64,000 nt of DNA from Pseudomonadales bacterium (GTDB taxonomy: Bacteria > Pseudomonadota > Gammaproteobacteria > Pseudomonadales > DC-out160), in the NCBI GenBank assembly GCA_019090455.1, contig JAHRWA010000038.1, positions 1-64,000 on the forward strand. The letters are read 5' to 3'. The notes beneath the pieces were generated by a model. It ran no database searches. It saw nothing but the letters and a program-made list of their open reading frames with translations, and was not told where the DNA came from. Of this stretch, positions 1 to 64,000 are shown one piece after another. A program made the position numbers and the translations under genes. The stretch's first letter is position 1; every line of letters begins with the position of its first letter.

Positions 1-1244
1 GATTGCAATGGATAATGAGCAGGGTAGCCCTTCGTTGCAACACCAGAGTCCACTGCCGCACGCGCAACAGCCGCAGAGACTAAAGAAATAAGTCTAGGAT
101 CTGAAGGTTTAGGAATGATATAGCCAGGACCAAACTCCAGGGCCCCTCCGCCATAAGCATCCAGCACCTCCTGCGGAACCGGCATTTTCGCAATTTCACG
201 AATGGCATGCACCGCCGCTATCTTCATTTCCTCATTGATACAGGTTGCTCTCACATCTAGAGCACCTCGAAAAATAAAAGGGAAGCAAAGCACGTTATTC
301 ACCTGGTTAGGATAATCGCTGCGCCCTGTCGCGACGATAAGATCGTCTCTAATGTCATGAGCTAATTCAGGACGAATCTCCGGGTCAGGGTTAGCCAAAG
401 CGAAAATAATAGGGTTTGTTGCCATGGATTTAAGTAGATCAGGTGACAACAAATTCGCACTGGATACGCCCAAAAACATATCCGCACCTTTCAACACATC
501 TTGCAGCGTACGACTCTTCGTTTCATTTGCAAAAAGGGCTTTATACGGATTCAAATCATCTCGCTCAGAATGAATCACGCCATTACGATCCAACATATAA
601 ATATTGTTCTTTTGGGCGCCGAGCTCCAGGAGCAAATTTATCGAAGCCACACCCGCTGCACCCGCACCAACGCAAACGATTTTCATGTCTTCTATCTTCT
701 TACCTTGAATCTCGATCGCATTTAATACACCGGCAGCAATAATGATTGCTGTCCCATGTTGATCATCATGAAAAACGGGGATATTACATTGCTCGACCAA
801 CACTTTTTCAATTTCAAAACACTCAGGCGCTTTAATATCTTCCAAATTAATGCCGCCAAAGGTGGGCGATATGCGTCTCACAGTATCAATAAAAGCCCGA
901 GAGTCTTCAGAATTTACCTCGATATCAAAAACATCAACACCCGCAAAGCGCTTAAAAAGTACGGCCTTCCCTTCCATAACAGGCTTACTCGCAAGTGCTC
1001 CGAGTTCGCCCAACCCCAGTATTGCTGACCCATCAGTGATGACCGCCACCAAATTTCCTTTATTGGTATATTGGTAGGCCAGATCGCGGTCTTTCGCGAT
1101 TTCACGTACCGGCTCGGCAACACCCGGACTATACGCAAGTGACAAATCTTCTGGAGTATCAGTGGGTTTTGTTATCGCAATAGACACTTTGCCTGGCTTG
1201 GGATTAGCATGGTAATCCAACGCTGCTTTTTTTAGATCCATCAT
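1..1244 (-). CDS. maeB: Malic enzyme (NAD(P)-dependent), C-terminus beyond the left edge
   Basis: Oxidative decarboxylation of malate to pyruvate in the cytoplasm. The reverse strand is open from two adjacent ATGs (1244 and 1241) to the window edge, about 414 codons. An N-terminal SLAYSPGVAEP segment (around residues 35-46) carries the conserved malic-enzyme tyrosine. A Rossmann dinucleotide site CVGAGAAGVASINLL lies near 634-690, and a late YGGGALEFGPGYIIPKP segment follows. An AAGAG ribosome site precedes the start. The Pseudomonas homologue next to the nuclease-rpmE-priA block has about 422 residues, so only a few residues are probably missing. A longer MaeB with a phosphotransacetylase tail cannot be excluded from this window. 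Divergence from or read-through to neighbours is not evident. Confidence 0.93.
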   Translation of the reverse strand, partial: MMDLKKAALDYHANPKPGKVSIAITKPTDTPEDLSLAYSPGVAEPVREIAKDRDLAYQYTNKGNLVAVITDGSAILGLGELGALASKPVMEGKAVLFKRFAGVDVFDIEVNSEDSRAFIDTVRRISPTFGGINLEDIKAPECFEIEKVLVEQCNIPVFHDDQHGTAIIIAAGVLNAIEIQGKKIEDMKIVCVGAGAAGVASINLLLELGAQKNNIYMLDRNGVIHSERDDLNPYKALFANETKSRTLQDVLKGADMFLGVSSANLLSPDLLKSMATNPIIFALANPDPEIRPELAHDIRDDLIVATGRSDYPNQVNNVLCFPFIFRGALDVRATCINEEMKIAAVHAIREIAKMPVPQEVLDAYGGGALEFGPGYIIPKPSDPRLISLVSAAVARAAVDSGVATKGYPAHYPLQ

Positions 1245-1320
1245 CGGTCTCTTATTATCTCCTCACGCGCCATTATTCACACAATAGATTCGCTGATTTA
1301 GGTGTAGGTCTAGGTCAGGC

Positions 1321-2157
1321 CTAGAGGATCAGCGATCCTGGATGATTAATTTTTATCATCCAGCGTTTACGGTGTTTCTTCAAAGTCTTTCCTGTTTTCT
1401 TTCGATCAATTAGCCAACCACGGGCTTCTATTTCTTGCCCCGGTATTAACTGCCTTCTTATGCTTTGAAACTGCTGCCAATTATCCTTAGGAATTCTCAG
1501 CACTATCTTACCTACTAAATCGATCCATACTGCATTTTTCGCCAAAAAAAACCCTTCGACCTCTCCCGAAATAAGCGCAAACCCTGCCCTCAGAGATACG
1601 GAATTTGCACCACGTACAGCGTAATAAGGATGCCCCCAGACACCCGCTCTCTCAGCACGCGCTAACTGTTCAGCCTGAAGATAACAACTTTCACCCCAGG
1701 CATTAGGGGCGATAAGCACTTGATAGCCATAACCTTTTCTTAGCAACTTAGCGGTAACATTTTCGCCTTTTTCAGTAAACACATGCGCTAATATACGGCC
1801 ATAATGATCTATTCTCTGCTGACCAATACGAAGCTGAACGGGCTCACCCAGCATCAATACAGACTGTAAAAATAACTTGGCCTCCAGCGCTAAAGGTTCT
1901 GCTAATCGTTGTTTTCGCCCCATCTCAGGCGTATTGATACCTATCAGCCTTATTTTTCGTCCATCTTTCAACGTAAGGGTATCGCCATCATAAATCGATT
2001 TAAGTACCCCGACGGAGTGATAGCCCGAACTCAGGTCGTCATTACATTTAGCGGCGATATCATGGCTAAGGACAGACAGCCAAAAAAACAAAAAAAGAGA
2101 GGTCACCCACAAGGATGCCTCTCTTTTTCGCTCGGCGGCATACGCTACTGAGCACAT
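1321..2157 (-). CDS. Secreted staphylococcal-nuclease-like (SNase/TNase) protein
   Basis: A predicted exported nuclease of 278 residues. A hydrophobic segment at residues 17-34 followed by DIAAKC looks like a signal peptide or anchor. The SNase domain spans roughly 48-170: DGDT (57-60) gives the calcium-type aspartates, and R70, E78 (in RLIGINTPE) and R121 (in YGRILAHV) match the catalytic Arg-Glu-Arg triad of staphylococcal nuclease. About 100 further residues follow the domain and I do not recognise them. It sits between malic enzyme and rpmE, the place of an SNase-like gene in Pseudomonas. The ribosome site before ATG 2157 is poor, so the start could be somewhat downstream. Whether DNA or RNA is the substrate is not known. 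Confidence 0.85.
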   Translation of the reverse strand: MCSVAYAAERKREASLWVTSLFLFFWLSVLSHDIAAKCNDDLSSGYHSVGVLKSIYDGDTLTLKDGRKIRLIGINTPEMGRKQRLAEPLALEAKLFLQSVLMLGEPVQLRIGQQRIDHYGRILAHVFTEKGENVTAKLLRKGYGYQVLIAPNAWGESCYLQAEQLARAERAGVWGHPYYAVRGANSVSLRAGFALISGEVEGFFLAKNAVWIDLVGKIVLRIPKDNWQQFQSIRRQLIPGQEIEARGWLIDRKKTGKTLKKHRKRWMIKINHPGSLIL

Positions 2158-2215
2158 TTTGAAAAGGAAGGTTCGTATACGCTTAATATTATTGCAAGCG
2201 CATGTATTAATAAGG

Positions 2216-2434
2216 TTATTTCTTAGCCTTAGTCAAAGCACCAAACCGCTTATTAAATTTATCGATACGGCCACCGGTATCAACTACTTTTTGCGTACCC
2301 GTATAGAACGGGTGGCATGCAGAACAGATATCCAAATGAATATCTTTACAAATAGTAGATCGGGTTTCAATCACATTACCACAACTACAAGTGGCTTTTA
2401 TGCTGGTGTAATCGGGATGAATATCTTGTCTCAT
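2216..2434 (-). CDS. rpmE: 50S ribosomal protein L31 (zinc-binding type)
   Basis: Large-subunit ribosomal protein of 72 residues, starting MRQDIHPDY as in other L31 proteins. The open frame extends upstream to 2533, but ATG 2434 is the start because AGAGG lies 8 bases before it and the extra 33 upstream residues are unlike L31. CSCGN near the N-terminus and [10 protein letters not shown] in the middle supply the four cysteines of the zinc-binding (C+) form, so this is the zinc-replete paralogue rather than YkgM. The conserved [13 protein letters not shown] follows. Divergent from priA, as in Pseudomonas. Confidence 0.97.
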
Positions 2435-2628
2435 GTTAATAACCTCTTTATGTATGCCGCCACTCAAGCCATTTTGTCGAGCACCGCATGGAAATTCCAG
2501 AGCGCGAATCATACCAAAGTGTAGCGGATACACAAGTTTTCATAGGAAAAATCAACATATTCTCCTTGCAGCCCACTCTTGAAAAGAGCTACCTTGAATT
2601 CTCGCGAAAATAGCCGCCATTACAAGGC

Positions 2629-4878
2629 GTGCTCACACACCAAATACTGGACTCTGTGAAAAACAATCAACCTATATTGAGATTTGCAATCCCTTCGCCA
2701 CTACGAAGAGAGTTCGATTATTTGCCACCTCTGGATATGGCCACACAGGAATGTTCCATTGGTACTCGTTTCACTCTCCCTTTTGGCAAACGAAAACTCA
2801 TCGGCCTGTTAATAGGCATCAGCGAACACAGCGAAATTGCGCCTGAGAAATTAAGACCCGCGCTCAAAGCACTCGACACGGACGCGTTACTGCCTGACTC
2901 TCTATTTAATATGTGCCTTTGGGCAAGCCAGTATTACCAACACCCTATTGGCGAGGTGCTAAACAATGCCTTGCCAACATTACTCCGCCAAGGCGACTCT
3001 ACCGAGCTAAACCGCGAACTCCGCCACAAACTCACCACCAAAGGCGAGCTCATCGATGCCGATGATCTAAAAAGGGCACCCCGCCAAGCAAAAGCCTTGC
3101 TTCTATTGCGAGAACACCCCCAAGGCCTCACTCAGAAAGCACTCTCCTCTCTCTCTGTGACTCCAGCCCATATAAAAGCATTACGCCATAAAGAGCTTGT
3201 CCAACAAACGCACATGGAACACATACGCAGCTGGCCAATAGCAGAGTCGCCTTTAGCTGAACCCGCTTTGCATCTCAATGAAGAACAAGCCTTAGCGGTG
3301 AGCACAATCAGCCAAAAACAGAATACATTTACTCCCGTACTGCTGCACGGAATCACTGGCAGCGGTAAAACAGAAGTCTATTTACAACTGATAGAAAAGT
3401 CTCTGTGCGAAGATAAACAGGTGCTTGTTCTGGTCCCTGAAATTGGCCTAACACCTCAAACTGTACAGCGTTTTAGAAATCGATTTCGCTGCGCAATATC
3501 CGTACTCCACTCAGGCTTAACCGACAATCAACGATTACAAAGCTGGCTAAAAGCACGTAGTGGTGAAACCCATATCATAATTGGTACGCGCTCTGCCATC
3601 TTCACGCCTATGATTCGGCCCGGCATGATCATCGTGGACGAAGAACATGATGCTTCATTCAAGCAACAGGATGGCTTTCGATACTCAGCACGAGACCTCG
3701 CCCTGTATCGAGGAAAAAAAGAAAATATCCCCGTTATTCTAGGTACAGCCACACCCTGCCTAGAGTCACTACACAATGCCAATCAAAAGCGTTTTCTTTA
3801 TATCCCATTGACGAAAAGGGCAGGAGACGCACGACCACCCCTATTTCAACTTCTGGACATACGCACTCGCAGATTGAATAACGGTTTGTCTGCTGAACTC
3901 ATTGAAAAAATGCAGCACACCTTGAAAAAAGGTGAGCAGGTTTTGCTTTTCCTCAATAGACGCGGCTACGCACCAACCCTAATCTGCCACGACTGTGGCT
4001 GGATGGCCCAATGCCCTCGGTGCGACGCCCGCTACACCATTCACAAAAATCCTCCGCACTTACGCTGCCATCATTGCGGCGACAAACGAACCATTACTTC
4101 TTCATGCCCTGAGTGTGGTAGCCGTGATTTATTACCGGTAGGCCAAGGTACCGAAAAGCTAGAAGACACCGTCAGAGAACTTTTCCCCGAAACCACTGTG
4201 CAACGTATAGATCGCGACAGTACCCGCCGAAAAGACGCCATGTCCCAAATCATTCAACAAATTCATCAAGGCAAGCCCATGATTTTATTGGGAACCCAAA
4301 TGATTGCTAAGGGACATCACTTCCCCAATGTCACACTAGTCGCAATCGTGGATGCGGATGGAGGTCTCTTTTCCTGCGACTTCAGGGCTCCAGAACACAT
4401 GGCACAATTGATCATACAAGTCGCCGGCCGCGCGGGCAGGGAGGGGAAAGCCGGGGAAGTCGTATTACAAACAAGGCAACCCGAACATCCAATGCTCATA
4501 CGCCTATTACAAGAAGGTTACCGCAGCTTCGCCGATGGTGAATTACTGCAACGCAGTGCTGCACAACTCCCACCGTACAGCTACCTAGCCTTAATCAGAG
4601 CAGAGGCCGCCAACGAGGATGTTTGTTTTGATTTCCTCAATCACGTTCGTGAGTTGCTCGCGGCGAAAATGGGAGACAACCCCCTGAAATTACTGGGTCC
4701 CGTACCCGCCCCCATGACCAGACGAGCAGGGAAGTTTCACGCACAACTCCTACTGCAAGCCCCCCAACGCAGCCTATTGAATCAACTGCTAACCCCTTTT
4801 CTCGCGGAACTAGAGTCAACAAAAGAGGCCCGCAGAGTACGCTGGAGTGTAGACATCGACCCGGTGGATTTGTACTAA
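2629..4878 (+). CDS. priA: Primosomal protein N' (replication restart helicase PriA)
   Basis: 3'-to-5' DNA helicase that reloads the replisome at stalled forks. It has 749 residues from GTG 2629. Features in order: N-terminal DNA-binding region starting around ILRFAIPSPLRREFDYLPP, Walker A HGITGSGKTEVY near residue 241, DEEHD box near 336, a zinc-binding insert with CHDCGWMAQCPRC and CHHCGDK...CPECGS (about 453-500), and the helicase C domain with GTQMIAKGHHFPNV. A start at GTG 2656 is equally possible; neither GTG has a convincing ribosome site. Divergent from rpmE and followed by argS after 157 bases. Confidence 0.97.
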   Translation: MLTHQILDSVKNNQPILRFAIPSPLRREFDYLPPLDMATQECSIGTRFTLPFGKRKLIGLLIGISEHSEIAPEKLRPALKALDTDALLPDSLFNMCLWASQYYQHPIGEVLNNALPTLLRQGDSTELNRELRHKLTTKGELIDADDLKRAPRQAKALLLLREHPQGLTQKALSSLSVTPAHIKALRHKELVQQTHMEHIRSWPIAESPLAEPALHLNEEQALAVSTISQKQNTFTPVLLHGITGSGKTEVYLQLIEKSLCEDKQVLVLVPEIGLTPQTVQRFRNRFRCAISVLHSGLTDNQRLQSWLKARSGETHIIIGTRSAIFTPMIRPGMIIVDEEHDASFKQQDGFRYSARDLALYRGKKENIPVILGTATPCLESLHNANQKRFLYIPLTKRAGDARPPLFQLLDIRTRRLNNGLSAELIEKMQHTLKKGEQVLLFLNRRGYAPTLICHDCGWMAQCPRCDARYTIHKNPPHLRCHHCGDKRTITSSCPECGSRDLLPVGQGTEKLEDTVRELFPETTVQRIDRDSTRRKDAMSQIIQQIHQGKPMILLGTQMIAKGHHFPNVTLVAIVDADGGLFSCDFRAPEHMAQLIIQVAGRAGREGKAGEVVLQTRQPEHPMLIRLLQEGYRSFADGELLQRSAAQLPPYSYLALIRAEAANEDVCFDFLNHVRELLAAKMGDNPLKLLGPVPAPMTRRAGKFHAQLLLQAPQRSLLNQLLTPFLAELESTKEARRVRWSVDIDPVDLY

Positions 4879-4924
4879 GCCGTATTAGCTATTCGCTGTG
4901 CATTTAAAATTGAATCGTTATAGG

Positions 4925-4930
4925 TATAAT
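4925..4930 (+). promoter_or_regulatory. Possible -10 box upstream of argS
   Basis: A perfect TATAAT lies 105 bases before argS in the priA-argS gap. No good -35 hexamer is seen 16-18 bases upstream (ATTTAA at best), so this is only a candidate. Confidence 0.3.
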
Positions 4931-5035
4931 ACTGCTTCTTTTTTCCTTACACTTTATCCATCTTGTAGCCATAATATTTTCACTTCAAAAATCTCGCAGT
5001 TTGAATTTAATTCCTTGAAATAGAGCCCACATCAA

Positions 5036-6814
5036 ATGAAAGAGCAGGTAACATCCTTAATTATCTCCGCCATCCAATCGCTTCAAAAAGAAGGCGTGTT
5101 ACCGGACGATTGCAAATATACGGTGCGTTTAGACAGAACGAAAGACAAGTCACATGGAGACTTAGCATCAAACATTGCGCTAGCGCTTGCTAAGAGTGCT
5201 GGCAAAAATCCACGCCAGCTCGCCCAACTGATTTCCGACAAGCTCCCTGAGTCATCATTGGTTTCCAAAGCGGAAATCGCGGGTCCCGGTTTCCTTAATT
5301 TTTTCCTCAATTCAGCTAGCCAATTTGCAGTAATAGAAAAAATAATTCAGGAAAAAAATCAATTTGGTCTTTCGGATATCGGCAAAGGGAAAAAAGTACA
5401 AGTGGAATTTGTTTCCGCCAACCCCACAGGCCCACTCCACGTAGGTCATGGTCGCGGAGCTGCTTATGGCGCTACGGTTGCGAACCTTCTAGCGGCTACC
5501 GGTTTTGATGTCTGTCGTGAATACTACGTCAATGATGCAGGCCGCCAAATGAATATACTGGCCACTAGCGTGTGGCTGCGGTATTTAGAACTATTGAAAG
5601 TAGACATCACTTTTCCCAGTAACGGCTATCAAGGCGAATACGTAAAAGACATCGCTCAATCCATGCATGAAAAAATGGGCGATACATTCCTAAAACCGGC
5701 AGACGCTATTTTCAATCAAGTTCCCGCTGATTTATCAGTGGATGCTTCCGGCCAAGAATCAGGGGATAAGGAAGCGCATATTGATGGACTCATTGAGAAC
5801 GCAAGGACTCTACTCGGACAAGAAAACTATCAAATCCTCTTCAATGCCGGCCTCAATAGCATTCTTGATGACATTCGTGAGGATTTAAAAGGTTTCGGTG
5901 TCGAGTATCAAGAGTGGTTTTCAGAGCGCTCCTTAGCCGATGACGACTCCATCGATCTCGCCGTCAAGCAGCTACAAAAATCAGGGCATATTTATGAGCA
6001 AAACGGCGCTTTATGGTTTCGCTCCACCGCCTTTGGTGACGACAAAGATCGCGTTGTAGTGAGAGACAATGGCCAAAGCACCTACTTCGCTTCCGACATT
6101 GCCTACCACATGAATAAATTTAATCGGGGCTTTGAAAAAGTCATCAATGTCTGGGGAGCGGACCACCACGGTTACGTAACCCGAGTCAAAGCCGCATTAT
6201 CCGCTTTGGAAATTGACTCCGACAAGTTAGAAGTTCGACTAGTACAATTCGCTATATTGTATCGAGGCACTGAGCGAGTACAAATGTCCACTCGCTCTGG
6301 CTCATTTGTCACCTTGCGTCAACTACGCGAAGAAGTGGGAAATGACGCTGCACGTTTTTTCTATGTCTTGCGTAAGTCAGAGCAACATATGGACTTCGAC
6401 TTAGATCTAGCTAAATCTCAAAGCAAAGATAATCCCGTTTATTATGTCCAATATGCTCACGCACGAATCTGTCGAGTACTAGAAAAATTAACCGAGCAAG
6501 GTAAAGTTTGGGATACTGAACAGGGTTTGAAATCACTAGAGCTACTCATCACAGACCGAGAACGCGACCTCTCCAAAAAGCTCGCTCAATATCCCGAAAT
6601 CATAGAAAAAGCAGCGTTGCAGCACGAACCTCACATCCTTGCGCACTACCTAAAAGACCTTGCTGCGGATTTTCACACCTATTACAACGCGAGCAAAATG
6701 CTAATTGACGATGATGCTTTGCGCAACGCACGCTTGAGTTTGAGCATCGCCGCTAAGCAAGTTTTAAATAACGGCCTATTATTATTAGGGGTGTCGGCAC
6801 CTGACTCCATGTAA
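5036..6814 (+). CDS. argS: Arginyl-tRNA synthetase
   Basis: Class I aminoacyl-tRNA synthetase charging tRNA-Arg, 592 residues. The N-terminal additional domain (residues 1-110) recognises the tRNA D-loop. FVSANPTGPLHVGHGRGAA contains the HIGH-type signature at about 135-138. VQMSTRSGSFVTL near 415-425 is the degenerate KMSKS-loop region typical of ArgRS. A DALR anticodon-binding region closes the protein (YYVQYAHARICRVLEKL onward). Start ATG 5036 gives the expected length although the ribosome site is weak. The order priA-argS-SPOR gene-hslVU matches Pseudomonas. Confidence 0.98.
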   Translation: MKEQVTSLIISAIQSLQKEGVLPDDCKYTVRLDRTKDKSHGDLASNIALALAKSAGKNPRQLAQLISDKLPESSLVSKAEIAGPGFLNFFLNSASQFAVIEKIIQEKNQFGLSDIGKGKKVQVEFVSANPTGPLHVGHGRGAAYGATVANLLAATGFDVCREYYVNDAGRQMNILATSVWLRYLELLKVDITFPSNGYQGEYVKDIAQSMHEKMGDTFLKPADAIFNQVPADLSVDASGQESGDKEAHIDGLIENARTLLGQENYQILFNAGLNSILDDIREDLKGFGVEYQEWFSERSLADDDSIDLAVKQLQKSGHIYEQNGALWFRSTAFGDDKDRVVVRDNGQSTYFASDIAYHMNKFNRGFEKVINVWGADHHGYVTRVKAALSALEIDSDKLEVRLVQFAILYRGTERVQMSTRSGSFVTLRQLREEVGNDAARFFYVLRKSEQHMDFDLDLAKSQSKDNPVYYVQYAHARICRVLEKLTEQGKVWDTEQGLKSLELLITDRERDLSKKLAQYPEIIEKAALQHEPHILAHYLKDLAADFHTYYNASKMLIDDDALRNARLSLSIAAKQVLNNGLLLLGVSAPDSM

Positions 6815-6889
6815 TCGTAATAACGGTAATCATAATGGCTGTCGCCGTAACCGCCGTAACTTGAATATTTAAAACTCTCATTTTGGTAG

Positions 6890-6921
6890 CATTCGTTTCT
6901 TCAAACATTCGTTTCTGCAAA
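6890..6921. repeat. 16-bp tandem duplication upstream of the SPOR gene
   Basis: Units CATTCGTTTCTTCAAA (6890-6905) and CATTCGTTTCTGCAAA (6906-6921) differ at one base. They lie between argS and the FtsN-like gene. One of a series of short tandem duplications in this window. Confidence 0.85.
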
Positions 6922-6972
6922 CAATGAACTATGAGATAGTGGACATACCGAATCATCAGCAGGAAGAGAACG

Positions 6973-7638
6973 TTGACTCAGGATTATGCGAAACAAAGAG
7001 CACCTTCACAATCGCCACGGGTTGCAAGCTGGGTATGGTTATTTACCAGTCTTGTAACAGGCTCTTTTATTGCCTTTATTTATTATCTCATCGACATTGC
7101 ACCGCAAGCAGACCAATTTAGTCGTGAAATCGCACGACACGCCGAACAGCGATCACAAACCGAATCGTCCGCTCCATCGGCCACAAAGGTGAAGAAAGAC
7201 GAACGTCCTCGCTACACATTCTACAACGAGCTTGCTCGTAGCAAGATGGTCCCCCGCAGCTTTGAAGAATTCTTGCCACGCCTGTCGAAAGAAGAAAAAA
7301 AGAAAGCGGCACGAGAGAAAAAGGAAGCGCGCAAAAGAGATAAGGCCGCGCAATCAAACTACGCAAGACAACCAAGTAACAACATAAAAAACCCTAATGC
7401 CCTTTCACGCTACCTACTGCAAACCGGCTCCTTTAAAAGCCCATCCGACGCTGACCGAAGACGCGCTGAACTCCTTTTGATGGGAATGGAAGCCAACATC
7501 CGAACAGTCACCTTCGCTAACGGTCAAAAATGGCACCGTGTACTTGTCGGCCCATATAATGGTGAGACTGCCGTGAACAACGCCAAGAGTCAGCTCTCCC
7601 GATTAAATATTAAAACCCAGGTACGCAAAATCAATTAG
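6973..7638 (+). CDS. FtsN-like SPOR-domain inner-membrane protein
   Basis: Probable cell-division / peptidoglycan-binding protein of 221 residues. A short cytoplasmic tail is followed by one transmembrane helix (about 17-40, VASWVWLFTSLVTGSFIAFI), then a charged periplasmic linker with a Lys/Glu/Arg helix (about 95-120) and a SPOR domain (about 140-221, starting SRYLLQTGSFKSPSDADRRRAE) that binds denuded glycan strands. TTG 6973 is chosen because AGGAAGAG sits 4 bases upstream and it gives a sensible N-terminus; no ATG is available in frame. In Pseudomonas the gene between argS and hslV is of the same kind. It is short for FtsN, and the essential short FtsN motif is not obvious, so I give no symbol. 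Confidence 0.85.
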   Translation: MTQDYAKQRAPSQSPRVASWVWLFTSLVTGSFIAFIYYLIDIAPQADQFSREIARHAEQRSQTESSAPSATKVKKDERPRYTFYNELARSKMVPRSFEEFLPRLSKEEKKKAAREKKEARKRDKAAQSNYARQPSNNIKNPNALSRYLLQTGSFKSPSDADRRRAELLLMGMEANIRTVTFANGQKWHRVLVGPYNGETAVNNAKSQLSRLNIKTQVRKIN

Positions 7639-7652
7639 GCCCGTAACTTACC

Positions 7653-7682
7653 CTTGAAAACCTACCCGCCATACCCAATATA
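7653..7682 (+). promoter_or_regulatory. Heat-shock (sigma-32) promoter of hslVU
   Basis: The -35 element CTTGAAA (7653-7659) is exact, followed by a 14-base spacer and CCCAATATA (7674-7682), which matches the sigma-32 -10 consensus CCCCATNTA at all but one position. Predicted transcription start near 7690, about 120 bases before hslV. The overlapping TATAAT would need a 19-base spacer as a sigma-70 promoter. Heat-shock control of hslVU is established in E. coli. Confidence 0.75.
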
Positions 7683-7808
7683 ATGCACAGTCGCCTCTTC
7701 TGACTTAGACTCTTAGGTAACCCTAAATCACTTAAGTCACTTTCATCAGAAATCTTAGGCACTAAAGAACAACCCACCAACAAAGACCATCACCAAAGAG
7801 GACTTGCA

Positions 7809-8354
7809 GTGGAACAGTACCGCGGCACCACTATTTTATCCGTTCGTCGCAATGGCAAAGTTGTCATCGGCGGCGATGGCCAAGTCACTCTTGGCAACAC
7901 CGTCATGAAGGGCAACGCCCGAAAAGTGCGACGTCTCTATAAAGATCAAGTCATTGCTGGATTCGCAGGTGGAACAGCCGATGCCTTCACCCTATTCGAA
8001 CGATTCGAAGCAAAACTAGAGAAGCATCAAGGGCAACTGGTTCGTTCTGCAGTAGAACTTGCTAAAGATTGGCGCACCGATCGTATCTTGCGCCGCCTCG
8101 AAGCTCTACTTGCCGTCGCCGACAAAGAGGCTTCTTTAATTATCACCGGAAATGGAGATGTCATCGAGCCAGAAGACGGTCTCATCGCGATAGGTTCTGG
8201 CGGCCCCTTTGCCCAAGCATCTGCACGAGCCCTTTACGAGAATACCGACCTCTCCGCCAAAGAAATAGTAGAAAAAGGCCTCTCCATTGCAGCCGACATT
8301 TGCATCTACACCAATCACAATCGCACGATTGAAGAATTAGATTACGAAAGCTAA
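7809..8354 (+). CDS. hslV: HslV (ClpQ) ATP-dependent protease, proteolytic subunit
   Basis: Threonine peptidase of the HslUV complex, 181 residues, degrading misfolded proteins in the cytoplasm. [29 protein letters not shown] is the usual start of mature HslV, but here it follows a six-residue leader MEQYRG because translation begins at GTG 7809; no start codon lies next to the catalytic Thr7. The leader must therefore be removed to expose Thr7, as in family members with a short propeptide (betaproteobacterial HslV, Bacillus ClpQ differ in detail). hslU starts 25 bases downstream in the same transcript, and a sigma-32 promoter precedes it. Confidence 0.97.
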
Positions 8355-8379
8355 GAAACGGCTAGGAAGAGAGATTAGT

Positions 8380-9753
8380 ATGTCAAACATGACACCAAAA
8401 GAGATTGTCCACGAACTCGACAAACACATTATCGGCCAAGCCGCAGCAAAGAGAGCCGTCGCCCTAGCATTGCGTAATCGCTGGCGCCGCATGCAGCTAG
8501 ATGAAGAGTTGCGCAATGAAATATCGCCTAAAAACATACTCATGATTGGCCCTACAGGCGTCGGCAAAACTGAAATTGCCCGCCGATTAGCGAAGCTAGC
8601 CCAAGCCCCTTTCATTAAGATCGAAGCCACTAAGTTTACCGAAGTCGGCTATGTGGGACGGGATGTGGAATCTATCATTCGAGATCTCGTGGACATGTCC
8701 ATAAAGATGATACGAGAAGATGAGATGGCAAAAGTGCAAAGCCTTGCCGAAGACGCTGCCGAAGAACGAATTCTCGACGCACTGCTAAGGCCCGCTCGCA
8801 CTGAATTTACCAGCGATAAAGATGACGTAAATTCCACTTCAGAATCCACTACACAAGATACCAACTCTAGTACTCGACAAATTTTTCGGAAGAAATTACG
8901 CGAAGGCGAACTCGATGACAAAGAGGTAGAAATTGAGGTGGAGTCCGCCAGCGTTGGCGTAGAAATCATGGCTCCCCCAGGTATGGAGGAAATGACCAGC
9001 CAATTACAAAACATGTTTTCCAACATCAATACCGGCCGCAAAAAAAGCCGTCGATTGAAGATCAAAGACGCTTTAAAGCAGATTCGCGACGAAGAAGCAT
9101 CCAAGCTCATTAATGAAGACGATCTAAAGCAACAAGCCATAGAAGCAGTGGAGCAAAACGGCATAGTCTTCCTTGATGAAATAGATAAAGTGGCAAAGCG
9201 CTCCGAATCCGGCGGCACCGATGTCTCCAGGGAAGGCGTACAACGCGACCTGCTCCCCCTGATCGAAGGCTGCACGGTGACAACAAAATTCGGAATGATC
9301 AAAACCGATCACATACTGTTTATAGCATCCGGCGCATTTCACATGGCCAAACCATCCGATCTAATTCCCGAATTACAAGGCCGCCTGCCCATACGCGTGG
9401 AGCTGGAAGCGCTGACTCCAGACGATTTTCAACGAATATTGACCGAACCGGACGCTTCACTCACAGAGCAATATCAGGCGCTAATGAAAACCGAAGGCCT
9501 AGAGCTCAATTTCACCGAAGACTGCATACGGCGAATTGCCGAAGTCGCCTGGCAAGTCAATGAAAGCACTGAAAACATAGGCGCGCGCCGCCTACACACG
9601 GTACTAGAGCGTTTATTGGAAGACGTCTCATTCGACGCTTCAGACTTGGCTGACAAGCAAGAAGGCAAGGCCATCGTCATTGATGGTAGCTATGTGGACA
9701 AGCACTTAGGTGACTTAGCGCAAAATGAGGATCTGAGCCGCTACATATTGTAA
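8380..9753 (+). CDS. hslU: HslU (ClpY) AAA+ unfoldase subunit
   Basis: ATPase ring that unfolds substrates and feeds them into HslV, 457 residues. Walker [10 protein letters not shown] begins near residue 57; Walker [10 protein letters not shown] lies near 262. Between them (about 110-240) is the intermediate I-domain. It also has the sensor region [11 protein letters not shown]. The C-terminal LSRYIL ends in the hydrophobic tail that docks into HslV and activates it. ATG 8380 has GGAAGAGAG about 6 bases upstream. Full family length (about 443-460). Confidence 0.98.
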
Positions 9754-9859
9754 TCGTAACTTCCGCGAAGCCAGCACTTAAATCTCTGGGCAAAAGGCTA
9801 AATTTCCACTATAAAATAGCTAAAGAATAAATAGTTTGGAAAAAGGAAGGCCCAGAGCT

Positions 9860-10486
9860 ATGAGCAAAAACACAACTGCTGCGACCAAATCAACGAACAT
9901 CCAATGGCATGATGGAAAAGTCACTGCCGAAAAACGCATTCAATTAATGGGGCAAAAAGGGGCAACCCTGTGGTTCACCGGGCTTTCTGGCAGCGGCAAA
10001 AGCACGATCGCTGTCGAAGTCGAGCTGGCTCTACTGGAGAAGGATAAAGTTGCCTACCGCTTGGATGGCGATAATATTCGCCACGGCTTAAATCGAAACT
10101 TAGGTTTCTCGCCTGAAGATCGGACCGAGAACATTCGCCGCATTGGAGAAGTCACCAAGCTTTTTGCCGATGCGGGCGTCATTTCTCTTTGTAGTTTTAT
10201 TAGCCCGTATAAAGCGGATAGAGATGAAGTCAGAAGCATACACCTCGAACACGGCATCCCCTTTATTGAAGTCTACGTAGACTGCCCTTTAGCAGAAGCG
10301 GAGAAGCGAGATCCCAAAGGTTTTTATAAGAAGGCTCGAAGTGGTGAAATCAAGGGCTTCACCGGCATTGACGCGCCCTATGAAGCACCTAACGATATGG
10401 AAATTCACCTTCGCACCGACCAGCTTTCATTAACAGAAGAATGCGGAAAAATTATCAACTTCTTATCTGAGAACAGCTATATATAG
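9860..10486 (+). CDS. cysC: Adenylylsulfate (APS) kinase
   Basis: Phosphorylates adenosine 5'-phosphosulfate to PAPS in sulfate activation. 208 residues from ATG 9860, which has AGGAAGG about 10 bases upstream; a TTG at 9836 would add eight residues but lacks a ribosome site. P-loop GLSGSGKST starts near residue 41, followed by DGDNIRHGLNRNLGFS and RTENIRRIGEVTKLFADAG, all typical of CysC. DPKGFYKKARSGEIKGFTG binds APS. It stands alone here: the cysDN partners are not in the window, so its role could be assimilation or supply of PAPS for sulfation. Its last codons overlap a long perfect palindrome. Confidence 0.95.
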   Translation: MSKNTTAATKSTNIQWHDGKVTAEKRIQLMGQKGATLWFTGLSGSGKSTIAVEVELALLEKDKVAYRLDGDNIRHGLNRNLGFSPEDRTENIRRIGEVTKLFADAGVISLCSFISPYKADRDEVRSIHLEHGIPFIEVYVDCPLAEAEKRDPKGFYKKARSGEIKGFTGIDAPYEAPNDMEIHLRTDQLSLTEECGKIINFLSENSYI

Positions 10487-10495
10487 CTGTTCTCA
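10468..10495. repeat. 28-bp perfect palindrome at the end of cysC
   Basis: Arms TGAGAACAGCTATA (10468-10481) and TATAGCTGTTCTCA (10482-10495) are exact reverse complements with no spacer. It overlaps the cysC stop codon at 10484-10486. It may act as a terminator hairpin (only a weak TCATTCT follows) or as a dimer-binding operator. Confidence 0.7.
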
Positions 10496-10842
10496 TCATT
10501 CTAAACCTATAAAAGTCGCTTCAATTTTTAACTAAAAGCTCGCGGGGCAATTCGCTACCCCTCACTCACTCATCAAACAGACCTGACTCTCATCTACGCT
10601 CACCACTAAACTTAAACTCCTAGCCTCCCCGTTTTCAGCCCTCCCTATACCAGCACCACCTGAACACCAGCCCACCACATTCACCAAACTTATAATGAAT
10701 ATAATAAATATAAACTTCATTTATTCTCTTAGAATGACTAATATGCACCTCAATTTAGAATGCCGCACAAAATAGCAGCACTATTTGCAATAGACAGGGA
10801 CAGATCAGCCCCTCACATAAAGCCAATTAAAGGGCCAACACT
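10487..10842. other. Intergenic region cysC - aceA
   Basis: 356 bases without a gene. The first two-thirds are C-rich on the plus strand with no long open frame. An A+T-rich patch around 10687-10720 contains TATAAT at 10691-10696, the likely -10 of aceA, but no clear -35. The leader to aceA would be about 145 bases. I see no riboswitch or recognisable operator. Confidence 0.5.
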
Positions 10843-12432
10843 ATGTCAGAATACAAAAAACAAATAAAAGAGCTTTCCGCTCTTCGCAAGGCAAACGACT
10901 CTTGGGCAGCGATTAACCCTGAGATGGCGGCACGCATGCGCCTCCAAAATCGATTTCACACCGGCCTAGACATCGCCAAATATACAGCTGCCATCATGCG
11001 TAAAGACATGGAAGAGTATGATGCAGACAGCTCCTCCTACACCCAATCTCTAGGATGCTGGCACGGATTTATCGGCCAACAAAAAATGATTTCCGTGAAG
11101 AAACATCACGGCGATACCAACAAACGCTACCTTTACCTTTCTGGTTGGATGGTTGCTGCATTGCGTTCGGATTTCGGACCTCTTCCAGACCAATCCATGC
11201 ATGAAAAAACATCAGTATCCGCATTGATTGCAGAACTCTACACTTTCTTGCGCCAAGCTGACGCACGTGAATTAGGGCACTTATTCAAAGACCTTGATGC
11301 CGCCACTGAAAATGGGGGTGATGTTGCCGCTGTTCAAGCCAAAATCGACAACTATCAAACTCACGTTGTCCCTATCATTGCCGACATAGACGCTGGATTC
11401 GGAAATGAAGAAGCCACCTATTTACTGGCTAAGCAAATGATTGAAGCCGGCGCCTGCTGCATCCAAATTGAAAACCAAGTATCGGATGCAAAGCAATGCG
11501 GACACCAAGACGGTAAAGTCACGGTTCCCCATGAAGACTTCCTCGCAAAAATCAATGCAGTTCGTTATGCGTTTTTAGAACTCGGAGTCAATGACGGCGT
11601 TATCGTTGCGCGCACGGATTCACTCGGTGCCGGCCTAACACAAAAAATTCCAGTATCCACTTCAGCTGGAGACTTGGCATCTCAATATAATGCATTTTTA
11701 GAAACCTCCCCTGTCACTTCAGCAGCAGACGTCAACGAAGGCGACATGGTTCTGAAACAAAACGGTGAGCTAGTGAAGCCTGTGCGATTACCCAATGGAC
11801 TTTATAAGTTCAAAGCAGACACAGGTATCGAACGTTGCGTTTTAGATTGCATCACTAGCTTACAAAATGGTGCTGATCTTCTCTGGATTGAAACTGAAAA
11901 GCCCCATGTTGGCCAAATCGCTGAAATGGTTAACGGCGTTCGCAAAGTTATCCCTAACGCCAAGCTGGTATACAACAACAGCCCTTCATTCAACTGGACG
12001 TTGAACTTCCGACAGCAAGTCTATGACGCATGGGCAGAAGCAGGCAAAGATGTTTCCGCCTATGATCGCGATGGCTTGATGAGTGTTGAGTATGATGAAA
12101 CGGATTTGGGTGTAGAGGCAGATGCCAAAATACAATCATTCCAATCGGATGCAGCACGTGAAGCGGGTATTTTCCATCACCTAATCACGCTTCCCACCTA
12201 TCACACCGCTGCGTTGTCTACTGATAATCTAGCGAAAGGTTACTTTGGAGCAGAAGGCATGTTGGCCTATGTTGCTGGCGTACAGCGTAAAGAACTTCGT
12301 CAAGGTCTAGCTTGCGTTAAACACCAAGACATGGCGGGATCTAACATCGGTGACGACCATAAAGGTTACTTCTCTGGCGAGCAGGCTCTAAAGGCGTCAG
12401 GAAAAGATAATACAATGAATCAATTCGACTAA
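10843..12432 (+). CDS. aceA: Isocitrate lyase (long form)
   Basis: Cleaves isocitrate to glyoxylate and succinate, the first step of the glyoxylate bypass, allowing growth on acetate or fatty acids. 529 residues, the long form found in Pseudomonas and Acinetobacter rather than the 434-residue E. coli form. The catalytic loop AKQCGHQDGKV places the active-site cysteine near residue 219, and DIDAGFGNEEATY and VARTDSLGAG are metal/substrate segments. The C-terminal GYFSGEQALKASGKDNTMNQFD is typical of the long family. ATG 10843. A strong terminator follows. The acyl-CoA dehydrogenase at 16441 is consistent with fatty-acid use, though not in the same operon. Confidence 0.97.
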   Translation: MSEYKKQIKELSALRKANDSWAAINPEMAARMRLQNRFHTGLDIAKYTAAIMRKDMEEYDADSSSYTQSLGCWHGFIGQQKMISVKKHHGDTNKRYLYLSGWMVAALRSDFGPLPDQSMHEKTSVSALIAELYTFLRQADARELGHLFKDLDAATENGGDVAAVQAKIDNYQTHVVPIIADIDAGFGNEEATYLLAKQMIEAGACCIQIENQVSDAKQCGHQDGKVTVPHEDFLAKINAVRYAFLELGVNDGVIVARTDSLGAGLTQKIPVSTSAGDLASQYNAFLETSPVTSAADVNEGDMVLKQNGELVKPVRLPNGLYKFKADTGIERCVLDCITSLQNGADLLWIETEKPHVGQIAEMVNGVRKVIPNAKLVYNNSPSFNWTLNFRQQVYDAWAEAGKDVSAYDRDGLMSVEYDETDLGVEADAKIQSFQSDAAREAGIFHHLITLPTYHTAALSTDNLAKGYFGAEGMLAYVAGVQRKELRQGLACVKHQDMAGSNIGDDHKGYFSGEQALKASGKDNTMNQFD

Positions 12433-12466
12433 ACGCTAATATTAAGCGCTTAAATCGCTCGAAAAT

Positions 12467-12514
12467 AAAAAAGGGCGGCTTGTATCCATAACGGAAATCA
12501 AGTCGCCCTTTTTT
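12467..12514 (+). terminator. Rho-independent terminator after aceA
   Basis: AAAAAAGGGCGGCTT (from 12467) pairs with AAGTCGCCCTTTTTT (ending 12514); one G-T pair in an otherwise perfect stem, ending in a T run. The A run on the other side would also allow reverse-direction termination. Confidence 0.9.
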
Positions 12515-12620
12515 GTGACTATAATCTTTGTATTCAAACCTAATACCTCATGTAACACGAATGTCTTCCAATTTGTTGATTTCAATGTTTAGCGAACGAC
12601 CCTGTAGATGGAACTACGAC

Positions 12621-13955
12621 GTGAAAGTTATTCTAATTTTAATGATGCTGTTCTGCTGTACGGCGACCGCCTCAGAACACGCAACCTTAGAACACACCAA
12701 CACATCGCCATCCCCCCCCAAACCCATTAGCATTATTTATCTGATTGGCGATGGCATGGGGCCCTCCTACACCTCCGCTTATCGCTACTATCAAGATGAC
12801 CCCAACACAGCCCCAATTGAACGAACGGTTTTCGACGAGCTACTGGTCGGAATGGCTAGCACTTACCCCAAGGACACAACCTGGGTAACCGATTCAGCTG
12901 CAGCGGCCACCGCACTGGCAACAGGCCATAAAACTTACAATGGGGCAATAGGAGTCGATAACAACAAAAAACCATTACCCACCTTGTTAGAGAAAGCAAA
13001 AGAGTTGGGATACAACACCGGACTAGTGGTTACCAGCCAAATAAATCACGCTACGCCAGCCAGTTTTGTAGCTCACATAGACAGCCGAAAACGCTATGAT
13101 GAAATCGCAGATCAATATCTTGATAGCCGTATCGCTAATCGCCCTAAAGTAGATTTAATGCTGGGAAGAGGGCTATCCTATTTCCAACGAACAGATCGAG
13201 ACCTACTAACCGAATTCAACCAGTTAGGGTATCAAACCTTAATTGATTACAGCCAACTAAAAACATTACAGTCATTACCCGCCATTGGCCTATTCGCTGC
13301 CAAAGGGCTAGAACATGCAATCGATAGCGATGATAAAACCAGATTGGCTACGATGACGCGTAAGGCATTATCACTACTCAGCGCAACACCGTTCTTCCTA
13401 TTGGTAGAAGCCAGCCAAATTGATTGGTGTGGTCATAGCAATGATATCGCCTGTGCCATGGCAGAAGTGCATGACTTTGCTGAATCGTTAATTGTAGCCA
13501 GACAATATGTCCAACAACACCCTGACACCTTATTGATTGCCACTGCAGACCACAATACGGGCGGCCTAAGCTTGGGGGCCGAAGGCAAATATGTTTGGCG
13601 GCCCAGCATCCTAAAGAACATAACTACCTCAGCCAATCCCCTCGCGCTATCGCTACTCAAAAGCGACGAATCCTGGCAAAAAACCTGGCACCAAAAAACA
13701 AAAATTCCATTAACTAAAAAATGGCGAGCAGAGTTGCAAGCAGCGATGGACAACAGAGAACAGAATAGAGGTATAAGATTAGAGCAACAGATACTGAAGA
13801 TAATCAATCAGCACTCCTACACTGGCTGGACTAGCCATGGGCATACAGCAGAAGACGTACCGGTATATAGTACAGGAAGAGGTAGCGATCTATTCCGAGG
13901 CTACATGGATAACACAACAATAGCTAAAGCGATATTCACGCTGCTCGCGCCTTAA
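12621..13955 (+). CDS. Secreted alkaline phosphatase (PhoA family)
   Basis: Zinc/magnesium phosphomonoesterase acting in the periplasm or outside the cell. Metal ligand motif IYLIGDGMGPSYTSAY is near the mature N-terminus; the nucleophilic serine sits in VTDSAAAATALATGHKT (about S92); EASQIDWCGHSND, TADHNTGGLSLG and SHGHTAEDVPVYSTG supply the other metal ligands. Start: GTG 12621 gives a classic signal peptide (MKVILILMMLFCCTATASE). The frame is open back to TTG 12528, but that would put the start almost inside the aceA terminator and bury the signal sequence 32 residues in. 444 residues from GTG. No Pho box was identified upstream. Convergent with a small orphan gene. Confidence 0.9.
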   Translation: MKVILILMMLFCCTATASEHATLEHTNTSPSPPKPISIIYLIGDGMGPSYTSAYRYYQDDPNTAPIERTVFDELLVGMASTYPKDTTWVTDSAAAATALATGHKTYNGAIGVDNNKKPLPTLLEKAKELGYNTGLVVTSQINHATPASFVAHIDSRKRYDEIADQYLDSRIANRPKVDLMLGRGLSYFQRTDRDLLTEFNQLGYQTLIDYSQLKTLQSLPAIGLFAAKGLEHAIDSDDKTRLATMTRKALSLLSATPFFLLVEASQIDWCGHSNDIACAMAEVHDFAESLIVARQYVQQHPDTLLIATADHNTGGLSLGAEGKYVWRPSILKNITTSANPLALSLLKSDESWQKTWHQKTKIPLTKKWRAELQAAMDNREQNRGIRLEQQILKIINQHSYTGWTSHGHTAEDVPVYSTGRGSDLFRGYMDNTTIAKAIFTLLAP

Positions 13956-14037
13956 CTACATTCAATACAAAATGATGAACACTACCAAACTAGTGGCTAT
14001 TGCTAGGAAAGCTCTAGCATCCTATCTAGATAAATCC

Positions 14038-14376
14038 TTACTTAGTGAAACATTTTTTTCTAACTCTAGCTTCTCTTTCTTCGTAGGATGGGAAATGGAT
14101 AACACATGCTGAGCCTTGGTCTGTTTGCTCTAACAAATACAACCACTTTTCGGCCAGCTCATAATTAGAAAACTCATCATCAACCATCGCTTCAATTTCA
14201 CAATTCAAATACATACAACCGACAAAGGTGTAGTTCCCCATTGCAGTTTCATACCAGAGGTCTATTTGATCCATTTTACACCCGTGTAGAGGGCAACAAC
14301 CTATCGCAAGCCTATTTCGACGAGCCGTTCTAGTTTGAATTCTCATGGCATTAGCTATCGCCCGGTCATTTAACAT
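14038..14376 (-). CDS. Hypothetical 112-residue cysteine-rich protein
   Basis: Not recognised. The first third is basic (IQTRTARRNRLAIG) and leads into CCPLHGCKMD and, further on, VGCMYLNCEIEA, so five or six cysteines could bind a metal. The second half is acidic (DDEFSNYELAEKWLYLLEQTDQG) and looks helical, ending in a basic tail REARVRKKCFTK. ATG 14376 has GCGAG four bases upstream. No signal peptide, so probably cytoplasmic. It is an orphan between a phosphatase and the 568-base gap. The residue composition looks like a real protein, but coding status rests on that alone. Confidence 0.5.
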   Translation of the reverse strand: MLNDRAIANAMRIQTRTARRNRLAIGCCPLHGCKMDQIDLWYETAMGNYTFVGCMYLNCEIEAMVDDEFSNYELAEKWLYLLEQTDQGSACVIHFPSYEEREARVRKKCFTK

Positions 14377-14472
14377 AAACTCGCTTTATTTGATTGGGTA
14401 TACTCACAATACTGCTACATCAGGTATAAAAAGTAAATTCACATTTAAAATTCGAAAACACTAAATACGTAA

Positions 14473-14504
14473 TGTAATATGGCTTATAAGTAAGGCATAT
14501 TACA
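14473..14504. repeat. Inverted repeat / stem-loop
   Basis: TGTAATATGGCTTA (14473-14486) and TAAGGCATATTACA (14491-14504) pair at 13 of 14 positions around a TAAG loop. No T run follows, so an operator or RNA structure is as likely as a terminator. Confidence 0.6.
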
Positions 14505-14846
14505 CGTAACAGCTCTCATGACTTTACGTCCTGAATAATGGCCTTCAACCATCAGGCAACAACTAGTAAATAGCCAAATTAGATAACACTAAATTGAACA
14601 GCTCACATCAACGTGTCGAATTGGCATCATGCTAATAAGCAATAAAAGGTGGATACCTAAATTGAAAAATAAAAACTAACCATACCCATCATCTTTGTCC
14701 TAGAATTACAGATAGTTAGTTTATAAACAGTAGGGTCGTAGATATTGAAAAAGTAAGCTCCTCAAAAATGAAAACCGCATGATGCCACAGCTGAAGAACA
14801 TCGCGAACTCTCGAAAACTAAAAATTCAAATTGAATATCAGAATTA

Positions 14847-14870
14847 TCATTTCTCAAAAATGAGAAATGA
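14847..14870. repeat. Perfect stem-loop 75 bases before the Cys-module gene
   Basis: TCATTTCTCA (14847-14856) and TGAGAAATGA (14861-14870) are exact complements around an AAAA loop. Position suggests a regulatory hairpin or operator for the gene starting at 14945. Confidence 0.6.
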
Positions 14871-14944
14871 AATAAGATTATAAAATATAACGAAACTGAA
14901 AATATAACTAGGTTAGAAATACAACTAAGTTGGAAGGAATACTA

Positions 14945-16363
14945 ATGCTGTTAAAGCGATTACTAGCTGTGCTCTGTATAGGATGCACCACCATTACAAG
15001 CATGGCTTTTGCTGATGAAAAATCATTTGACCAAGCGGTAGACATATACATGAAAGGCTTCAAAGAGTGTGTGGATGCCCACGCTGTACGAGGTGACAAC
15101 ATTAGTACTGCAAAGCGTAAATACACGACTTATCTTCGATACAAGGAGCAAGCAGCGGCTATTGACCAGTCTATATTAACTTCCACCCAGCGCTCACTAC
15201 AGAAAAACCAACGTTACTGTGAAAAAGCCTACGAGAACATTCTCATTGCTGAAGCTGAGCCCATCATTAAAAAAGGAATCACTGCTTGCGAGCAGGCCAA
15301 AACCGCTTATGAAACCGGTAAATTGGAAGAAGCGAAAATAAAGATAGACCTTTTTGATCAGCAGAATACAGAAGCGCTAAGCATTACGGATAAGATTTTA
15401 GATATCTATGCGATCGCAAGCAAAGTACGCTCTTGCAACAGAATAAAGAAAAAAATTTCCACTGCTGAAAAAGGCTTTCAAATTCAAGAAGAGGAGTCGC
15501 AACTTGCGATTATCCAGCTAATCGATGCCAACGATCAATGCAGCAGCGCACAAACTCTAGCGAACAAACCAAATGTCAAACTGAGCGACATTGATGCCAT
15601 TCAAAAAGCGCTAAATAAGAGCCGCGCGCAAACCAAAGCGACAAAGAATTACACCGCAGCTATCACTGCCATGAAGAATTATCCGGATCGAGACTCCAGC
15701 AAACAAATGGTTTTATTGTTTGACAAGGCGGCTTCTTGCGCGCAAAGCGTGAGTGCTCGTTTAACGAAGACAAGAAGCAAAAAAACGAGCGCCGAAAAAT
15801 CCATCAATGATGCGGCCGCCATTGCAAAACAAGCCTACGACAAATGCCAAGCGGGTGAGAGCCTAGTAAAAGGGAAGCTTTCTCAGTACAAGAACTTGGA
15901 TGAAGCATTGAAATATCACAATGACGCTAAGAAATTACGGCTGGCTTCTCAGAAAAAGCCGGGCGCATCGCTCGCCACTCAATATTCTCAATGGGAATCC
16001 AGCAAAAAATATCAGCGGCTAATTAACAAGTCCAAAGCCTGCGAGAAGAAAGTGATTGCCCTACACAAATCACGAAAAACAGAATATGGACAACGTAAAA
16101 ACAAACAGCTCCAAGAGGAAGCCGCAGCTCGTCGCAAACAACTAGAAGACAAGCGTAAGAAAGATGAGGAAAACACCAAGCGCCTAGAAGAAGAAAGAGT
16201 GGCAAATCTAAAAGCGGAGGCCGAGGCTGTAGCGGATGCAGAAGCGCAGAAAATTAGCAGCCAGAAAAAGCCGAAGTCACGCTCGAAAAAATCATGGTCG
16301 GACTTAATCAGTGATGATGATGATGACATTGGCAGCCCTTTCGAAGAAGATGAGGATGAGTAA
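14945..16363 (+). CDS. Exported coiled-coil protein with paired-cysteine helical modules
   Basis: Not recognised as a known family. 472 residues from ATG 14945, which has GGAAGGA about 7 bases upstream (an in-frame TTG at 14930 overlaps that site). A signal peptide ends at SMAFA-DE (about residue 23). The mature protein is almost entirely helical and Lys/Ala/Gln-rich. Eight cysteines lie at about 42, 92, 115, 164, 199, 265, 301 and 366, spaced as four pairs 50, 49, 66 and 65 apart; first members sit in KECVDAH, TACEQAK, DQCSSAQ, DKCQAGE and second members in RYCEKAY, RSCNRIK, ASCAQSV, KACEKKV. This implies four modules each closed by a disulfide. Then comes a charged coiled coil (370-440) and an acidic tail DDDDDIGSPFEEDEDE. 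Stand-alone gene; a hairpin terminator follows. Confidence 0.85.
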   Translation: MLLKRLLAVLCIGCTTITSMAFADEKSFDQAVDIYMKGFKECVDAHAVRGDNISTAKRKYTTYLRYKEQAAAIDQSILTSTQRSLQKNQRYCEKAYENILIAEAEPIIKKGITACEQAKTAYETGKLEEAKIKIDLFDQQNTEALSITDKILDIYAIASKVRSCNRIKKKISTAEKGFQIQEEESQLAIIQLIDANDQCSSAQTLANKPNVKLSDIDAIQKALNKSRAQTKATKNYTAAITAMKNYPDRDSSKQMVLLFDKAASCAQSVSARLTKTRSKKTSAEKSINDAAAIAKQAYDKCQAGESLVKGKLSQYKNLDEALKYHNDAKKLRLASQKKPGASLATQYSQWESSKKYQRLINKSKACEKKVIALHKSRKTEYGQRKNKQLQEEAAARRKQLEDKRKKDEENTKRLEEERVANLKAEAEAVADAEAQKISSQKKPKSRSKKSWSDLISDDDDDIGSPFEEDEDE

Positions 16364-16390
16364 CAATAGCCGAAATTCGCGTTTTAGAGT

Positions 16391-16421
16391 CTAGTCAAAA
16401 TACAGTGGGTATTTTGACTAG
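16391..16421. terminator. Bidirectional hairpin between convergent genes
   Basis: CTAGTCAAAATAC (16391-16403) and GTATTTTGACTAG (16409-16421) are exact complements with a 5-base loop, placed between two convergent genes. The run of T/A is inside the stem rather than after it, so strength is uncertain. Confidence 0.65.
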
Positions 16422-16440
16422 CGCAGAGCAGAGTTAACTA

Positions 16441-18240
16441 TCAAAAAGAAAAGTTATCCACCTCCATATCCATCAAACAAGCTAACCCACCTTCTAGCCC
16501 CGCCTTGTGCGCCAAAGTACGAGGCAAAATTCTACGATAATAAAACTGCGCCGTTTGTAACTTAGCCGTATAGAAACCCTTTTCATCGGATCCTTCTGCT
16601 AACTTATTAGAAGCAACCAGCGCCATTTTAGCCCAAATAAAAGCTAAGGTAACGTAACCAGAGTACATCAAGTAATCCACCGACGCGCCCCCCACTTCAT
16701 CCTGGTTTTGCATCGCAGCCATGCCAACCTTCATTGTCATCTCAACCCACTCAGCATTCAAACTTGCCAACTTAGTCGTTAACTCCTTGATCGCTTCATT
16801 CTCAGCATTCTCTTTACAGAACGTCTCGATCAATCCAGTGAAATTACGCAACAACTGCCCCTGAGTTAATAAGACTTTGCGACCCAACAAATCTAAAGAT
16901 TGAATTCCCGTAGTGCCTTCGTAGAGAGTAGAGATACGTGCATCACGTACAATCTGCTCCATTCCCCACTCACTGATAAATCCATGACCACCATAAACTT
17001 GCATACCATAACTGGCCGCCTCCAAGCCACTTTCCGTTAAGAACGCTTTGGCAATTGGCGTAATAAACGCCATCAAATCATCCGCCTTCTTCACTTCCTT
17101 TTCATCTTTGGACAAGTCAATAATATCCGCCAAGGTGCAAAGGTAGTAACACAACGCTCGACCGCCTTCAGCAAAGGCTTTCTGAGTTAGCAGCATGCGC
17201 CTCACATCAGGATGCACAATAATCGGATCGGCTTCTTTCTCTGGGTTTTTCGGACCACTCAAAGAACGCATCGCTAGACGGTCCTTCGCATATTCAAGCG
17301 CACCCTGAAAGGCACATTCTGCGGCGCACACGCCTTGCAATGAAGTACCAACACGAGCGACGTTCATAAAAGTGAACATACAATTGAGCCCGCGGTTTTC
17401 AGGGCCTATCAAAAATCCTTTGGCGTTATCGAAATTTAGCACGCAAGTCGCCGACGCTTTGATCCCCATTTTATGCTCGATAGAACCACATTGAACCGTA
17501 TTGCGTTCGCCATTGGCCCCACCTTCTTTAACATTGAACTTAGGAACAATAAATAACGAAATCCCCTTTGTCCCTTCCGGCGCACCGGGTAATCGCGCCA
17601 AAACGATGTGAACAATATTTTCTGCCATATCGTGCTCACCAGCAGATATGAAGATCTTTGTTCCACTAATGCTATAACTACCATCATCGTTTTGTTCTGC
17701 TTTCGTTCGCACTAACCCAAGATCAGAACCGCACTGAGGCTCGGTTAGACACATTGTGCCGGTCCATTGGCCTGAAATCAGTTTCGTTAAATACACTTTC
17801 TTTTGATCTTCAGTACCGTGGGACTCCAAGGTCGCAACTGCGCCCTGACTCAATCCTGGATACATACTCCAAGACCAGTTGGCAGACCCCACCATTTCAC
17901 TCACGACCGAGCCCAATGAAGAAGGTAGGCCTTGACCACCAAATGCCTTGTCGCCACCTAGCGAAGGCCAGCCTCCCTCCACATATTTATCATAAGCTTC
18001 CTTAAAACCTTTTGGCGTCGTCACGACCCCATCATCCCAATGACAACCCTCCTCGTCGCCACTTTGATTCATCGGAGCCAGCTCGTTTTCAGAGAACTTA
18101 GCTCCCTCTTCAATAACAGCGTCAATTAACTCTCTATTGACTTCGTCATTGCCAAGCAACTGTTGATAGTGATTTTCGATGCCCAGCAACTCATGTAATA
18201 CAAACTGAATATCTCGAATGGGTGACTTGTATTGTGTCAT
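16441..18240 (-). CDS. Acyl-CoA dehydrogenase, large C-terminal-extended type
   Basis: FAD-dependent alpha,beta-dehydrogenation of an acyl-CoA. 599 residues, longer than classic 380-residue enzymes and of the class that includes DmdC (3-methylmercaptopropionyl-CoA dehydrogenase) and Pseudomonas long-chain enzymes. TGTMCLTEPQCGSDLGLVRTKA is the FAD-binding signature; the catalytic base is the Glu of LYEGTTGIQSLDLLGRKV (E441). An extra C-terminal domain follows from about 460. ATG 18240 has GAGGAAACC upstream. Alone in its transcript, so the substrate cannot be read from context; fatty-acid oxidation is the safe call. Confidence 0.93.
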   Translation of the reverse strand: MTQYKSPIRDIQFVLHELLGIENHYQQLLGNDEVNRELIDAVIEEGAKFSENELAPMNQSGDEEGCHWDDGVVTTPKGFKEAYDKYVEGGWPSLGGDKAFGGQGLPSSLGSVVSEMVGSANWSWSMYPGLSQGAVATLESHGTEDQKKVYLTKLISGQWTGTMCLTEPQCGSDLGLVRTKAEQNDDGSYSISGTKIFISAGEHDMAENIVHIVLARLPGAPEGTKGISLFIVPKFNVKEGGANGERNTVQCGSIEHKMGIKASATCVLNFDNAKGFLIGPENRGLNCMFTFMNVARVGTSLQGVCAAECAFQGALEYAKDRLAMRSLSGPKNPEKEADPIIVHPDVRRMLLTQKAFAEGGRALCYYLCTLADIIDLSKDEKEVKKADDLMAFITPIAKAFLTESGLEAASYGMQVYGGHGFISEWGMEQIVRDARISTLYEGTTGIQSLDLLGRKVLLTQGQLLRNFTGLIETFCKENAENEAIKELTTKLASLNAEWVEMTMKVGMAAMQNQDEVGGASVDYLMYSGYVTLAFIWAKMALVASNKLAEGSDEKGFYTAKLQTAQFYYRRILPRTLAHKAGLEGGLACLMDMEVDNFSF

Positions 18241-18555
18241 CTTGGTTTCCTCATTGACCGTGGTGAATCGTTATTAAGATATAACATAGCTCATTGAGCC
18301 CCACATATGAAAACGGGACTGATCGAGAACCGGAATAATTGATAATAACAATGACTTAGATTTCGCCGCGAGTACTATCTGTCTTCGCGAATACATGCAG
18401 CCAGCATCTTGGCGCTTACAATAAGTTACACAGCTTATATCACTTTGGCCTTACTATCACTTTTCAACAATGAAAAGGACATATAGAATACCGCTCATAT
18501 AACAAACAACTATTACCTGCCAATACTTATGCCTTAACGAGGAAAACCTCCCCCC
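18241..18555. other. Divergent intergenic region
   Basis: 315 bases between the acyl-CoA dehydrogenase and the protease, which are transcribed away from each other. Both promoters must lie here. I see only a short ATAAG/CTTAT inverted pair near 18420-18440 and no clear regulator site. Confidence 0.45.
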
Positions 18556-20364
18556 GTGTTCAGCAAATTGCGACTCAAACTGACAATCCAGATGCCCTCT
18601 CACATTCTTACTGTATTGATAAGCTGCCTGCTCACATCCACTCACTACACTGCCGCAGCCTATGGCTCATCATTGATAAATCATTCTGCGGGTAGCGACA
18701 TATCTGCAGGTAGAGACAAAGATGAAAGCACGATACTTCATGACGGCCCACTCATAGAAAATCCATACGTCAACTCATACGAAAAGGCATTTACCTTCAA
18801 GCCAAGTGCTAATATTTACCGTACTCAAAACTCACCGGATAACGCGAATATAAGGCTGCTATTTCTTTATGTAGAGACTGTGGCTCACCAACACTCAATC
18901 GAAGAAATCGATCTCGCCATAGGTGAGCTTATTCAACAAACCAACCATGCCTATCAAGAAACGGGAATTGCTGCCAACGTGGAAGCAGCCCATGTGGGTG
19001 CATGGCCCTTCGGTAACAATGAGCAAATTGCGACAATGAACGCTATCGACGTTTTCTCTGAATTACGTCGATGGGTTAACAGCGAACTTTGGGGCGAAGG
19101 TGGACTCATGCAATTATACGGTGCGGATGCCGTGTTTCTTGTGGACGTCAGAGATGACGCTGACAATTATTGTGGATGGGCAAACATCGACACCAAAGAA
19201 GGATTGCTAAACAAAGACAGCAGCAATTCCTTCGGTCTAATTCGACTAGGCCGAGGCTGTGGCACAACGGCTGCGATTCTTGCTCATGAGCTTGGACATT
19301 TACTAGGATCCGCTCACGGTAACGAAGACACGCTCACAGCCTCATCATCTCTTGGCCATGGTGTCGTCTGCGATGACCAGTCAACGATTATGCACAGGGG
19401 TTTCCCAAAACACTTGTTGTTTTCAAATCCTCTGCTGTTACGAGGCGGTCAGACCTGTGGCGACACGGTGCATGCAAACAACGCTAAACTCTTCGGTGAA
19501 AATACCGCACTGCTGGCAAACAAACAGACTTATCAAACTCCTTCATCCGATGTCAGCCTTATTTTAACTGACTCCTATCGCTCGCCGACACAACCGGCAA
19601 AAGTCACTTTTTATCGCAGTGGAATCGTTAATCAAAGCGCACAGGTCGAATGGCACTATAAAGATAAGAACATACAAAATACGAACACCCTAGTAGGCGG
19701 TGTCATTACCTTTGAGCCTGGTGAAATCAATAAGACTGTGGAGATTCCAGCTCCGCAATTAATCGATTCCAGCACCCCACAATTTTCAATTTATTTACGT
19801 AATCCTTTGAACGTTTTTGCCGACAATAATGAACTACTCATTACCCTAAATGAGACACCGACAAACGCGATAAACGTTAACTTTTTAATAGAGACCGAAG
19901 GTCTATCTCTCACGCTTTACAATATGAGTAGCCACACCACGGATATCGAAATCGCTGAAATACAATGGACAATAAGCAACTCCAACAACCATTATTTTCA
20001 TCAGGGAACTGAGTCGGTCATTTCTATTGAAGTGCTCAATGCAGGAATCTATAACATTCAATTATCTGTATTCGACACCGAAGGAGAAGCGTTTTTAAAA
20101 TCAATGGATATACTCATTGAGGACACATCCTCCGGAACAATTTCACGTAATCCCACCGCCGGTGACAATAGTACATTTGAAAATAGCCTGCTGGAGAATC
20201 AAGGTGGGGGCGGCGCCAGCTTACACATCATTTTCGTGCTTGCCTTAATGAAGATATTTGAGATGTCACTATCTTACCGACACCTGTTCTATAAAAACCG
20301 AATTTACCAAAACCGTTCAGGCCACTACATGCATTTTAGAAACACGAAAAAATTACGCCATTAA
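18556..20364 (+). CDS. Secreted metzincin zinc protease with Gly-rich C-terminal anchor
   Basis: Predicted exported metalloprotease of 602 residues. HELGHLLGSAH at 244-254 is the extended HExxHxxGxxH zinc site, and IMH near 278 is the Met-turn, together defining a metzincin (reprolysin-like). Cysteines around the site (CGWAN, GRGCG, GVVCDDQ, GQTCGD) probably form disulfides. From about 330 a beta-rich region resembles Calx-beta (VTFYRSG ... FEPGEINKTVEI), then a PKD-like stretch. Near 550 GGGGASLHIIFVLALMKIF looks like a GlyGly-CTERM sorting signal, though about 35 residues follow it, more than usual. GTG 18556 or ATG 18592 may be the start; both lead into a signal sequence. Its end overlaps the convergent SprA-type gene by 12 bases. 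Confidence 0.85.
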   Translation: MFSKLRLKLTIQMPSHILTVLISCLLTSTHYTAAAYGSSLINHSAGSDISAGRDKDESTILHDGPLIENPYVNSYEKAFTFKPSANIYRTQNSPDNANIRLLFLYVETVAHQHSIEEIDLAIGELIQQTNHAYQETGIAANVEAAHVGAWPFGNNEQIATMNAIDVFSELRRWVNSELWGEGGLMQLYGADAVFLVDVRDDADNYCGWANIDTKEGLLNKDSSNSFGLIRLGRGCGTTAAILAHELGHLLGSAHGNEDTLTASSSLGHGVVCDDQSTIMHRGFPKHLLFSNPLLLRGGQTCGDTVHANNAKLFGENTALLANKQTYQTPSSDVSLILTDSYRSPTQPAKVTFYRSGIVNQSAQVEWHYKDKNIQNTNTLVGGVITFEPGEINKTVEIPAPQLIDSSTPQFSIYLRNPLNVFADNNELLITLNETPTNAINVNFLIETEGLSLTLYNMSSHTTDIEIAEIQWTISNSNNHYFHQGTESVISIEVLNAGIYNIQLSVFDTEGEAFLKSMDILIEDTSSGTISRNPTAGDNSTFENSLLENQGGGGASLHIIFVLALMKIFEMSLSYRHLFYKNRIYQNRSGHYMHFRNTKKLRH

Positions 20365-21237
20365 ATTTAACAAACCACCTACCGGCTGATTTTCATCTAT
20401 TGCGCCCAATCCCACTAGATGGGATACCAAGTCACCTTTTTCGTTTGTCACAGCTGGCTCCTCCTCTCCATCCGCTGCCCCCATTACAACAGTAGATTCT
20501 GAAGATGACTTCTCAGTATCTCCTGTATGCACTGTGGGAAACTCGCCGCTATTCGCGACTTCGGCGCTTGTCTCGGAATCACCTCCACCATCTGTCCCGA
20601 CAATTCGAGTCTCCCCACCAGAATCCGCTTGAGCTTCCTTCAACTGAATCTGCTGCATTTCTAAGATTTCAGCCTGCGCTTGTAATGACATCTGAGCCGC
20701 TTGTGCCGCAACACGGCGATCCTGTGCTGAGGGTTCAGCTGGTGCCAAGGCCGCTGCCTTAATTTGCTGAGCCTTACGTAAAGTTTGTTCTGGATCACCC
20801 GGTACTTTTGAAGTACTAATTTGAACCTCACCACCGACCGCATACCGACGGCCATCGGGACCGGTTTCGTATTCAAATGAAGGACTCCCGGCAAAGGCAC
20901 CACCCGCAGCGGCATGCGCAGCTTCATGAAGACGCACGTCGTTATCGCGCATTTGAAGTTTTTCTATCTCAGCTTGATCTTGTTTCAACTGCTGTTGCTC
21001 TAATTGGTTTTGTGCAGCCTGTTGTTCTTGCGATTTTTGATGCTCAACGTCATCTGATCCTTTACCAGAATCCTGAGATTGTTGAAATTGATCATTTTGA
21101 GACGAACCTGATTTCGGCGACGCATCAACGGGCGCAAACACCTTACTCTCAACTTCCGCTTCTCGCGCCTCTATAACAGGCTGAGGCAGCGTGGAGGAAG
21201 CCGCATGATGAAGCTGAAGCGCACCTTGAATATTCAC
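20353..21237 (-). CDS. SprA-related putative metalloprotease
   Basis: 294 residues. The core HEAAHAAAGGAFAGSPSFEYETGPDGRRYAVGGEV matches the SprA-related family, with HEAAH (104-108) as a potential zinc site. The first 95 residues are Gln/Ser-rich low-complexity; after the core comes an Ala/Gln helical segment and an acidic Ser/Gly tail. Start is GTG 21237 with TAGGAGAC 6 bases before it. No signal peptide. Family members often lie near flagellar genes; the small rod-like gene just upstream fits this. Proteolytic activity is not proven for the family as far as I know. Overlaps the convergent protease gene tail-to-tail. Confidence 0.8.
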   Translation of the reverse strand: MNIQGALQLHHAASSTLPQPVIEAREAEVESKVFAPVDASPKSGSSQNDQFQQSQDSGKGSDDVEHQKSQEQQAAQNQLEQQQLKQDQAEIEKLQMRDNDVRLHEAAHAAAGGAFAGSPSFEYETGPDGRRYAVGGEVQISTSKVPGDPEQTLRKAQQIKAAALAPAEPSAQDRRVAAQAAQMSLQAQAEILEMQQIQLKEAQADSGGETRIVGTDGGGDSETSAEVANSGEFPTVHTGDTEKSSSESTVVMGAADGEEEPAVTNEKGDLVSHLVGLGAIDENQPVGGLLNLMA

Positions 21238-21282
21238 AGTCGTCTCCTACTTAATAAATTAAAGCGCAGCAATAAAACCTAA

Positions 21283-21519
21283 CTAGGCTCGCATATCTAA
21301 CAAAGTGCCAAGCGTATCGCTAGAGGTCTTAACCACCGCTATCGATGCTTTCACTTGCAACTCATTGAGATTCATATCAACAGCTGTTTCCGCCAGATCA
21401 CCAATATTGATGCCCTTATCGGAAGAAACAGAGGCGATATCTTTCGCGTTCTTTTGTAAGCCTTCCATGCCACGCTGAATTCCCTGCAACCCTGCACCCA
21501 TCACAGAACCTACATTCAT
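21283..21519 (-). CDS. Small flagellar-rod-like / putative motility protein
   Basis: 78 residues from ATG 21519, which has GGAGAG 6 bases upstream; ATG 21525 in the same frame is too close to that site. The N-terminus is Gly/Met-rich (MNVGSVMGAGLQGIQRGM) and the C-terminus LNELQVKASIAVVKTSSDTLGTLLDMRA resembles the coiled ends of flagellar basal-body rod proteins and of the YjfB-type putative motility family. It is 45 bases upstream of the SprA-type gene and likely in the same operon. No other flagellar genes are in the window. Function unknown. Confidence 0.7.
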   Translation of the reverse strand: MNVGSVMGAGLQGIQRGMEGLQKNAKDIASVSSDKGINIGDLAETAVDMNLNELQVKASIAVVKTSSDTLGTLLDMRA

Positions 21520-21723
21520 GGCCATCTCTCCAGAAACGGGATTAAAGTGATCCCATTAATCAGTGTAGGCAAAACATTGCCGATTGGTCAGGTATTAGGC
21601 GAAAAAAGAAGAAACTAAGTCTCTTTAAAAAAGATACCCATAGCGGGGCTTAGTGTTTAGAAGATCTAGAAATAACGAATAGACGATTTGGCTAAAACAA
21701 AGGACAAACTTTCCTGATACTCG

Positions 21724-22410
21724 TCATTTTTCCAAAAGTGCATTCACTGACAGGAACTTCATTGCCGCTAAGCCAGTGGGCTCTTCCATGTAAGGCACTT
21801 CCCCAAGAAAGGGAGCTGGCAGCATGGACTTGAGATAATCAACGTTCTCGTCACCACGACTCATATGGGGATCAACACAGTTAGCCACCCAACCGGCTAT
21901 AGGCAAGCCATCGTTTCGAATCGTTTCCACCGTCAATAGAGCGTGATTAATACAACCTAGGCGAATGCCAACCACTAATATAACCGGAGTTTGTAATTGT
22001 ATCGGTAACGCTGAAATAAACTCTCTTTCATTTAAAGGAACACGCCAACCACCTGCCCCTTCAATCAAACAGACATCTCCCTTTTTCATTAACACCCCAC
22101 GGCAATACCCTTCTAGTTGGGCAGCGGTAACCCGCCGTTCCTCTTCTGCAAGCGCAATATGAGGCGCGATGGCTGCCGCCATTTTTATAGGGTTAACTTG
22201 GTCATAGGGACAGTCTAACGACATGGCTTCCATCAGCTGTAGTGCGTCGTCATTGCGTAAGCCCTCGTCCGACATTTCACAACCCGCTGCAATGGGCTTT
22301 AACGCGAGGGTAGACAATCCTTTTTGATTGAAGGCATGTAGCAGTCCGCAAGCCACCAAGGTTTTACCTACATCGGTATCAGTCCCGGCAATAAAAAATT
22401 TATTCTTCAT
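21724..22410 (-). CDS. bioD: Dethiobiotin synthetase
   Basis: ATP-dependent closure of the ureido ring: diaminopelargonate plus CO2 to dethiobiotin. 228 residues. P-loop GTDTDVGKT is at the very N-terminus, followed by KPIAAGCE (substrate lysine) and EGAGGWRVPL. Its ATG overlaps the bioC stop codon by four bases (ATGA), so the two are translationally coupled. Last gene of the bioBFHCD transcript. Confidence 0.96.
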   Translation of the reverse strand: MKNKFFIAGTDTDVGKTLVACGLLHAFNQKGLSTLALKPIAAGCEMSDEGLRNDDALQLMEAMSLDCPYDQVNPIKMAAAIAPHIALAEEERRVTAAQLEGYCRGVLMKKGDVCLIEGAGGWRVPLNEREFISALPIQLQTPVILVVGIRLGCINHALLTVETIRNDGLPIAGWVANCVDPHMSRGDENVDYLKSMLPAPFLGEVPYMEEPTGLAAMKFLSVNALLEK

Positions 22411-23315
22411 TTTATAGCTCGCACGTAAATCACTTCATAGGTGGCAGGTAACATTCCGTCAGTCTCTCGAAATTGTTCGTATCGGTGTATCATCTTTTTC
22501 AATGCTGTTTTTCCTGTGAGGCTTTTCACACGACCACCCGTCACCGTTTGTGCTCCTAGTGTTTTTAGCTCGACAGTCAATTCTCTCACCGTCTTATACT
22601 TTGCAACAATGGTCTGCGTTACAATCTCAGCTTGGGAGAACCCCGCATTTTGTAGCTTCTGCTGCACTGCCTGCTGACTGGCAAACGTGTTCACATGAGT
22701 TTCATCGTCAGCTGCCGCCCAACTACACTCCAACTCAGCCAAGGTCCCTTGACCCGGAATGGAAAAAACAAGCTGTCCGCTTGGGCGTAATACGCGATAA
22801 CACTCGGCCAACGCCACATCGAGAGAAGAGCACCACTGCATTGCAAAGCTGCTAAAAACCAAATCAACAACCTCTCCTGCATAAGGCAACGATTCTGCAT
22901 CAGCACAACACCATCGCATTCGATCAGCATTCTCATATTGACCATTCTCATTTTGACCATTGTGCTTTTTAGCGTAGGCAATCATACCTTCCGCCAAATC
23001 GACTCCCGTTACGCAACTTGAAGGAAAGTGTTGGGACAACGTCTGTGTAAAATATCCCGTTCCACAGCCAACATCGAACAATGCTGAAACCTTGTCCTGG
23101 GATAAAGTCTGCATCGACAGTAAGCGAGTCGCTATGTTTTTTTGCATACCCGCCACCGACTCATAGGTGGCGGCGGCTACACTAAAAGATGAGGCTACTG
23201 CTTTTTTATCGGACTGCGTTAAAGACTCTTCAGCCTTAGAGGAAACTGCCGACATCTCATCAGATTTCTCATGCGAAGAAGAATGCTCGTGCGAAGAGCT
23301 TAGAAATGCATTCAT
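22407..23315 (-). CDS. bioC: Malonyl-ACP O-methyltransferase (biotin pimeloyl pathway)
   Basis: SAM-dependent methylation of malonyl-ACP/CoA that starts pimeloyl-ACP synthesis. 302 residues. Methyltransferase motif I LFDVGCGTGYFT is at about 80-90, with CADAESLPY and AMQWCSS following. Typical BioC begins near ASSFSVAAATYESVAGMQ (about residue 41 here), so the first 38 residues, rich in Ser, His and Glu, are an unusual extension; a start further in is possible, but ATG 23315 is coupled by a 4-base overlap to bioH. A 15-bp tandem duplication gives GQNEN-GQYEN in the middle of the protein. Confidence 0.93.
   Translation of the reverse strand: MNAFLSSSHEHSSSHEKSDEMSAVSSKAEESLTQSDKKAVASSFSVAAATYESVAGMQKNIATRLLSMQTLSQDKVSALFDVGCGTGYFTQTLSQHFPSSCVTGVDLAEGMIAYAKKHNGQNENGQYENADRMRWCCADAESLPYAGEVVDLVFSSFAMQWCSSLDVALAECYRVLRPSGQLVFSIPGQGTLAELECSWAAADDETHVNTFASQQAVQQKLQNAGFSQAEIVTQTIVAKYKTVRELTVELKTLGAQTVTGGRVKSLTGKTALKKMIHRYEQFRETDGMLPATYEVIYVRAIK
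22928..22957. repeat. 15-bp tandem duplication in bioC
   Basis: CATTCTCATATTGAC (22928-22942) and CATTCTCATTTTGAC (22943-22957) differ at one base. In the protein this is a repeat of five residues, GQNEN / GQYEN. Confidence 0.85.
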
Positions 23316-24130
23316 GCTAACGGCTCCGAAACAAAATGCTCCGAAACAAAGTCATCTAAAGCAGCTAAGCATTTTTTGGGATGCGAGAGAAAAGGAGCAT
23401 GACTCGCCCCTGTCACAATACCGACGCTACAGTTATCATTAAGCGCTGCAACAGAAGCTGCCATTTCAGATGAAATAATATTGTCATTCTGACCGAGTAA
23501 ATAAAGAGAGGGGATAGACAAAGACTGCAAAGCCAAGCGTAAATCCGTATCACGCAAAACCTTTAAACCTTGCCGAAGTGCCTTTTGAGCGGGTTGTCCG
23601 TGAAAAAACAGTGCTTCCTGTAATTGACTCACATCATCACCGTAAGTCTCACTGTCTTTGCACTGAAAAGCCAAAAACCGAATCAGCGCTCCTTCCCAAT
23701 CCTCCGCCATCATTTCCACAAAGCCATCCAACAACTGCGGTGACATCGCATCAGGCCAGCCATCGGCTTTACAATATGCTGGCAGTGACGCCACGTTCAC
23801 TAATCCAGCCACACGACCGGGATAATCCGTTGCAATTTTTAGTGCAACCAATCCACCCAAAGACCAACCTAACCAAATTGCATTGTCAGGCGCCACTCGC
23901 AACACCTGACAACTGAGACTTTCTAAATCATATTCTCCTTGAGGTAAGGGACTTCGCCCCATCCCTGGAAGATCAATCACGGTCACATTAAATTGCTGTA
24001 ACAGTTCAGGCATCACGCCATCCCACAATCCACTGTGTAGACCCCAGCCGTGTAACAACACTAAATTTTTCGCATCTTTGAGTGAGGGATTAGTGCAATC
24101 GAATTGATCGTAGTAAGGAACAGATGACAA
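23312..24130 (-). CDS. bioH: Pimeloyl-ACP methyl ester carboxylesterase
   Basis: Alpha/beta hydrolase removing the methyl group from pimeloyl-ACP methyl ester, ending the BioC-BioH route. 272 residues. LLHGWGLHSGLWD gives the oxyanion loop; the nucleophile is Ser90 in LGWSLGG; GQNDN and GASHAPF carry the acid and histidine. Start is TTG 24130 with AGGAA 7 bases upstream; no ATG is near. The end carries a near-perfect 15-bp duplication (FVSEH-FVSEP). Translationally coupled to bioC. Confidence 0.94.
   Translation of the reverse strand: MSSVPYYDQFDCTNPSLKDAKNLVLLHGWGLHSGLWDGVMPELLQQFNVTVIDLPGMGRSPLPQGEYDLESLSCQVLRVAPDNAIWLGWSLGGLVALKIATDYPGRVAGLVNVASLPAYCKADGWPDAMSPQLLDGFVEMMAEDWEGALIRFLAFQCKDSETYGDDVSQLQEALFFHGQPAQKALRQGLKVLRDTDLRLALQSLSIPSLYLLGQNDNIISSEMAASVAALNDNCSVGIVTGASHAPFLSHPKKCLAALDDFVSEHFVSEPLA
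23323..23352. repeat. 15-bp tandem duplication at the 3' end of bioH
   Basis: GCTCCGAAACAAAAT (23323-23337) and GCTCCGAAACAAAGT (23338-23352), 14 of 15 identical, encode the repeated FVSE near the BioH C-terminus. Confidence 0.85.
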
Positions 24131-24146
24131 AATTATTTTCCTGCTA

Positions 24147-24182
24147 GTCTGAATAAAATGGTTGGTCTAAATAAAATGGTTT
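24147..24182. repeat. 18-bp tandem duplication between bioF and bioH
   Basis: GTCTGAATAAAATGGTTG (24147-24164) and GTCTAAATAAAATGGTTT (24165-24182), 16 of 18 identical, in the 95-base gap upstream of bioH. Confidence 0.8.
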
Positions 24183-24225
24183 AGCGTAAATTAAATGATA
24201 CATAAGACGCACAATTTCGAAACGA

Positions 24226-25422
24226 TTAAACAGCTTTAAAACTCGTTGATACCGCATCCAACAAGGCATCTACATCTTGCTCTTGGTGCAAACTATTTAA
24301 TGTGATTCGTAATCTAGCCGAACCTTTCGGGACAGTAGGCGGCCGAATAGCGGTAACCCAAAACCCTTTCTTCCATAAGCTTTCACTAATCGCCAACGCC
24401 TTATTCGCATCCCCCACCACCAAGGGCTGTATCGCCGTATTCGAGTCCATCAATGGTAATGACAATTGTTTTGCACCTAAGCGAAAACGTCGAATCAGAT
24501 GATTTAACTTCTCTCTACGCCAATCATCCTGTTGCACAATCCGAATGCTTTCCAAGGTGGCAGCGGCCAATGCCGGAGGCATTGCTGTGGTATAAATATA
24601 AGTGCGAGCAAATTGTATCAGTGTTTCAATTAATGCCGTGCTACCGGCGACGAATGCTCCGCTAGCACCAATGGCTTTACCTAAAGTCGCCATATAGACA
24701 GGGACATCTTCCTGTGAAAGCGCTAAGGAATTTAAAACCCCGCTACCGCCTTTCCCCAAACAACCAAAGCCATGGGCATCATCTACCATTAACCAGGCGT
24801 TATATTGTTTGGCAACATCACTTAACCCTTGTAGCGGTGCAATATCCCCATCCATACTAAAGACCGTATCCGTTACGATCAGTTGACGATTCGTTGATGC
24901 CTTCTCTTTCTGCAATAACAACTCTTTTTGTAATAACGTTTCCAATCGAGAAACATCGTTGTGATGATAGCGTTTAAAACTAGCACCAGAGGATAAGCCG
25001 CCATCTAACAGTGACGCATGATTTAGTTTATCTTCGTAAACACAATCGCCTTTGCCCAGTAACGCGGTAATCGTTCCGATGTTAGCCATATAGCCGGTAG
25101 AAAATAGGAGTGCTCGCTCCCTACCAGTGACTTCTGCCAACTTTGCTTCTAATGCCTGATGCGCATCACTATGACCACAAACCAAATGAGATGCGCCACT
25201 GCCCACACCGTACTGATCTAGCCCTTGCTTGAATGCATCAATCACTTGAGGATGATTCGCCATCCCCAAGTAGTCATTACTACAAAACGAGCGCAACTCC
25301 CGACCGCCACATTGCACTCGCGCACCTTGAGGAGAAGCAATGATTTTGGGTTGCCGAAAAAGATGCTGCTGTCGACGCAAATCCAAATTCGCAGCAAGAT
25401 TGAAAGGATCACTATTATCCAT
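24226..25422 (-). CDS. bioF: 8-amino-7-oxononanoate synthase
   Basis: PLP enzyme joining pimeloyl-ACP (or CoA) with alanine. 398 residues from ATG 25422 (GTG 25425 is directly before it in frame). FCSNDYLGMANHPQV, GVGSGASHLVCGH and DDAHGFGCLGKGG are family signatures; the PLP lysine is about K249 in YMATLGKAIGASGAF. A loop region contains ELLLQK twice because of an 18-bp tandem duplication. Second gene of the bio operon, about 40 bases after bioB. Confidence 0.96.
   Translation of the reverse strand: MDNSDPFNLAANLDLRRQQHLFRQPKIIASPQGARVQCGGRELRSFCSNDYLGMANHPQVIDAFKQGLDQYGVGSGASHLVCGHSDAHQALEAKLAEVTGRERALLFSTGYMANIGTITALLGKGDCVYEDKLNHASLLDGGLSSGASFKRYHHNDVSRLETLLQKELLLQKEKASTNRQLIVTDTVFSMDGDIAPLQGLSDVAKQYNAWLMVDDAHGFGCLGKGGSGVLNSLALSQEDVPVYMATLGKAIGASGAFVAGSTALIETLIQFARTYIYTTAMPPALAAATLESIRIVQQDDWRREKLNHLIRRFRLGAKQLSLPLMDSNTAIQPLVVGDANKALAISESLWKKGFWVTAIRPPTVPKGSARLRITLNSLHQEQDVDALLDAVSTSFKAV
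24904..24939. repeat. 18-bp tandem duplication in bioF
   Basis: CTCTTTCTGCAATAACAA (24904-24921) and CTCTTTTTGTAATAACGT (24922-24939), 14 of 18 identical, encode the repeated ELLLQK. Confidence 0.75.
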
Positions 25423-25431
25423 CACGCTTCA

Positions 25432-25459
25432 CTTACACTCTCGGCCTTACATTCTCGGC
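25432..25459. repeat. 14-bp tandem duplication between bioB and bioF
   Basis: CTTACACTCTCGGC (25432-25445) and CTTACATTCTCGGC (25446-25459), 13 of 14 identical, fill most of the short intergenic gap. Confidence 0.8.
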
Positions 25460-25464
25460 GCTTA

Positions 25465-26574
25465 TTATGCATTCTCAAACGATGATTTGTTCGCTGTCAT
25501 CGCATCATAATAAAGTGGCTTGGGTTGATTGGCTTGAACTTCCTCCATCAACTCCGCTTCTTCCTCAGAATCAGATCGATTCGTTTCTAATGTCAGCGGT
25601 ACAATGCCTAATTTTTCAAACAGCACCACATCATTATCTTCCTCCACATTTTCTGTGGTTAACAATCTCTCGCCATAGAAAATGGAATTGGCACCGGCTA
25701 AAAAGCACAGCGATTGCATTTGTTCATTCATCGCTTCACGTCCTGCTGACAACCGCACAAACGATTCGGGCATCATAATTCTGGCCACCGCGATAGTGCG
25801 TATAAACTCAAAAGACTCAAGTTCCTCTTCCGCCTCAAGTGGTGTGCCTTTTATTTTCACTAACATATTCACCGGAACACTTTCGGGATGATGCTCTAGA
25901 TTGGCCAACTGCATTAACAATCCCGCTCGATCCTCGCGGGACTCGCCTAAGCCGAGAATACCGCCAGCGCAGACTTTCATACCCGACTCACGCACATGCT
26001 TCAGCGTATCCAGGCGATCTTGATAGGAGCGAGTAGTAATGATGGAGTTATAGTACTCTGGAGATGTATCAAGATTATGGTTGTAATAATCCAGCCCGGC
26101 ATCAGCTAAGGATTCAGCTTGCTCGGGAGATAACATACCTAAAGTCATGCAAGTTTCCATCCCCATGGATTTCACTTCATTCACCATTTTCAACACATAG
26201 GGCATGTCTTTTTTGGTAGGAGATCGCCAAGCCGCACCCATACAGAATCGGGTGGAGCCTTTTTCTTTTGCCGTTCTCGCTTCTTGCAGTACTTTCTCCA
26301 CCTCAATAAGCTTCTCCTTTTCCAGCTCCGTGTTGTAATGACCACTCTGGGAACAGTATTTACAATCCTCTGGGCAGGCTCCTGTCTTAATACTCAACAA
26401 GGTGCTCATCTGTACCGCATTGGGGTTATGGTTGGCACGATGTACTGTCTGGGCTTGAAACATCAGATCATTGAAGGGTAAAGCGAATAGCGCTTCAATC
26501 TCTTGTTTGCGCCAGTTGTGTCTAATGGTATCTGTATTATTGCTAACATCATTACTGCGAACACTGGGTGCCAT
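25465..26574 (-). CDS. bioB: Biotin synthase
   Basis: Radical SAM enzyme inserting sulfur into dethiobiotin. 369 residues. The [4Fe-4S] motif [10 protein letters not shown] has cysteines at about 67, 71 and 74; the [2Fe-2S] cluster ligands lie in later segments ([19 protein letters not shown]). ATG 26574 is the start: AAGGAAA is 7 bases before it, whereas TTG 26589, opening the frame, overlaps that site. The C-terminal 40 residues are acidic and longer than in E. coli. First gene of bioBFHCD, controlled by a BirA operator. Confidence 0.97.
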
Positions 26575-26655
26575 GTAAATTTCCTTCAAAATCTGAAATA
26601 GGATTGAACGATAGGAAGTAAGAATACTGTCGATTTAATTCTGTCTATTTTTTGA

Positions 26656-26683
26656 ATGGTACCAATGCAAACAGTGATGTCAA
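26656..26683 (-). promoter_or_regulatory. bioB promoter
   Basis: On the reverse strand an exact -35 TTGACA (26678-26683) is 16 bases from TACCAT (26656-26661), four of six matches to the -10. Transcription would begin near 26648, about 75 bases before bioB. The -35 lies inside one half of the BirA operator. Confidence 0.65.
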
Positions 26684-26709
26684 CCAAAATGCATCAACTT
26701 GGTTTACTA
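26677..26709. promoter_or_regulatory. BirA (biotin repressor) operator
   Basis: Half-sites ATGTCAACC (26677-26685) and GGTTTACTA (26701-26709) are separated by exactly 15 bases, the arrangement TTGTAAACC-N15-GGTTTACAA of the E. coli bio operator. The left half matches at 7 of 9, the right at 8 of 9. It lies between divergent bioB and comF and covers the bioB -35, so BirA with biotinyl-AMP would block bioB transcription. Confidence 0.8.
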
Positions 26710-26713
26710 ACGA

Positions 26714-27487
26714 ATGAATATTAAACTATCAGGGATCAGGGGAATATTTAAGCTACTGAATTATAAAGGTATATGCATACTATGCCTGCAGCGTTCAAAC
26801 TCGACACGAGATCTTTGCCAACCCTGTGAAAGTGATCTCCCCTACTTACACCCAATGCAGGTGGCCTGCCAATGCTGCGGCGCAGCCCTCGCTATAGACA
26901 CTCTTGGAGCAAACAGAAACGCTCCTCAACTGAGATGTGGTGAGTGCCTTAAGAATCCGCCTCATTTTGAGCAGACTATTGCCTTAATGGAATACCAACA
27001 TCCCATAGACGCTATGATCCAAGCGTTGAAATTGCGCCATGATTTTCACTTTCTCAATGTGCTTTGCTCCCTACTCGGTCATTATCTAATGGAACATTAC
27101 CAACACAATCCATCTCCCGACGCACTGATAGCAGTCCCGCTGCATCATTCAAAATTGGCAACCCGAGGATTTAACCAATCACAAATGATGGCACGTCGAT
27201 TATCTCGGCATCTGACCATTCCCGCTTTAGATAAAGTCTGCCTTCGACAGCATTCAGGGCCAAGACAATCTGAGCTCAGTGCCCAACAACGCAAGCGCAA
27301 TCTCGTGGACGCATTTAAACTCACACCCCAAGGCATCAAATCTCTCGCGCTATACCCCTATGTCGCTATCATTGATGACGTTATGACCACAGGTTCCACC
27401 GCCAATGAACTGGCAAAAGTGTTGAGGGAAGGCGGCGTCAGGCGCGTCGATGTTATCTGTTTCGCTCGAACCGAGTTGGCCGAATGA
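26714..27487 (+). CDS. comF: ComF family phosphoribosyltransferase-like protein
   Basis: Related to ComFC/GntX, involved in DNA uptake or utilisation; the biochemical role is not settled. 257 residues. An N-terminal zinc-finger-like region has CILCLQ, CQPC, CQCCG and CGECLKNPPHFE. The PRPP-binding motif VAIIDDVMTTGSTANELAKVL lies near 215-235. ATG 26714 begins only four bases after the BirA operator and has no ribosome site, so the messenger leader may be very short or the start may lie a little inside. Divergent from bioB as in Pseudomonas. Confidence 0.9.
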   Translation: MNIKLSGIRGIFKLLNYKGICILCLQRSNSTRDLCQPCESDLPYLHPMQVACQCCGAALAIDTLGANRNAPQLRCGECLKNPPHFEQTIALMEYQHPIDAMIQALKLRHDFHFLNVLCSLLGHYLMEHYQHNPSPDALIAVPLHHSKLATRGFNQSQMMARRLSRHLTIPALDKVCLRQHSGPRQSELSAQQRKRNLVDAFKLTPQGIKSLALYPYVAIIDDVMTTGSTANELAKVLREGGVRRVDVICFARTELAE

Positions 27488-27628
27488 TTGACCTAATGAT
27501 TGAATGAAAATATAGGGATTTTGATCGCGACATTCAGTAGAATTAATCCCCCTTAAATGCCAGCGTTAATATTTAGGTCAGCAGAATCTTGATTTCATAG
27601 GCCGAATGCATAACTAATAAGGACTTTA
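27488..27628. other. Intergenic region before the mod genes
   Basis: No gene. At the start AATGATTGA occurs twice, 12 bases apart (27483-27503), overlapping the comF end. Together with the doubtful small frame at 27629-27823 this makes about 320 bases between comF and modB. No ModE palindrome could be defended. Confidence 0.4.
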
Positions 27629-27823
27629 ATGATCTATGTTATAAATAGTGCCACGACCAAAGCACTAAAAATTTCAGCACACAAGATCACCGTATTCCAG
27701 GCCGTCCTATTCAAGGACGCCGCATTTAAATTAATGACAATTTTCAATTCGACCAGAACACTCGAATCAAATAAAACCCTCAGGCCAATTAGAATAAAGG
27801 TTGCGGATCATGCTCTCTCCTGA
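27629..27823 (+). CDS. Possible small protein upstream of modB
   Basis: A 64-residue frame from ATG 27629 with a very good ribosome site (AAGGA, 5 bases before ATG). The product MIYVINSATTKALKISAHK... is basic with no recognised motif, no clear signal peptide and no membrane helix. It overlaps modB by 14 bases. It occupies the place where modA would normally sit but is far too short and shows no similarity I can see to ModA. It could be a translated leader coupling modB, or a remnant. Confidence 0.3.
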   Translation: MIYVINSATTKALKISAHKITVFQAVLFKDAAFKLMTIFNSTRTLESNKTLRPIRIKVADHALS

Positions 27824-28493
27824 AGACCTCTCCGCACTCGCCATCACATTAAAGCTTGCCGGATTTTCAACGGTGATTCTTTTACTGATCGGCACACCGA
27901 TTGCCTGGTGGCTGGCGAGAAACGAAACTCGCTACAAGGCCATTATCGAAGCCATTGTCGCCTTACCTTTGGTGCTACCGCCAACGGTACTCGGTTTCTA
28001 TTTACTGTTAGCTTTCGCGCCCAGCAGCCCTATCGGCACCGGCTGGTTTGCACTGACAGGTCAAAGTCTTGCTTTTAGCTTTTCAGGATTAGTGGTGGGC
28101 TCCGTTATTTACTCGTTTCCCTTTGTGGTTCAGCCCCTACAGAATGCGTTTGAGAAAATCCCACCGCAACTGCTTGAGAGTGCAGCCATGCTGGGTGCCT
28201 CGCCGCGAGATACTTTTTATAGTCTAGTGGTGCCTACCTGTTCTCGGGCCTTTATGACAGCCAGTATTTTGGCCTTCGCCCACACAGTAGGGGAGTTCGG
28301 GGTCGTATTGATGATTGGCGGCAATATACCTGGGGAGACACAAGTGGTCTCCATCGCCATTTATGAACACGTAGAAGCCATAGAATATACCCAAGCCCAC
28401 CAACTGGCGGGGCTATTATTAGTGAGTTCTTTCTTGGTGTTATTGTTTACCTATTGGATCAACTTTAAAGGTAAAAAGAAGTCATGGGTTTAA
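27810..28493 (+). CDS. modB: Molybdate ABC transporter permease
   Basis: Inner-membrane permease of the molybdate (possibly tungstate) importer. 227 residues from ATG 27810 (a TTG at 27801 would add three). About five or six transmembrane helices; PLVLPPTVLGFYLL and the cytoplasmic coupling loop ESAAMLGASPRDTFYSLVVP with HTVGEFGVVLMIGGNIPGETQVVS are ModB signatures. modC overlaps its end by ten bases. No modA gene precedes it. Confidence 0.93.
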   Translation: MLSPEDLSALAITLKLAGFSTVILLLIGTPIAWWLARNETRYKAIIEAIVALPLVLPPTVLGFYLLLAFAPSSPIGTGWFALTGQSLAFSFSGLVVGSVIYSFPFVVQPLQNAFEKIPPQLLESAAMLGASPRDTFYSLVVPTCSRAFMTASILAFAHTVGEFGVVLMIGGNIPGETQVVSIAIYEHVEAIEYTQAHQLAGLLLVSSFLVLLFTYWINFKGKKKSWV

Positions 28494-29581
28494 CCGTCTC
28501 CGTGGACGCCGCCCAAAGCGGCCAAACACACTCAACGCTACATCTAACAGCAAACCTGAATTTCGAAAGTGGCCGATGTACCGCCATACTGGGGCATTCG
28601 GGTGCAGGTAAAACCAGCTTGTTACGCTGTATCGCTGGACTGGATCACTACGAAGATGCTCACGTACAATATGACGATACCATCTACGAAGGGAATGAAA
28701 TTTTCATTCCGCCCTACCGTCGGCGTCTGGGCATTATTTTTCAACACGATAATTTATTTGAACATTTATCTGTCATTGATAATTTGCGTTATGCAAAAAA
28801 ACGTAGACTCGATCAAGACGGTAAACTCTCACTAGACTCCGTAGCGAAGACCTTTCAGATAAAACACCTATTGAATAAAATGCCAAACACCCTCTCTGGT
28901 GGTGAAAAACAAATGGTAGCCTTGGCCCGAGTTTCACTGACATCACCCCGAGCGCTATTATTGGACGAACCTTTTTCAAACATCGACATTCACAGCAAAG
29001 CCCTGATGATACAGTCCATCAAAACCCTGTGTCGCGACAACCAAATTCCGGTTATTTTCGTCACCCATTCCTTTGACGAAGTCGCCCAACTTGCAGACGA
29101 TGTGGTAGTGATTGAGAAAGGGGTAGTTGAGTCCAGCGGCACTCTATTTGACGTCACTTCGGATATTCACCACTCTCTGGCCAACAAATCCAACGCCGCC
29201 GTGGTCCTCAATGCGAGGATCGAACAGCATGATGAGGAATTTGGCCTCACCAAGGCCTACGTCAATAAACAAATGATTTACATCAAGCAGACATCTCAGC
29301 CCATTGGCCAGCAATGCCGGATTCGCATCGCAGCAAAAGACATTAGCATTTGCCTGAACAAGCCAGAAGACAGCAGTATTCTCAATATACTGCCCGTCAC
29401 TATTACAGAAATACGCTCCATTGCAGAAACTCATGTTCTACTCAAACTGGATTTAGATGGACAACACATACTGTCTCGCATCACACGAAAATCTTGCCAC
29501 AACTTGAACTTAGCACAAGGCCAAGCGGTCTATGCTCAAATGAAAAGCGTGGCACTTGCTACTGACTTGGATTACCAGTAG
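28484..29581 (+). CDS. modC: Molybdate ABC transporter ATP-binding protein
   Basis: ATPase of the molybdate importer, 365 residues. Walker A GHSGAGKTS at 37-45, signature LSGGEKQMVALARVSL, Walker B LLLDEPFSNID, H-loop VTHSFDE. The C-terminal 130 residues form the molybdate-binding TOBE region (ILPVTITEIRSIAETHVLLKLDLDGQ). ATG 28484 overlaps modB. Ends the short mod operon. Confidence 0.93.
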   Translation: MGLTVSVDAAQSGQTHSTLHLTANLNFESGRCTAILGHSGAGKTSLLRCIAGLDHYEDAHVQYDDTIYEGNEIFIPPYRRRLGIIFQHDNLFEHLSVIDNLRYAKKRRLDQDGKLSLDSVAKTFQIKHLLNKMPNTLSGGEKQMVALARVSLTSPRALLLDEPFSNIDIHSKALMIQSIKTLCRDNQIPVIFVTHSFDEVAQLADDVVVIEKGVVESSGTLFDVTSDIHHSLANKSNAAVVLNARIEQHDEEFGLTKAYVNKQMIYIKQTSQPIGQQCRIRIAAKDISICLNKPEDSSILNILPVTITEIRSIAETHVLLKLDLDGQHILSRITRKSCHNLNLAQGQAVYAQMKSVALATDLDYQ

Positions 29582-29667
29582 TCAGCACAAGACAATAGCA
29601 GTACAAAGCAATAATAGATGAAAGGTATACAACAAATGCGAGCAATAAGAGAAGCGAGCCACCGATC

Positions 29668-30864
29668 ATGAGTGATGACAATATTTCGAATAATGGTAAC
29701 CGTTCCAGTGATGGCAACCGCTCCAATAATGGCAATAAGTTCCCTGATGACGACTACTCCCCTGGCAATTGTTTTTCTGATGACGACAACACTGCATCCG
29801 CTCCTTCACAGGACGACCAAAATAGCGACCTTCAAGACAGCGACCTTCAAGACAATGCCCTCACACTCGGAAAGAATGGCCAACAAATCAATTACGATGC
29901 TCTAACGCCTGATACGGTTTTAGATGCCGTCGAATCCCTGGGACTAGTGGTGGACGCTCGAATTCTGGCATTGAATAGTTATGAAAATCGCGTCTATCAA
30001 GTGGGTATTGACGAGCAAGAGCCTGTGGTCGTGAAGTTTTACCGGCCTAACCGCTGGTCTGATGAGGCGATTTTGGAGGAGCATCAATACAGCGATTTAC
30101 TTGCCGAACATGAAATACCCGTCATCGCCCCCTCAAAGAATGAAGCGGGAGAAACCCTGCACACCTACAACGGATACCGCTTTGCGGTTTTTCCACGTAA
30201 AGGCGGTTATGCGCCAGAAGTGGGTGATCTTGATCAACTCAGTTGGATCGGTCGATTGATGGGGAGAATACATGCAGTGGGCTCCAGCGCTAAATTTACC
30301 GCTCGACCGACGATGGATGTGGACACCTATTGCCGTACGCCGTCGGAATTTCTCTTAGACAACCAATTTATTCCTGGTCAATATGTCGATGAGTACCGGG
30401 CAATTACAGCGGATATAGCAGACACCGCATTTGACATTATTGGCAGCATCAATAGCCTCAAATGGATACGCTGTCACGGCGACTGCCATGTGAGTAACAT
30501 CTTATGGCAAAGAGACCATGGCCCGCATTTTGTTGACTTTGATGACTGCCAAACTGCACCAGCGATCCAAGATTTGTGGATGTTATTGGCAGGTGATAGG
30601 CAGGAGAAGACGCTGCAGCTTTCTGAAATTTTGGATCAATATACCGAGTATTTTGATTTCAATGGTGCAGAAATAAAATTAATTGAGCCCCTACGAGCAC
30701 TGCGTATGGTGCATTATGCGGGATGGTTAGCAAAGCGCTGGACTGACCCTGCCTTCCCTATGTACTTCACTTGGTTCAACACCAGCCAATATTGGATGCA
30801 GCACATAGGGGAGATAAGAGAGCAGTTAGTCCAGATGACCAAAGAGCCTCTGAAGTGGTATTAA
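29668..30864 (+). CDS. srkA: Stress response kinase A (YihE/RdoA family)
   Basis: Ser/Thr kinase of the aminoglycoside-phosphotransferase fold that in E. coli protects against stress-induced death. 398 residues versus about 328 in E. coli. The kinase begins near residue 75 (YDALTPDTVLDAVESLGL); VVVKFYRPNRW carries the ATP-site lysine; catalytic HGDCHVSN has H269 and D271; HFVDFDD binds metal. The first 65 residues are low-complexity, rich in Asn, Asp, Ser and Gly, with repeated GNRSSD/GNRSNN and an exact duplication SDLQD-SDLQD. ATG 29668; a start near residue 70 would be the conventional one, but no good in-frame start is there. Convergent with the transglutaminase-like gene. Confidence 0.92.
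   Translation: MSDDNISNNGNRSSDGNRSNNGNKFPDDDYSPGNCFSDDDNTASAPSQDDQNSDLQDSDLQDNALTLGKNGQQINYDALTPDTVLDAVESLGLVVDARILALNSYENRVYQVGIDEQEPVVVKFYRPNRWSDEAILEEHQYSDLLAEHEIPVIAPSKNEAGETLHTYNGYRFAVFPRKGGYAPEVGDLDQLSWIGRLMGRIHAVGSSAKFTARPTMDVDTYCRTPSEFLLDNQFIPGQYVDEYRAITADIADTAFDIIGSINSLKWIRCHGDCHVSNILWQRDHGPHFVDFDDCQTAPAIQDLWMLLAGDRQEKTLQLSEILDQYTEYFDFNGAEIKLIEPLRALRMVHYAGWLAKRWTDPAFPMYFTWFNTSQYWMQHIGEIREQLVQMTKEPLKWY
29824..29853. repeat. Exact 15-bp tandem duplication in srkA
   Basis: AGCGACCTTCAAGAC occurs twice head-to-tail (29824-29838, 29839-29853), encoding SDLQD twice in the low-complexity N-terminus. Confidence 0.9.
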
Positions 30865-30868
30865 GTGC

Positions 30869-30884
30869 CAAGATGATAATCTTG
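30869..30884. terminator. Short hairpin between convergent genes
   Basis: CAAGAT (30869-30874) and ATCTTG (30879-30884) pair around GATA between srkA and the convergent transglutaminase-like gene. Only six base pairs and no clear T run, so weak support. Confidence 0.3.
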
Positions 30885-30897
30885 CATTAGCGATTAT

Positions 30898-31581
30898 TTA
30901 TTTACCCACATTAGTCACTTCACTTTCAAAACTACTGTCATTTTTACTGGCTTGGAAATTATCGGAAAAACTAGTGCCATAAACACCGGCATGAGCATTG
31001 AAAATGACGTCGTAAGGCACATCATCAAAAGCACCATGATCCTTGATATATTCCATGTGTTTGGAGCCATCTTGGCTAAAAGAATGAAATATAGAATCGC
31101 TTTCACCATCAAATTCTAAAGGCAAAGTCCCCGCTTTTTCGCAAAGCTCTTTATTAAACGCAGGCGTTGCCTTAAACCATCGGCCATCTAGATACACTTC
31201 GGTATAACCATGATAATAAAAAATATCGGTCCCCATTAATTTCAACAATCGCTCCGAGGTGAGATGGTTTTTCACATCAGCAAAACCTAAGCGTGAAGGT
31301 ATCTTAATGGCGCGCAATACTGCCGCGTATAGCACAGCCTTAGAAATACAAAAACCACTACCGGAAGCTAAAGCATAAGTCGCAACGTAGCAGTCCTTGT
31401 CCATGCTAAAGGCATAGGGATCATAACGAATCTGATCACGAACAAAATAATAAAGTGAAATGGCGTTTTCTTTATCAGTACGCTCTGGCGAGCTGTGTTC
31501 AATAGCGGCCTTCTGTATTTCAGCATCGGAAAAATTGATATACGGCGTTTCTGCAAGATATTGCTTCATAGGAATACTCAT
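30898..31581 (-). CDS. Transglutaminase-like domain protein
   Basis: 227 residues. The papain-like transglutaminase core is visible: ENAISLYYFVRDQIRYDP, the catalytic-type cysteine C78 in GSGFCISKAVLYAAVLRAIKIPSRLGFADV, and H124 in YYHGYTEVYLDGRWFKATPAFN. The aspartate that usually follows (W..vD) is replaced by Ala-Thr, which also occurs in some bacterial members. No signal peptide, so cytoplasmic. ATG 31581, weak ribosome site. It lies 132 bases downstream of two hotdog genes on the same strand and may share their transcript. Substrate unknown; peptidase is more likely than cross-linking. Confidence 0.8.
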   Translation of the reverse strand: MSIPMKQYLAETPYINFSDAEIQKAAIEHSSPERTDKENAISLYYFVRDQIRYDPYAFSMDKDCYVATYALASGSGFCISKAVLYAAVLRAIKIPSRLGFADVKNHLTSERLLKLMGTDIFYYHGYTEVYLDGRWFKATPAFNKELCEKAGTLPLEFDGESDSIFHSFSQDGSKHMEYIKDHGAFDDVPYDVIFNAHAGVYGTSFSDNFQASKNDSSFESEVTNVGK

Positions 31582-31713
31582 ATTAAACCGATCGAAAAAC
31601 GGTTATTGCAGTTGTTTAAAGAAGACCGAATTAATATGACCTTATTGTGTAAAAGTTAATATTTCCAAAAATGATCTTCTAGAGCAAACCCCTTAAGTAA
31701 AAAGAAAACCCTA

Positions 31714-32151
31714 TTATTTTGAATACGGAATTTCTAACGTTAAGGAGGCTGGAATACACACATCATTCTTAACCATTACGCTAATGGATATATCCACCAA
31801 ATAGCGATCATCCTCTTGATAACATTTTTCAACAACACCTTCCGTATGAAGGGTATCCCCAGCATAAACTGAGCTACGCATTTGCATTTTTCGACGACGA
31901 ATAAAAGTATGCGGACCCGCCCAATCAGTGGCAACTCGATTGATAAATCCCTCGATCGCCATGCTATTCAAATAGATTTCTTTTTGGCCCTGATGTCGCG
32001 CATAGGCTGGATTGTGATGACCAGGAAAATAATCTTGCGTCGCTGCAGCATCGAGAATCACTCGCTCATAAGGAACCGGTAGGACAACAGGTGTCACCGC
32101 ATCGCCTTCTTTTATTTCATTCCAATATTTTAGAGAAATGTCAGATCTCAT
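31714..32151 (-). CDS. MaoC-like hotdog protein, subunit 2
   Basis: 145 residues. The sequence WNEIKEGDAVTPVVLPVPYERVILDAAATQDYFPGHHNPAYARHQG fits the hotdog fold of MaoC-type (R)-enoyl-CoA hydratases, with Asp and His in the DAAATQDYFPGHH segment as candidate catalytic residues, and a late YAGDTLHTEGVV strand. It overlaps the upstream hotdog gene by four bases, so the two are coupled and probably form a heteromer, as with ChsH1/ChsH2-type hydratases of steroid degradation. CoA substrate unknown. Confidence 0.75.
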   Translation of the reverse strand: MRSDISLKYWNEIKEGDAVTPVVLPVPYERVILDAAATQDYFPGHHNPAYARHQGQKEIYLNSMAIEGFINRVATDWAGPHTFIRRRKMQMRSSVYAGDTLHTEGVVEKCYQEDDRYLVDISISVMVKNDVCIPASLTLEIPYSK

Positions 32152-32687
32152 GAGTTAGCCTCCAAGGTATCGTAACGAAATAAATTATTGTTAAGCACCG
32201 CAACCAATTCATCTTTCTGATTAAAGAATTCCGCTCTTGTTGTCAGGAAATGCCCCGTACCAAGACGAGTGGTTTTCTTTTCTGATATCGCTAACAACGT
32301 ATCCTCAACACTGACACGGTCGCCAAGATACAGATGCTTATAAAATTCCGAATCGGTGGAAACATTAATCAACGTACTGCCGGGCAAAGGTATAGTCGTC
32401 GCAATAAAATAATGAATCTGCTCTTTAGTGGGATGCCACTGCATCGGCATAGGCCAGGTTAGTAGCATGCCTGGAGGTGCTATAATTCCGCCCCACTGCT
32501 TTTTGGCATATTCCTCATCCCAATGACTCTCATTGCCGTCCTCTAACATAGAGCAGTAGACTTTGATCATTTCCCAGTTGACAGTAAACTCTGCCACAAT
32601 TCGCGTACTTTTTTCCCCAATCAATGTCAGCGCATCTTCATAGCTTCCAAAATTAAGAGGAAACACTTCATCAAAAGCATCTTCCAT
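32148..32687 (-). CDS. MaoC-like hotdog protein, subunit 1 (FAS1-type dehydratase N domain)
   Basis: 179 residues. GSYEDALTLIGEKSTRIVAEFTVNWEMIKVYCSMLEDGNESHWDEEYA and GGIIAPPGMLLTWPMPMQW match the N-terminal dehydratase-like hotdog of MaoC/FAS1 families; YKHLYLGDRVSVEDTLLAISEKKTTRLGTGHFLTTRAEF is the strand pair that lines the substrate tunnel. It is followed with a four-base overlap by the second hotdog gene. Together they look like a two-subunit enoyl-CoA hydratase. No other steroid or lipid genes are adjacent. Confidence 0.75.
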   Translation of the reverse strand: MEDAFDEVFPLNFGSYEDALTLIGEKSTRIVAEFTVNWEMIKVYCSMLEDGNESHWDEEYAKKQWGGIIAPPGMLLTWPMPMQWHPTKEQIHYFIATTIPLPGSTLINVSTDSEFYKHLYLGDRVSVEDTLLAISEKKTTRLGTGHFLTTRAEFFNQKDELVAVLNNNLFRYDTLEANS

Positions 32688-32763
32688 CTAACTTTCCTCG
32701 CATTACTTAATTATCACTATTTATTATTTAGGTACTTAATATCTAACACTTAGAATATTCAGG

Positions 32764-33279
32764 TTAGACATTATCAGGAGCTGTTTTAACTTTGACTTTA
32801 TTATTAGCATCCCGACTACGACGAATTAAATCATCGCCAGCAAAAGAGTGTTCCGATTTTGCCAGACGATCATACAACACTACGTTTACCGTTGCAGCCA
32901 AATTCAAACAACCCACTGTTGGGATATAAACCACGGCATCAGCCCTATCGATTATCGACTGATGAATCGTGTCATCTTCAGGGCCGAAGATATAAAAAGC
33001 ATTTCCAGGATGCGGGTATTCCACCAAAGGTAGTGCGCCCTCCACCAACTCCACACAAATTATCTTCGCATCTTTCTCCACATTTTCCAGCAGATCATCT
33101 ACTCCGACAAGGGGAATGGTCTCCCTCACATTGTGTGTATCTGTCTGGAATTTTGCGGCTCGATCGTATCGTTCACCGGTATAAAAAACAGAATTTACAC
33201 GAAAGCAACCGGCTGCACGCATGACTGCACCGACATTCGTCGGGCTCTTAGGGTTGATTAATCCAATGCTGACTGACAA
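32764..33279 (-). CDS. SPOUT-family RNA methyltransferase (TrmH-like)
   Basis: 171 residues. SIGLINPKSPTNVGAVMRAAGCF is the motif 1 region, FYIFGPEDDTIHQSIIDRADAVVYIPTVGCLNLAATVNVVLYDR contains the trefoil-knot motifs 2 and 3 that bind SAM. Target (tRNA or rRNA 2'-O position) cannot be told from sequence. The C-terminal tail is basic. Upstream of the hotdog pair on the same strand with a 76-base gap; divergent from arfB. Confidence 0.88.
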   Translation of the reverse strand: MSVSIGLINPKSPTNVGAVMRAAGCFRVNSVFYTGERYDRAAKFQTDTHNVRETIPLVGVDDLLENVEKDAKIICVELVEGALPLVEYPHPGNAFYIFGPEDDTIHQSIIDRADAVVYIPTVGCLNLAATVNVVLYDRLAKSEHSFAGDDLIRRSRDANNKVKVKTAPDNV

Positions 33280-33396
33280 TTTTTCACCTTTTCCGAATCG
33301 ATGCCAAACGCCCTAGACTTTCCAGGCTTTTCATTTTTCTCAATCTAAAACGGGGCAATTGGGTATACTAAGACTAACACTATAGAGAGAATTATC

Positions 33397-33813
33397 ATGC
33401 TAATCATAACGTCGCATGTTTCCATCCCCTATGACGAAATAGACCTCACGGCCATCAGAGCCCAGGGGGCTGGGGGGCAGAACGTAAATAAATTATCATC
33501 GGCTATTCATCTACGCTTTGATATCAAGGCCTCCTCACTCTCCGACTATTATAAGGAGCGACTGCTAGCGTTGCGAGATCGACGGCTCAACAAAGAAGGC
33601 ATCATCGTCATCAAAGCGCAACAATTTAGAACACAGGAAAAAAATCGCGAAGATGCGCTCAAACGCCTGGGGCAACTCATAAGAAGCGCCACTGTTCAGC
33701 AGAAAACAAGGCGCCCTACCAAGCCATCAAAGGGCTCTCAGTCTCGGCGTATGGACAAAAAAACACGTCACGGGAAGAACAAAGCCCTCCGTGGCCGCGT
33801 CAATGATGAGTGA
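33397..33813 (+). CDS. arfB: Alternative ribosome-rescue factor B (YaeJ)
   Basis: Codon-independent peptidyl-tRNA hydrolase on stalled ribosomes. 138 residues. The catalytic GGQ is at 26-28 in AQGAGGQNVNKLSSAIHLRFD. The C-terminal 45 residues are very basic (TRRPTKPSKGSQSRRMDKKTRHGK), the tail that enters the empty mRNA channel. ATG 33397. Convergent with ybiT. Confidence 0.95.
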   Translation: MLIITSHVSIPYDEIDLTAIRAQGAGGQNVNKLSSAIHLRFDIKASSLSDYYKERLLALRDRRLNKEGIIVIKAQQFRTQEKNREDALKRLGQLIRSATVQQKTRRPTKPSKGSQSRRMDKKTRHGKNKALRGRVNDE

Positions 33814-33839
33814 TCGGACGTCCTAAATTCGGGCCTAAT

Positions 33840-35453
33840 TTATTTGGAGTTTGATTGTTTCCCTGCAACTTCCTGACTCACTAAATACTCTTCATATGTA
33901 CCCTGAAAATACACGAGTTCATTTCCTTTAATTTCTATCACGCGAGTTGCTAGCGACGAGACAAACTCGCGATCATGACTGACAAATAGCAGTGTGCCTT
34001 CATAATGCTCCAACGCGAGATTGAGTGCTTCTATGGCTTCCATATCCAAATGGTTAGTCGGCTCGTCCATTATTAAGACATTGGGATTTTGCATCATCAA
34101 TTTGCCAAACAACAATCGGTTTTTCTCTCCACCCGAACAGACCTGTACCTTCTTTTCAAAGTCATCCGCAGAAAACAACAATCGTCCTAATGTGGCTCGT
34201 ACTATCTGGTCATCGTGATTGGGTTTACGCCACAGGCTCATCCAATCAAATAAGGTCATATTATTTTCGAATTCCGCTTGGCTATCTTGAGGGCAGTATC
34301 CCAGCGCGGCATTTTCTGCCCATTGTATTTTTCCACTGCTAGCCGAAATATCGTTCATCAGACAACGTAATAGCGTGGTCTTACCCGCGCCATTTTCACC
34401 GATAATTGCCAAACGAGCACCGGCTTCAAGAATCATGTTGCTGTTAGCGAAAAGAACCTCTTCATCAAACTGATGCCCCACATCCTCTAATATCAATGCC
34501 TGTCGATGCAGCTTTTTATCCTGACTAAATCGAATATAAGGGCTCATTCGGCTGGAGGGTTTAATATCATCCAGTTTAATTTTCTCAATACGTTTTGCCC
34601 GTGAAGTCGCTTGCTTTGCTTTTGATGCATTCGCTGAAAAGCGGCTAACAAACTGTTGAAGTTCTGCAATTTGCGCTTTTTTCTTGGCGTTGTCTGACTG
34701 CATTTGCTCTCTGGCTTGAGTAGAAGCCATCATGAAATCATCGTAATTGCCCGGATACAATCGCAACTCACCGTAATCGATATCCGCCATATGCGTACAG
34801 ACCGCATTGAGAAAATGCCGATCGTGAGAAATGATAACCATGGTGCTTCTACGCTCATTAAGCACCGCCTCCAGCCAACGAATGGTATTGATATCCAAGT
34901 TGTTGGTAGGCTCATCCAGTAACAAAATATCGGGATCGGAGAATAATGCCTGTGCCAATAACACTCTTAATTTCCAGCCTGGGGCTACCTCACTCATGGG
35001 GCCGTAATGCAATTCTTGCGCAATACCGGCGCCCATCAGAATTTCTTCAGCACGACTCTCTGCGGTATACCCATCCAATTCGGCAAATTGCGTTTCCAAT
35101 TCAGCCACCTTCATGCCCTCTTCTTCCGACATTTCCGGTAGTGAATAAATTCGATCCCTCTCCTTTTTTATTTCCCATAATTCGCTGTGACCCATGATCA
35201 CGGTATCAACCACGGTATATTGCTCAAAAGCGAATTGATCTTGCTGCAAAATCCCCACTCTTTCATTGGGACTGATGGACACATTACCTGCGGTGGCAAC
35301 AAGGCTCCCCTCGAGTATTTTCATGAACGTGGATTTACCGCATCCATTCGCTCCAATGAGACCATAGCGATTTCCATCGCTAAACTTCACAGAAATGTTT
35401 TCAAACAAGGGCTTAGCGCCAAACTGCATGGTGATATTAGCGGTAGAGATCAA
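33840..35453 (-). CDS. ybiT: ABC-F ATPase, YbiT type
   Basis: Ribosome-associated ABC-F translation factor with two ATPase domains, 537 residues. First Walker [10 protein letters not shown] at 34-42, first signature [18 protein letters not shown] with DEPTNNLD; second Walker [10 protein letters not shown] and signature [16 protein letters not shown] with MDEPTNHLD. The P-tRNA interaction linker lies between (about 240-310). It closely follows E. coli YbiT as I recall it. Start TTG 35453 matches the family N-terminus but has no visible ribosome site. Confidence 0.93.
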
Positions 35454-35606
35454 CGGAGAATTTCCTGGAAAATAGATTATTGGGGGTTCAGAGTGGGGGC
35501 ATACTATAGAGACTTGTCATTGCGGCGTCGAGCCTTACCGCCACAATAATTGTATGTTTTTTGTTCTTTACAGAGGTAGTCTTCGGGCTTTAATACAGCT
35601 CAAGCA

Positions 35607-36551
35607 TTAAGCTCTTCGTGAATTCTTAGCTCGCTTTCCACCCTGACTATCGACTCCAGATGCGGGCATATCCTCTCTAAATTCAGCCCCTCTCGAATCG
35701 GCATCTTTTTCAACCTGTAGCCGCCTTTGACGCTCTTCCTCCTCGGCCAACGCCGCTTTGATTTCCAGAAGCACGCTATCCACATCAGCAGACTCTAAGG
35801 TTTCTTCGAATAAGCCTGTTAATTCGACTTCTTCATTGAGTTCGCCATCTTCAAAAAGAGCCCACATTTCCTTGGCATAATTGGTCGCTAATAACTCTGG
35901 AGCATATTGCCCGTAATAATCTCTCATATTGTTAACATCCCGCTCCAACATCCACTGAGCATGGTTATTAGCTGCGGCATCTACCGCCTGAGGTAAATCG
36001 ATAATCACCGGCCCGTACTCATCCACCAAAACGTTAAATTCCGACAAATCACCATGCACTATGCCAGTGCAAAGCATCAACTTCACATAATGCATCACTA
36101 TCGCATGGTCTTCTAAAGCTTGCTCCTCGGACATCGCAACATCGTTTAATCGCGGCGCAACATCTCCCTCGCCGTCACTGACTAGCTCCATTAACAAAAC
36201 ACCGTTGAAACAACCATAGGGCTTAGGTACACGCACACCGACATTCGCTAAACTATAAAGCACATCCACTTCGGTATTCTGCCAAATTTCTTCTTGCTGA
36301 TTACGACCGAACTTAGACCCCTTCGACATCGCTCTTGCTCGACGACTATTGCGTACCTTGCGACCTTCCCGGTATTGCACTGCTTGCTTAAAATTGCGTT
36401 TATCGGCTTCTTTATAAATTTTGGCACAGCGGATCTCTGAACCACATCGCACCACAAAGACATCCGCTTCTTTTCCACTCATCAGTGGGCGGATGACCTC
36501 ATCAACTAAGCCATCATCTACTAGGGGTTGAATTCGTTTTGGAATTTTCAT
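35607..36551 (-). CDS. RIO-type serine/threonine kinase
   Basis: 314 residues from ATG 36551 (AAGAGC upstream; GTG 36569 in frame is less likely). The RIO fold is clear: SGKEADVFVVRCGSEIRCAKIYKEADKR in the nucleotide-binding lobe, GIVHGDLSEFNVLVDEYGPVIIDLPQAVD as catalytic loop and metal-binding segment. RIO1-like bacterial kinase; the target is unknown. The last 70 residues are a charged Glu/Arg-rich tail. Divergent from the TPR-GT gene. Confidence 0.9.
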   Translation of the reverse strand: MKIPKRIQPLVDDGLVDEVIRPLMSGKEADVFVVRCGSEIRCAKIYKEADKRNFKQAVQYREGRKVRNSRRARAMSKGSKFGRNQQEEIWQNTEVDVLYSLANVGVRVPKPYGCFNGVLLMELVSDGEGDVAPRLNDVAMSEEQALEDHAIVMHYVKLMLCTGIVHGDLSEFNVLVDEYGPVIIDLPQAVDAAANNHAQWMLERDVNNMRDYYGQYAPELLATNYAKEMWALFEDGELNEEVELTGLFEETLESADVDSVLLEIKAALAEEEERQRRLQVEKDADSRGAEFREDMPASGVDSQGGKRAKNSRRA

Positions 36552-36723
36552 AGCGCTCTTATACCGCACTTGAGCTCGGGATGGAATAGGGCGTTAAGTA
36601 TACAGAGTAGTTCAACATTCTATTTTGTTCAAAGAACAGACACTTAAGAGCTAAATTAAAGGATTTCAAGCGTCTTGCTCTACCTAAATCACCCTGTCCC
36701 TCGAAAAAAATTACGATCTTTAA

Positions 36724-36737
36724 GGTGCATCTGCACC
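36724..36737. repeat. Short palindrome in the divergent region
   Basis: GGTGCA (36724-36729) and TGCACC (36732-36737) flank TC, an operator-like dyad between the divergent RIO kinase and TPR-GT genes. May be chance. Confidence 0.35.
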
Positions 36738-36783
36738 ATTTTGCTATCTTTAGAAGGTCGAATTTTTTCTGGAGAAAACGTTC

Positions 36784-38196
36784 ATTAACAGCGCTCAAAA
36801 CCAAAAACTACTGCTCAAAGCGGCTCAGTTAAATCAAAAAGGCAAACACCAGCAAGCCAGAACCGCTTGTGTAAAACTGGTAAAATTAAACCCAAAGCTA
36901 GCAGCAGCCCATCGATTGTTAGGGGCAATTTATATCAATCTATTTCTATTTGAATCCGCTGGAAAAACATTACAGCAAGCCATAAAACTCGACCCCCATG
37001 ATGTGACCAGCTACCATTTATTAGCCAATGTTTTATCCGAACGGCGGCAATATAAAGCGGCAGATACGCTCTTTCAGGAAATATCCACACGGTTCCCCCA
37101 GCACGGAATACAACTCGATTGGGGGCGAAACCTGACTCTATCGGGGCAAATAGAAGACGCCAATGAAGTCTATAAGAAGTTATTAATCTCCGAACCCAAC
37201 AACCTCAAAGCCATTTACAATTTGGCGCAAAATCAAATTTTACTCGGCAATTTTGAAGCGGGCTGGCCTGGATACGAATTTCGCTTTGCAAAAGACGGTA
37301 ACGCAGAGCCTGTTTTTCAGCATTCGATGAGATGGCAAGGGGAAGACCTGCAAGGAAAATCGATTTTAGTCTGGCGAGAACAAGGCATAGGTGATGAAAT
37401 ACAATACAGCCTGTGTTACCCCGACATCATTGCCCAAGCCGGGAAATGCTTTATCCTTTGCAACCCCAGACTATATTCCCTTTTCGAACGCTCATTTCCT
37501 AGCGCGACCATTATTAAATTTGGAGAACTAGACATTTTTCTCCAAGAAAACACTATCGATTTCCATATCGGAGCCGGTTCATTAATGGGGTATTTCCGAC
37601 CCTCCAAAGAGAGCTTTAAATGTGAGAAGAATCCATTATTGCTAGATAACAACATGCAGAATCAGTGGCGGCATCGACTCAAACAATTACCTCACCCAAT
37701 CAATATCGGCATATCTTGGGAGGGTGGAAAAAAAATAGAGGGCGGCAATGATAAGTCTATGCCCTTTGATCCGTTTTCTTCGCTATTTGATATTGAGGGC
37801 GTCAATTGGATTGTATTGCAGCACGGAAATATCCAATCCGCAATTCAAAAGGCTCGGCAACTAAAACAGCTCACGTTACACCAATTCGAAGACGCTTCTC
37901 CTTCCGGTGACATTGACCCCTACGCCGCGCTCATTAATTCATTAGATCTGGTGGTTTCCACTGATAGCGCTGTTGCGAATATTGCCGGCGCCATTGGCAC
38001 GCCCACTTTGGCGTTATTATCACAAAGCCCCTCGTGGACCTGGACCTTGGGGGAGACGTTTAGCCTATGGTATCCACAGACAAAACAAATTAGGCGCGGA
38101 ATAACTGACAACGATTGGACTCGCGTCATTCAATCAACACAACAAGAAATACGGCATTTCATAACACAGGGCAATATAGCTAGTCGCTTTTTATGA
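36784..38196 (+). CDS. TPR protein with GT9-like glycosyltransferase domain
   Basis: 470 residues if it starts at ATT 36784, which has GGAG nine bases upstream. The first ordinary start is TTG 36916, but the 44 codons before it are in frame, stop-free and read NSAQNQKLLLKAAQLNQKG then KHQQARTACVKLVKLNP, a clear TPR unit. A stop lies at 36751-36753; CTG 36769 is the only other upstream candidate. Four or so TPRs (1-160) precede a domain with LVWREQGIGDEIQYSL and DLVVSTDSAVANIAGAIGTPTLALL, the nucleotide-sugar binding part of GT9/heptosyltransferase-like folds. Found in TPR-GT proteins of many bacteria; glycan target unknown. It ends one base from the convergent radical SAM gene. Confidence 0.85.
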   Translation: MNSAQNQKLLLKAAQLNQKGKHQQARTACVKLVKLNPKLAAAHRLLGAIYINLFLFESAGKTLQQAIKLDPHDVTSYHLLANVLSERRQYKAADTLFQEISTRFPQHGIQLDWGRNLTLSGQIEDANEVYKKLLISEPNNLKAIYNLAQNQILLGNFEAGWPGYEFRFAKDGNAEPVFQHSMRWQGEDLQGKSILVWREQGIGDEIQYSLCYPDIIAQAGKCFILCNPRLYSLFERSFPSATIIKFGELDIFLQENTIDFHIGAGSLMGYFRPSKESFKCEKNPLLLDNNMQNQWRHRLKQLPHPINIGISWEGGKKIEGGNDKSMPFDPFSSLFDIEGVNWIVLQHGNIQSAIQKARQLKQLTLHQFEDASPSGDIDPYAALINSLDLVVSTDSAVANIAGAIGTPTLALLSQSPSWTWTLGETFSLWYPQTKQIRRGITDNDWTRVIQSTQQEIRHFITQGNIASRFL

Positions 38197-38197
38197 A

Positions 38198-39262
38198 TTA
38201 CAGATCTTGTGAAATAGAGCTGTAGGTTGTGGATGTCTGCTGCACACGCTCTTCAATATTGAATTTTGAATTGTAGATCATCACATCCGACTTATCCGAA
38301 TTACGCTGATCGCAGTTTTCACAAAGCAAACCACTACCCTCGAAATTGCCACTAGTATGGCAAGCTAACAAGTGCTGATACTCCGGCGTGTTGAACACCT
38401 CCACCAGTGATTGCTGCTTCAAATCACCTAACAGCAATTTACCGTCAAAATCAAAACAACACATGTTAACAGTGCCATCCACTTGCACCTGTAGCGGTCC
38501 GCTAAAGGGACGCCCGCAGCTTTTCTCTTGCTGAACATTTAAGTTTCGGTAGGTTTTAGCTGTGGCCCAATTATGTGGCCGCCACACTTCCAACAAATCG
38601 ACTTTATCCTGCCAATGATCTATCCACTCTTGCGTTAAATGATCGTTGACGCCTTCCACCACATTTAACGTCAGCAATATATCCATTGACGTTTTAGCCA
38701 TTACAATTTTTTCTAATTCGTTTTTGACTTTGAAAAATTTCGTCAAATCTTTAACACCATGCATTTCTGAGTAACTCTTGGGATCCATGCCATAAAAACT
38801 AATCCGTATGGAATCCGCTCCCGCTCTCTGCAACGCCTCAAACTTTTCCAATGTCAGCATCGACATATTGGTAATCATCAGAACCTTAAAACCCTTAGAC
38901 TTAACGTACGCTACCTTTTCAACAATCCCTTTATCTAATAATGGCTCTCCCATCCCAGGAAACGTCAACGTGTCGAATTGGTCAGTCTCCGCAACGACAT
39001 TATCGACAATTGATTTAAACAGCGTATACCCCATCGTTTCTTTTTTTCGGGTTAACGTATCATGAGGACAAACAGGGCATTTATAATTGCAGCGGGTGGT
39101 GACTTCAATCCTTAGGTCATTCGTGCACGGAATTCTTGAAACAGCAGGGCTTGAAACAGTAGGGCTTAAAACAGGGTCGTTAGCCACAGCAGGCTTAGCA
39201 CAGGAAAGATCAACAGTCGGGATAAGGTTCGTTGTGGGATATTCTTGTGCTGTTAGATTCAT
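38198..39262 (-). CDS. Radical SAM / SPASM domain protein
   Basis: 354 residues. The radical SAM cluster motif CNYKCPVCPHDT (CxxxCxxC) lies near residue 58-66 after a Thr/Pro/Val-rich N-terminus of about 45 residues. GMGEPLLDKG is the GGE-like SAM motif. The C-terminal SPASM region has CGRPF, NMCCFDFDG and a final C...CENCDQRN group, ligands of auxiliary iron-sulfur clusters. Such enzymes modify peptides or sugars, or act in cofactor maturation; no small precursor peptide is evident next door. ATG 39262 has AAGGTG upstream. Tail-to-tail with the TPR-GT gene. Confidence 0.88.
   Translation of the reverse strand: MNLTAQEYPTTNLIPTVDLSCAKPAVANDPVLSPTVSSPAVSRIPCTNDLRIEVTTRCNYKCPVCPHDTLTRKKETMGYTLFKSIVDNVVAETDQFDTLTFPGMGEPLLDKGIVEKVAYVKSKGFKVLMITNMSMLTLEKFEALQRAGADSIRISFYGMDPKSYSEMHGVKDLTKFFKVKNELEKIVMAKTSMDILLTLNVVEGVNDHLTQEWIDHWQDKVDLLEVWRPHNWATAKTYRNLNVQQEKSCGRPFSGPLQVQVDGTVNMCCFDFDGKLLLGDLKQQSLVEVFNTPEYQHLLACHTSGNFEGSGLLCENCDQRNSDKSDVMIYNSKFNIEERVQQTSTTYSSISQDL
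39135..39179. repeat. 15-bp tandem repeat, nearly three units
   Basis: CTTGAAACAGCAGGG (39135-39149), CTTGAAACAGTAGGG (39150-39164) and a diverged third unit starting CTTAAAACAGGG (39165-39179). They encode the VLSPT-VSSPA-VSRIP stretch at the radical SAM N-terminus. Confidence 0.8.
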
Positions 39263-39371
39263 AACTACACCTTCACTACTGAGCCACTAAAGCATTGAGC
39301 CATAGCAGGAAAAAAGAAATTACGGGCAAGTTGTTGCCGGCTTAATTAACTAACTAGTAGAAATGCAATTT

Positions 39372-39427
39372 CAAGACCACCTCAATTAATACAAAATAAT
39401 TAATCGCTAATAATTGAAGTGGTCTTG
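39372..39427. repeat. Long inverted repeat between radical SAM and PilZ genes
   Basis: Arms of 17 bases, 39372-39388 (CAAGACCACCTCAATTA) and 39411-39427, pair at 16 positions around a 22-base A+T-rich loop. No T run follows, so it is not a standard terminator; it may end transcription of the PilZ gene or bind a regulator of the radical SAM gene. Confidence 0.6.
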
Positions 39428-39548
39428 CTGCTTATTCACTATTAACTTATCGGCCGATCCCCGCAGAAATGAATGCCTTTAGCGAATTTAGCCAAAGGCA
39501 ATTTAATCAACAGGCAAGTAGAGGAAAAAGAAGAACCATCAGAAAGGG

Positions 39549-40295
39549 TTACGCAGCGACATCAGCAGAGTCGCGCAACTGGAGACGCTGTTGTTTAATA
39601 ATATATTTCTCGAGCATACGCTTTTGCTCAATATCTACATCTACCAATTTACCACCTACAATCGTGTGGTCGTTCGGCTCGTCACTAATGAGAATATTTC
39701 GCACATCCAAATTACAGATGAGTTCACCATATCCTCCCAGCCTTATACGGCAACTTTGCAAGATCAGCCCCGCTTTTATTATTTCAGAATGGTCCCCTTC
39801 AAACTCTAACCTCACACCGGTAGCTGACAAATCCTTCACCTTGACTGGCAAGTGGCAATGCTCTGAAGATTCTATTTCGACACTAATATTATAGTTGCTA
39901 GCTACATCAATTCTGAATGCACCTCGACGCTGATCTTTCGCAATTTCGGAAGGCAACCTAATAACGTACAGTGGCACACCATCGCTTTGTCCACGCTGAA
40001 TAACTTCTGTTTCGAAGCTAATTACCAGGCCTTTGTCCCGCACTGTTAAGGTAACGTTATGGCCTTCCATACCGACAAAGCCTTCGTCTTTCGGAAACAA
40101 CTCATCTATGGTCAATGTTTTTTCGTCTGGATCAACATCTAGAATCATACTTTGATAGATGGCATGATCACCTGAAAATTTCACTTGTACAAAACTGTGA
40201 TTTCGCTTTATTTTAAACAACGTCATATAAATATCGCGCAATTTAGGCGATACCTTTCCCGTTGTTTTCTTTCTATTAAAAATTTTATTTAGCAT
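39549..40295 (-). CDS. PilZ-domain c-di-GMP receptor, YcgR-like
   Basis: 248 residues from ATG 40295 (GGGGT seven bases upstream; GTG 40301 in frame is less likely). The N-terminal YcgR-N-like beta domain (about 35-118) precedes a PilZ domain with QRRGAFRIDV, giving the RxxxR motif, and DLSATGVRLEF, the (D/N)xSxxG motif. Together they predict c-di-GMP binding and a flagellar brake or similar surface-behaviour role. The C-terminal 30 residues are helical. Monocistronic. Confidence 0.88.
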   Translation of the reverse strand: MLNKIFNRKKTTGKVSPKLRDIYMTLFKIKRNHSFVQVKFSGDHAIYQSMILDVDPDEKTLTIDELFPKDEGFVGMEGHNVTLTVRDKGLVISFETEVIQRGQSDGVPLYVIRLPSEIAKDQRRGAFRIDVASNYNISVEIESSEHCHLPVKVKDLSATGVRLEFEGDHSEIIKAGLILQSCRIRLGGYGELICNLDVRNILISDEPNDHTIVGGKLVDVDIEQKRMLEKYIIKQQRLQLRDSADVAA

Positions 40296-40301
40296 CGACA
40301 C

Positions 40302-40618
40302 TACCCCACTAGTAAAACTCGAATCTCTTCGTTAACATTATTATTTAATGTGTATCAATTTGTTTCTCTTGTTATCAATCCGCACCCTAATTAAATCGGC
40401 TAATGCGTATAATTCTTGAGGCATCAAAGATTTTTTTTTACGCTTTATTCTACAACGTCAATAGCGGCCTTCTGTCAGTACATCGAATAAAATTAACCCA
40501 CTTATAATGTGCGCACAAATACAAATCGAGAGTGGTTACAAATAACATCTATCGCAAACTTTTGTTAAAATCCATGTGCTAGAGTTTATTACAAGATGGA
40601 ATTGGCACAGGCTTCAAC
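40302..40618. other. Divergent intergenic region
   Basis: About 320 A+T-rich bases between the PilZ gene and the Bax-like gene. Plus-strand TATAAT occurs at 40503-40508 and again near 40410, both with poor -35 partners. A run of T at 40431-40439. No operator recognised. Confidence 0.4.
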
Positions 40619-41467
40619 ATGAAATATAAATTACTCACTTTAATCATGGCTTGCATTATCATTAGCGCTTGCAATACACGCTCCCAATTGAATGAGGATC
40701 TTTTATCATCAGATATCTCATTATCAAACAACCAATCATCAAACACAGAAGACACTGCGATTGCCTCCACCAATCTCATTCCCGACTTCACCAATATCCC
40801 CAAGGGAGAACCTAGAAAAAAAGCGTTTATCCGTTACCTATCCCCTCTGATTGCCAACGAAAACGAAAAAGTAAGAATTCAAAGACGAAGACTTCATGTG
40901 ATCGAAGGTCGATTAAATGAGTCTCCCATTCTTTCCCCCACAACACAACATTGGCTGGACAACACAGCGAGAAGTTACGGCGTACGCGTCCAGAGAAACC
41001 GACAAAAAGTAAAACAATTATTGAATAAAGTAGACACCATTCCTCAATCACTAGCCCTTGCCCAAGCCAGCATCGAATCTGCGTGGGGCACCTCACGCTT
41101 TGCCAGGCAGGCTAATAGTTATTTTGGACAATGGTGCTTTACGAAAGGCTGCGGGCTCGTTCCCTTACTGCGCAGCAAGGGCATGACACACGAGGTTCGT
41201 CTTTATCGTACGCCCTCTGAATCGGTAAGAAGTTATATTAGCAATTTAAACCGCCACCCGGCTTACTCCGAACTGAGAGAAATTCGCCGTCAAGATCGAA
41301 TAGGAAAACGTTACACATCAGGTTGCGCGCTAACAGCATCTCTGCGGAATTATTCGCAAGAGGGGGGGAATTATGTTGAGAGTCTAAAATCAATAATACG
41401 CGTTAACAAATTAGAACCTTCTCAACATATAGGAAGCTGCAAGAAATCACAGCTGGCTAGCACGTAG
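40619..41467 (+). CDS. Bax-like lipoprotein glucosaminidase
   Basis: Predicted peptidoglycan hydrolase of 282 residues. The N-terminus MKYKLLTLIMACIIISACNT has a lipobox with acylated cysteine C18. The GH73-like catalytic region has ALAQASIESAWGTSRFARQANSYFGQWCF with the likely catalytic E153, as in E. coli Bax, followed by RSYISNLNRHPAYSELREIRR. ATG 40619. Convergent with the DUF2058 gene. Outer-membrane retention is likely, as the +2 residue is Asn. Confidence 0.9.
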   Translation: MKYKLLTLIMACIIISACNTRSQLNEDLLSSDISLSNNQSSNTEDTAIASTNLIPDFTNIPKGEPRKKAFIRYLSPLIANENEKVRIQRRRLHVIEGRLNESPILSPTTQHWLDNTARSYGVRVQRNRQKVKQLLNKVDTIPQSLALAQASIESAWGTSRFARQANSYFGQWCFTKGCGLVPLLRSKGMTHEVRLYRTPSESVRSYISNLNRHPAYSELREIRRQDRIGKRYTSGCALTASLRNYSQEGGNYVESLKSIIRVNKLEPSQHIGSCKKSQLAST

Positions 41468-41488
41468 CGGAAATGGCTAGCCTACTCT

Positions 41489-42049
41489 CTACCACATCAA
41501 ATCATCTGGGATTTTGTAGTCTGCATAAGGGTCATTTTCTTCAATTTCTGCACTAACGGTATCGCTAATAAAAGTGATACAACTATCATCTCTCATCTTA
41601 ATTTTTTCTGCGACAGCAACGGGTACAATTTCGTATCGTTTTTCTTCACCGGCAACAGAAACAATAGCAAGCCTGCCGCAACTCAACTGCTCTTGCAGAG
41701 TCGTCGTTACGAATATCTTCTTTATTTTTTTATCATCGGTAAAGTTAAATGCAACATCACCATCGGATCTTGATATTGCATTCATTTCGATTAACTGGAT
41801 TATCTGAGATTGAATCGCCTTTTCCTCGGCGAGTAACTCACGCTTTCGATTAAGCTCAGCGTCCGTCTTCTTTTTATCTTCCAATCGCTGTCGAACTAAC
41901 TGCTTACTTTCATCATCGGCATCAATCTTAGATTTACTTCGCTTATTTTTCTTAACCTTTTGCTTATGCTTATCTGCCTTAGATTTATTGGACTGCTTCT
42001 TGTTAACCAATCCGGACTTTAGCAACTGATCTTGGAGGGATTTAGCCAT
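41489..42049 (-). CDS. DUF2058 family protein (YaiL-like)
   Basis: 186 residues, starting MAKSLQDQLLKSGLVNKKQ, then a very basic Lys-rich stretch (20-65) and an acidic C-terminal half, the pattern of the DUF2058 / YaiL family. Possibly nucleic-acid associated; function unknown. It starts 38 bases after purA on the same strand and may be cotranscribed with it. Confidence 0.88.
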   Translation of the reverse strand: MAKSLQDQLLKSGLVNKKQSNKSKADKHKQKVKKNKRSKSKIDADDESKQLVRQRLEDKKKTDAELNRKRELLAEEKAIQSQIIQLIEMNAISRSDGDVAFNFTDDKKIKKIFVTTTLQEQLSCGRLAIVSVAGEEKRYEIVPVAVAEKIKMRDDSCITFISDTVSAEIEENDPYADYKIPDDLMW

Positions 42050-42087
42050 AATCTCATCTACCGTCTAAATGTTATTATTTAAAGGCG

Positions 42088-43440
<1,353 letters not shown>

Positions 43441-43483
43441 TTAGACTATTTCAGGATTTCACTTCATCCCAGTTAATATGACC

Positions 43484-44779
43484 TTAATCACTTTCAATTG
43501 AATCACCTTCATTTAAAATTAGGCCAACAACAATCCATTTCTCGTTCTTCTTTACTAACTGATGACTACAATCTAGATCGGCGGGCTTGGTGTCATCACC
43601 AGCCAATGAACTCACAATTCGCCGACCCTGTTTACGCAGAGTTCGTACTGCTACCCGTAACGACGGATCGTTAACTGACGGTGCGAAAATGGCATCGATA
43701 GAATCCAATGAGAGGTCTGCCAGTTTCGATAGCTTTAAAAGGTCCGTACTAAAACCTGTCGCCGGGCGAGCCCGACCAAACACTTCACCGATATGATCAT
43801 ATCGGCCGCCCTGAGCAAGCTCTTCCCCCGAGCCAGCCTTGAAAACGGAAAAAACGACACCCGTATGATAATTATAAGAATGCATTTCACAAAGGTCGAA
43901 GTAGAAATCCGCATCCTGATGATAAGCTTTAACACCCACTACGATTTTTTCTAGCTCATCAATTCCGGCTAACACACTAGCGGGAGCTGCTCGTAATACT
44001 TGCTTCGCTTTTTCGAGTATCTGCGCCTCTCCCGAAAGCTGAATCAACTGGCTTAGCATATTAGCTAATGACTCATCCAGAACATATTGGCCAACAAAAG
44101 TCTCTAGACCTGTCACATCTTTACGCTGAAACAGTTCAAACAATTCTTGTCTCAGCGTCTCAGATAAACCAGTTTCGTTAAGTAGGCCCGATAGGATATC
44201 CACATGCCCTAAATTAACCAGTACTTTTCCGCACTCTGCGGCAGCCATGGTATCAAGCATTACATTGATGACTTCCACATCGGAGTCCACACCCCTATGG
44301 CCGTACAATTCAATTCCGGTTTGTAACAATGTTCTTGAGGCGAGGAGATCAGCAGGTTTAGCATGCAATACCGAACCGGCATAACACAATCGGGCCGGTA
44401 TCTTTTCTTGATGATCAATGAAGGGATTTTTGTTTTTTAATGACGAGCTTTTATCTAAAGAAGTACTGCCCTTTAAGGATATTGGATTTTTCAAACAATG
44501 CGCATCAATGCGAGCCACCTGGGGAGTAATATCTGCCCTAACACCCATTAACCGTCCCGTGAGCTGGTCAGTTAATTTAAATGTTTGCAGCTCTAAATCT
44601 TGTCCCGAACCGACGAGTAGTGACTCAAGGTATTCAATCAATGGGGGTATAACGAGTTTGTACCCCCACAAACTGTATAAATCCAGAATACGCCGGCGAA
44701 GATTTTCTAACTTCTCCGCTCTCGGGGGCAACAGCTCTTCCACGCCATCGGGTAACAACCAACGATCTGCAATTGTCAT
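43484..44779 (-). CDS. hisZ: ATP phosphoribosyltransferase regulatory subunit
   Basis: HisRS-like paralogue that pairs with short-form HisG for the first step of histidine synthesis. 431 residues, longer than the usual 390-400. DGVEELLPPRAEKLENLRRRI and MGVRADITPQVARIDAH are family motifs. An insertion of about 25 residues, Ser/Lys/Asn-rich (SLKGSTSLDKSSSLKNKNPF), interrupts the usual DAHxL...RLCYAGSVLH stretch. YYHTG-type motif appears as YNYHTGVVFSVF and AQGGRYDHIGEVFGRARPATGFS. ATG 44779. Upstream of purA. Confidence 0.96.
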   Translation of the reverse strand: MTIADRWLLPDGVEELLPPRAEKLENLRRRILDLYSLWGYKLVIPPLIEYLESLLVGSGQDLELQTFKLTDQLTGRLMGVRADITPQVARIDAHCLKNPISLKGSTSLDKSSSLKNKNPFIDHQEKIPARLCYAGSVLHAKPADLLASRTLLQTGIELYGHRGVDSDVEVINVMLDTMAAAECGKVLVNLGHVDILSGLLNETGLSETLRQELFELFQRKDVTGLETFVGQYVLDESLANMLSQLIQLSGEAQILEKAKQVLRAAPASVLAGIDELEKIVVGVKAYHQDADFYFDLCEMHSYNYHTGVVFSVFKAGSGEELAQGGRYDHIGEVFGRARPATGFSTDLLKLSKLADLSLDSIDAIFAPSVNDPSLRVAVRTLRKQGRRIVSSLAGDDTKPADLDCSHQLVKKNEKWIVVGLILNEGDSIESD

Positions 44780-44802
44780 AGACTCTATCTACCTTCTCTG
44801 CC

Positions 44803-44991
44803 CTAACGAATAAGAAACAGTAATATTACACCGACTACCATACTCACAAGGCCTGACACACGTATTGTCATATCATCCATTTGAGTCACCATTAAATAGG
44901 TTCGACGCAGTGATTTGGGGGATAGAAATGGCAACATACCCTCCAAAACCATCACCAAAGCCATTGCGGCAAAAAAGTCTTGCCAGTCCAT
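44803..44991 (-). CDS. DUF2065 small membrane protein
   Basis: 62 residues with two hydrophobic helices (about 7-24 and 44-61) and LEGMLPFLSPKSLRR between them, typical of DUF2065 (YjeT). It stands between hflC and hisZ, its usual place. A terminator separates it from hflC, so it is likely read with hisZ from its own promoter. Function unknown. Confidence 0.9.
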   Translation of the reverse strand: MDWQDFFAAMALVMVLEGMLPFLSPKSLRRTYLMVTQMDDMTIRVSGLVSMVVGVILLFLIR

Positions 44992-45034
44992 AGGAGCACT
45001 CCAACTGTATGCTATCGCTCTTCATTACCCACAC

Positions 45035-45060
45035 AAAAAAACCGGGAATTCACCCGGTTT
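45035..45060 (-). terminator. Rho-independent terminator after hflC
   Basis: Read on the reverse strand, AAACCGGG pairs with CCCGGTTT around a 6-base loop and is followed by TTTT. It lies between hflC and the DUF2065 gene and ends the upstream hfq-hflXKC transcript. Confidence 0.85.
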
Positions 45061-45125
45061 GTGTCATTGTACCAGCTGTATAACGTTTGGCCTAGAGTTA
45101 CAGCCACCCGGCACAGCTATACAAA

Positions 45126-46004
45126 CTATTTACTAGCGTCCGAACCTTTTAGATACTTAAAGAATTCACCCTGAGGCTTCATCACGATGACATCGCCTTT
45201 ATCTTTAAAGGTATCGCGATAAGCGCTTAAGGTACGATAAAACGCATAGAAACCTGGGTCAGCACCATAAGCATTCGCATAAATTCTAGCCGAGTTCGCA
45301 TCTCCCTCACCACGAATTATTTCAGCCTGCTCGTAAGCTTCAGCTTGAATCACTCGTTGCTGCAAATCAGCGTCGGCACGAATCGCTTCTGCAAGTTCTT
45401 TACCTTGAGAGCGCAACTCGCGAGCTTCTCGTTGACGTTCTGCTCGCATACGTTCGTAAACCGACTCATTCACTGTGGGCGGCAATTCAATTCGCTTCAC
45501 TCGAATATCCAGAACCTCTATACCGAGTTCCGAGATGGTTTTCTCGTTCACTTGATCACGGACTTTATACATCACCACGTCTCTCTGCTCACCCGAAACC
45601 ATCTCAAACTTAGTTCTTTCACCAAACTGGTTACGTAGACCTTCATTAATTCGCGGAGCCAATAACCTTTGCGCCGCAGATTGAAAGCCACCGGTAGCGG
45701 TATAAAAGAGTTTTACATCCTTAATTCTCCAAACCACATAGGAATCAACGATCAGTCGTTTCTTATTTTTGGTGAGATACTCTTCAGGACGCGCATCAAG
45801 AAATAAAACACGAGAATCGAATCGACGTATTTCATTCATTATCGGTATCTTAAAACCCAGACCAGGCCGAAGATCAGCATCGACAACTTCGCCAAATCGC
45901 AGCAAAACACCGCGTTCATTTTCCTTAATTGTATAAACGGAGGCTGAGATCCCTAATGCTACCGCAACCAATAAAACGAGAATAATAGTGAATTTTGTGT
46001 TCAT
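45126..46004 (-). CDS. hflC: HflC, FtsH-modulating SPFH protein
   Basis: Partner of HflK in the periplasmic-facing complex around FtsH. 292 residues from ATG 46004, which has GGGAGG about 8 bases upstream; the frame is open to 46067, but that would overlap hflK. One N-terminal helix (MNTKFTIILVLLVAVALGISASVYTI), then the SPFH domain (NERGVLLRFGEV ... PRINEGLRNQFG) and an Ala/Glu/Arg-rich coil (RAERQREARELRSQGKELAEAIRAD). One base separates it from hflK. Confidence 0.97.
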   Translation of the reverse strand: MNTKFTIILVLLVAVALGISASVYTIKENERGVLLRFGEVVDADLRPGLGFKIPIMNEIRRFDSRVLFLDARPEEYLTKNKKRLIVDSYVVWRIKDVKLFYTATGGFQSAAQRLLAPRINEGLRNQFGERTKFEMVSGEQRDVVMYKVRDQVNEKTISELGIEVLDIRVKRIELPPTVNESVYERMRAERQREARELRSQGKELAEAIRADADLQQRVIQAEAYEQAEIIRGEGDANSARIYANAYGADPGFYAFYRTLSAYRDTFKDKGDVIVMKPQGEFFKYLKGSDASK

Positions 46005-46005
46005 T

Positions 46006-47163
46006 TTATCGACCCTCCCCTCGAGTACCATCTCGACGCGTTCGAGTTCGCGCACCGACATTATCATCGATGCCGCCCAAACTCTGGCTTAATGGAATAT
46101 TGCTAATGGTTCGTTGCTGCGGAATTATCTTATCCAGAGGTAAATAGAGCATGTTATTGCCGCCATCCACATCCACCAACACCTTGGTAGAAGAACTTAA
46201 CACATCTTCCATGGTTTCAAGATATAACCGCTGTCGAGTTACCTTAGGGGCTTTTTGGTATTCTGCTAACAATTTCGAGAATCGATTGGTTTCACCATTC
46301 GCTTGCGCGATCACTTCTTGCTTGTAGGCATTCGATTCACTTTCTTGACGTTTTGCATAACCTCTAGCTTCTGGAATGATACCGTTTGAATAGGCTTCAG
46401 CTTCGTTCTTCAATCGCGTTTTATCTTCCTTTGCTTTGATGACATCATCAAAAGCCGCCTTTACTGCCTTAGGTGGGTGAGCATCCTGGATATTCACTTT
46501 ATCCACATAGATCCCACTACTATAGATATCTAGGTAACTTTGTAATCGCCCTTTCACATCTTGGGCCATAACATGTCGACCCTCAGTTAAGATGAGGTCT
46601 AAGTCGCTATTACCCACTTCATGGCGCAAAGCACTTTCAGTTGCTTGGCGAAGCGAGCCTAAAGGGTCACCAATATCGAGAAAAAACGCTCTCGGATCCT
46701 GCACCCTATACTGCACAACCAACTGAACATCGACGATGTTGTCGTCTTTCGTTAGCATCGTAGCCTGATGTGCATGTGAGCTGACTTGTTTTGTATTGAC
46801 CTTTAAAATTCGGTCTATAAAGGGTGGATTCCACCGTAAACCCGCGCCCTTAATCTCACTGTATTCTCCAAAATGCAGTACGACCGCTTCCTCCGCTTCT
46901 TCTACGGTATAAAAACCAGAAAAAACCCAGAAACCACCGGCAATTACTGCTGCGATTACTGCTAAAACAACAAAACTACCGCCGCTTTTGCCACCGGAAC
47001 CGCTACCACCAGAACCGCCTTTGCCACCGCCAAACAGACTACCAAGACGGTCTTGTAATTTCTTCAGCACCTCATCAAGATCAGGAGGTCCCTGGTTGTT
47101 ATTATTGCCACCCCATGGGTCCTGGTTATTGTTGCGACCCCCACCCGGTTCATTCCAGGCCAT
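46006..47163 (-). CDS. hflK: HflK, FtsH-modulating SPFH protein
   Basis: 385 residues from ATG 47163 (GGAGAG four bases upstream); the open frame to 47193 adds ten residues without support. N-terminus MAWNEPGGG with Gly/Asn-rich cytoplasmic tail, a Gly/Ser-rich linker, one transmembrane helix (FVVLAVIAAVIAGGFWVFSGF, about 72-92), then SPFH domain (EEAEEAVVLHFGEYSEIKGAGLRWNPPFID) and a C-terminal coil. Coupled to hflC. Confidence 0.97.
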   Translation of the reverse strand: MAWNEPGGGRNNNQDPWGGNNNNQGPPDLDEVLKKLQDRLGSLFGGGKGGSGGSGSGGKSGGSFVVLAVIAAVIAGGFWVFSGFYTVEEAEEAVVLHFGEYSEIKGAGLRWNPPFIDRILKVNTKQVSSHAHQATMLTKDDNIVDVQLVVQYRVQDPRAFFLDIGDPLGSLRQATESALRHEVGNSDLDLILTEGRHVMAQDVKGRLQSYLDIYSSGIYVDKVNIQDAHPPKAVKAAFDDVIKAKEDKTRLKNEAEAYSNGIIPEARGYAKRQESESNAYKQEVIAQANGETNRFSKLLAEYQKAPKVTRQRLYLETMEDVLSSSTKVLVDVDGGNNMLYLPLDKIIPQQRTISNIPLSQSLGGIDDNVGARTRTRRDGTRGEGR

Positions 47164-47408
47164 AAAACTCTCCATTTTTCTGATGGTTAACATTGAACTA
47201 ATTTACCCCATTAAGTAGCAACACTAGGTTGCAATACAAGGACGCCACACTGACGACTTTGTATTCATGCTGCTAATGATTTGAGGTATCTCGATTTGAA
47301 AACAAATCATCAATCTCCACAAGATTAATCGTAAAAACCATGACTTCTTTAAGTGATGATTTTATACCTTGCAAATAGCCGGTTGTCATCTTATTACTTA
47401 TTTAATAC

Positions 47409-48698
47409 CTATACATATCGCAGTTTATCTTCAGAAAGATCTAGCTGCTTTAAAACCTGGTAGTAAGCTTTGCGAGGGATTCGAATCGTCAAATGTAAAT
47501 TACCATCATCTAAACACTCTTCACTTACCACTGCACTCTGCTGATAGAAGGCAGATCGTAATCGACCCTGACATGGCTTTAAACATAATGTCTTTTCAAC
47601 CAGCGGAGCCACTAACAACTCCGAAATAGCTTGAGATATTAGCTCGATACCCTGGTCTTGCGCAGCAGACACCCAAACGCGAATCGGTTTTTCTAACTCA
47701 TCTCTTTCTATTCTTGGGTCCAACCCTAAAAGATCAATCTTATTATAAATTTCTAATCGAGGTATTTGATCAGCGTCTATCTCTTTTAATACGGACTCCA
47801 CTTCCACTATATTCTCTTCACGCTCCTCGCCGCTGGCATCAACCACATGCAACAACAGGTCAGCTTCTCGAGTCTCTTCCAACGTTGCTCTAAAAGCATC
47901 TACCACTTGATGCGGGAGATGACGAATAAAGCCAACGGTATCAGCCAACACAATGGGCCCCACATCCGCTATCTCCAAACGTCGAAGCGTGGGATCGAGA
48001 GTGGCGAATAATTTATCCGCGGCATAAACACTGGATTCTGTCATTTGATTAAAAAGCGTGGATTTTCCGGCATTCGTGTAACCCACCAACGATAAAGTTG
48101 GAATATCTGCTCTTTGCCTAGATCTGCGTCCTTGATTGCGCTGTTTGCGCACCTTATCTAGCCTTCGAGTAATCGCTTTGATTCGGTTGCGCACCATACG
48201 CCGATCAGATTCCAACTGCGTTTCACCGGGGCCTCTCAATCCGATGCCCCCTTTCTGTCTTTCCAAATGAGTCCAACCACGCACCAATCGGGTCGATAAA
48301 TGCTGTAGTTGAGCCAACTCTACTTGCAACTTCCCCTCAAACGTTCGAGCACGCTGCGCGAATATATCAAGAATGAGTCCGGTACGATCCAATACGCGAC
48401 ACTCTAAGGTTTTTTCTAGGTTACGCTCTTGGGAGGGCGATAGTCCGTGATTAAAAAGCACTAATTCAGCACCCTCATCACGCACAATAGCGGCGATCTC
48501 TTCCACTTTTCCCGTTCCGATGAAATAACGAGGATCAGGCCCATGACGGGAACCTGTCACAATACAAATAGGATCAGCGCCTGCTGAGGCAGCCAACATT
48601 TCAAATTCTAGGGGATCTTCTCTTTCTCGGGACTCGGGGAAATCGATGTGAACTAAAACGGCCTTTTCACCAGTCTCAGATCGTTCAAAAAAAAGCAT
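47409..48698 (-). CDS. hflX: GTPase HflX
   Basis: Ribosome-splitting GTPase acting under stress. 429 residues. N-terminal HflX domain with GTGKVEEIAAIVRDEGAELVLFNHGLSPSQERNLE; G1 GYTNAGKSTLFNQ, G3 DTVGFIRHLPHQ, G4 NKID. RLVRGWTHLERQKGGIGLRGPGETQLE precedes the G domain as in all HflX. ATG 48698 gives the normal N-terminus. Sits between hfq and hflK as in E. coli and Pseudomonas. Confidence 0.97.
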   Translation of the reverse strand: MLFFERSETGEKAVLVHIDFPESREREDPLEFEMLAASAGADPICIVTGSRHGPDPRYFIGTGKVEEIAAIVRDEGAELVLFNHGLSPSQERNLEKTLECRVLDRTGLILDIFAQRARTFEGKLQVELAQLQHLSTRLVRGWTHLERQKGGIGLRGPGETQLESDRRMVRNRIKAITRRLDKVRKQRNQGRRSRQRADIPTLSLVGYTNAGKSTLFNQMTESSVYAADKLFATLDPTLRRLEIADVGPIVLADTVGFIRHLPHQVVDAFRATLEETREADLLLHVVDASGEEREENIVEVESVLKEIDADQIPRLEIYNKIDLLGLDPRIERDELEKPIRVWVSAAQDQGIELISQAISELLVAPLVEKTLCLKPCQGRLRSAFYQQSAVVSEECLDDGNLHLTIRIPRKAYYQVLKQLDLSEDKLRYV

Positions 48699-48865
48699 AT
48701 TTAGCGTATCTCGCTGTTTGCGATTTGGTTTTTAATCAGAAGTATAAATAGAGAGCTGGGCCTGCCACTCACAGAATGGCACAAAGACCCAGAGCACCCA
48801 TCACTCTTCCAACCGGCAATAACGGCTAAAGAAGTCATGGGTAAAATACCGAAACAAGTCCAGTA

Positions 48866-49159
48866 TCAGTTATTGCCGAAATTTCCCATGTTTTCGTCCT
48901 GCTCCTCTGGCCCAGAGCCCGAAGTACCTTGCCCCCCACCATCACCAGACAATTTGGGATTACGTGCCGGTACAACAGTTGAAATAGCATGTTTATAAAC
49001 CATTTGGCTCACGTTATTTCTCAGTAATACGACGTATTGATCAAAAGATTCTACCTGTCCTTGCAACTTAATTCCGTTGACTAAAAAAATAGAAACAGGA
49101 ATGCGCTCCTTTCGAAGTGCGTTTAAAAAAGGGTCTTGTAAAGAGTGCCCCTTTGACAT
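48866..49159 (-). CDS. hfq: RNA chaperone Hfq
   Basis: Hexameric Sm-like RNA chaperone for small RNAs. 97 residues. [46 protein letters not shown] is the Sm1 region and [14 protein letters not shown] the Sm2 motif with the YKH proximal-face signature. The C-terminal tail (67-97) is Gly/Ser/Glu/Asn-rich and disordered. ATG 49159 has AGGAGAAAG ideally placed. Downstream of miaA. Confidence 0.98.
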
Positions 49160-49343
49160 GGTCTTTCTCCTATGTAGGATTAAATGGGTGCCCAGAGGGC
49201 AATAGTCTGCACAGTAATCAGCGCTAGAATCAGCACTGCAATAAACAAAAGTCTTTCTAAATCAATGCACCAAGCTAAAAATACAAAACTAACCTTCAGT
49301 TTCAGGGTCAAGCCGGCATCGCGTCAAGCTTTTGTTTCGTTTC

Positions 49344-50360
49344 TCATATGGTGGCAAAAGGCATATTTTTCAAGGCCGTATTTAACAAATCAGTATCATC
49401 TGAATCCAACCAAATGACGTCTGGCCAACTTCGCAACCAAGTCAATTGACGTTTGGCCAATTGCCTAGTGGCGATAATTCCTCTTTCCACCATAGCATCG
49501 TAGTCTATTTTTCCCGCTAGGCAATCCCAAACCTGCCGATAACCTACCGCTCTGATCGAAGGCAGACTATCTGTCAAATCCTCGCGATTAAAAAGCGTTC
49601 TAACCTCATCCACTAACCCTAAATCCAGCATCAAATGAAAACGTGTAGCGATTCGTTGATGCAGTTCGGCTCTACTGTTAGGCGCTATAGCAAAGCTCGT
49701 CACGTTAAAATCAAATATCGACGCAGCACCTTGTTCTTTTAATTCACTCTGATTATCCAACTGTCGATTATGTAAATCGGTCATCGTGTTACCACTGATG
49801 TAATAAATCTCTAGCGCCCGCTGAATACGTTGCTTGTCATTCTGATGAATTCTACGAGCGGATACAGGATCGAACCGTGCGAGATCCTGATGCAAAGCAG
49901 GCCAGCCTCGAGTTTCTGCCTCTTCAATCAACTTTTTTCGGACACTAGAGTCGGCACTGGGTAAATCACTGAGCCCATCCAGCAACACTTTGAAATAGAG
50001 CATTGAGCCGCCAACAAGAAGGGGGATTTTATGGTTGGCAATTATCTTTGCCATTTCCACTAACGCATCCTTTCGAAAGTCAGCCGCCGAGTATGCATCG
50101 GCAGGGTCTCGGATATCGATGAGACGATGAGGTGTTTTTTTTAACTCTAACGCTGTGGGCTTTGCGCTACCAATATCCAGCCCTCGGTAAACCTGAGCCG
50201 AATCAACACTGATCAATTCGAAGGGATACTTTTCTACCAATTCTGTTGCGAGCGCCGTTTTGCCGGATGCTGTAGGCCCCATTAAAAACACGACATTCGG
50301 TTTATTGGCTTCAGTAATGTTCGATTCAACGCCTTTCAATTCAGAACCTTTCAATTTCAA
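49344..50360 (-). CDS. miaA: tRNA dimethylallyltransferase
   Basis: Prenylates A37 of tRNAs reading UNN codons. Up to 338 residues. P-loop [55 protein letters not shown] and [17 protein letters not shown] are family motifs. The start is uncertain: TTG 50360 opens the frame; TTG 50339 has AAAGG seven bases upstream. A 15-bp duplication creates this ambiguity. No ATG is in frame before the P-loop. Follows mutL by about 45 bases. Confidence 0.96.
50325..50354. repeat. 15-bp imperfect tandem duplication at the miaA start
   Basis: TTCAACGCCTTTCAA (50325-50339) and TTCAGAACCTTTCAA (50340-50354), 12 of 15 identical. Each unit carries AAAGG and TTG on the coding strand. Confidence 0.65.
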
Positions 50361-50405
50361 AACCCATCACAACAACACCATTAAGAGAATCGCCCCCCCG
50401 TCACA

Positions 50406-52280
50406 TCACTGGCCACGCATAAACAACTTATCGAGTTCAAACATCGACATTTGCACCCAAGTAGGTCGGCCATGATTGCACTGCCCCGAACGCTCGGTCT
50501 GCTCCATATCCCGTAACAAGGCGTTCATTTCAGTCACCGTCAAACTACGATTAGCACGAACCGACCCATGGCACGCCATGGTTCCCAAGATGCCATCAAT
50601 ATAGCTTTTGATTCGATCACTTCTATCATGCGTTGCCAAATCGGATAACACGTCTCGAACGAGCTGCTCCACATTTGCCTTTCGTAGGATCGCGGGGATT
50701 TGTCGCACCACCACTGTTTCAGGCCCCATCCGTTCCAACCTAAATCCCAACTCATCAAACACAACCGGATTCTCATCTGCGATATCCGCTTCTTTTTGAC
50801 TCACAGCAATCGACACTGGCACCAAAAGAGGCTGCGAGGTAATACTCTGCGTCGCATACCCCTGCTTCATTCTTTCATAAGTAATCCGTTCATGTGCAGC
50901 ATGCATATCAACGACAATTAATCCCTCTTGGTTTTGTGCCAAGATATAAACCCCATGAAGTTGCGCCACAGCAAACCCCAAGGGAGGGTTAACATTTTGG
51001 CTATCATCACTAAAGTTAGGGCTGGAGCTTAAACTGGGGTAGGGATTTGAGTTGGAACTAGAGTTAGAACTAGAGCCAGACGCAGCAAAGGCAGCTATTG
51101 AATCCGATGCGGCTGAAGAATCGGGATGCAAATTTTGATACGCGGCCATTTGCTCCATCACCTTCTGAGAACTAACCCTCTCCTTCAAAGGAAAATACAA
51201 TTGATTTTGAGCGGTAGCCTGAGCCGAGTCATCGACAGCAACAGTCTCCTCCAACGGTTTCTCAAGCTGATTCTCAGGCCGGATATCAGCAATGACACGA
51301 TGCAACGAACGAAACAGAAAATCATGCACACTACGACTATCACGAAACCGCACTTCATGTTTCGTCGGATGTACGTTGACGTCCACTGCACTCGCATCTA
51401 AGTCGAAAAAAAGTAAATACGCTGGATGGCGATCATGATAAAGCACATCCCTATAGGCCTGACGCACCGCGTGTGATGCCACCCGATCTCTTATCGCACG
51501 ACCATTGACGTAAAAGTATTGCAAATCCGATTGGCTGCGAGAAAAGGTTGGCAACCCCATCCACCCCCACAACGTTAGATCTCCCAAATCCATTTCAACG
51601 ACAACGCTACTTTCCATAAAAGCAGCGCCACATAACATCGCGATTCGGCGTTCTTTTTCAGCTTGAGTCCGTGCCGACTTCAACGCATAAATGACACGCT
51701 GATTGTGCTTTAGGTTAATCGTGACGTCAAAGCGACTGAGTGCAATTTTCTTAATCACCTTTTCCAGATGATTAAATTCAGTCTTCTCTTTTTTAAGAAA
51801 CTTCCGTCGAGCAGGCGTATTGAAAAACAAATCCCGAACTTCAACTGTCGTACCTTGACCGTGGGCCACTGCCGATACACTTGCCGCCATCTCTCGACCT
51901 TCAGACTCCACTTGCCAACCTGCCCCCGTTTCATCAGCTGATGAGGACATCACTAATCTTGACACGGATGCCACACTTGCCAAGGCCTCTCCTCGAAAAC
52001 CTAAACTCGCAACGCACTCCAAATCATCAAGGTTGTGAATTTTACTCGTCGCATGTCGACTCAGCGCCAGGGCAAGCTCCTCTTTCGGTATTCCCTTTCC
52101 GTTGTCCCGCACCCGAATCAACTTAACCCCACCCTGCTCGACATCAATATCGATACAAGTCGCACCGGCATCCAAGCAATTTTCCAGTAGCTCTTTCACC
52201 ACGGAAGCCGGCCGCTCTACGACCTCTCCAGCCGCGATTTGGTTTGCGAGCCTAGGACTCAGTAACTGAATACTCGCCAT
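50406..52280 (-). CDS. mutL: DNA mismatch repair protein MutL
   Basis: GHKL ATPase linking MutS to downstream repair. 624 residues. [19 protein letters not shown] and [14 protein letters not shown] are the ATPase motifs. The N-terminal domain runs to about 335; a Ser/Asn/Pro linker follows (about 395-430, with a 12-bp duplication coding SSNSSSN), then the C-terminal dimerisation domain. The C-terminus [24 protein letters not shown] contains HGRP. No DQHAxxERxxYE endonuclease motif is seen: [13 protein letters not shown] is present but the metal-binding form cannot be asserted. Confidence 0.97.
51049..51072. repeat. 12-bp tandem duplication in the mutL linker
   Basis: GAGTTGGAACTA (51049-51060) and GAGTTAGAACTA (51061-51072), 11 of 12 identical, encode a Ser/Asn repeat in the linker. 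Confidence 0.7.
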
Positions 52281-52406
52281 TTATCGGATGCCCTCCTTCG
52301 ATATCAATACAATCTTAAAATCTAAATAGAGACCTTGGCCCCACTAGAGACCGAAGTTTACAAAGAAACTAAACCGTTGGAAAATCTTTCTTTTAGAGAA
52401 AAGTGT

Positions 52407-53756
52407 TTAAGAATTGGGAATTCGCAGGACCTGCCCTACTCGAATAATATCGCTACTAATCGCATTGAACGTTTTCAGTCGCTTGGGGGATATGCGATAC
52501 CGTAAGGCAATTTCAGACAGCGTCTCACCTCGCGCAATCCGATGCCTAATAGGGTCGCCGTTACGTAGATTTGCGAAGTAAGTGTCTGGCGGTGGTTGTT
52601 TGTTAAAGTACTTCTTCACTCCTTTCAATATCGCTCTCGCTAGCTTATTTTGATACTCCGCCGTGGTGAATGCCTTCTCCTCCTTACGGTTAGAAATAAA
52701 ACCCAGCTCAACTAAAACCCCTGGAATATCGGGGGATTTTAATACCATAAATCCCGCTTGCTCAACCTTGCTTTTATGCAATTTCGCAACTTTCCCCAAC
52801 TCTCCCAAAATATAGCTGCCCACATCCAAGCTATGCTCCATGCTACCTTCCAGCGCCAAATCCACCAACACTGATTTGAGCACATCATCCTTATCCTCTA
52901 ACTCCACACCACCGATCAAATCCGCTTCATTCTCCTTCTTTGCCAAATACGATGCTCGGGTACTCGTTGCTCCACTTCGCGATAATACAAATAGGGAGGC
53001 GCCCTGAGTTCTCTCATCTTTCCAAGCATCGGCATGCAAAGACACCATCAAATCAGCGCGATAAATGTCTCTCGCAATCTGCCTACGGCGCTTCAATTTA
53101 ACGTAATAGTCGCCTTTGCGCGTCATGACCGGCCTGATTCCTGGCTCTTTTTCCATGAGATGCTTAAGACGTTGCGCTATTTGAAAAACGATATCCTTCT
53201 CTCTTACGCCATTATGGCCTGTGGCCCCTGGGTCCTCTCCTCCATGCCCAGCGTCGATCGCCACAATAACCTCACGAGTACCGAATCCCTTCTCTTGCTG
53301 CTGGCGCACCGATTTAATCGGCTGGTCGCTAATACTCAGTAAATCCACCACCAATCGATGACCATATTGCTTGTTTGGTTTCAGCACAAATTGGTTCGGC
53401 TTAACCTTACGGTCCAAATCAAGAACTACCCGCAAATTATCCCCATTGTGCACGGCATTACGGATACCTCGAATCAAACTATCTTTCAATTCTACCTGCA
53501 TCAACTTGTCGGCAATGGTGGTATTTTTTAAATCAATGACGACCCGATAAGGAGCCGGCAAAGTAAATAATTTGTAATTGGCCGCTTCACTCATATCAAA
53601 CACCAGACGTGTCTTATCGGGTGCACGCCACAACCGCAGGCCATTTATTTCATTGACCGCAAAACTCCACTGACTTGCGCAAACAAAAGTGAGCAGCAAG
53701 ACTAGGGAAGTGCGCATAAGTGCATATAAGTGAAATGAGGGTATTAATCTAGTCAT
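52407..53756 (-). CDS. amiB: N-acetylmuramoyl-L-alanine amidase, AmiB/AmiC type with LysM
   Basis: Periplasmic zinc amidase splitting septal peptidoglycan. 449 residues. Signal sequence (MRTSLVLLLTFVCASQWSFA if the start is ATG 53717; frame open to 53756), AMIN domain (about 35-135, LRLWRAPDKTRLVFDMSE), Amidase_3 domain with VAIDAGHGGEDPGATG and VELGFISNRKEE zinc/catalytic residues, and a C-terminal LysM (HRIARGETLSEIALRYRI). Between tsaE and mutL as in Pseudomonas and E. coli, where the gene is amiB. Confidence 0.95.
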   Translation of the reverse strand: MTRLIPSFHLYALMRTSLVLLLTFVCASQWSFAVNEINGLRLWRAPDKTRLVFDMSEAANYKLFTLPAPYRVVIDLKNTTIADKLMQVELKDSLIRGIRNAVHNGDNLRVVLDLDRKVKPNQFVLKPNKQYGHRLVVDLLSISDQPIKSVRQQQEKGFGTREVIVAIDAGHGGEDPGATGHNGVREKDIVFQIAQRLKHLMEKEPGIRPVMTRKGDYYVKLKRRRQIARDIYRADLMVSLHADAWKDERTQGASLFVLSRSGATSTRASYLAKKENEADLIGGVELEDKDDVLKSVLVDLALEGSMEHSLDVGSYILGELGKVAKLHKSKVEQAGFMVLKSPDIPGVLVELGFISNRKEEKAFTTAEYQNKLARAILKGVKKYFNKQPPPDTYFANLRNGDPIRHRIARGETLSEIALRYRISPKRLKTFNAISSDIIRVGQVLRIPNS

Positions 53757-53829
53757 AGGATATCGGTACTTACTATACTTATCATTGATACTAGCCTAAT
53801 TATCAGCTAATACTGTTTCTTCTCTTGGC

Positions 53830-54309
53830 TCAAGAGTATCTCAAAATCAGGCTCTCGCCCTTAACCGTTTTTGCTTCCATCAAGAGTTTTCTACCCTCTG
53901 TCGCTAGCGCTATATTAACGACAAGGTCAGGTAGAGGTATGAATCCATCACCACGTTCCGGCCACTCGATAATACAAATTACTTGGGGACCGCTATATTC
54001 TCGAATCCCAATAAACTCCAATTCTTCAGCATCACCCAACCGATAAAGATCAAAATGAAAAACCTGAAACCGGCCCAAATCATAGGGCTCCACTAAGGTA
54101 TAGGTGGGACTCTTTACCGCACCGGAGTGGCCTAAGCCTCGAATAATTCCGGCAGTTAACGTTGTCTTTCCCGCACCTAAGCAACCATCCAAATAAATAA
54201 CTTCGCCGCCCACTAAGGAGGAAGCGATTTCCCCGCCAATGGCATGCATGGCTAACTCATCGCGAGCCAACACAGCTCTCTGCCTGTTTCCTCCATTGGA
54301 TTCACTCAA
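53830..54309 (-). CDS. tsaE: tRNA t6A biosynthesis ATPase TsaE
   Basis: ATPase required with TsaB/TsaD for threonylcarbamoyl-A37. 159 residues. P-loop LDGCLGAGKTTLTAGIIRGLG, VKSPTYTLVEPY and HFDLYRL are invariant in the family; IIEWPERG follows. Start TTG 54309 with GGAGG ten bases upstream. The nnr gene ends 36 bases before it. Confidence 0.96.
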   Translation of the reverse strand: MSESNGGNRQRAVLARDELAMHAIGGEIASSLVGGEVIYLDGCLGAGKTTLTAGIIRGLGHSGAVKSPTYTLVEPYDLGRFQVFHFDLYRLGDAEELEFIGIREYSGPQVICIIEWPERGDGFIPLPDLVVNIALATEGRKLLMEAKTVKGESLILRYS

Positions 54310-54345
54310 CTTTTTTTAACCTCCAGGAAAAAGGGTAATACATAC

Positions 54346-55947
54346 TTATCCATAATTAATAATTTGCCGCAATGGCTGCATCAAGTCAGTGGCTAACAGT
54401 CCGCGTTCCCCTTGATTCAAAGCCACCAAATCTGCCGCCAGTCCATGAATAAACGGCCCCAATGATGCCGCATCCGAGAGTGAAAGTCCTTGCGCCAATA
54501 AGGCACCTATAATACCGCTCAACACGTCACCCATGCCACCACTTGCCATTCCCGGGTTACCCACTGCCGTCAAATAGACTTTCGGATTATCCTCTCCCGC
54601 ACAGATAATCGTGCCTGGCCCTTTCAATACAACAGCGCCACCGTACAAGTTCTGCAAGGCTCTCGCCGTTCTAAATCTATCTTCTTGAATAGCCTGAATG
54701 TCTACCCCTAGCAATCGGGCTGCTTCTCCTGGATGCGGTGTCAGAATCCAATTATCGTTTCGCGCTTGCTGGCCATACCCTTCCAACTTTCCGGCAGATA
54801 ATAAATTTAATCCATCCGCATCCAACACCACCGGCGATGAAGTTTGCATAGCGGCATTTAATAATTCCTCCGACCAGAGAGAGCGACCCAAACCCGGACC
54901 CACCACAATCACATCCGCCTTAGAAAGCAATGGCTCCATATCAGAATCCGATTCTACACTGTGGCACATTACCTCGGGGCAACGTGCTACAACCAGCGGA
55001 AGATGCTCTTGATGGGTTGCCACTGAAACCAAACCCGCACCACATCGCATTGCCGATTCTGCAGCCATAATAACAGCACCGGCCATTCCGTAATCCCCAC
55101 CGACAACCAACACATGACCGAAAGAGCCTTTGTGAGCATTTTTTTTGCGAGAGGGTAATAGCCTCTTTAAATCGAGCAAAGTCACTCGCCGTACCTCACT
55201 GGGAATCCGTTCATAGATTGCCGCAGGCACACCAAGGTCATCGAAATAAAGTTCACCCGAATACTCTGTGCCTTCCCCCGTGAGCAAGCCTTGTTTACAT
55301 GCGATAAAAGTGATGGTGCATTCCGCCTTCACTGCCACGCCCAAAACACGACCGGTATCGGCCGATAAGCCAGAAGGAATATCTAAAGCTAAACAAGGGA
55401 TTGCACTTTCATTTATCGCAATCACCGCCTTCTCATACTCGCCGCCAACATCACTATTGAGACCCGTACCTAATAGACCATCAACCAACACATCTGCCTG
55501 CAACGATTGTCCGGCATGGGTCTTAGCAAGATAGGTCTTAGCAAGATAGGTCTCACACGGCACCTTGTCTTGCAAACATTCGTTATAAAGGGCTAGCGCA
55601 TCCCCAGCGAGTTTATTGGTATCCCCTACCTGATAAAGCATGACCTCAATTCCCGCATTATGGGCGAGTCGCGCTAACACATAGCCATCACCCCCATTAT
55701 TTCCCCTGCCACAAAACACCGCAATCCGTTCGCACTGCGGCCATCTTTGCTTTAACAACTGAAAAGCAGCACCTCCCGCTTTTTTCATTAAATCCAGACC
55801 CGGCATTTGATGCTCATCGATGGCACAACGGTCCAACTGCCGAGTTTGACTGGCGGAATACAATTGAACCGGTAATGGCTCTTTCGCAATACTTTCCAGA
55901 TTACTAAGCTCTGACCTTACCCAATGCGATGAAGGGGACGAATCCAT
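54346..55947 (-). CDS. nnr: Bifunctional NAD(P)HX epimerase / dehydratase
   Basis: Repairs hydrated NAD(P)H. 533 residues. N-terminal YjeF epimerase domain (about 30-240) with VFCGRGNNGGDGYVLARLAHNAG and ALDIPSGLSADTG; C-terminal ADP-dependent dehydratase domain (about 255-530) with DADGLNLLS, LTPHPGEAARLLG and AVGNPGMASGGMGDVLSG. A loop in the first domain reads ETYLAKTYLAKTHAG, from an exact 15-bp tandem duplication. ATG 55947 with AAGGTGG upstream. Divergent from queG. Confidence 0.96.
   Translation of the reverse strand: MDSSPSSHWVRSELSNLESIAKEPLPVQLYSASQTRQLDRCAIDEHQMPGLDLMKKAGGAAFQLLKQRWPQCERIAVFCGRGNNGGDGYVLARLAHNAGIEVMLYQVGDTNKLAGDALALYNECLQDKVPCETYLAKTYLAKTHAGQSLQADVLVDGLLGTGLNSDVGGEYEKAVIAINESAIPCLALDIPSGLSADTGRVLGVAVKAECTITFIACKQGLLTGEGTEYSGELYFDDLGVPAAIYERIPSEVRRVTLLDLKRLLPSRKKNAHKGSFGHVLVVGGDYGMAGAVIMAAESAMRCGAGLVSVATHQEHLPLVVARCPEVMCHSVESDSDMEPLLSKADVIVVGPGLGRSLWSEELLNAAMQTSSPVVLDADGLNLLSAGKLEGYGQQARNDNWILTPHPGEAARLLGVDIQAIQEDRFRTARALQNLYGGAVVLKGPGTIICAGEDNPKVYLTAVGNPGMASGGMGDVLSGIIGALLAQGLSLSDAASLGPFIHGLAADLVALNQGERGLLATDLMQPLRQIINYG
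55521..55550. repeat. Exact 15-bp tandem duplication in nnr
   Basis: TCTTAGCAAGATAGG occurs twice (55521-55535 and 55536-55550), giving YLAKT twice in the epimerase domain. A flanking partial TCT follows. Confidence 0.9.
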
Positions 55948-56021
55948 GAGTTTCCACCTTGTTGTGTCTGTGTATAATTAACTAATTCTATATCCAGGGG
56001 ACTACGGATAGCCATCATCAA

Positions 56022-57083
56022 ATGACCGACGATTTAATCACATTAAGCCAACAAATTAAGGAATGGGGCATTGAACTCGGATTCCAGCAAATCGGTATTG
56101 CTGACTTAGAGCTGTCACCCCACACGCAACACCTACAACAATGGCTGGATAATGACTTTCATGGCGAAATGAGTTACATGCAACGTCATGCCGATTTGCG
56201 AGCTCAACCCGCAACCCTGCAAGCAGGTGCACTTCGGGTTATTTCAGCGAGAATGGATTACCTGGCTGCCGATACGCAAAGAATTGAAACACTGAACACC
56301 CCTTCCAAAGCCTACATCTCTCGTTACGCACTGGGTCGGGATTACCACAAATTAATGCGTAAACGGCTTAGTACGCTGGCTAAAAAAATTGCCGCTCATG
56401 CCACGACACAATCCTATCGCGCTTTCGTTGATAGCGCGCCCGTGCTCGAAAAAGCTCTGGCAGAAAAAGCCGGACTAGGTTGGATCGGCAAGCACACTCT
56501 GCTACTGAATCGTCAGGCAGGCTCCTGGTTTTTCCTCGGGGAGATCCTGACTGACCTACCCTTGCCTACGGACAAAAGCACCACCGCACATTGCGGCAGC
56601 TGCTCGGCATGTATTAGTTGCTGCCCCACCGATGCCATAGTCGCACCCTATCAACTGGACTCGCGTCGCTGCATCTCTTATTTAACGATTGAACTGAAGG
56701 AAGCCATTCCCGTTGAATTTAGGTTGCCTATGGGGAATCGCGTATTTGGTTGCGATGATTGTCAGTTATTTTGCCCTTGGAATCGATATGCACAATATTC
56801 AAAGGAGGATGACTTCTCCCCCCGGCATCAATTAGATCAAATGGAATTAATCGAGTTATTCCAATGGAGCGAACCGCAATTCTTAAAAAATACCGAAGGC
56901 TCCGCTATTCGACGTATCGGCTACCAACGATGGCTCCGCAATATCGCCATTGGACTTGGCAACGCACCGTATAATCCACGTATAGAACAAATACTAGTGG
57001 CTAAGCGGCCCTCAACAGACCCAATGGTACAAGAACATATTGATTGGGCTCTGGGACAGCAGCAATTAAAGTCTGCTAGCTAA
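56022..57083 (+). CDS. queG: Epoxyqueuosine reductase
   Basis: Cobalamin and iron-sulfur enzyme for the last step of queuosine synthesis in tRNA. 353 residues. FRAFVDSAPVLEKALAEKAGLGWIGKHT is the substrate/cobalamin region; the two [4Fe-4S] clusters are held by CGSCSACISCCPTDAI and CDDCQLFCPWN. C-terminal HEAT-like region with RIGYQRWLRNIAIGLGN. ATG 56022. Divergent from nnr, the position in Pseudomonas and E. coli. Just after its stop GTCTGC recurs every 14-15 bases (57071, 57085, 57100). Confidence 0.97.
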   Translation: MTDDLITLSQQIKEWGIELGFQQIGIADLELSPHTQHLQQWLDNDFHGEMSYMQRHADLRAQPATLQAGALRVISARMDYLAADTQRIETLNTPSKAYISRYALGRDYHKLMRKRLSTLAKKIAAHATTQSYRAFVDSAPVLEKALAEKAGLGWIGKHTLLLNRQAGSWFFLGEILTDLPLPTDKSTTAHCGSCSACISCCPTDAIVAPYQLDSRRCISYLTIELKEAIPVEFRLPMGNRVFGCDDCQLFCPWNRYAQYSKEDDFSPRHQLDQMELIELFQWSEPQFLKNTEGSAIRRIGYQRWLRNIAIGLGNAPYNPRIEQILVAKRPSTDPMVQEHIDWALGQQQLKSAS

Positions 57084-57125
57084 GGTCTGCAAGTTGAAGG
57101 TCTGCTAATTTAGGAAGCGGCCCAC

Positions 57126-57695
57126 CTAATACCTTTCCTCTTCCTCATCAGGCAGATTGAAGAAATGCTCGCGGTAATAGCGTAATTCCGTAATGGAGTC
57201 CCTCACATCGTCCAAGGCAAGATGAGTTCCTTTCTTACTCATCCCGTGTAGCAGTTCAGGCCACCAACGAGCTGCTAACTCCTTCACCGAACTGACATCA
57301 AGATTACGGTAGTGAAAATACTGCTCCAGTTTCGGCATACCGCGCCACAAAAACCGGCGGTCCTGACAGATACTGTTGCCGCACATAGGGGATTTTTTCG
57401 GATCGACGTATTTTTTCAAAAACTCGATGGTCTTCGCTTCAGCCTCTGCTTCATTCACTTTGCTTTTGCGAATCCGTTCCACCAACCCTGACTCATTGTG
57501 CTGTCGGGTATTCCATTCATCCATTTCGTTAAGAATGCGATCTTTTTGATGAATGGCAAACACCGGGCCTTCCGCCAAGATATTCAATCGAGAATCGGTA
57601 ACAATAGTCGCAATTTCGATAATTAAGTCATCATCGGGATTCAAGCCTGTCATTTCCAAATCTATCCAGATTAAATTCTTTGCTTTATCAGTCAT
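57126..57695 (-). CDS. orn: Oligoribonuclease
   Basis: 3'-5' exoribonuclease finishing RNA di- and oligonucleotides, and pGpG from c-di-GMP turnover. 189 residues. DEDDh residues appear in [15 protein letters not shown] (Exo I), [15 protein letters not shown] (Exo II) and [19 protein letters not shown] (Exo III). ATG 57695 with GGAG upstream. Convergent with queG and divergent from rsgA. Confidence 0.97.
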
Positions 57696-57798
57696 TCATT
57701 ACACTCCGGTGATTTCTTTTTTATTAATTGTAACCATATTCCTCTAGAAAGCTGTAAGATTTTAGAACTTTAATATTTCAAGGCTACGATTACCCACG

Positions 57799-58818
57799 AT
57801 GTCAAAACGCAAATTAACTCGAAAACAATCTTGGCGAGTCCAAAAAATTCAAGATGAACGTACCGAGCGAATGCGTAAGCAGCAGGAAAAACAAGATAAG
57901 ATGGTCACTGGCGGCGACCTTGGGCCAGAACAAGAAGGCTTGGTGATTACCCATTACGGCTCACAGTTAGATGTAGAATGCCTACATGGAGACCAAAAAG
58001 GACAGATATTCCGGTGCCACCTCCGAGCCAACATAGAGAGGTTAGTCACTGGCGACCGTGTTGCTTGGCGTGCCGGCAAAGAATTGACCGGAATCATCGT
58101 TGCGGCTCTACCTCGGCATTCCGTATTAAATCGCCCTGACCCGAGAGGGGAACTCAAACCCATCGCCGCCAACATCGATCAAATAATAGTCGTCTTCTCG
58201 CCTCTACCTAAACCATCAACCATGCTACTTGATCGTTACTTAGTCGCGGTAGAATTAAGCCATATCGAACCGATCTTACTACTCAACAAATATGACCTGA
58301 TCAACAAAGACGAACAGCATCTTATCCCGATGATCCAGCGATACCGAGACATTGGTTATACGGTGCTGACCTCCTCAACGGTTAATAACCAGGGTCTCCA
58401 AGAGCTACATAAAGTTTTAGATCAAAGAGTCAGCGTACTTGTTGGACAATCGGGCGTCGGCAAATCATCCCTAATCAACAGTCTCCTACCAGGCACCGAT
58501 CTCAGAATTGGCGACGTGTCAGAAAACTCAGGGCTGGGAATCCATACCACCACCTCCGCTCGTCTATTTCATATTCCCTCTGGTGGCGAGCTTATCGACT
58601 CACCGGGAATTCGAGAATTTGGTTTATGGCACCTCAAGCCCAATGAATTGATCCATGGATTTCGAGATATCACGCCCTTTCTTGGGCTATGTAAATTCCG
58701 CGACTGCAACCACCAAGCTGAACCTGGCTGCGCCGTATTAAAAGCGGTCAAGGACGGTAGCATCACCAAACAGCGCTTTGATAATTACAAACAGATTCTA
58801 CAAGCATTGATGGAGTAA
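57799..58818 (+). CDS. rsgA: Ribosome small-subunit GTPase RsgA
   Basis: Circularly permuted GTPase for 30S maturation. 339 residues. Basic N-terminus (MSKRKLTRKQSWRVQKIQDERTERM), OB fold (about 45-105), then G4 NKYD, G1 GQSGVGKSSLIN, G3 DSPGIREFGLWHL, and a C-terminal zinc site CKFRDCNHQAEPGCAV. ATG 57799. The orn-rsgA divergent pair is conserved. Confidence 0.97.
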   Translation: MSKRKLTRKQSWRVQKIQDERTERMRKQQEKQDKMVTGGDLGPEQEGLVITHYGSQLDVECLHGDQKGQIFRCHLRANIERLVTGDRVAWRAGKELTGIIVAALPRHSVLNRPDPRGELKPIAANIDQIIVVFSPLPKPSTMLLDRYLVAVELSHIEPILLLNKYDLINKDEQHLIPMIQRYRDIGYTVLTSSTVNNQGLQELHKVLDQRVSVLVGQSGVGKSSLINSLLPGTDLRIGDVSENSGLGIHTTTSARLFHIPSGGELIDSPGIREFGLWHLKPNELIHGFRDITPFLGLCKFRDCNHQAEPGCAVLKAVKDGSITKQRFDNYKQILQALME

Positions 58819-58827
58819 AACTATTCT

Positions 58828-58844
58828 AGCGTTTAAGCAACGCT
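58828..58844 (+). terminator. Weak hairpin after rsgA
   Basis: AGCGTT (58828-58833) and AACGCT (58839-58844) pair around TAAGC, followed by a pyrimidine-rich TCTCTC. Six base pairs only; a weak terminator at best. Confidence 0.35.
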
Positions 58845-58975
58845 TCTCTCATATTCCAATGTGAAGTTCTCTGTCGCGCATCGGCTAATCTGTAGATTCA
58901 CCCGATGTACTATCATCATAGAATGAACAATAAAACATACTTGAATGTAACAGCGACAGGAATGAGACAGCTAAA

Positions 58976-60727
58976 ATGCTATTAGCTAAAGAGACATTTT
59001 CGCCCAAAGGGGTGCAATACTGGCGAACTCAATTATTAAATGAGTTCCTGCCCATCATGCCTCATACCGGGCGTCACTTAATCGAGCAGCTAAAAGACCC
59101 TAACATCTCACCTCATCAAGTCGCTAACCTTGCTGCCCAAGATCCCATTTTAGGCATTCAAGTAGTCAAAGAAGCCAATCGCTTAAACAAGAAAAACCAA
59201 CACACCGACATCACCAACATTGAACACTGCGTCTCAATCATGGGTATGGACAACATCCACAGGCTGGCCCGCAAAATACCCATACTCGATCCCAGTGCGG
59301 ATTACGGTGAAACTCAATACTACTTAAACGCGATTATTCGAAGTCTACATGCCGCTACTCAAGCCAGAAGTTGGGCGGCATTGAGAAGCTTCCATGCGCC
59401 TGATGAGATATTTCTCGCCAGCCTATTTTATGGCGTACCCATTTGGCACTTATGGCAATTCGCAACATCAGAAATGCTCACCATTCACCACCTTATTCAA
59501 AATGAATTAATCCCTGCTAACCAAGCTGAGACCTCCGTACTGGGCTGCACCATTAATACACTTTGCCTAGCCTTGGCGGTGGAATGGGGATTGCCGAAAA
59601 TTGTCCAGGATGCGTTTAATCCCAAACTTCATCCCGACAATCGCTTTCTCATGAGTACAGCTCGTCAGGTCTCATCGGATTCGTTTCCGGAATTACCGGC
59701 ATACGACCCTAAGGGCGTCCCTACAAACTCACCTGCGGTTCAAGTGATACTAGCGAATTGGTTATGCCGAGAAACGGATATCGACTGGAGTTCACGGCAA
59801 ACCAATCGATCCATGAAAGTCATTTCTGCCTACTTGCGCATGCCACTCTGCGATACACGTAAACTGATTATTCAAAATGCATTGATGGTCTCTCGCGCTT
59901 ACCCTATTCCAGGTGTCATGACCCCTGGCGCTAAACTTATTTTCCCTCCGAACCCACCCAAGCACCGAAGAGTAAAGCTAACAGAAGTTTCTCTTATGGC
60001 GGAGAAATACGTTCTCAAAGCCGGGCCAAATGAGCAGCACCAACACCTCACCGCGCAACAAGTTTCCGATAATCCCGAGCTCACCAAAAGCGTTAATTGG
60101 ACTCGCCAAAGTCAGTCCTTATTTGAAGCTAGCAATACGCCGATTGACGAACTCAGCGCCAATAAAAAACCGAAGAACCCACCGCAAGAAGATCAACAGG
60201 TAACAAAGCGTCCTCTAAACCCCATTATTTTCAAAGAATTTACCGATAGAATTCGAACCCACCCCGACAGCTACACAAACCACACAACCCTTTTTGAATC
60301 CGCCTGCCAAGCACTACACGATGGCCTAGGGTTAGAGCGAGTCATTATCGCGATCAAAAATAAAAATGGCCACCAATTACAATCCAGAAGTTCCACCGGC
60401 TGCGATCAGAATCCCGAGTTGCAATACTTTGAATGCCCCCTCAATAACACAGGCTTATTTCACACACTACTCAAGAAGTCCTCCAGTATTTGGGTCAAGC
60501 AAAGCAACTTGGATAATGCATTGGTGCAGTTGCCGAAAGAATTCCGTGACCACTGCCAAGTCGATGAGTTTTTTATGATGTCTATTTTTAACGGGGACAA
60601 TGCTGTGGGAATTTGTTATGTAGACCGAGGCATCAAAGGCGATAAGTTTTTGAAAGAGCATTACAACGCCTATAAATATCTTTGTAATTCCCTGACTAAA
60701 TGTCTAACCGCGCAATCGGCTTCATGA
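58976..60727 (+). CDS. HDOD-domain regulator with C-terminal GAF-like domain
   Basis: 583 residues. The HDOD domain (about 15-220) shows LLNEFLPIMPHTGRHLIEQL, VANLAAQDPILGIQVVKEANR and TNIEHCVSIMGMDNIHRLA. The middle includes a Pro/Lys/Gln-rich linker (about 360-410). The last 170 residues (FESACQALHDGLGLERVIIAIKN ... FFMMSIFNGDNAVGICYVDRG) look like a GAF domain. HDOD-GAF proteins act in signalling, often of motility or c-di-GMP, but no partner is adjacent. In Pseudomonas motAB follow rsgA; here this gene stands in that place. Confidence 0.8.
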   Translation: MLLAKETFSPKGVQYWRTQLLNEFLPIMPHTGRHLIEQLKDPNISPHQVANLAAQDPILGIQVVKEANRLNKKNQHTDITNIEHCVSIMGMDNIHRLARKIPILDPSADYGETQYYLNAIIRSLHAATQARSWAALRSFHAPDEIFLASLFYGVPIWHLWQFATSEMLTIHHLIQNELIPANQAETSVLGCTINTLCLALAVEWGLPKIVQDAFNPKLHPDNRFLMSTARQVSSDSFPELPAYDPKGVPTNSPAVQVILANWLCRETDIDWSSRQTNRSMKVISAYLRMPLCDTRKLIIQNALMVSRAYPIPGVMTPGAKLIFPPNPPKHRRVKLTEVSLMAEKYVLKAGPNEQHQHLTAQQVSDNPELTKSVNWTRQSQSLFEASNTPIDELSANKKPKNPPQEDQQVTKRPLNPIIFKEFTDRIRTHPDSYTNHTTLFESACQALHDGLGLERVIIAIKNKNGHQLQSRSSTGCDQNPELQYFECPLNNTGLFHTLLKKSSSIWVKQSNLDNALVQLPKEFRDHCQVDEFFMMSIFNGDNAVGICYVDRGIKGDKFLKEHYNAYKYLCNSLTKCLTAQSAS

Positions 60728-60773
60728 CTAGCTTGCAAAGCAATCCACCAGCAATGGCGGTATAGGGAATTAT

Positions 60774-61553
60774 TCACTCACCCCCAACCTTTCTACCCAA
60801 AAAAACTCTGCGCACAATCGACACTGAATTACTCAATATCGCGACCACCGCTAAACACCAAACGATGATGGCACCACTAGGAAAATCAAATATGCTGGAC
60901 AGTATCAAGCCCAATCCATAACCGAAGGCCCCGATAATCATCGCCTTTGTTATCCCTCTGCACCCTGTTAATTGATGGGAAGCAATCGCGGGTATGATAA
61001 GGCTCGCAAACACCAGATACACACCCACCAACTGAACAGACAGTGTCACTGAAATGGCGAAGGGAAAATAAAAGCGGAGTAAGGGATGTTTAAACCACCA
61101 CAAACAACCCAACACGCCAGCATAGACACTGGCAACCGGTAACAACTGGTCCCATGTTGTCCATAATATTTGGCCCACTAAAAGTGCTTTAAGATGTTCT
61201 CCTCCATGCGGATTTCCTGAAAGCGCTAAGATGCTTCCTGTGGCCGCTAAAACAAAAAGCGAACCGATAATAGCTTCTTGAAACTGCAGCCAATAACGCT
61301 CTGTCCAATTGAGTAACGCTGCTGACAATATGGCAGCCATACCCGCGCTCATTTGAATAGCGAGATGATTCTCTACGTCAAAGAAGAAACCCGCCAACAC
61401 CACACCTAATGCTGCGCATTGTGCGATGGCAAGATCGAGAAATATGATCCCTCGCTGCAACACTTTTCGCCCTAAAGGCACATGGGTGGAGAGCACTAAA
61501 AGGCCCGCCACAAAGGCAGGCCCAATGATCGATAAATCAATCATTTCCAACAT
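60774..61553 (-). CDS. Metal (zinc-type) ABC transporter permease
   Basis: ABC-3 family inner-membrane permease of 259 residues with seven or eight hydrophobic segments. GRKVLQRGIIFLDLAIAQCAALGVVLAGFF is the family's early motif and VQLVGVYLVFASLIIPAIASHQL the coupling region. It starts three bases after the binding-protein gene, so the two are coupled. A matching ATPase gene is not in the window. ZnuB-like for zinc or manganese; the cargo is inferred from the neighbours. Confidence 0.85.
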   Translation of the reverse strand: MLEMIDLSIIGPAFVAGLLVLSTHVPLGRKVLQRGIIFLDLAIAQCAALGVVLAGFFFDVENHLAIQMSAGMAAILSAALLNWTERYWLQFQEAIIGSLFVLAATGSILALSGNPHGGEHLKALLVGQILWTTWDQLLPVASVYAGVLGCLWWFKHPLLRFYFPFAISVTLSVQLVGVYLVFASLIIPAIASHQLTGCRGITKAMIIGAFGYGLGLILSSIFDFPSGAIIVWCLAVVAILSNSVSIVRRVFLGRKVGGE

Positions 61554-61556
61554 GCG

Positions 61557-62468
61557 TCATCCTCCCCCACAGCTCTTCGCGTTTATTAACAACGCAATGG
61601 TGGAGTCAAACAAACCAAACAAATCGTTGGCATCACTATTCCCACCCACGGTGAACGGCAATTCAATAGCACAGATCCCTGTTTTCTTAGACAACCATTG
61701 GCTACCCTTTTTATCAGCAAACGGGGAGCGGATAATCGTATAGGCGGGGGCTTGCGCCATCTGTTTAATGAGCTTACTTAAATGGCTCGTCGAAGGGGGA
61801 ATTCCTGGCAACGGTTCTAGCGTAGCGACCAGCTCCATCCCCAGCCAATTTAGCAGGTACACCCAACTTTGATGATGAACCACCACTGGCTTTCCACGCA
61901 GGGGTTTAGCCAACTCATTCCACCGAGTTATTGCATTTAACCAACGTTGTTTAAACCGTTCAAAGTTCGCTTGATACGTTTCTTGGTGACGGGGATCAAG
62001 CAAACCTAATCGCTGCGTTAACAGCTCCGCAATCGGCAATACCTTCCGAGGATCTAACATCACATGAGGATTGCCCTCGGGATGGACATCCCCCTGGGAA
62101 CGATCGGCTTTCTGTCCGACGTCCAAACGCTCGACTTGATTTGCCGCTAAGAACAGCCCCGGCTCTTTTTGTACTTTTGGGTTGGCTCCCTTTTGCAATA
62201 AAACGGGTAGCCAGCCTACCTCTAGGCTAGCACCGGTACAGAGAACCAAATCAGCACGACGAACACGATTAATCAAACTCGGCCGAGCTTGAATATGATG
62301 GACATCCTGTTTGGCATGGGTTGCCACGTAAGTCGTCACCAGCTCACCACCCAGCTCCTGGACTAACGACTCAAGCTCGGGCTCACAGGCAAACACCTGA
62401 AGCTCAGCCAGCGACTCTTCTGCAAACAAAAACAACGGAAAGATGATAATCAATAGGCGTTTCAACAT
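61557..62468 (-). CDS. Metal (zinc-type) ABC transporter substrate-binding protein
   Basis: Periplasmic cluster A-I binding protein of 303 residues from ATG 62468, preceded by AAGGAGAGAG; the frame opens at 62504 without support. Signal peptide MLKRLLIIIFPLFLFAEESLA. Metal ligands probably come from QDVHHIQARPSLINRVRRADL, NPHVMLDPRK, VVVHHQSWVYLLNWLG and the late SPFADKKGSQWL acid. The Asp/His-rich loop typical of E. coli ZnuA is missing. Zinc is favoured by the His-rich porin upstream. Ten bases follow the porin stop. Confidence 0.85.
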   Translation of the reverse strand: MLKRLLIIIFPLFLFAEESLAELQVFACEPELESLVQELGGELVTTYVATHAKQDVHHIQARPSLINRVRRADLVLCTGASLEVGWLPVLLQKGANPKVQKEPGLFLAANQVERLDVGQKADRSQGDVHPEGNPHVMLDPRKVLPIAELLTQRLGLLDPRHQETYQANFERFKQRWLNAITRWNELAKPLRGKPVVVHHQSWVYLLNWLGMELVATLEPLPGIPPSTSHLSKLIKQMAQAPAYTIIRSPFADKKGSQWLSKKTGICAIELPFTVGGNSDANDLFGLFDSTIALLINAKSCGGG

Positions 62469-62478
62469 AACTCTCTCC

Positions 62479-63738
62479 TTAAAATTGGTGGGAACCATGA
62501 GCACCTAAACTGATGTTGTATTGCAAAAAGATTTGGTTGAAGGACTCACTAGCAGAAGTTCCCGCTTCCTCATCAAATTTGCTAATATCTGCACGAGCAA
62601 ATTGCAGTCTGAATTTCGAAAATTCGGTGGGATACCACGTTAAAGCCAACGTCATTCGACTAGAATCCCCAAGGTCAACTTTCTCTTCCTCTTCCAAATC
62701 ATTTGTCATACCGGTGACATCATAACGAGCGCCAAGAGACCAACGAGGGGCAACGCCGTAGACAGCGTGAATATAAAAACCGTCCTGCTGCCCCACTACT
62801 TTTTCACCGATTTCATCAATGTCAGATGCTTGTTCGATAGTGAGTTCCTTATCCAGATAAAAATATTCAGCCTGCAGCTTTACGCCTCCTTGACCATATG
62901 AGCCTGTCGGTGATTTTTTATAGACAGCATCAACGCCCCATACACTGGCGTCACCCTCTAGTAATTCGACAACTGTTGGAATTTCATCGGTGTCTCCATG
63001 ATCCTCTTGGTGATTCCCAACATTGATATAAGAAACGCCAAGTTGCAGCGCATGATCTGCCCCAAAATCAGGTGCCGCTTTTACAAACACTGTGGTTAAT
63101 CGAGGGCCTGCCTCTTGCTCCAGCTGCTCGCTATCAACAGATGCGCCAAGCTTTTCCTGATCACCTTGCAATAACTCCACTCCCATCAAGGTATAAAGAT
63201 CTGTCGCTGGTTGATAGGTGATTTGCACCCCTGTATCCACTAACCCATGATCACCAAAGAGGGATAGGTAAGCTAAGTTTTGGTCTGCGAAATCCCAACT
63301 ATGTGCGTGTTGCCCATTATGGTAACCAACACCACTGAGGAATTTCCCCCCCTTTATTTTCCACCCTGCAGGCAACAAGCGGGTTTCAAAATAGGCCTCT
63401 TCTAATTCGGCCTCACCATCGGCAAAAGCGACCGTTAACCATGCATCATAATAAGGATCAACAGAACCCGACAACGTAAGCTCAGTTTCGCGCAAATTAA
63501 AACCTCGACTCAGGCCGCCATGACCATGGCCTTCGTCACCATGGCCGTGCCCACCCAAAATACCACTCATCTCTTCGAGACGCTCAAAGCTCTCTCCATC
63601 AATATTGTCACTGTAGTAAGCACCGTCTAAAATCACGCTAATTTTGGGGTTAAAGGAGGTGTCGTTATTGGTTTGTGCAGCCACAAAACCACTGAATAAC
63701 ATCGCAGACACAGCGATAGGCATAAGATTCTTTTTCAT
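62479..63738 (-). CDS. Outer-membrane porin with His-rich loop
   Basis: 419 residues from ATG 63738 (GTGGA upstream); ATG 63759 has no ribosome site. Signal peptide MKKNLMPIAVSAMLFSGFVAAQ. The mature protein alternates in short amphipathic strands and ends in a beta-strand with F at the end, as in porins. A loop near residue 60 reads GGHGHGDEGHGHGG, with further GQHAHSW, HQEDHGDTDE and HGSHQF, suiting zinc capture at the surface. It resembles porins linked to zinc starvation. First of three genes with the binding protein and permease. Confidence 0.83.
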   Translation of the reverse strand: MKKNLMPIAVSAMLFSGFVAAQTNNDTSFNPKISVILDGAYYSDNIDGESFERLEEMSGILGGHGHGDEGHGHGGLSRGFNLRETELTLSGSVDPYYDAWLTVAFADGEAELEEAYFETRLLPAGWKIKGGKFLSGVGYHNGQHAHSWDFADQNLAYLSLFGDHGLVDTGVQITYQPATDLYTLMGVELLQGDQEKLGASVDSEQLEQEAGPRLTTVFVKAAPDFGADHALQLGVSYINVGNHQEDHGDTDEIPTVVELLEGDASVWGVDAVYKKSPTGSYGQGGVKLQAEYFYLDKELTIEQASDIDEIGEKVVGQQDGFYIHAVYGVAPRWSLGARYDVTGMTNDLEEEEKVDLGDSSRMTLALTWYPTEFSKFRLQFARADISKFDEEAGTSASESFNQIFLQYNISLGAHGSHQF

Positions 63739-63825
63739 AATCCACTCTATAAATTTCATAAATGTACGAACGGACAGGGTCGTATCGACAACCCCATCAA
63801 TGTAAATTTTTAATACGTTGGGAAC

Positions 63826-64000
63826 TTATGAAAAAGAGGGTGGAGCTCGCGATTGGAACGCAGGAAAGCGTTGATCAGATTTTCCGATAGTGAGAAATTG
63901 TTTTTGATAAACCGCAGGGGTTGCGATGCACAAGCTTTCAGTATGAAAGACGATACCATTGTCCAAGGCATCAATAGCAATACAGATACTGCAAGCATGA
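63826..64000 (-). CDS. C-terminus of a small HxCxxC protein (DUF2946-like), right edge
   Basis: Partial. The frame is open from the edge to TAA at 63826-63828, 58 codons. It reads HACSICIAIDALDNGIVFHTES and ends FPAFQSRAPPSFS. An HxCxxC near the start and a terminal SRAPP are features I associate with DUF2946-type small proteins found next to metal-transport and TonB genes. It precedes the zinc-type cluster on the same strand. A competing frame at 63810-63998 has no such motif. Confidence 0.55.
   Translation of the reverse strand, partial: HACSICIAIDALDNGIVFHTESLCIATPAVYQKQFLTIGKSDQRFPAFQSRAPPSFS

Follow-up and report, generated by a model that had tools for sequence, protein, structure and literature searches.

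A cysteine-paired, exported-looking helical protein of duplicated modules in a Pseudomonadales contig, and its relatives

The gene, its flanks and its leader

The window, by which we mean the whole stretch of 64,000 nucleotides analysed here (contig JAHRWA010000038.1 of a Pseudomonadales bacterium), holds a forward-strand gene whose product joins a leader to four cysteine-bearing modules, a charged stretch and a tail (Table 1). The same gene stands at the same place in a sibling locus, L008, and the two copies differ at 92, 82 and 237 sites at codon positions 1, 2 and 3 respectively (1415 sites), with dN of about 0.20 and a dS of 2.63 that is saturated. Since these differences lie mostly at third codon positions, the gene looks to be under purifying selection, to judge from the two sequences. 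A one-base gap at about 4704 of L008 breaks the frame there into 244 and 257 residues, through either an assembly error or a real break; the copy in genome G001 (L002) has the same two ORFs and may be the same assembly.

Table 1. Features of the gene and its flanks, in window positions.
Feature	Positions	Strand	Basis
Block of 34 bp identical in window and L008	14689..14722		alignment; intergenic region otherwise diverged
Ribosome-binding-like stretch, GGAAGGAA	14932-14939	+	by eye
Gene, 472-aa exported cysteine-paired helical protein	14945..16363	+	open reading frame; codon conservation against L008
Signal peptide, residues 1-23, cleavage between AFA and D	14945..15013	+	inspection; alignment A2
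Module 1, residues 27-99, C42 and C92	15023..15241	+	profile comparison, alignment, structure model
Module 2, residues 100-172, C115 and C164	15242..15460	+	profile comparison, alignment, structure model
Module 3, residues 180-273, C199 and C265, longer kind	15482..15763	+	profile comparison, alignment
Module 4, residues 282-372, C301 and C366, longer kind	15788..16060	+	profile comparison, alignment, whole-core model
Charged segment rich in K, E, R and A, residues 373-440, probably helical or a coiled coil	16061..16264	+	composition
Conserved tail motif K-S-W-S-D-L-I, residues 449-455	16289..16309	+	A2 alignment, pattern scans
Acidic tail, SDDDDDIGSPFEEDEDE, residues 456-472	16310..16360	+	translation, A2 alignment, composition
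Perfect inverted repeat of 13 bp between convergent genes	16391..16421		inverted-repeat search

A preliminary description had the gene standing alone behind a hairpin-bearing upstream region of its own. It does stand alone, with 568 bp upstream and 77 bp downstream free of any listed gene. Inverted repeats are indeed present upstream but are not kept in the sibling: an imperfect one at 14473-14504 is not conserved in the alignment with L008, and a second, a small palindrome noticed by eye (14847-14870) that the tool did not list, falls in an alignment gap. The 34-bp identical block is a possible regulatory element, perhaps a promoter or operator serving either this gene or the divergent one. 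A promoter scan, for which 4.2 sites were expected, returned a single one, and that lies within the gene. The perfect repeat downstream is a possible terminator; it has no long T run and was not listed by the terminator scan. The divergent gene (14038-14376, reverse strand) is a cysteine-containing ORF of 112 residues, 119 in L008, for which Pfam gave nothing above the cut-off. Further along the forward strand, at 18556-20364, lies a metalloprotease-like ORF with the sequence HELGHLLGSAH and, by eye, a C-terminal Gly-rich stretch and hydrophobic segment, which we take to resemble a GlyGly-CTERM sorting signal.

The proposed export of the protein is borne out by the appearance of its leader, which ends in an AxA-type cleavage site whose Ala23 is near-invariant among 13 window-type proteins (alignment A2). 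The leader carries cysteines at residues 11 and 14, and by eye no lipobox cysteine is conserved among the 13 leaders: several have a cysteine, those of L010, L012 and L016 have none, and only C14 of the window protein is preceded by G, a weakly lipobox-like context that is not common to the others. No membrane anchor was seen by eye in the window protein.

Paired cysteines and two kinds of module

The mature chain has cysteines at residues 42, 92, 115, 164, 199, 265, 301 and 366, which form successive pairs exactly 50, 49, 66 and 65 residues apart, as first noted, with gaps of 23, 35 and 36 residues between pairs. The shared local contexts that had been proposed, of the form (K/D)xC(E/Q/S)xA for first members (KECVDA, TACEQA, DQCSSA, DKCQAG) and (R/K/A)xCxxx(V/I/Y) for second members (RYCEKAY, RSCNRIK, ASCAQSV, KACEKKV), fit roughly three of the four members of each set. 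When eight cysteines were placed at random 200,000 times, the first spacing matched the second and the third the fourth, within one residue, in 124 draws, and 364 draws fitted any two-and-two scheme.

Conservation of the cysteines is stronger evidence than these spacing statistics. Six of the 51 non-identical matches were dropped before counting, namely L025, both fragments of the sibling copy L002, whose frame is broken, and three rows (L005, L020, L021) that are partial or over-trimmed at the start; this left 45 proteins (alignment A1). The first six cysteines are invariant in all 45, and the seventh and eighth occur together in 29 and are missing together from the other 16, so that cysteines are kept or missing in pairs, in agreement with the initial proposal; two proteins have one extra mature cysteine each. 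Where the last pair is missing, as in L007, module 4 is mostly either short or exchanged for a different sequence, frequently a charged one. As the module itself is mostly gone from the six-cysteine proteins, the loss of both cysteines at once argues only moderately for their pairing. In the tree L007 stands basal to group II (see below), and since the neighbouring groups have eight cysteines, loss of the pair is the simplest account. Two very distant relatives have spacings of 51, 49 and 67 (L059) and of 48, 50, 60 and 76 (L079), each with 23 residues from the second cysteine to the third. At least three cysteine pairs, with spacings near 50, 49 and 66 and that same distance of 23, were thus found to characterise the family.

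From this pattern we infer four disulfides, 42-92, 115-164, 199-265 and 301-366. Redox-active or sensory cysteines, as opposed to structural ones, would also be strictly conserved; but here they are widely spaced, the mature window protein contains no CxxC, and the cysteines come and go jointly and sit in predicted helices of a repeat, all of which makes such a role extremely improbable.

Profile-profile comparison, with 20 column-shuffled controls for each pair, relates module 1 to module 2 (E 2e-15, score 73.3 against a control maximum of 14.4) and module 3 to module 4 (E 8e-8, 38.9 against 9.3), with cysteine falling over cysteine in the alignments. The resemblance persists when the cysteines are masked (E 4e-12, 58.2 against 13.9, and E 3.5e-5, 27.0 against 6.2). 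Across kinds the best pair is 2 and 3 (E 9e-4, 20.7 against 15.3), which after masking shows a slight excess only (15.8 against 10.2); masked modules 1 and 3 score 14.5, under the control maximum of 17.7. Because this cross-kind resemblance is weak, we describe the arrangement as A-A-B-B, in which any kinship between A and B would be very old. Internal duplication, which had been proposed for four like modules, therefore stands as two tandem duplications, 1 with 2 and 3 with 4, and not as four equal units.

An AlphaFold2 model of modules 1 and 2 (residues 26-175, with the window and L008 sequences as the only input) is confident in two of its five versions (pLDDT 91.7, 89.0, 76.2, 68.3 and 64.3; pTM 0.78 for the best). 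It places helices at residues 27-48 (with C42), 53-73, 83-123 (with C92 and C115), 127-147, 149-153 and 155-173 (with C164), so that a single helix of 41 residues holds C92 of module 1 and C115 of module 2. These two cannot pair within the chain because they lie 23 residues apart on one long helix, and the layout makes 42-92 and 115-164 the plausible pairs. The two halves of the long helix would each pack against the other two helices of the module to which they belong, and the model suggests that modules 1 and 2 are three-helix units sharing that helix. The module had first been pictured as a helical hairpin closed by a disulfide; in the predicted layout the disulfide would instead clamp the first helix of a three-helix unit to the third. 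A model of the whole core is poor (pLDDT 57), though confident around module 4.

Fold searches with the models place the protein among common helical arrangements only: Foldseek gave zero matches at E<=0.001, and VIA returned TPR, 14-3-3 and spectrin chains together with designed ones, at Z no higher than 9.4, in a range flagged as common for helical models. HcpB and HcpC of Helicobacter pylori are built of Sel1-like helical repeats of 36-38 residues, with a motif of their own, that are cross-linked by disulfides (PMC3851747). The window protein would resemble them in its helical repeats with putative disulfide tethers; the cysteines kept or missing in pairs and the predicted helix layout would suit disulfides that fix the packing of the repeats. 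It differs in its cysteine-to-cysteine periods of 73 (modules 1-2) and 102 (modules 3-4) and in having modules of two kinds. Sel1 was not matched in the window protein by Pfam at E up to 1, and is absent among the matches listed for the 45 members (25 of 33 families).

TPR proteins, including periplasmic ones of the CpoB type, likewise consist of helical repeats, and TPR chains are among the weak fold matches; the TPR period of 34 residues is not found here, and the shared 41-residue helix is a further predicted difference. Pfam did not assign TPR to the window protein, and TPR_5 matched one of the 45 members at E 0.063. Spectrin repeats, which are about 106 residues long, offer a likeness in the predicted three-helix units and in the continuity of helix 83-123 across neighbouring modules; they differ in lacking cysteine clamps, and the first two modules here are shorter, at 73 residues. 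Pfam found no spectrin match in the window protein, and the spectrin-repeat chains in the fold search, obtained partly with the poor core model, have Z values typical of common helical arrangements. TonB and TolA, finally, share a helical periplasmic part, and one distant relative (L059, genome G474) ends in TonB_C; unlike them, the window protein has a cleavable-looking leader. TonB begins with a membrane helix bearing an SHLS motif (PMC12204202), and the leader of the window protein, MLLKRLLAVLCIGCTTITSMAFA followed by D, is by eye without SxHxLxS. Neither the TonB_C/TolA C-terminal domain nor an OmpA-like domain was found in it by Pfam.

Relatives, tails and neighbouring genes

Members of the family are patchily distributed. 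A search with the single protein matched 22 of 390 genomes of the order, one of which, G183, was dropped; its protein, L025, has one cysteine only and is a TPR protein, presumably PilF-like. A search with a family profile (A3) matched 23 of the 390, one of them doubtful: the match in G204 (37 positions, E 1.7e-4) is not counted as a member. Two of 369 genomes in a class sample and three of 349 in a phylum sample matched, the window's own genome being included in both, and in the latter G961 is doubtful (E 5.1e-4, in a 615-aa frame) and likewise not counted. The window's genome has a single copy, and copy number rises to four in G172 and G233, two genomes of one family within the order; in family f28 the profile finds two in G028 and G193 and three or four in the other genomes. 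In each of G309 and G327, two of the rows seem to be the two parts of a single fragmented gene; the fourth match in G097 is weak (E 3.2e-5).

A midpoint-rooted tree of 34 core sequences separates the window-type proteins (about 470-520 aa), group II (13 rows, about 590-690 aa, 99/99 support) and a set of 12 six-cysteine rows made up of group III and family f17 (97/92). Within the first of these the window protein sits on a long branch with weak support (84/73); L004 is an unplaced long branch.

That the protein belongs to no recognised family, as first stated, holds for Pfam, NCBIfam and PDB sequences, in which no family fits either the window protein or the profile. Pfam on the window protein at E up to 1 gave only MACPF_D3 at 0.18, and the best match of the profile to PDB sequences was a syntaxin at E 0.13. 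Matches of the members to FIMAH (3 of 45, best 1.3e-4), MmeI_TRD (4 of 45, 0.002) and SMC_prok_B (4 of 45, 4.7e-4) look like helical or low-complexity noise, as does that of the acidic part of the window protein to FYDLN_acid (E 0.33). A literature search, judged by titles and abstract openings, found no description of the family. As far as searched, it is an undescribed family of a known general kind.

The C-terminal parts differ among groups. The preliminary description gave the window protein a coiled coil followed by an Asp/Glu tail; the charged stretch and the acidic tail are both present, and the helix or coiled coil is probable from composition. In window-type proteins the tail carries acidic residues and a short motif, W-[T/S/L/V]-D-[L/V/I]. 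Written more loosely as W-x-D/E/K-(L/V/I), the motif occurs in all 13 A2 proteins, that of L019, SWVDII, having escaped the scripted pattern and been recognised by eye; it makes up the last six or seven residues in 12 of them and follows the acidic run in 11 of 12, and the window protein alone has it before the acidic tail. In L024, of f17, it occurs twice, flanking an acidic run. By eye, a tail of the form [VI][VS]Q[VIL]-x-x-x closes all 11 group III proteins, with W as the last residue in five. Group II has a conserved C-terminal stretch, aligned in 15 of its 16 A1 proteins (A8, cut at 185 residues, L032 left out), for which no family match was found in Pfam or, by profile, in PDB sequences (best E 0.74); a likeness to cupredoxins is faint, Cupredoxin_1 matching one of the 15 at E 0.036. 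L059 ends in TonB_C at E 1.5e-18, a fusion found in that one genome only.

We also scanned 17 genomes for the tail motif at DNA level. A looser terminal pattern gave 44 matches, seven at family genes by position, against 47 for the reversed control; a stricter one gave five, of which three are family members, one is out of frame within a methionine-synthase-like gene and one is in a short ORF that runs opposite another gene. Within these exact patterns there is no sign that the motif is a general export or degradation tag.

The acidic tail had been suggested to bind cations or a partner. A run of at least 7 acidic residues in 12, within the last 90, occurs in 12 of the 13 A2 proteins, which would suit cation binding as the main function; yet L003 keeps the W motif with at most 3 acidic residues in 12, proteins of groups II and III reach at most 5 of 12, and no known metal-binding motif was recognised, so that we consider this reading highly improbable. 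As the acidic tail is common to most orthologues and stands beside a conserved Trp motif, docking to a partner is likelier than plain cation binding, so far as the sequences can tell.

An acyl-CoA dehydrogenase gene lies downstream of and convergent with the gene in all five window-type loci examined (the window, L008, L088, L091 and L099), adjoining it in each except L099, and also adjoins the unplaced relative L102. In group II it is adjacent in two of the five loci examined and one gene off in a third; L101 and L092 are without it, the latter having an enoyl-CoA-hydratase-like gene instead, and it is likewise missing from the loci inspected in f17 and group III. The enzyme was identified by Pfam in the window and by sequence likeness elsewhere. 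This recurrence hints at a periplasmic protein of lipid or fatty-acid function, an idea we find improbable, since the enzyme gene is convergent and not co-transcribed, several loci lack it, no lipid-binding family is matched, and the neighbourhood looks like inherited synteny with duplication of the pair, which would account for it. Around the window-type genes the neighbours are metabolic, which offers no hint of an envelope role.

Other relatives keep different company. In all three group III loci examined (L090, L097, L104) the gene precedes same-strand AAA ATPase and VWA genes, with gaps of about 70-140 bp; these were identified by Pfam in L097 (VWA CoxE-like) and by sequence likeness in the other two, and we take the ATPase to be of the MoxR type. 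In G474, a genome of the same class but another order, a TonB_C gene, the family gene with its cysteine-paired repeats and TonB_C, and a TPR gene follow on one strand with gaps of about 20 bp, an apparent operon at 5546-8761 of L093. Together with the helical repeats and the charged helix, the group III neighbours, the TonB_C fusion and its TonB_C and TPR neighbours would suit an envelope-integrity rod of the TolA/CpoB kind, one that links the outer membrane with peptidoglycan and with the machinery of division or transport. Against this stand the window protein, in which neither a membrane anchor nor an OmpA-like or TonB_C domain is seen, and an occurrence in 23 of 390 genomes of the order (one doubtful), unlike that of core envelope machinery, and we regard such a role as rather unlikely.

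Candidate function

Our preferred reading, to which we give about an even chance, is that the protein is an oxidised periplasmic rod or adaptor whose C-terminus chooses the partner. After Sec export and removal of the signal peptide, a soluble periplasmic chain would fold into four tandem helical modules, two short and two long, and the periplasmic oxidation system would make one disulfide per module at the pairs given above. The modules would assemble as a stiff helical rod or solenoid, from which the charged helical stretch and a flexible tail would display a C-terminal docking element, W-S/T-D-L-V/I with acidic residues. Family members would then have the repeat domain in common, and the element that varies between subfamilies would select the partner. 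Duplication, the paired conservation of the cysteines, the varying C-terminal elements, purifying selection and, by inspection, an export-type leader are shown by the sequences; rod shape, disulfide formation and binding are what we infer for the window protein.

More tentatively, and with some doubt, the family may comprise undescribed rods of periplasm length in which disulfide-clamped, spectrin-like three-helix modules serve as a chassis for exchangeable C-terminal docking heads, so that a lineage would have several paralogous envelope adaptors. The heads would, just as tentatively, be the Trp/acidic peptide, the conserved domain, the other short terminal peptides and TonB_C.

Three or four cysteine pairs, with 23 residues between the first and second, make a fingerprint that Pfam and NCBIfam leave unnamed. 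Were the protein just helical filler, its interest would be small. If the rod reading is true, the family would be a disulfide-stabilised bacterial counterpart of the tandem three-helix rod, with exchangeable docking tails whose partners could be fished for directly.
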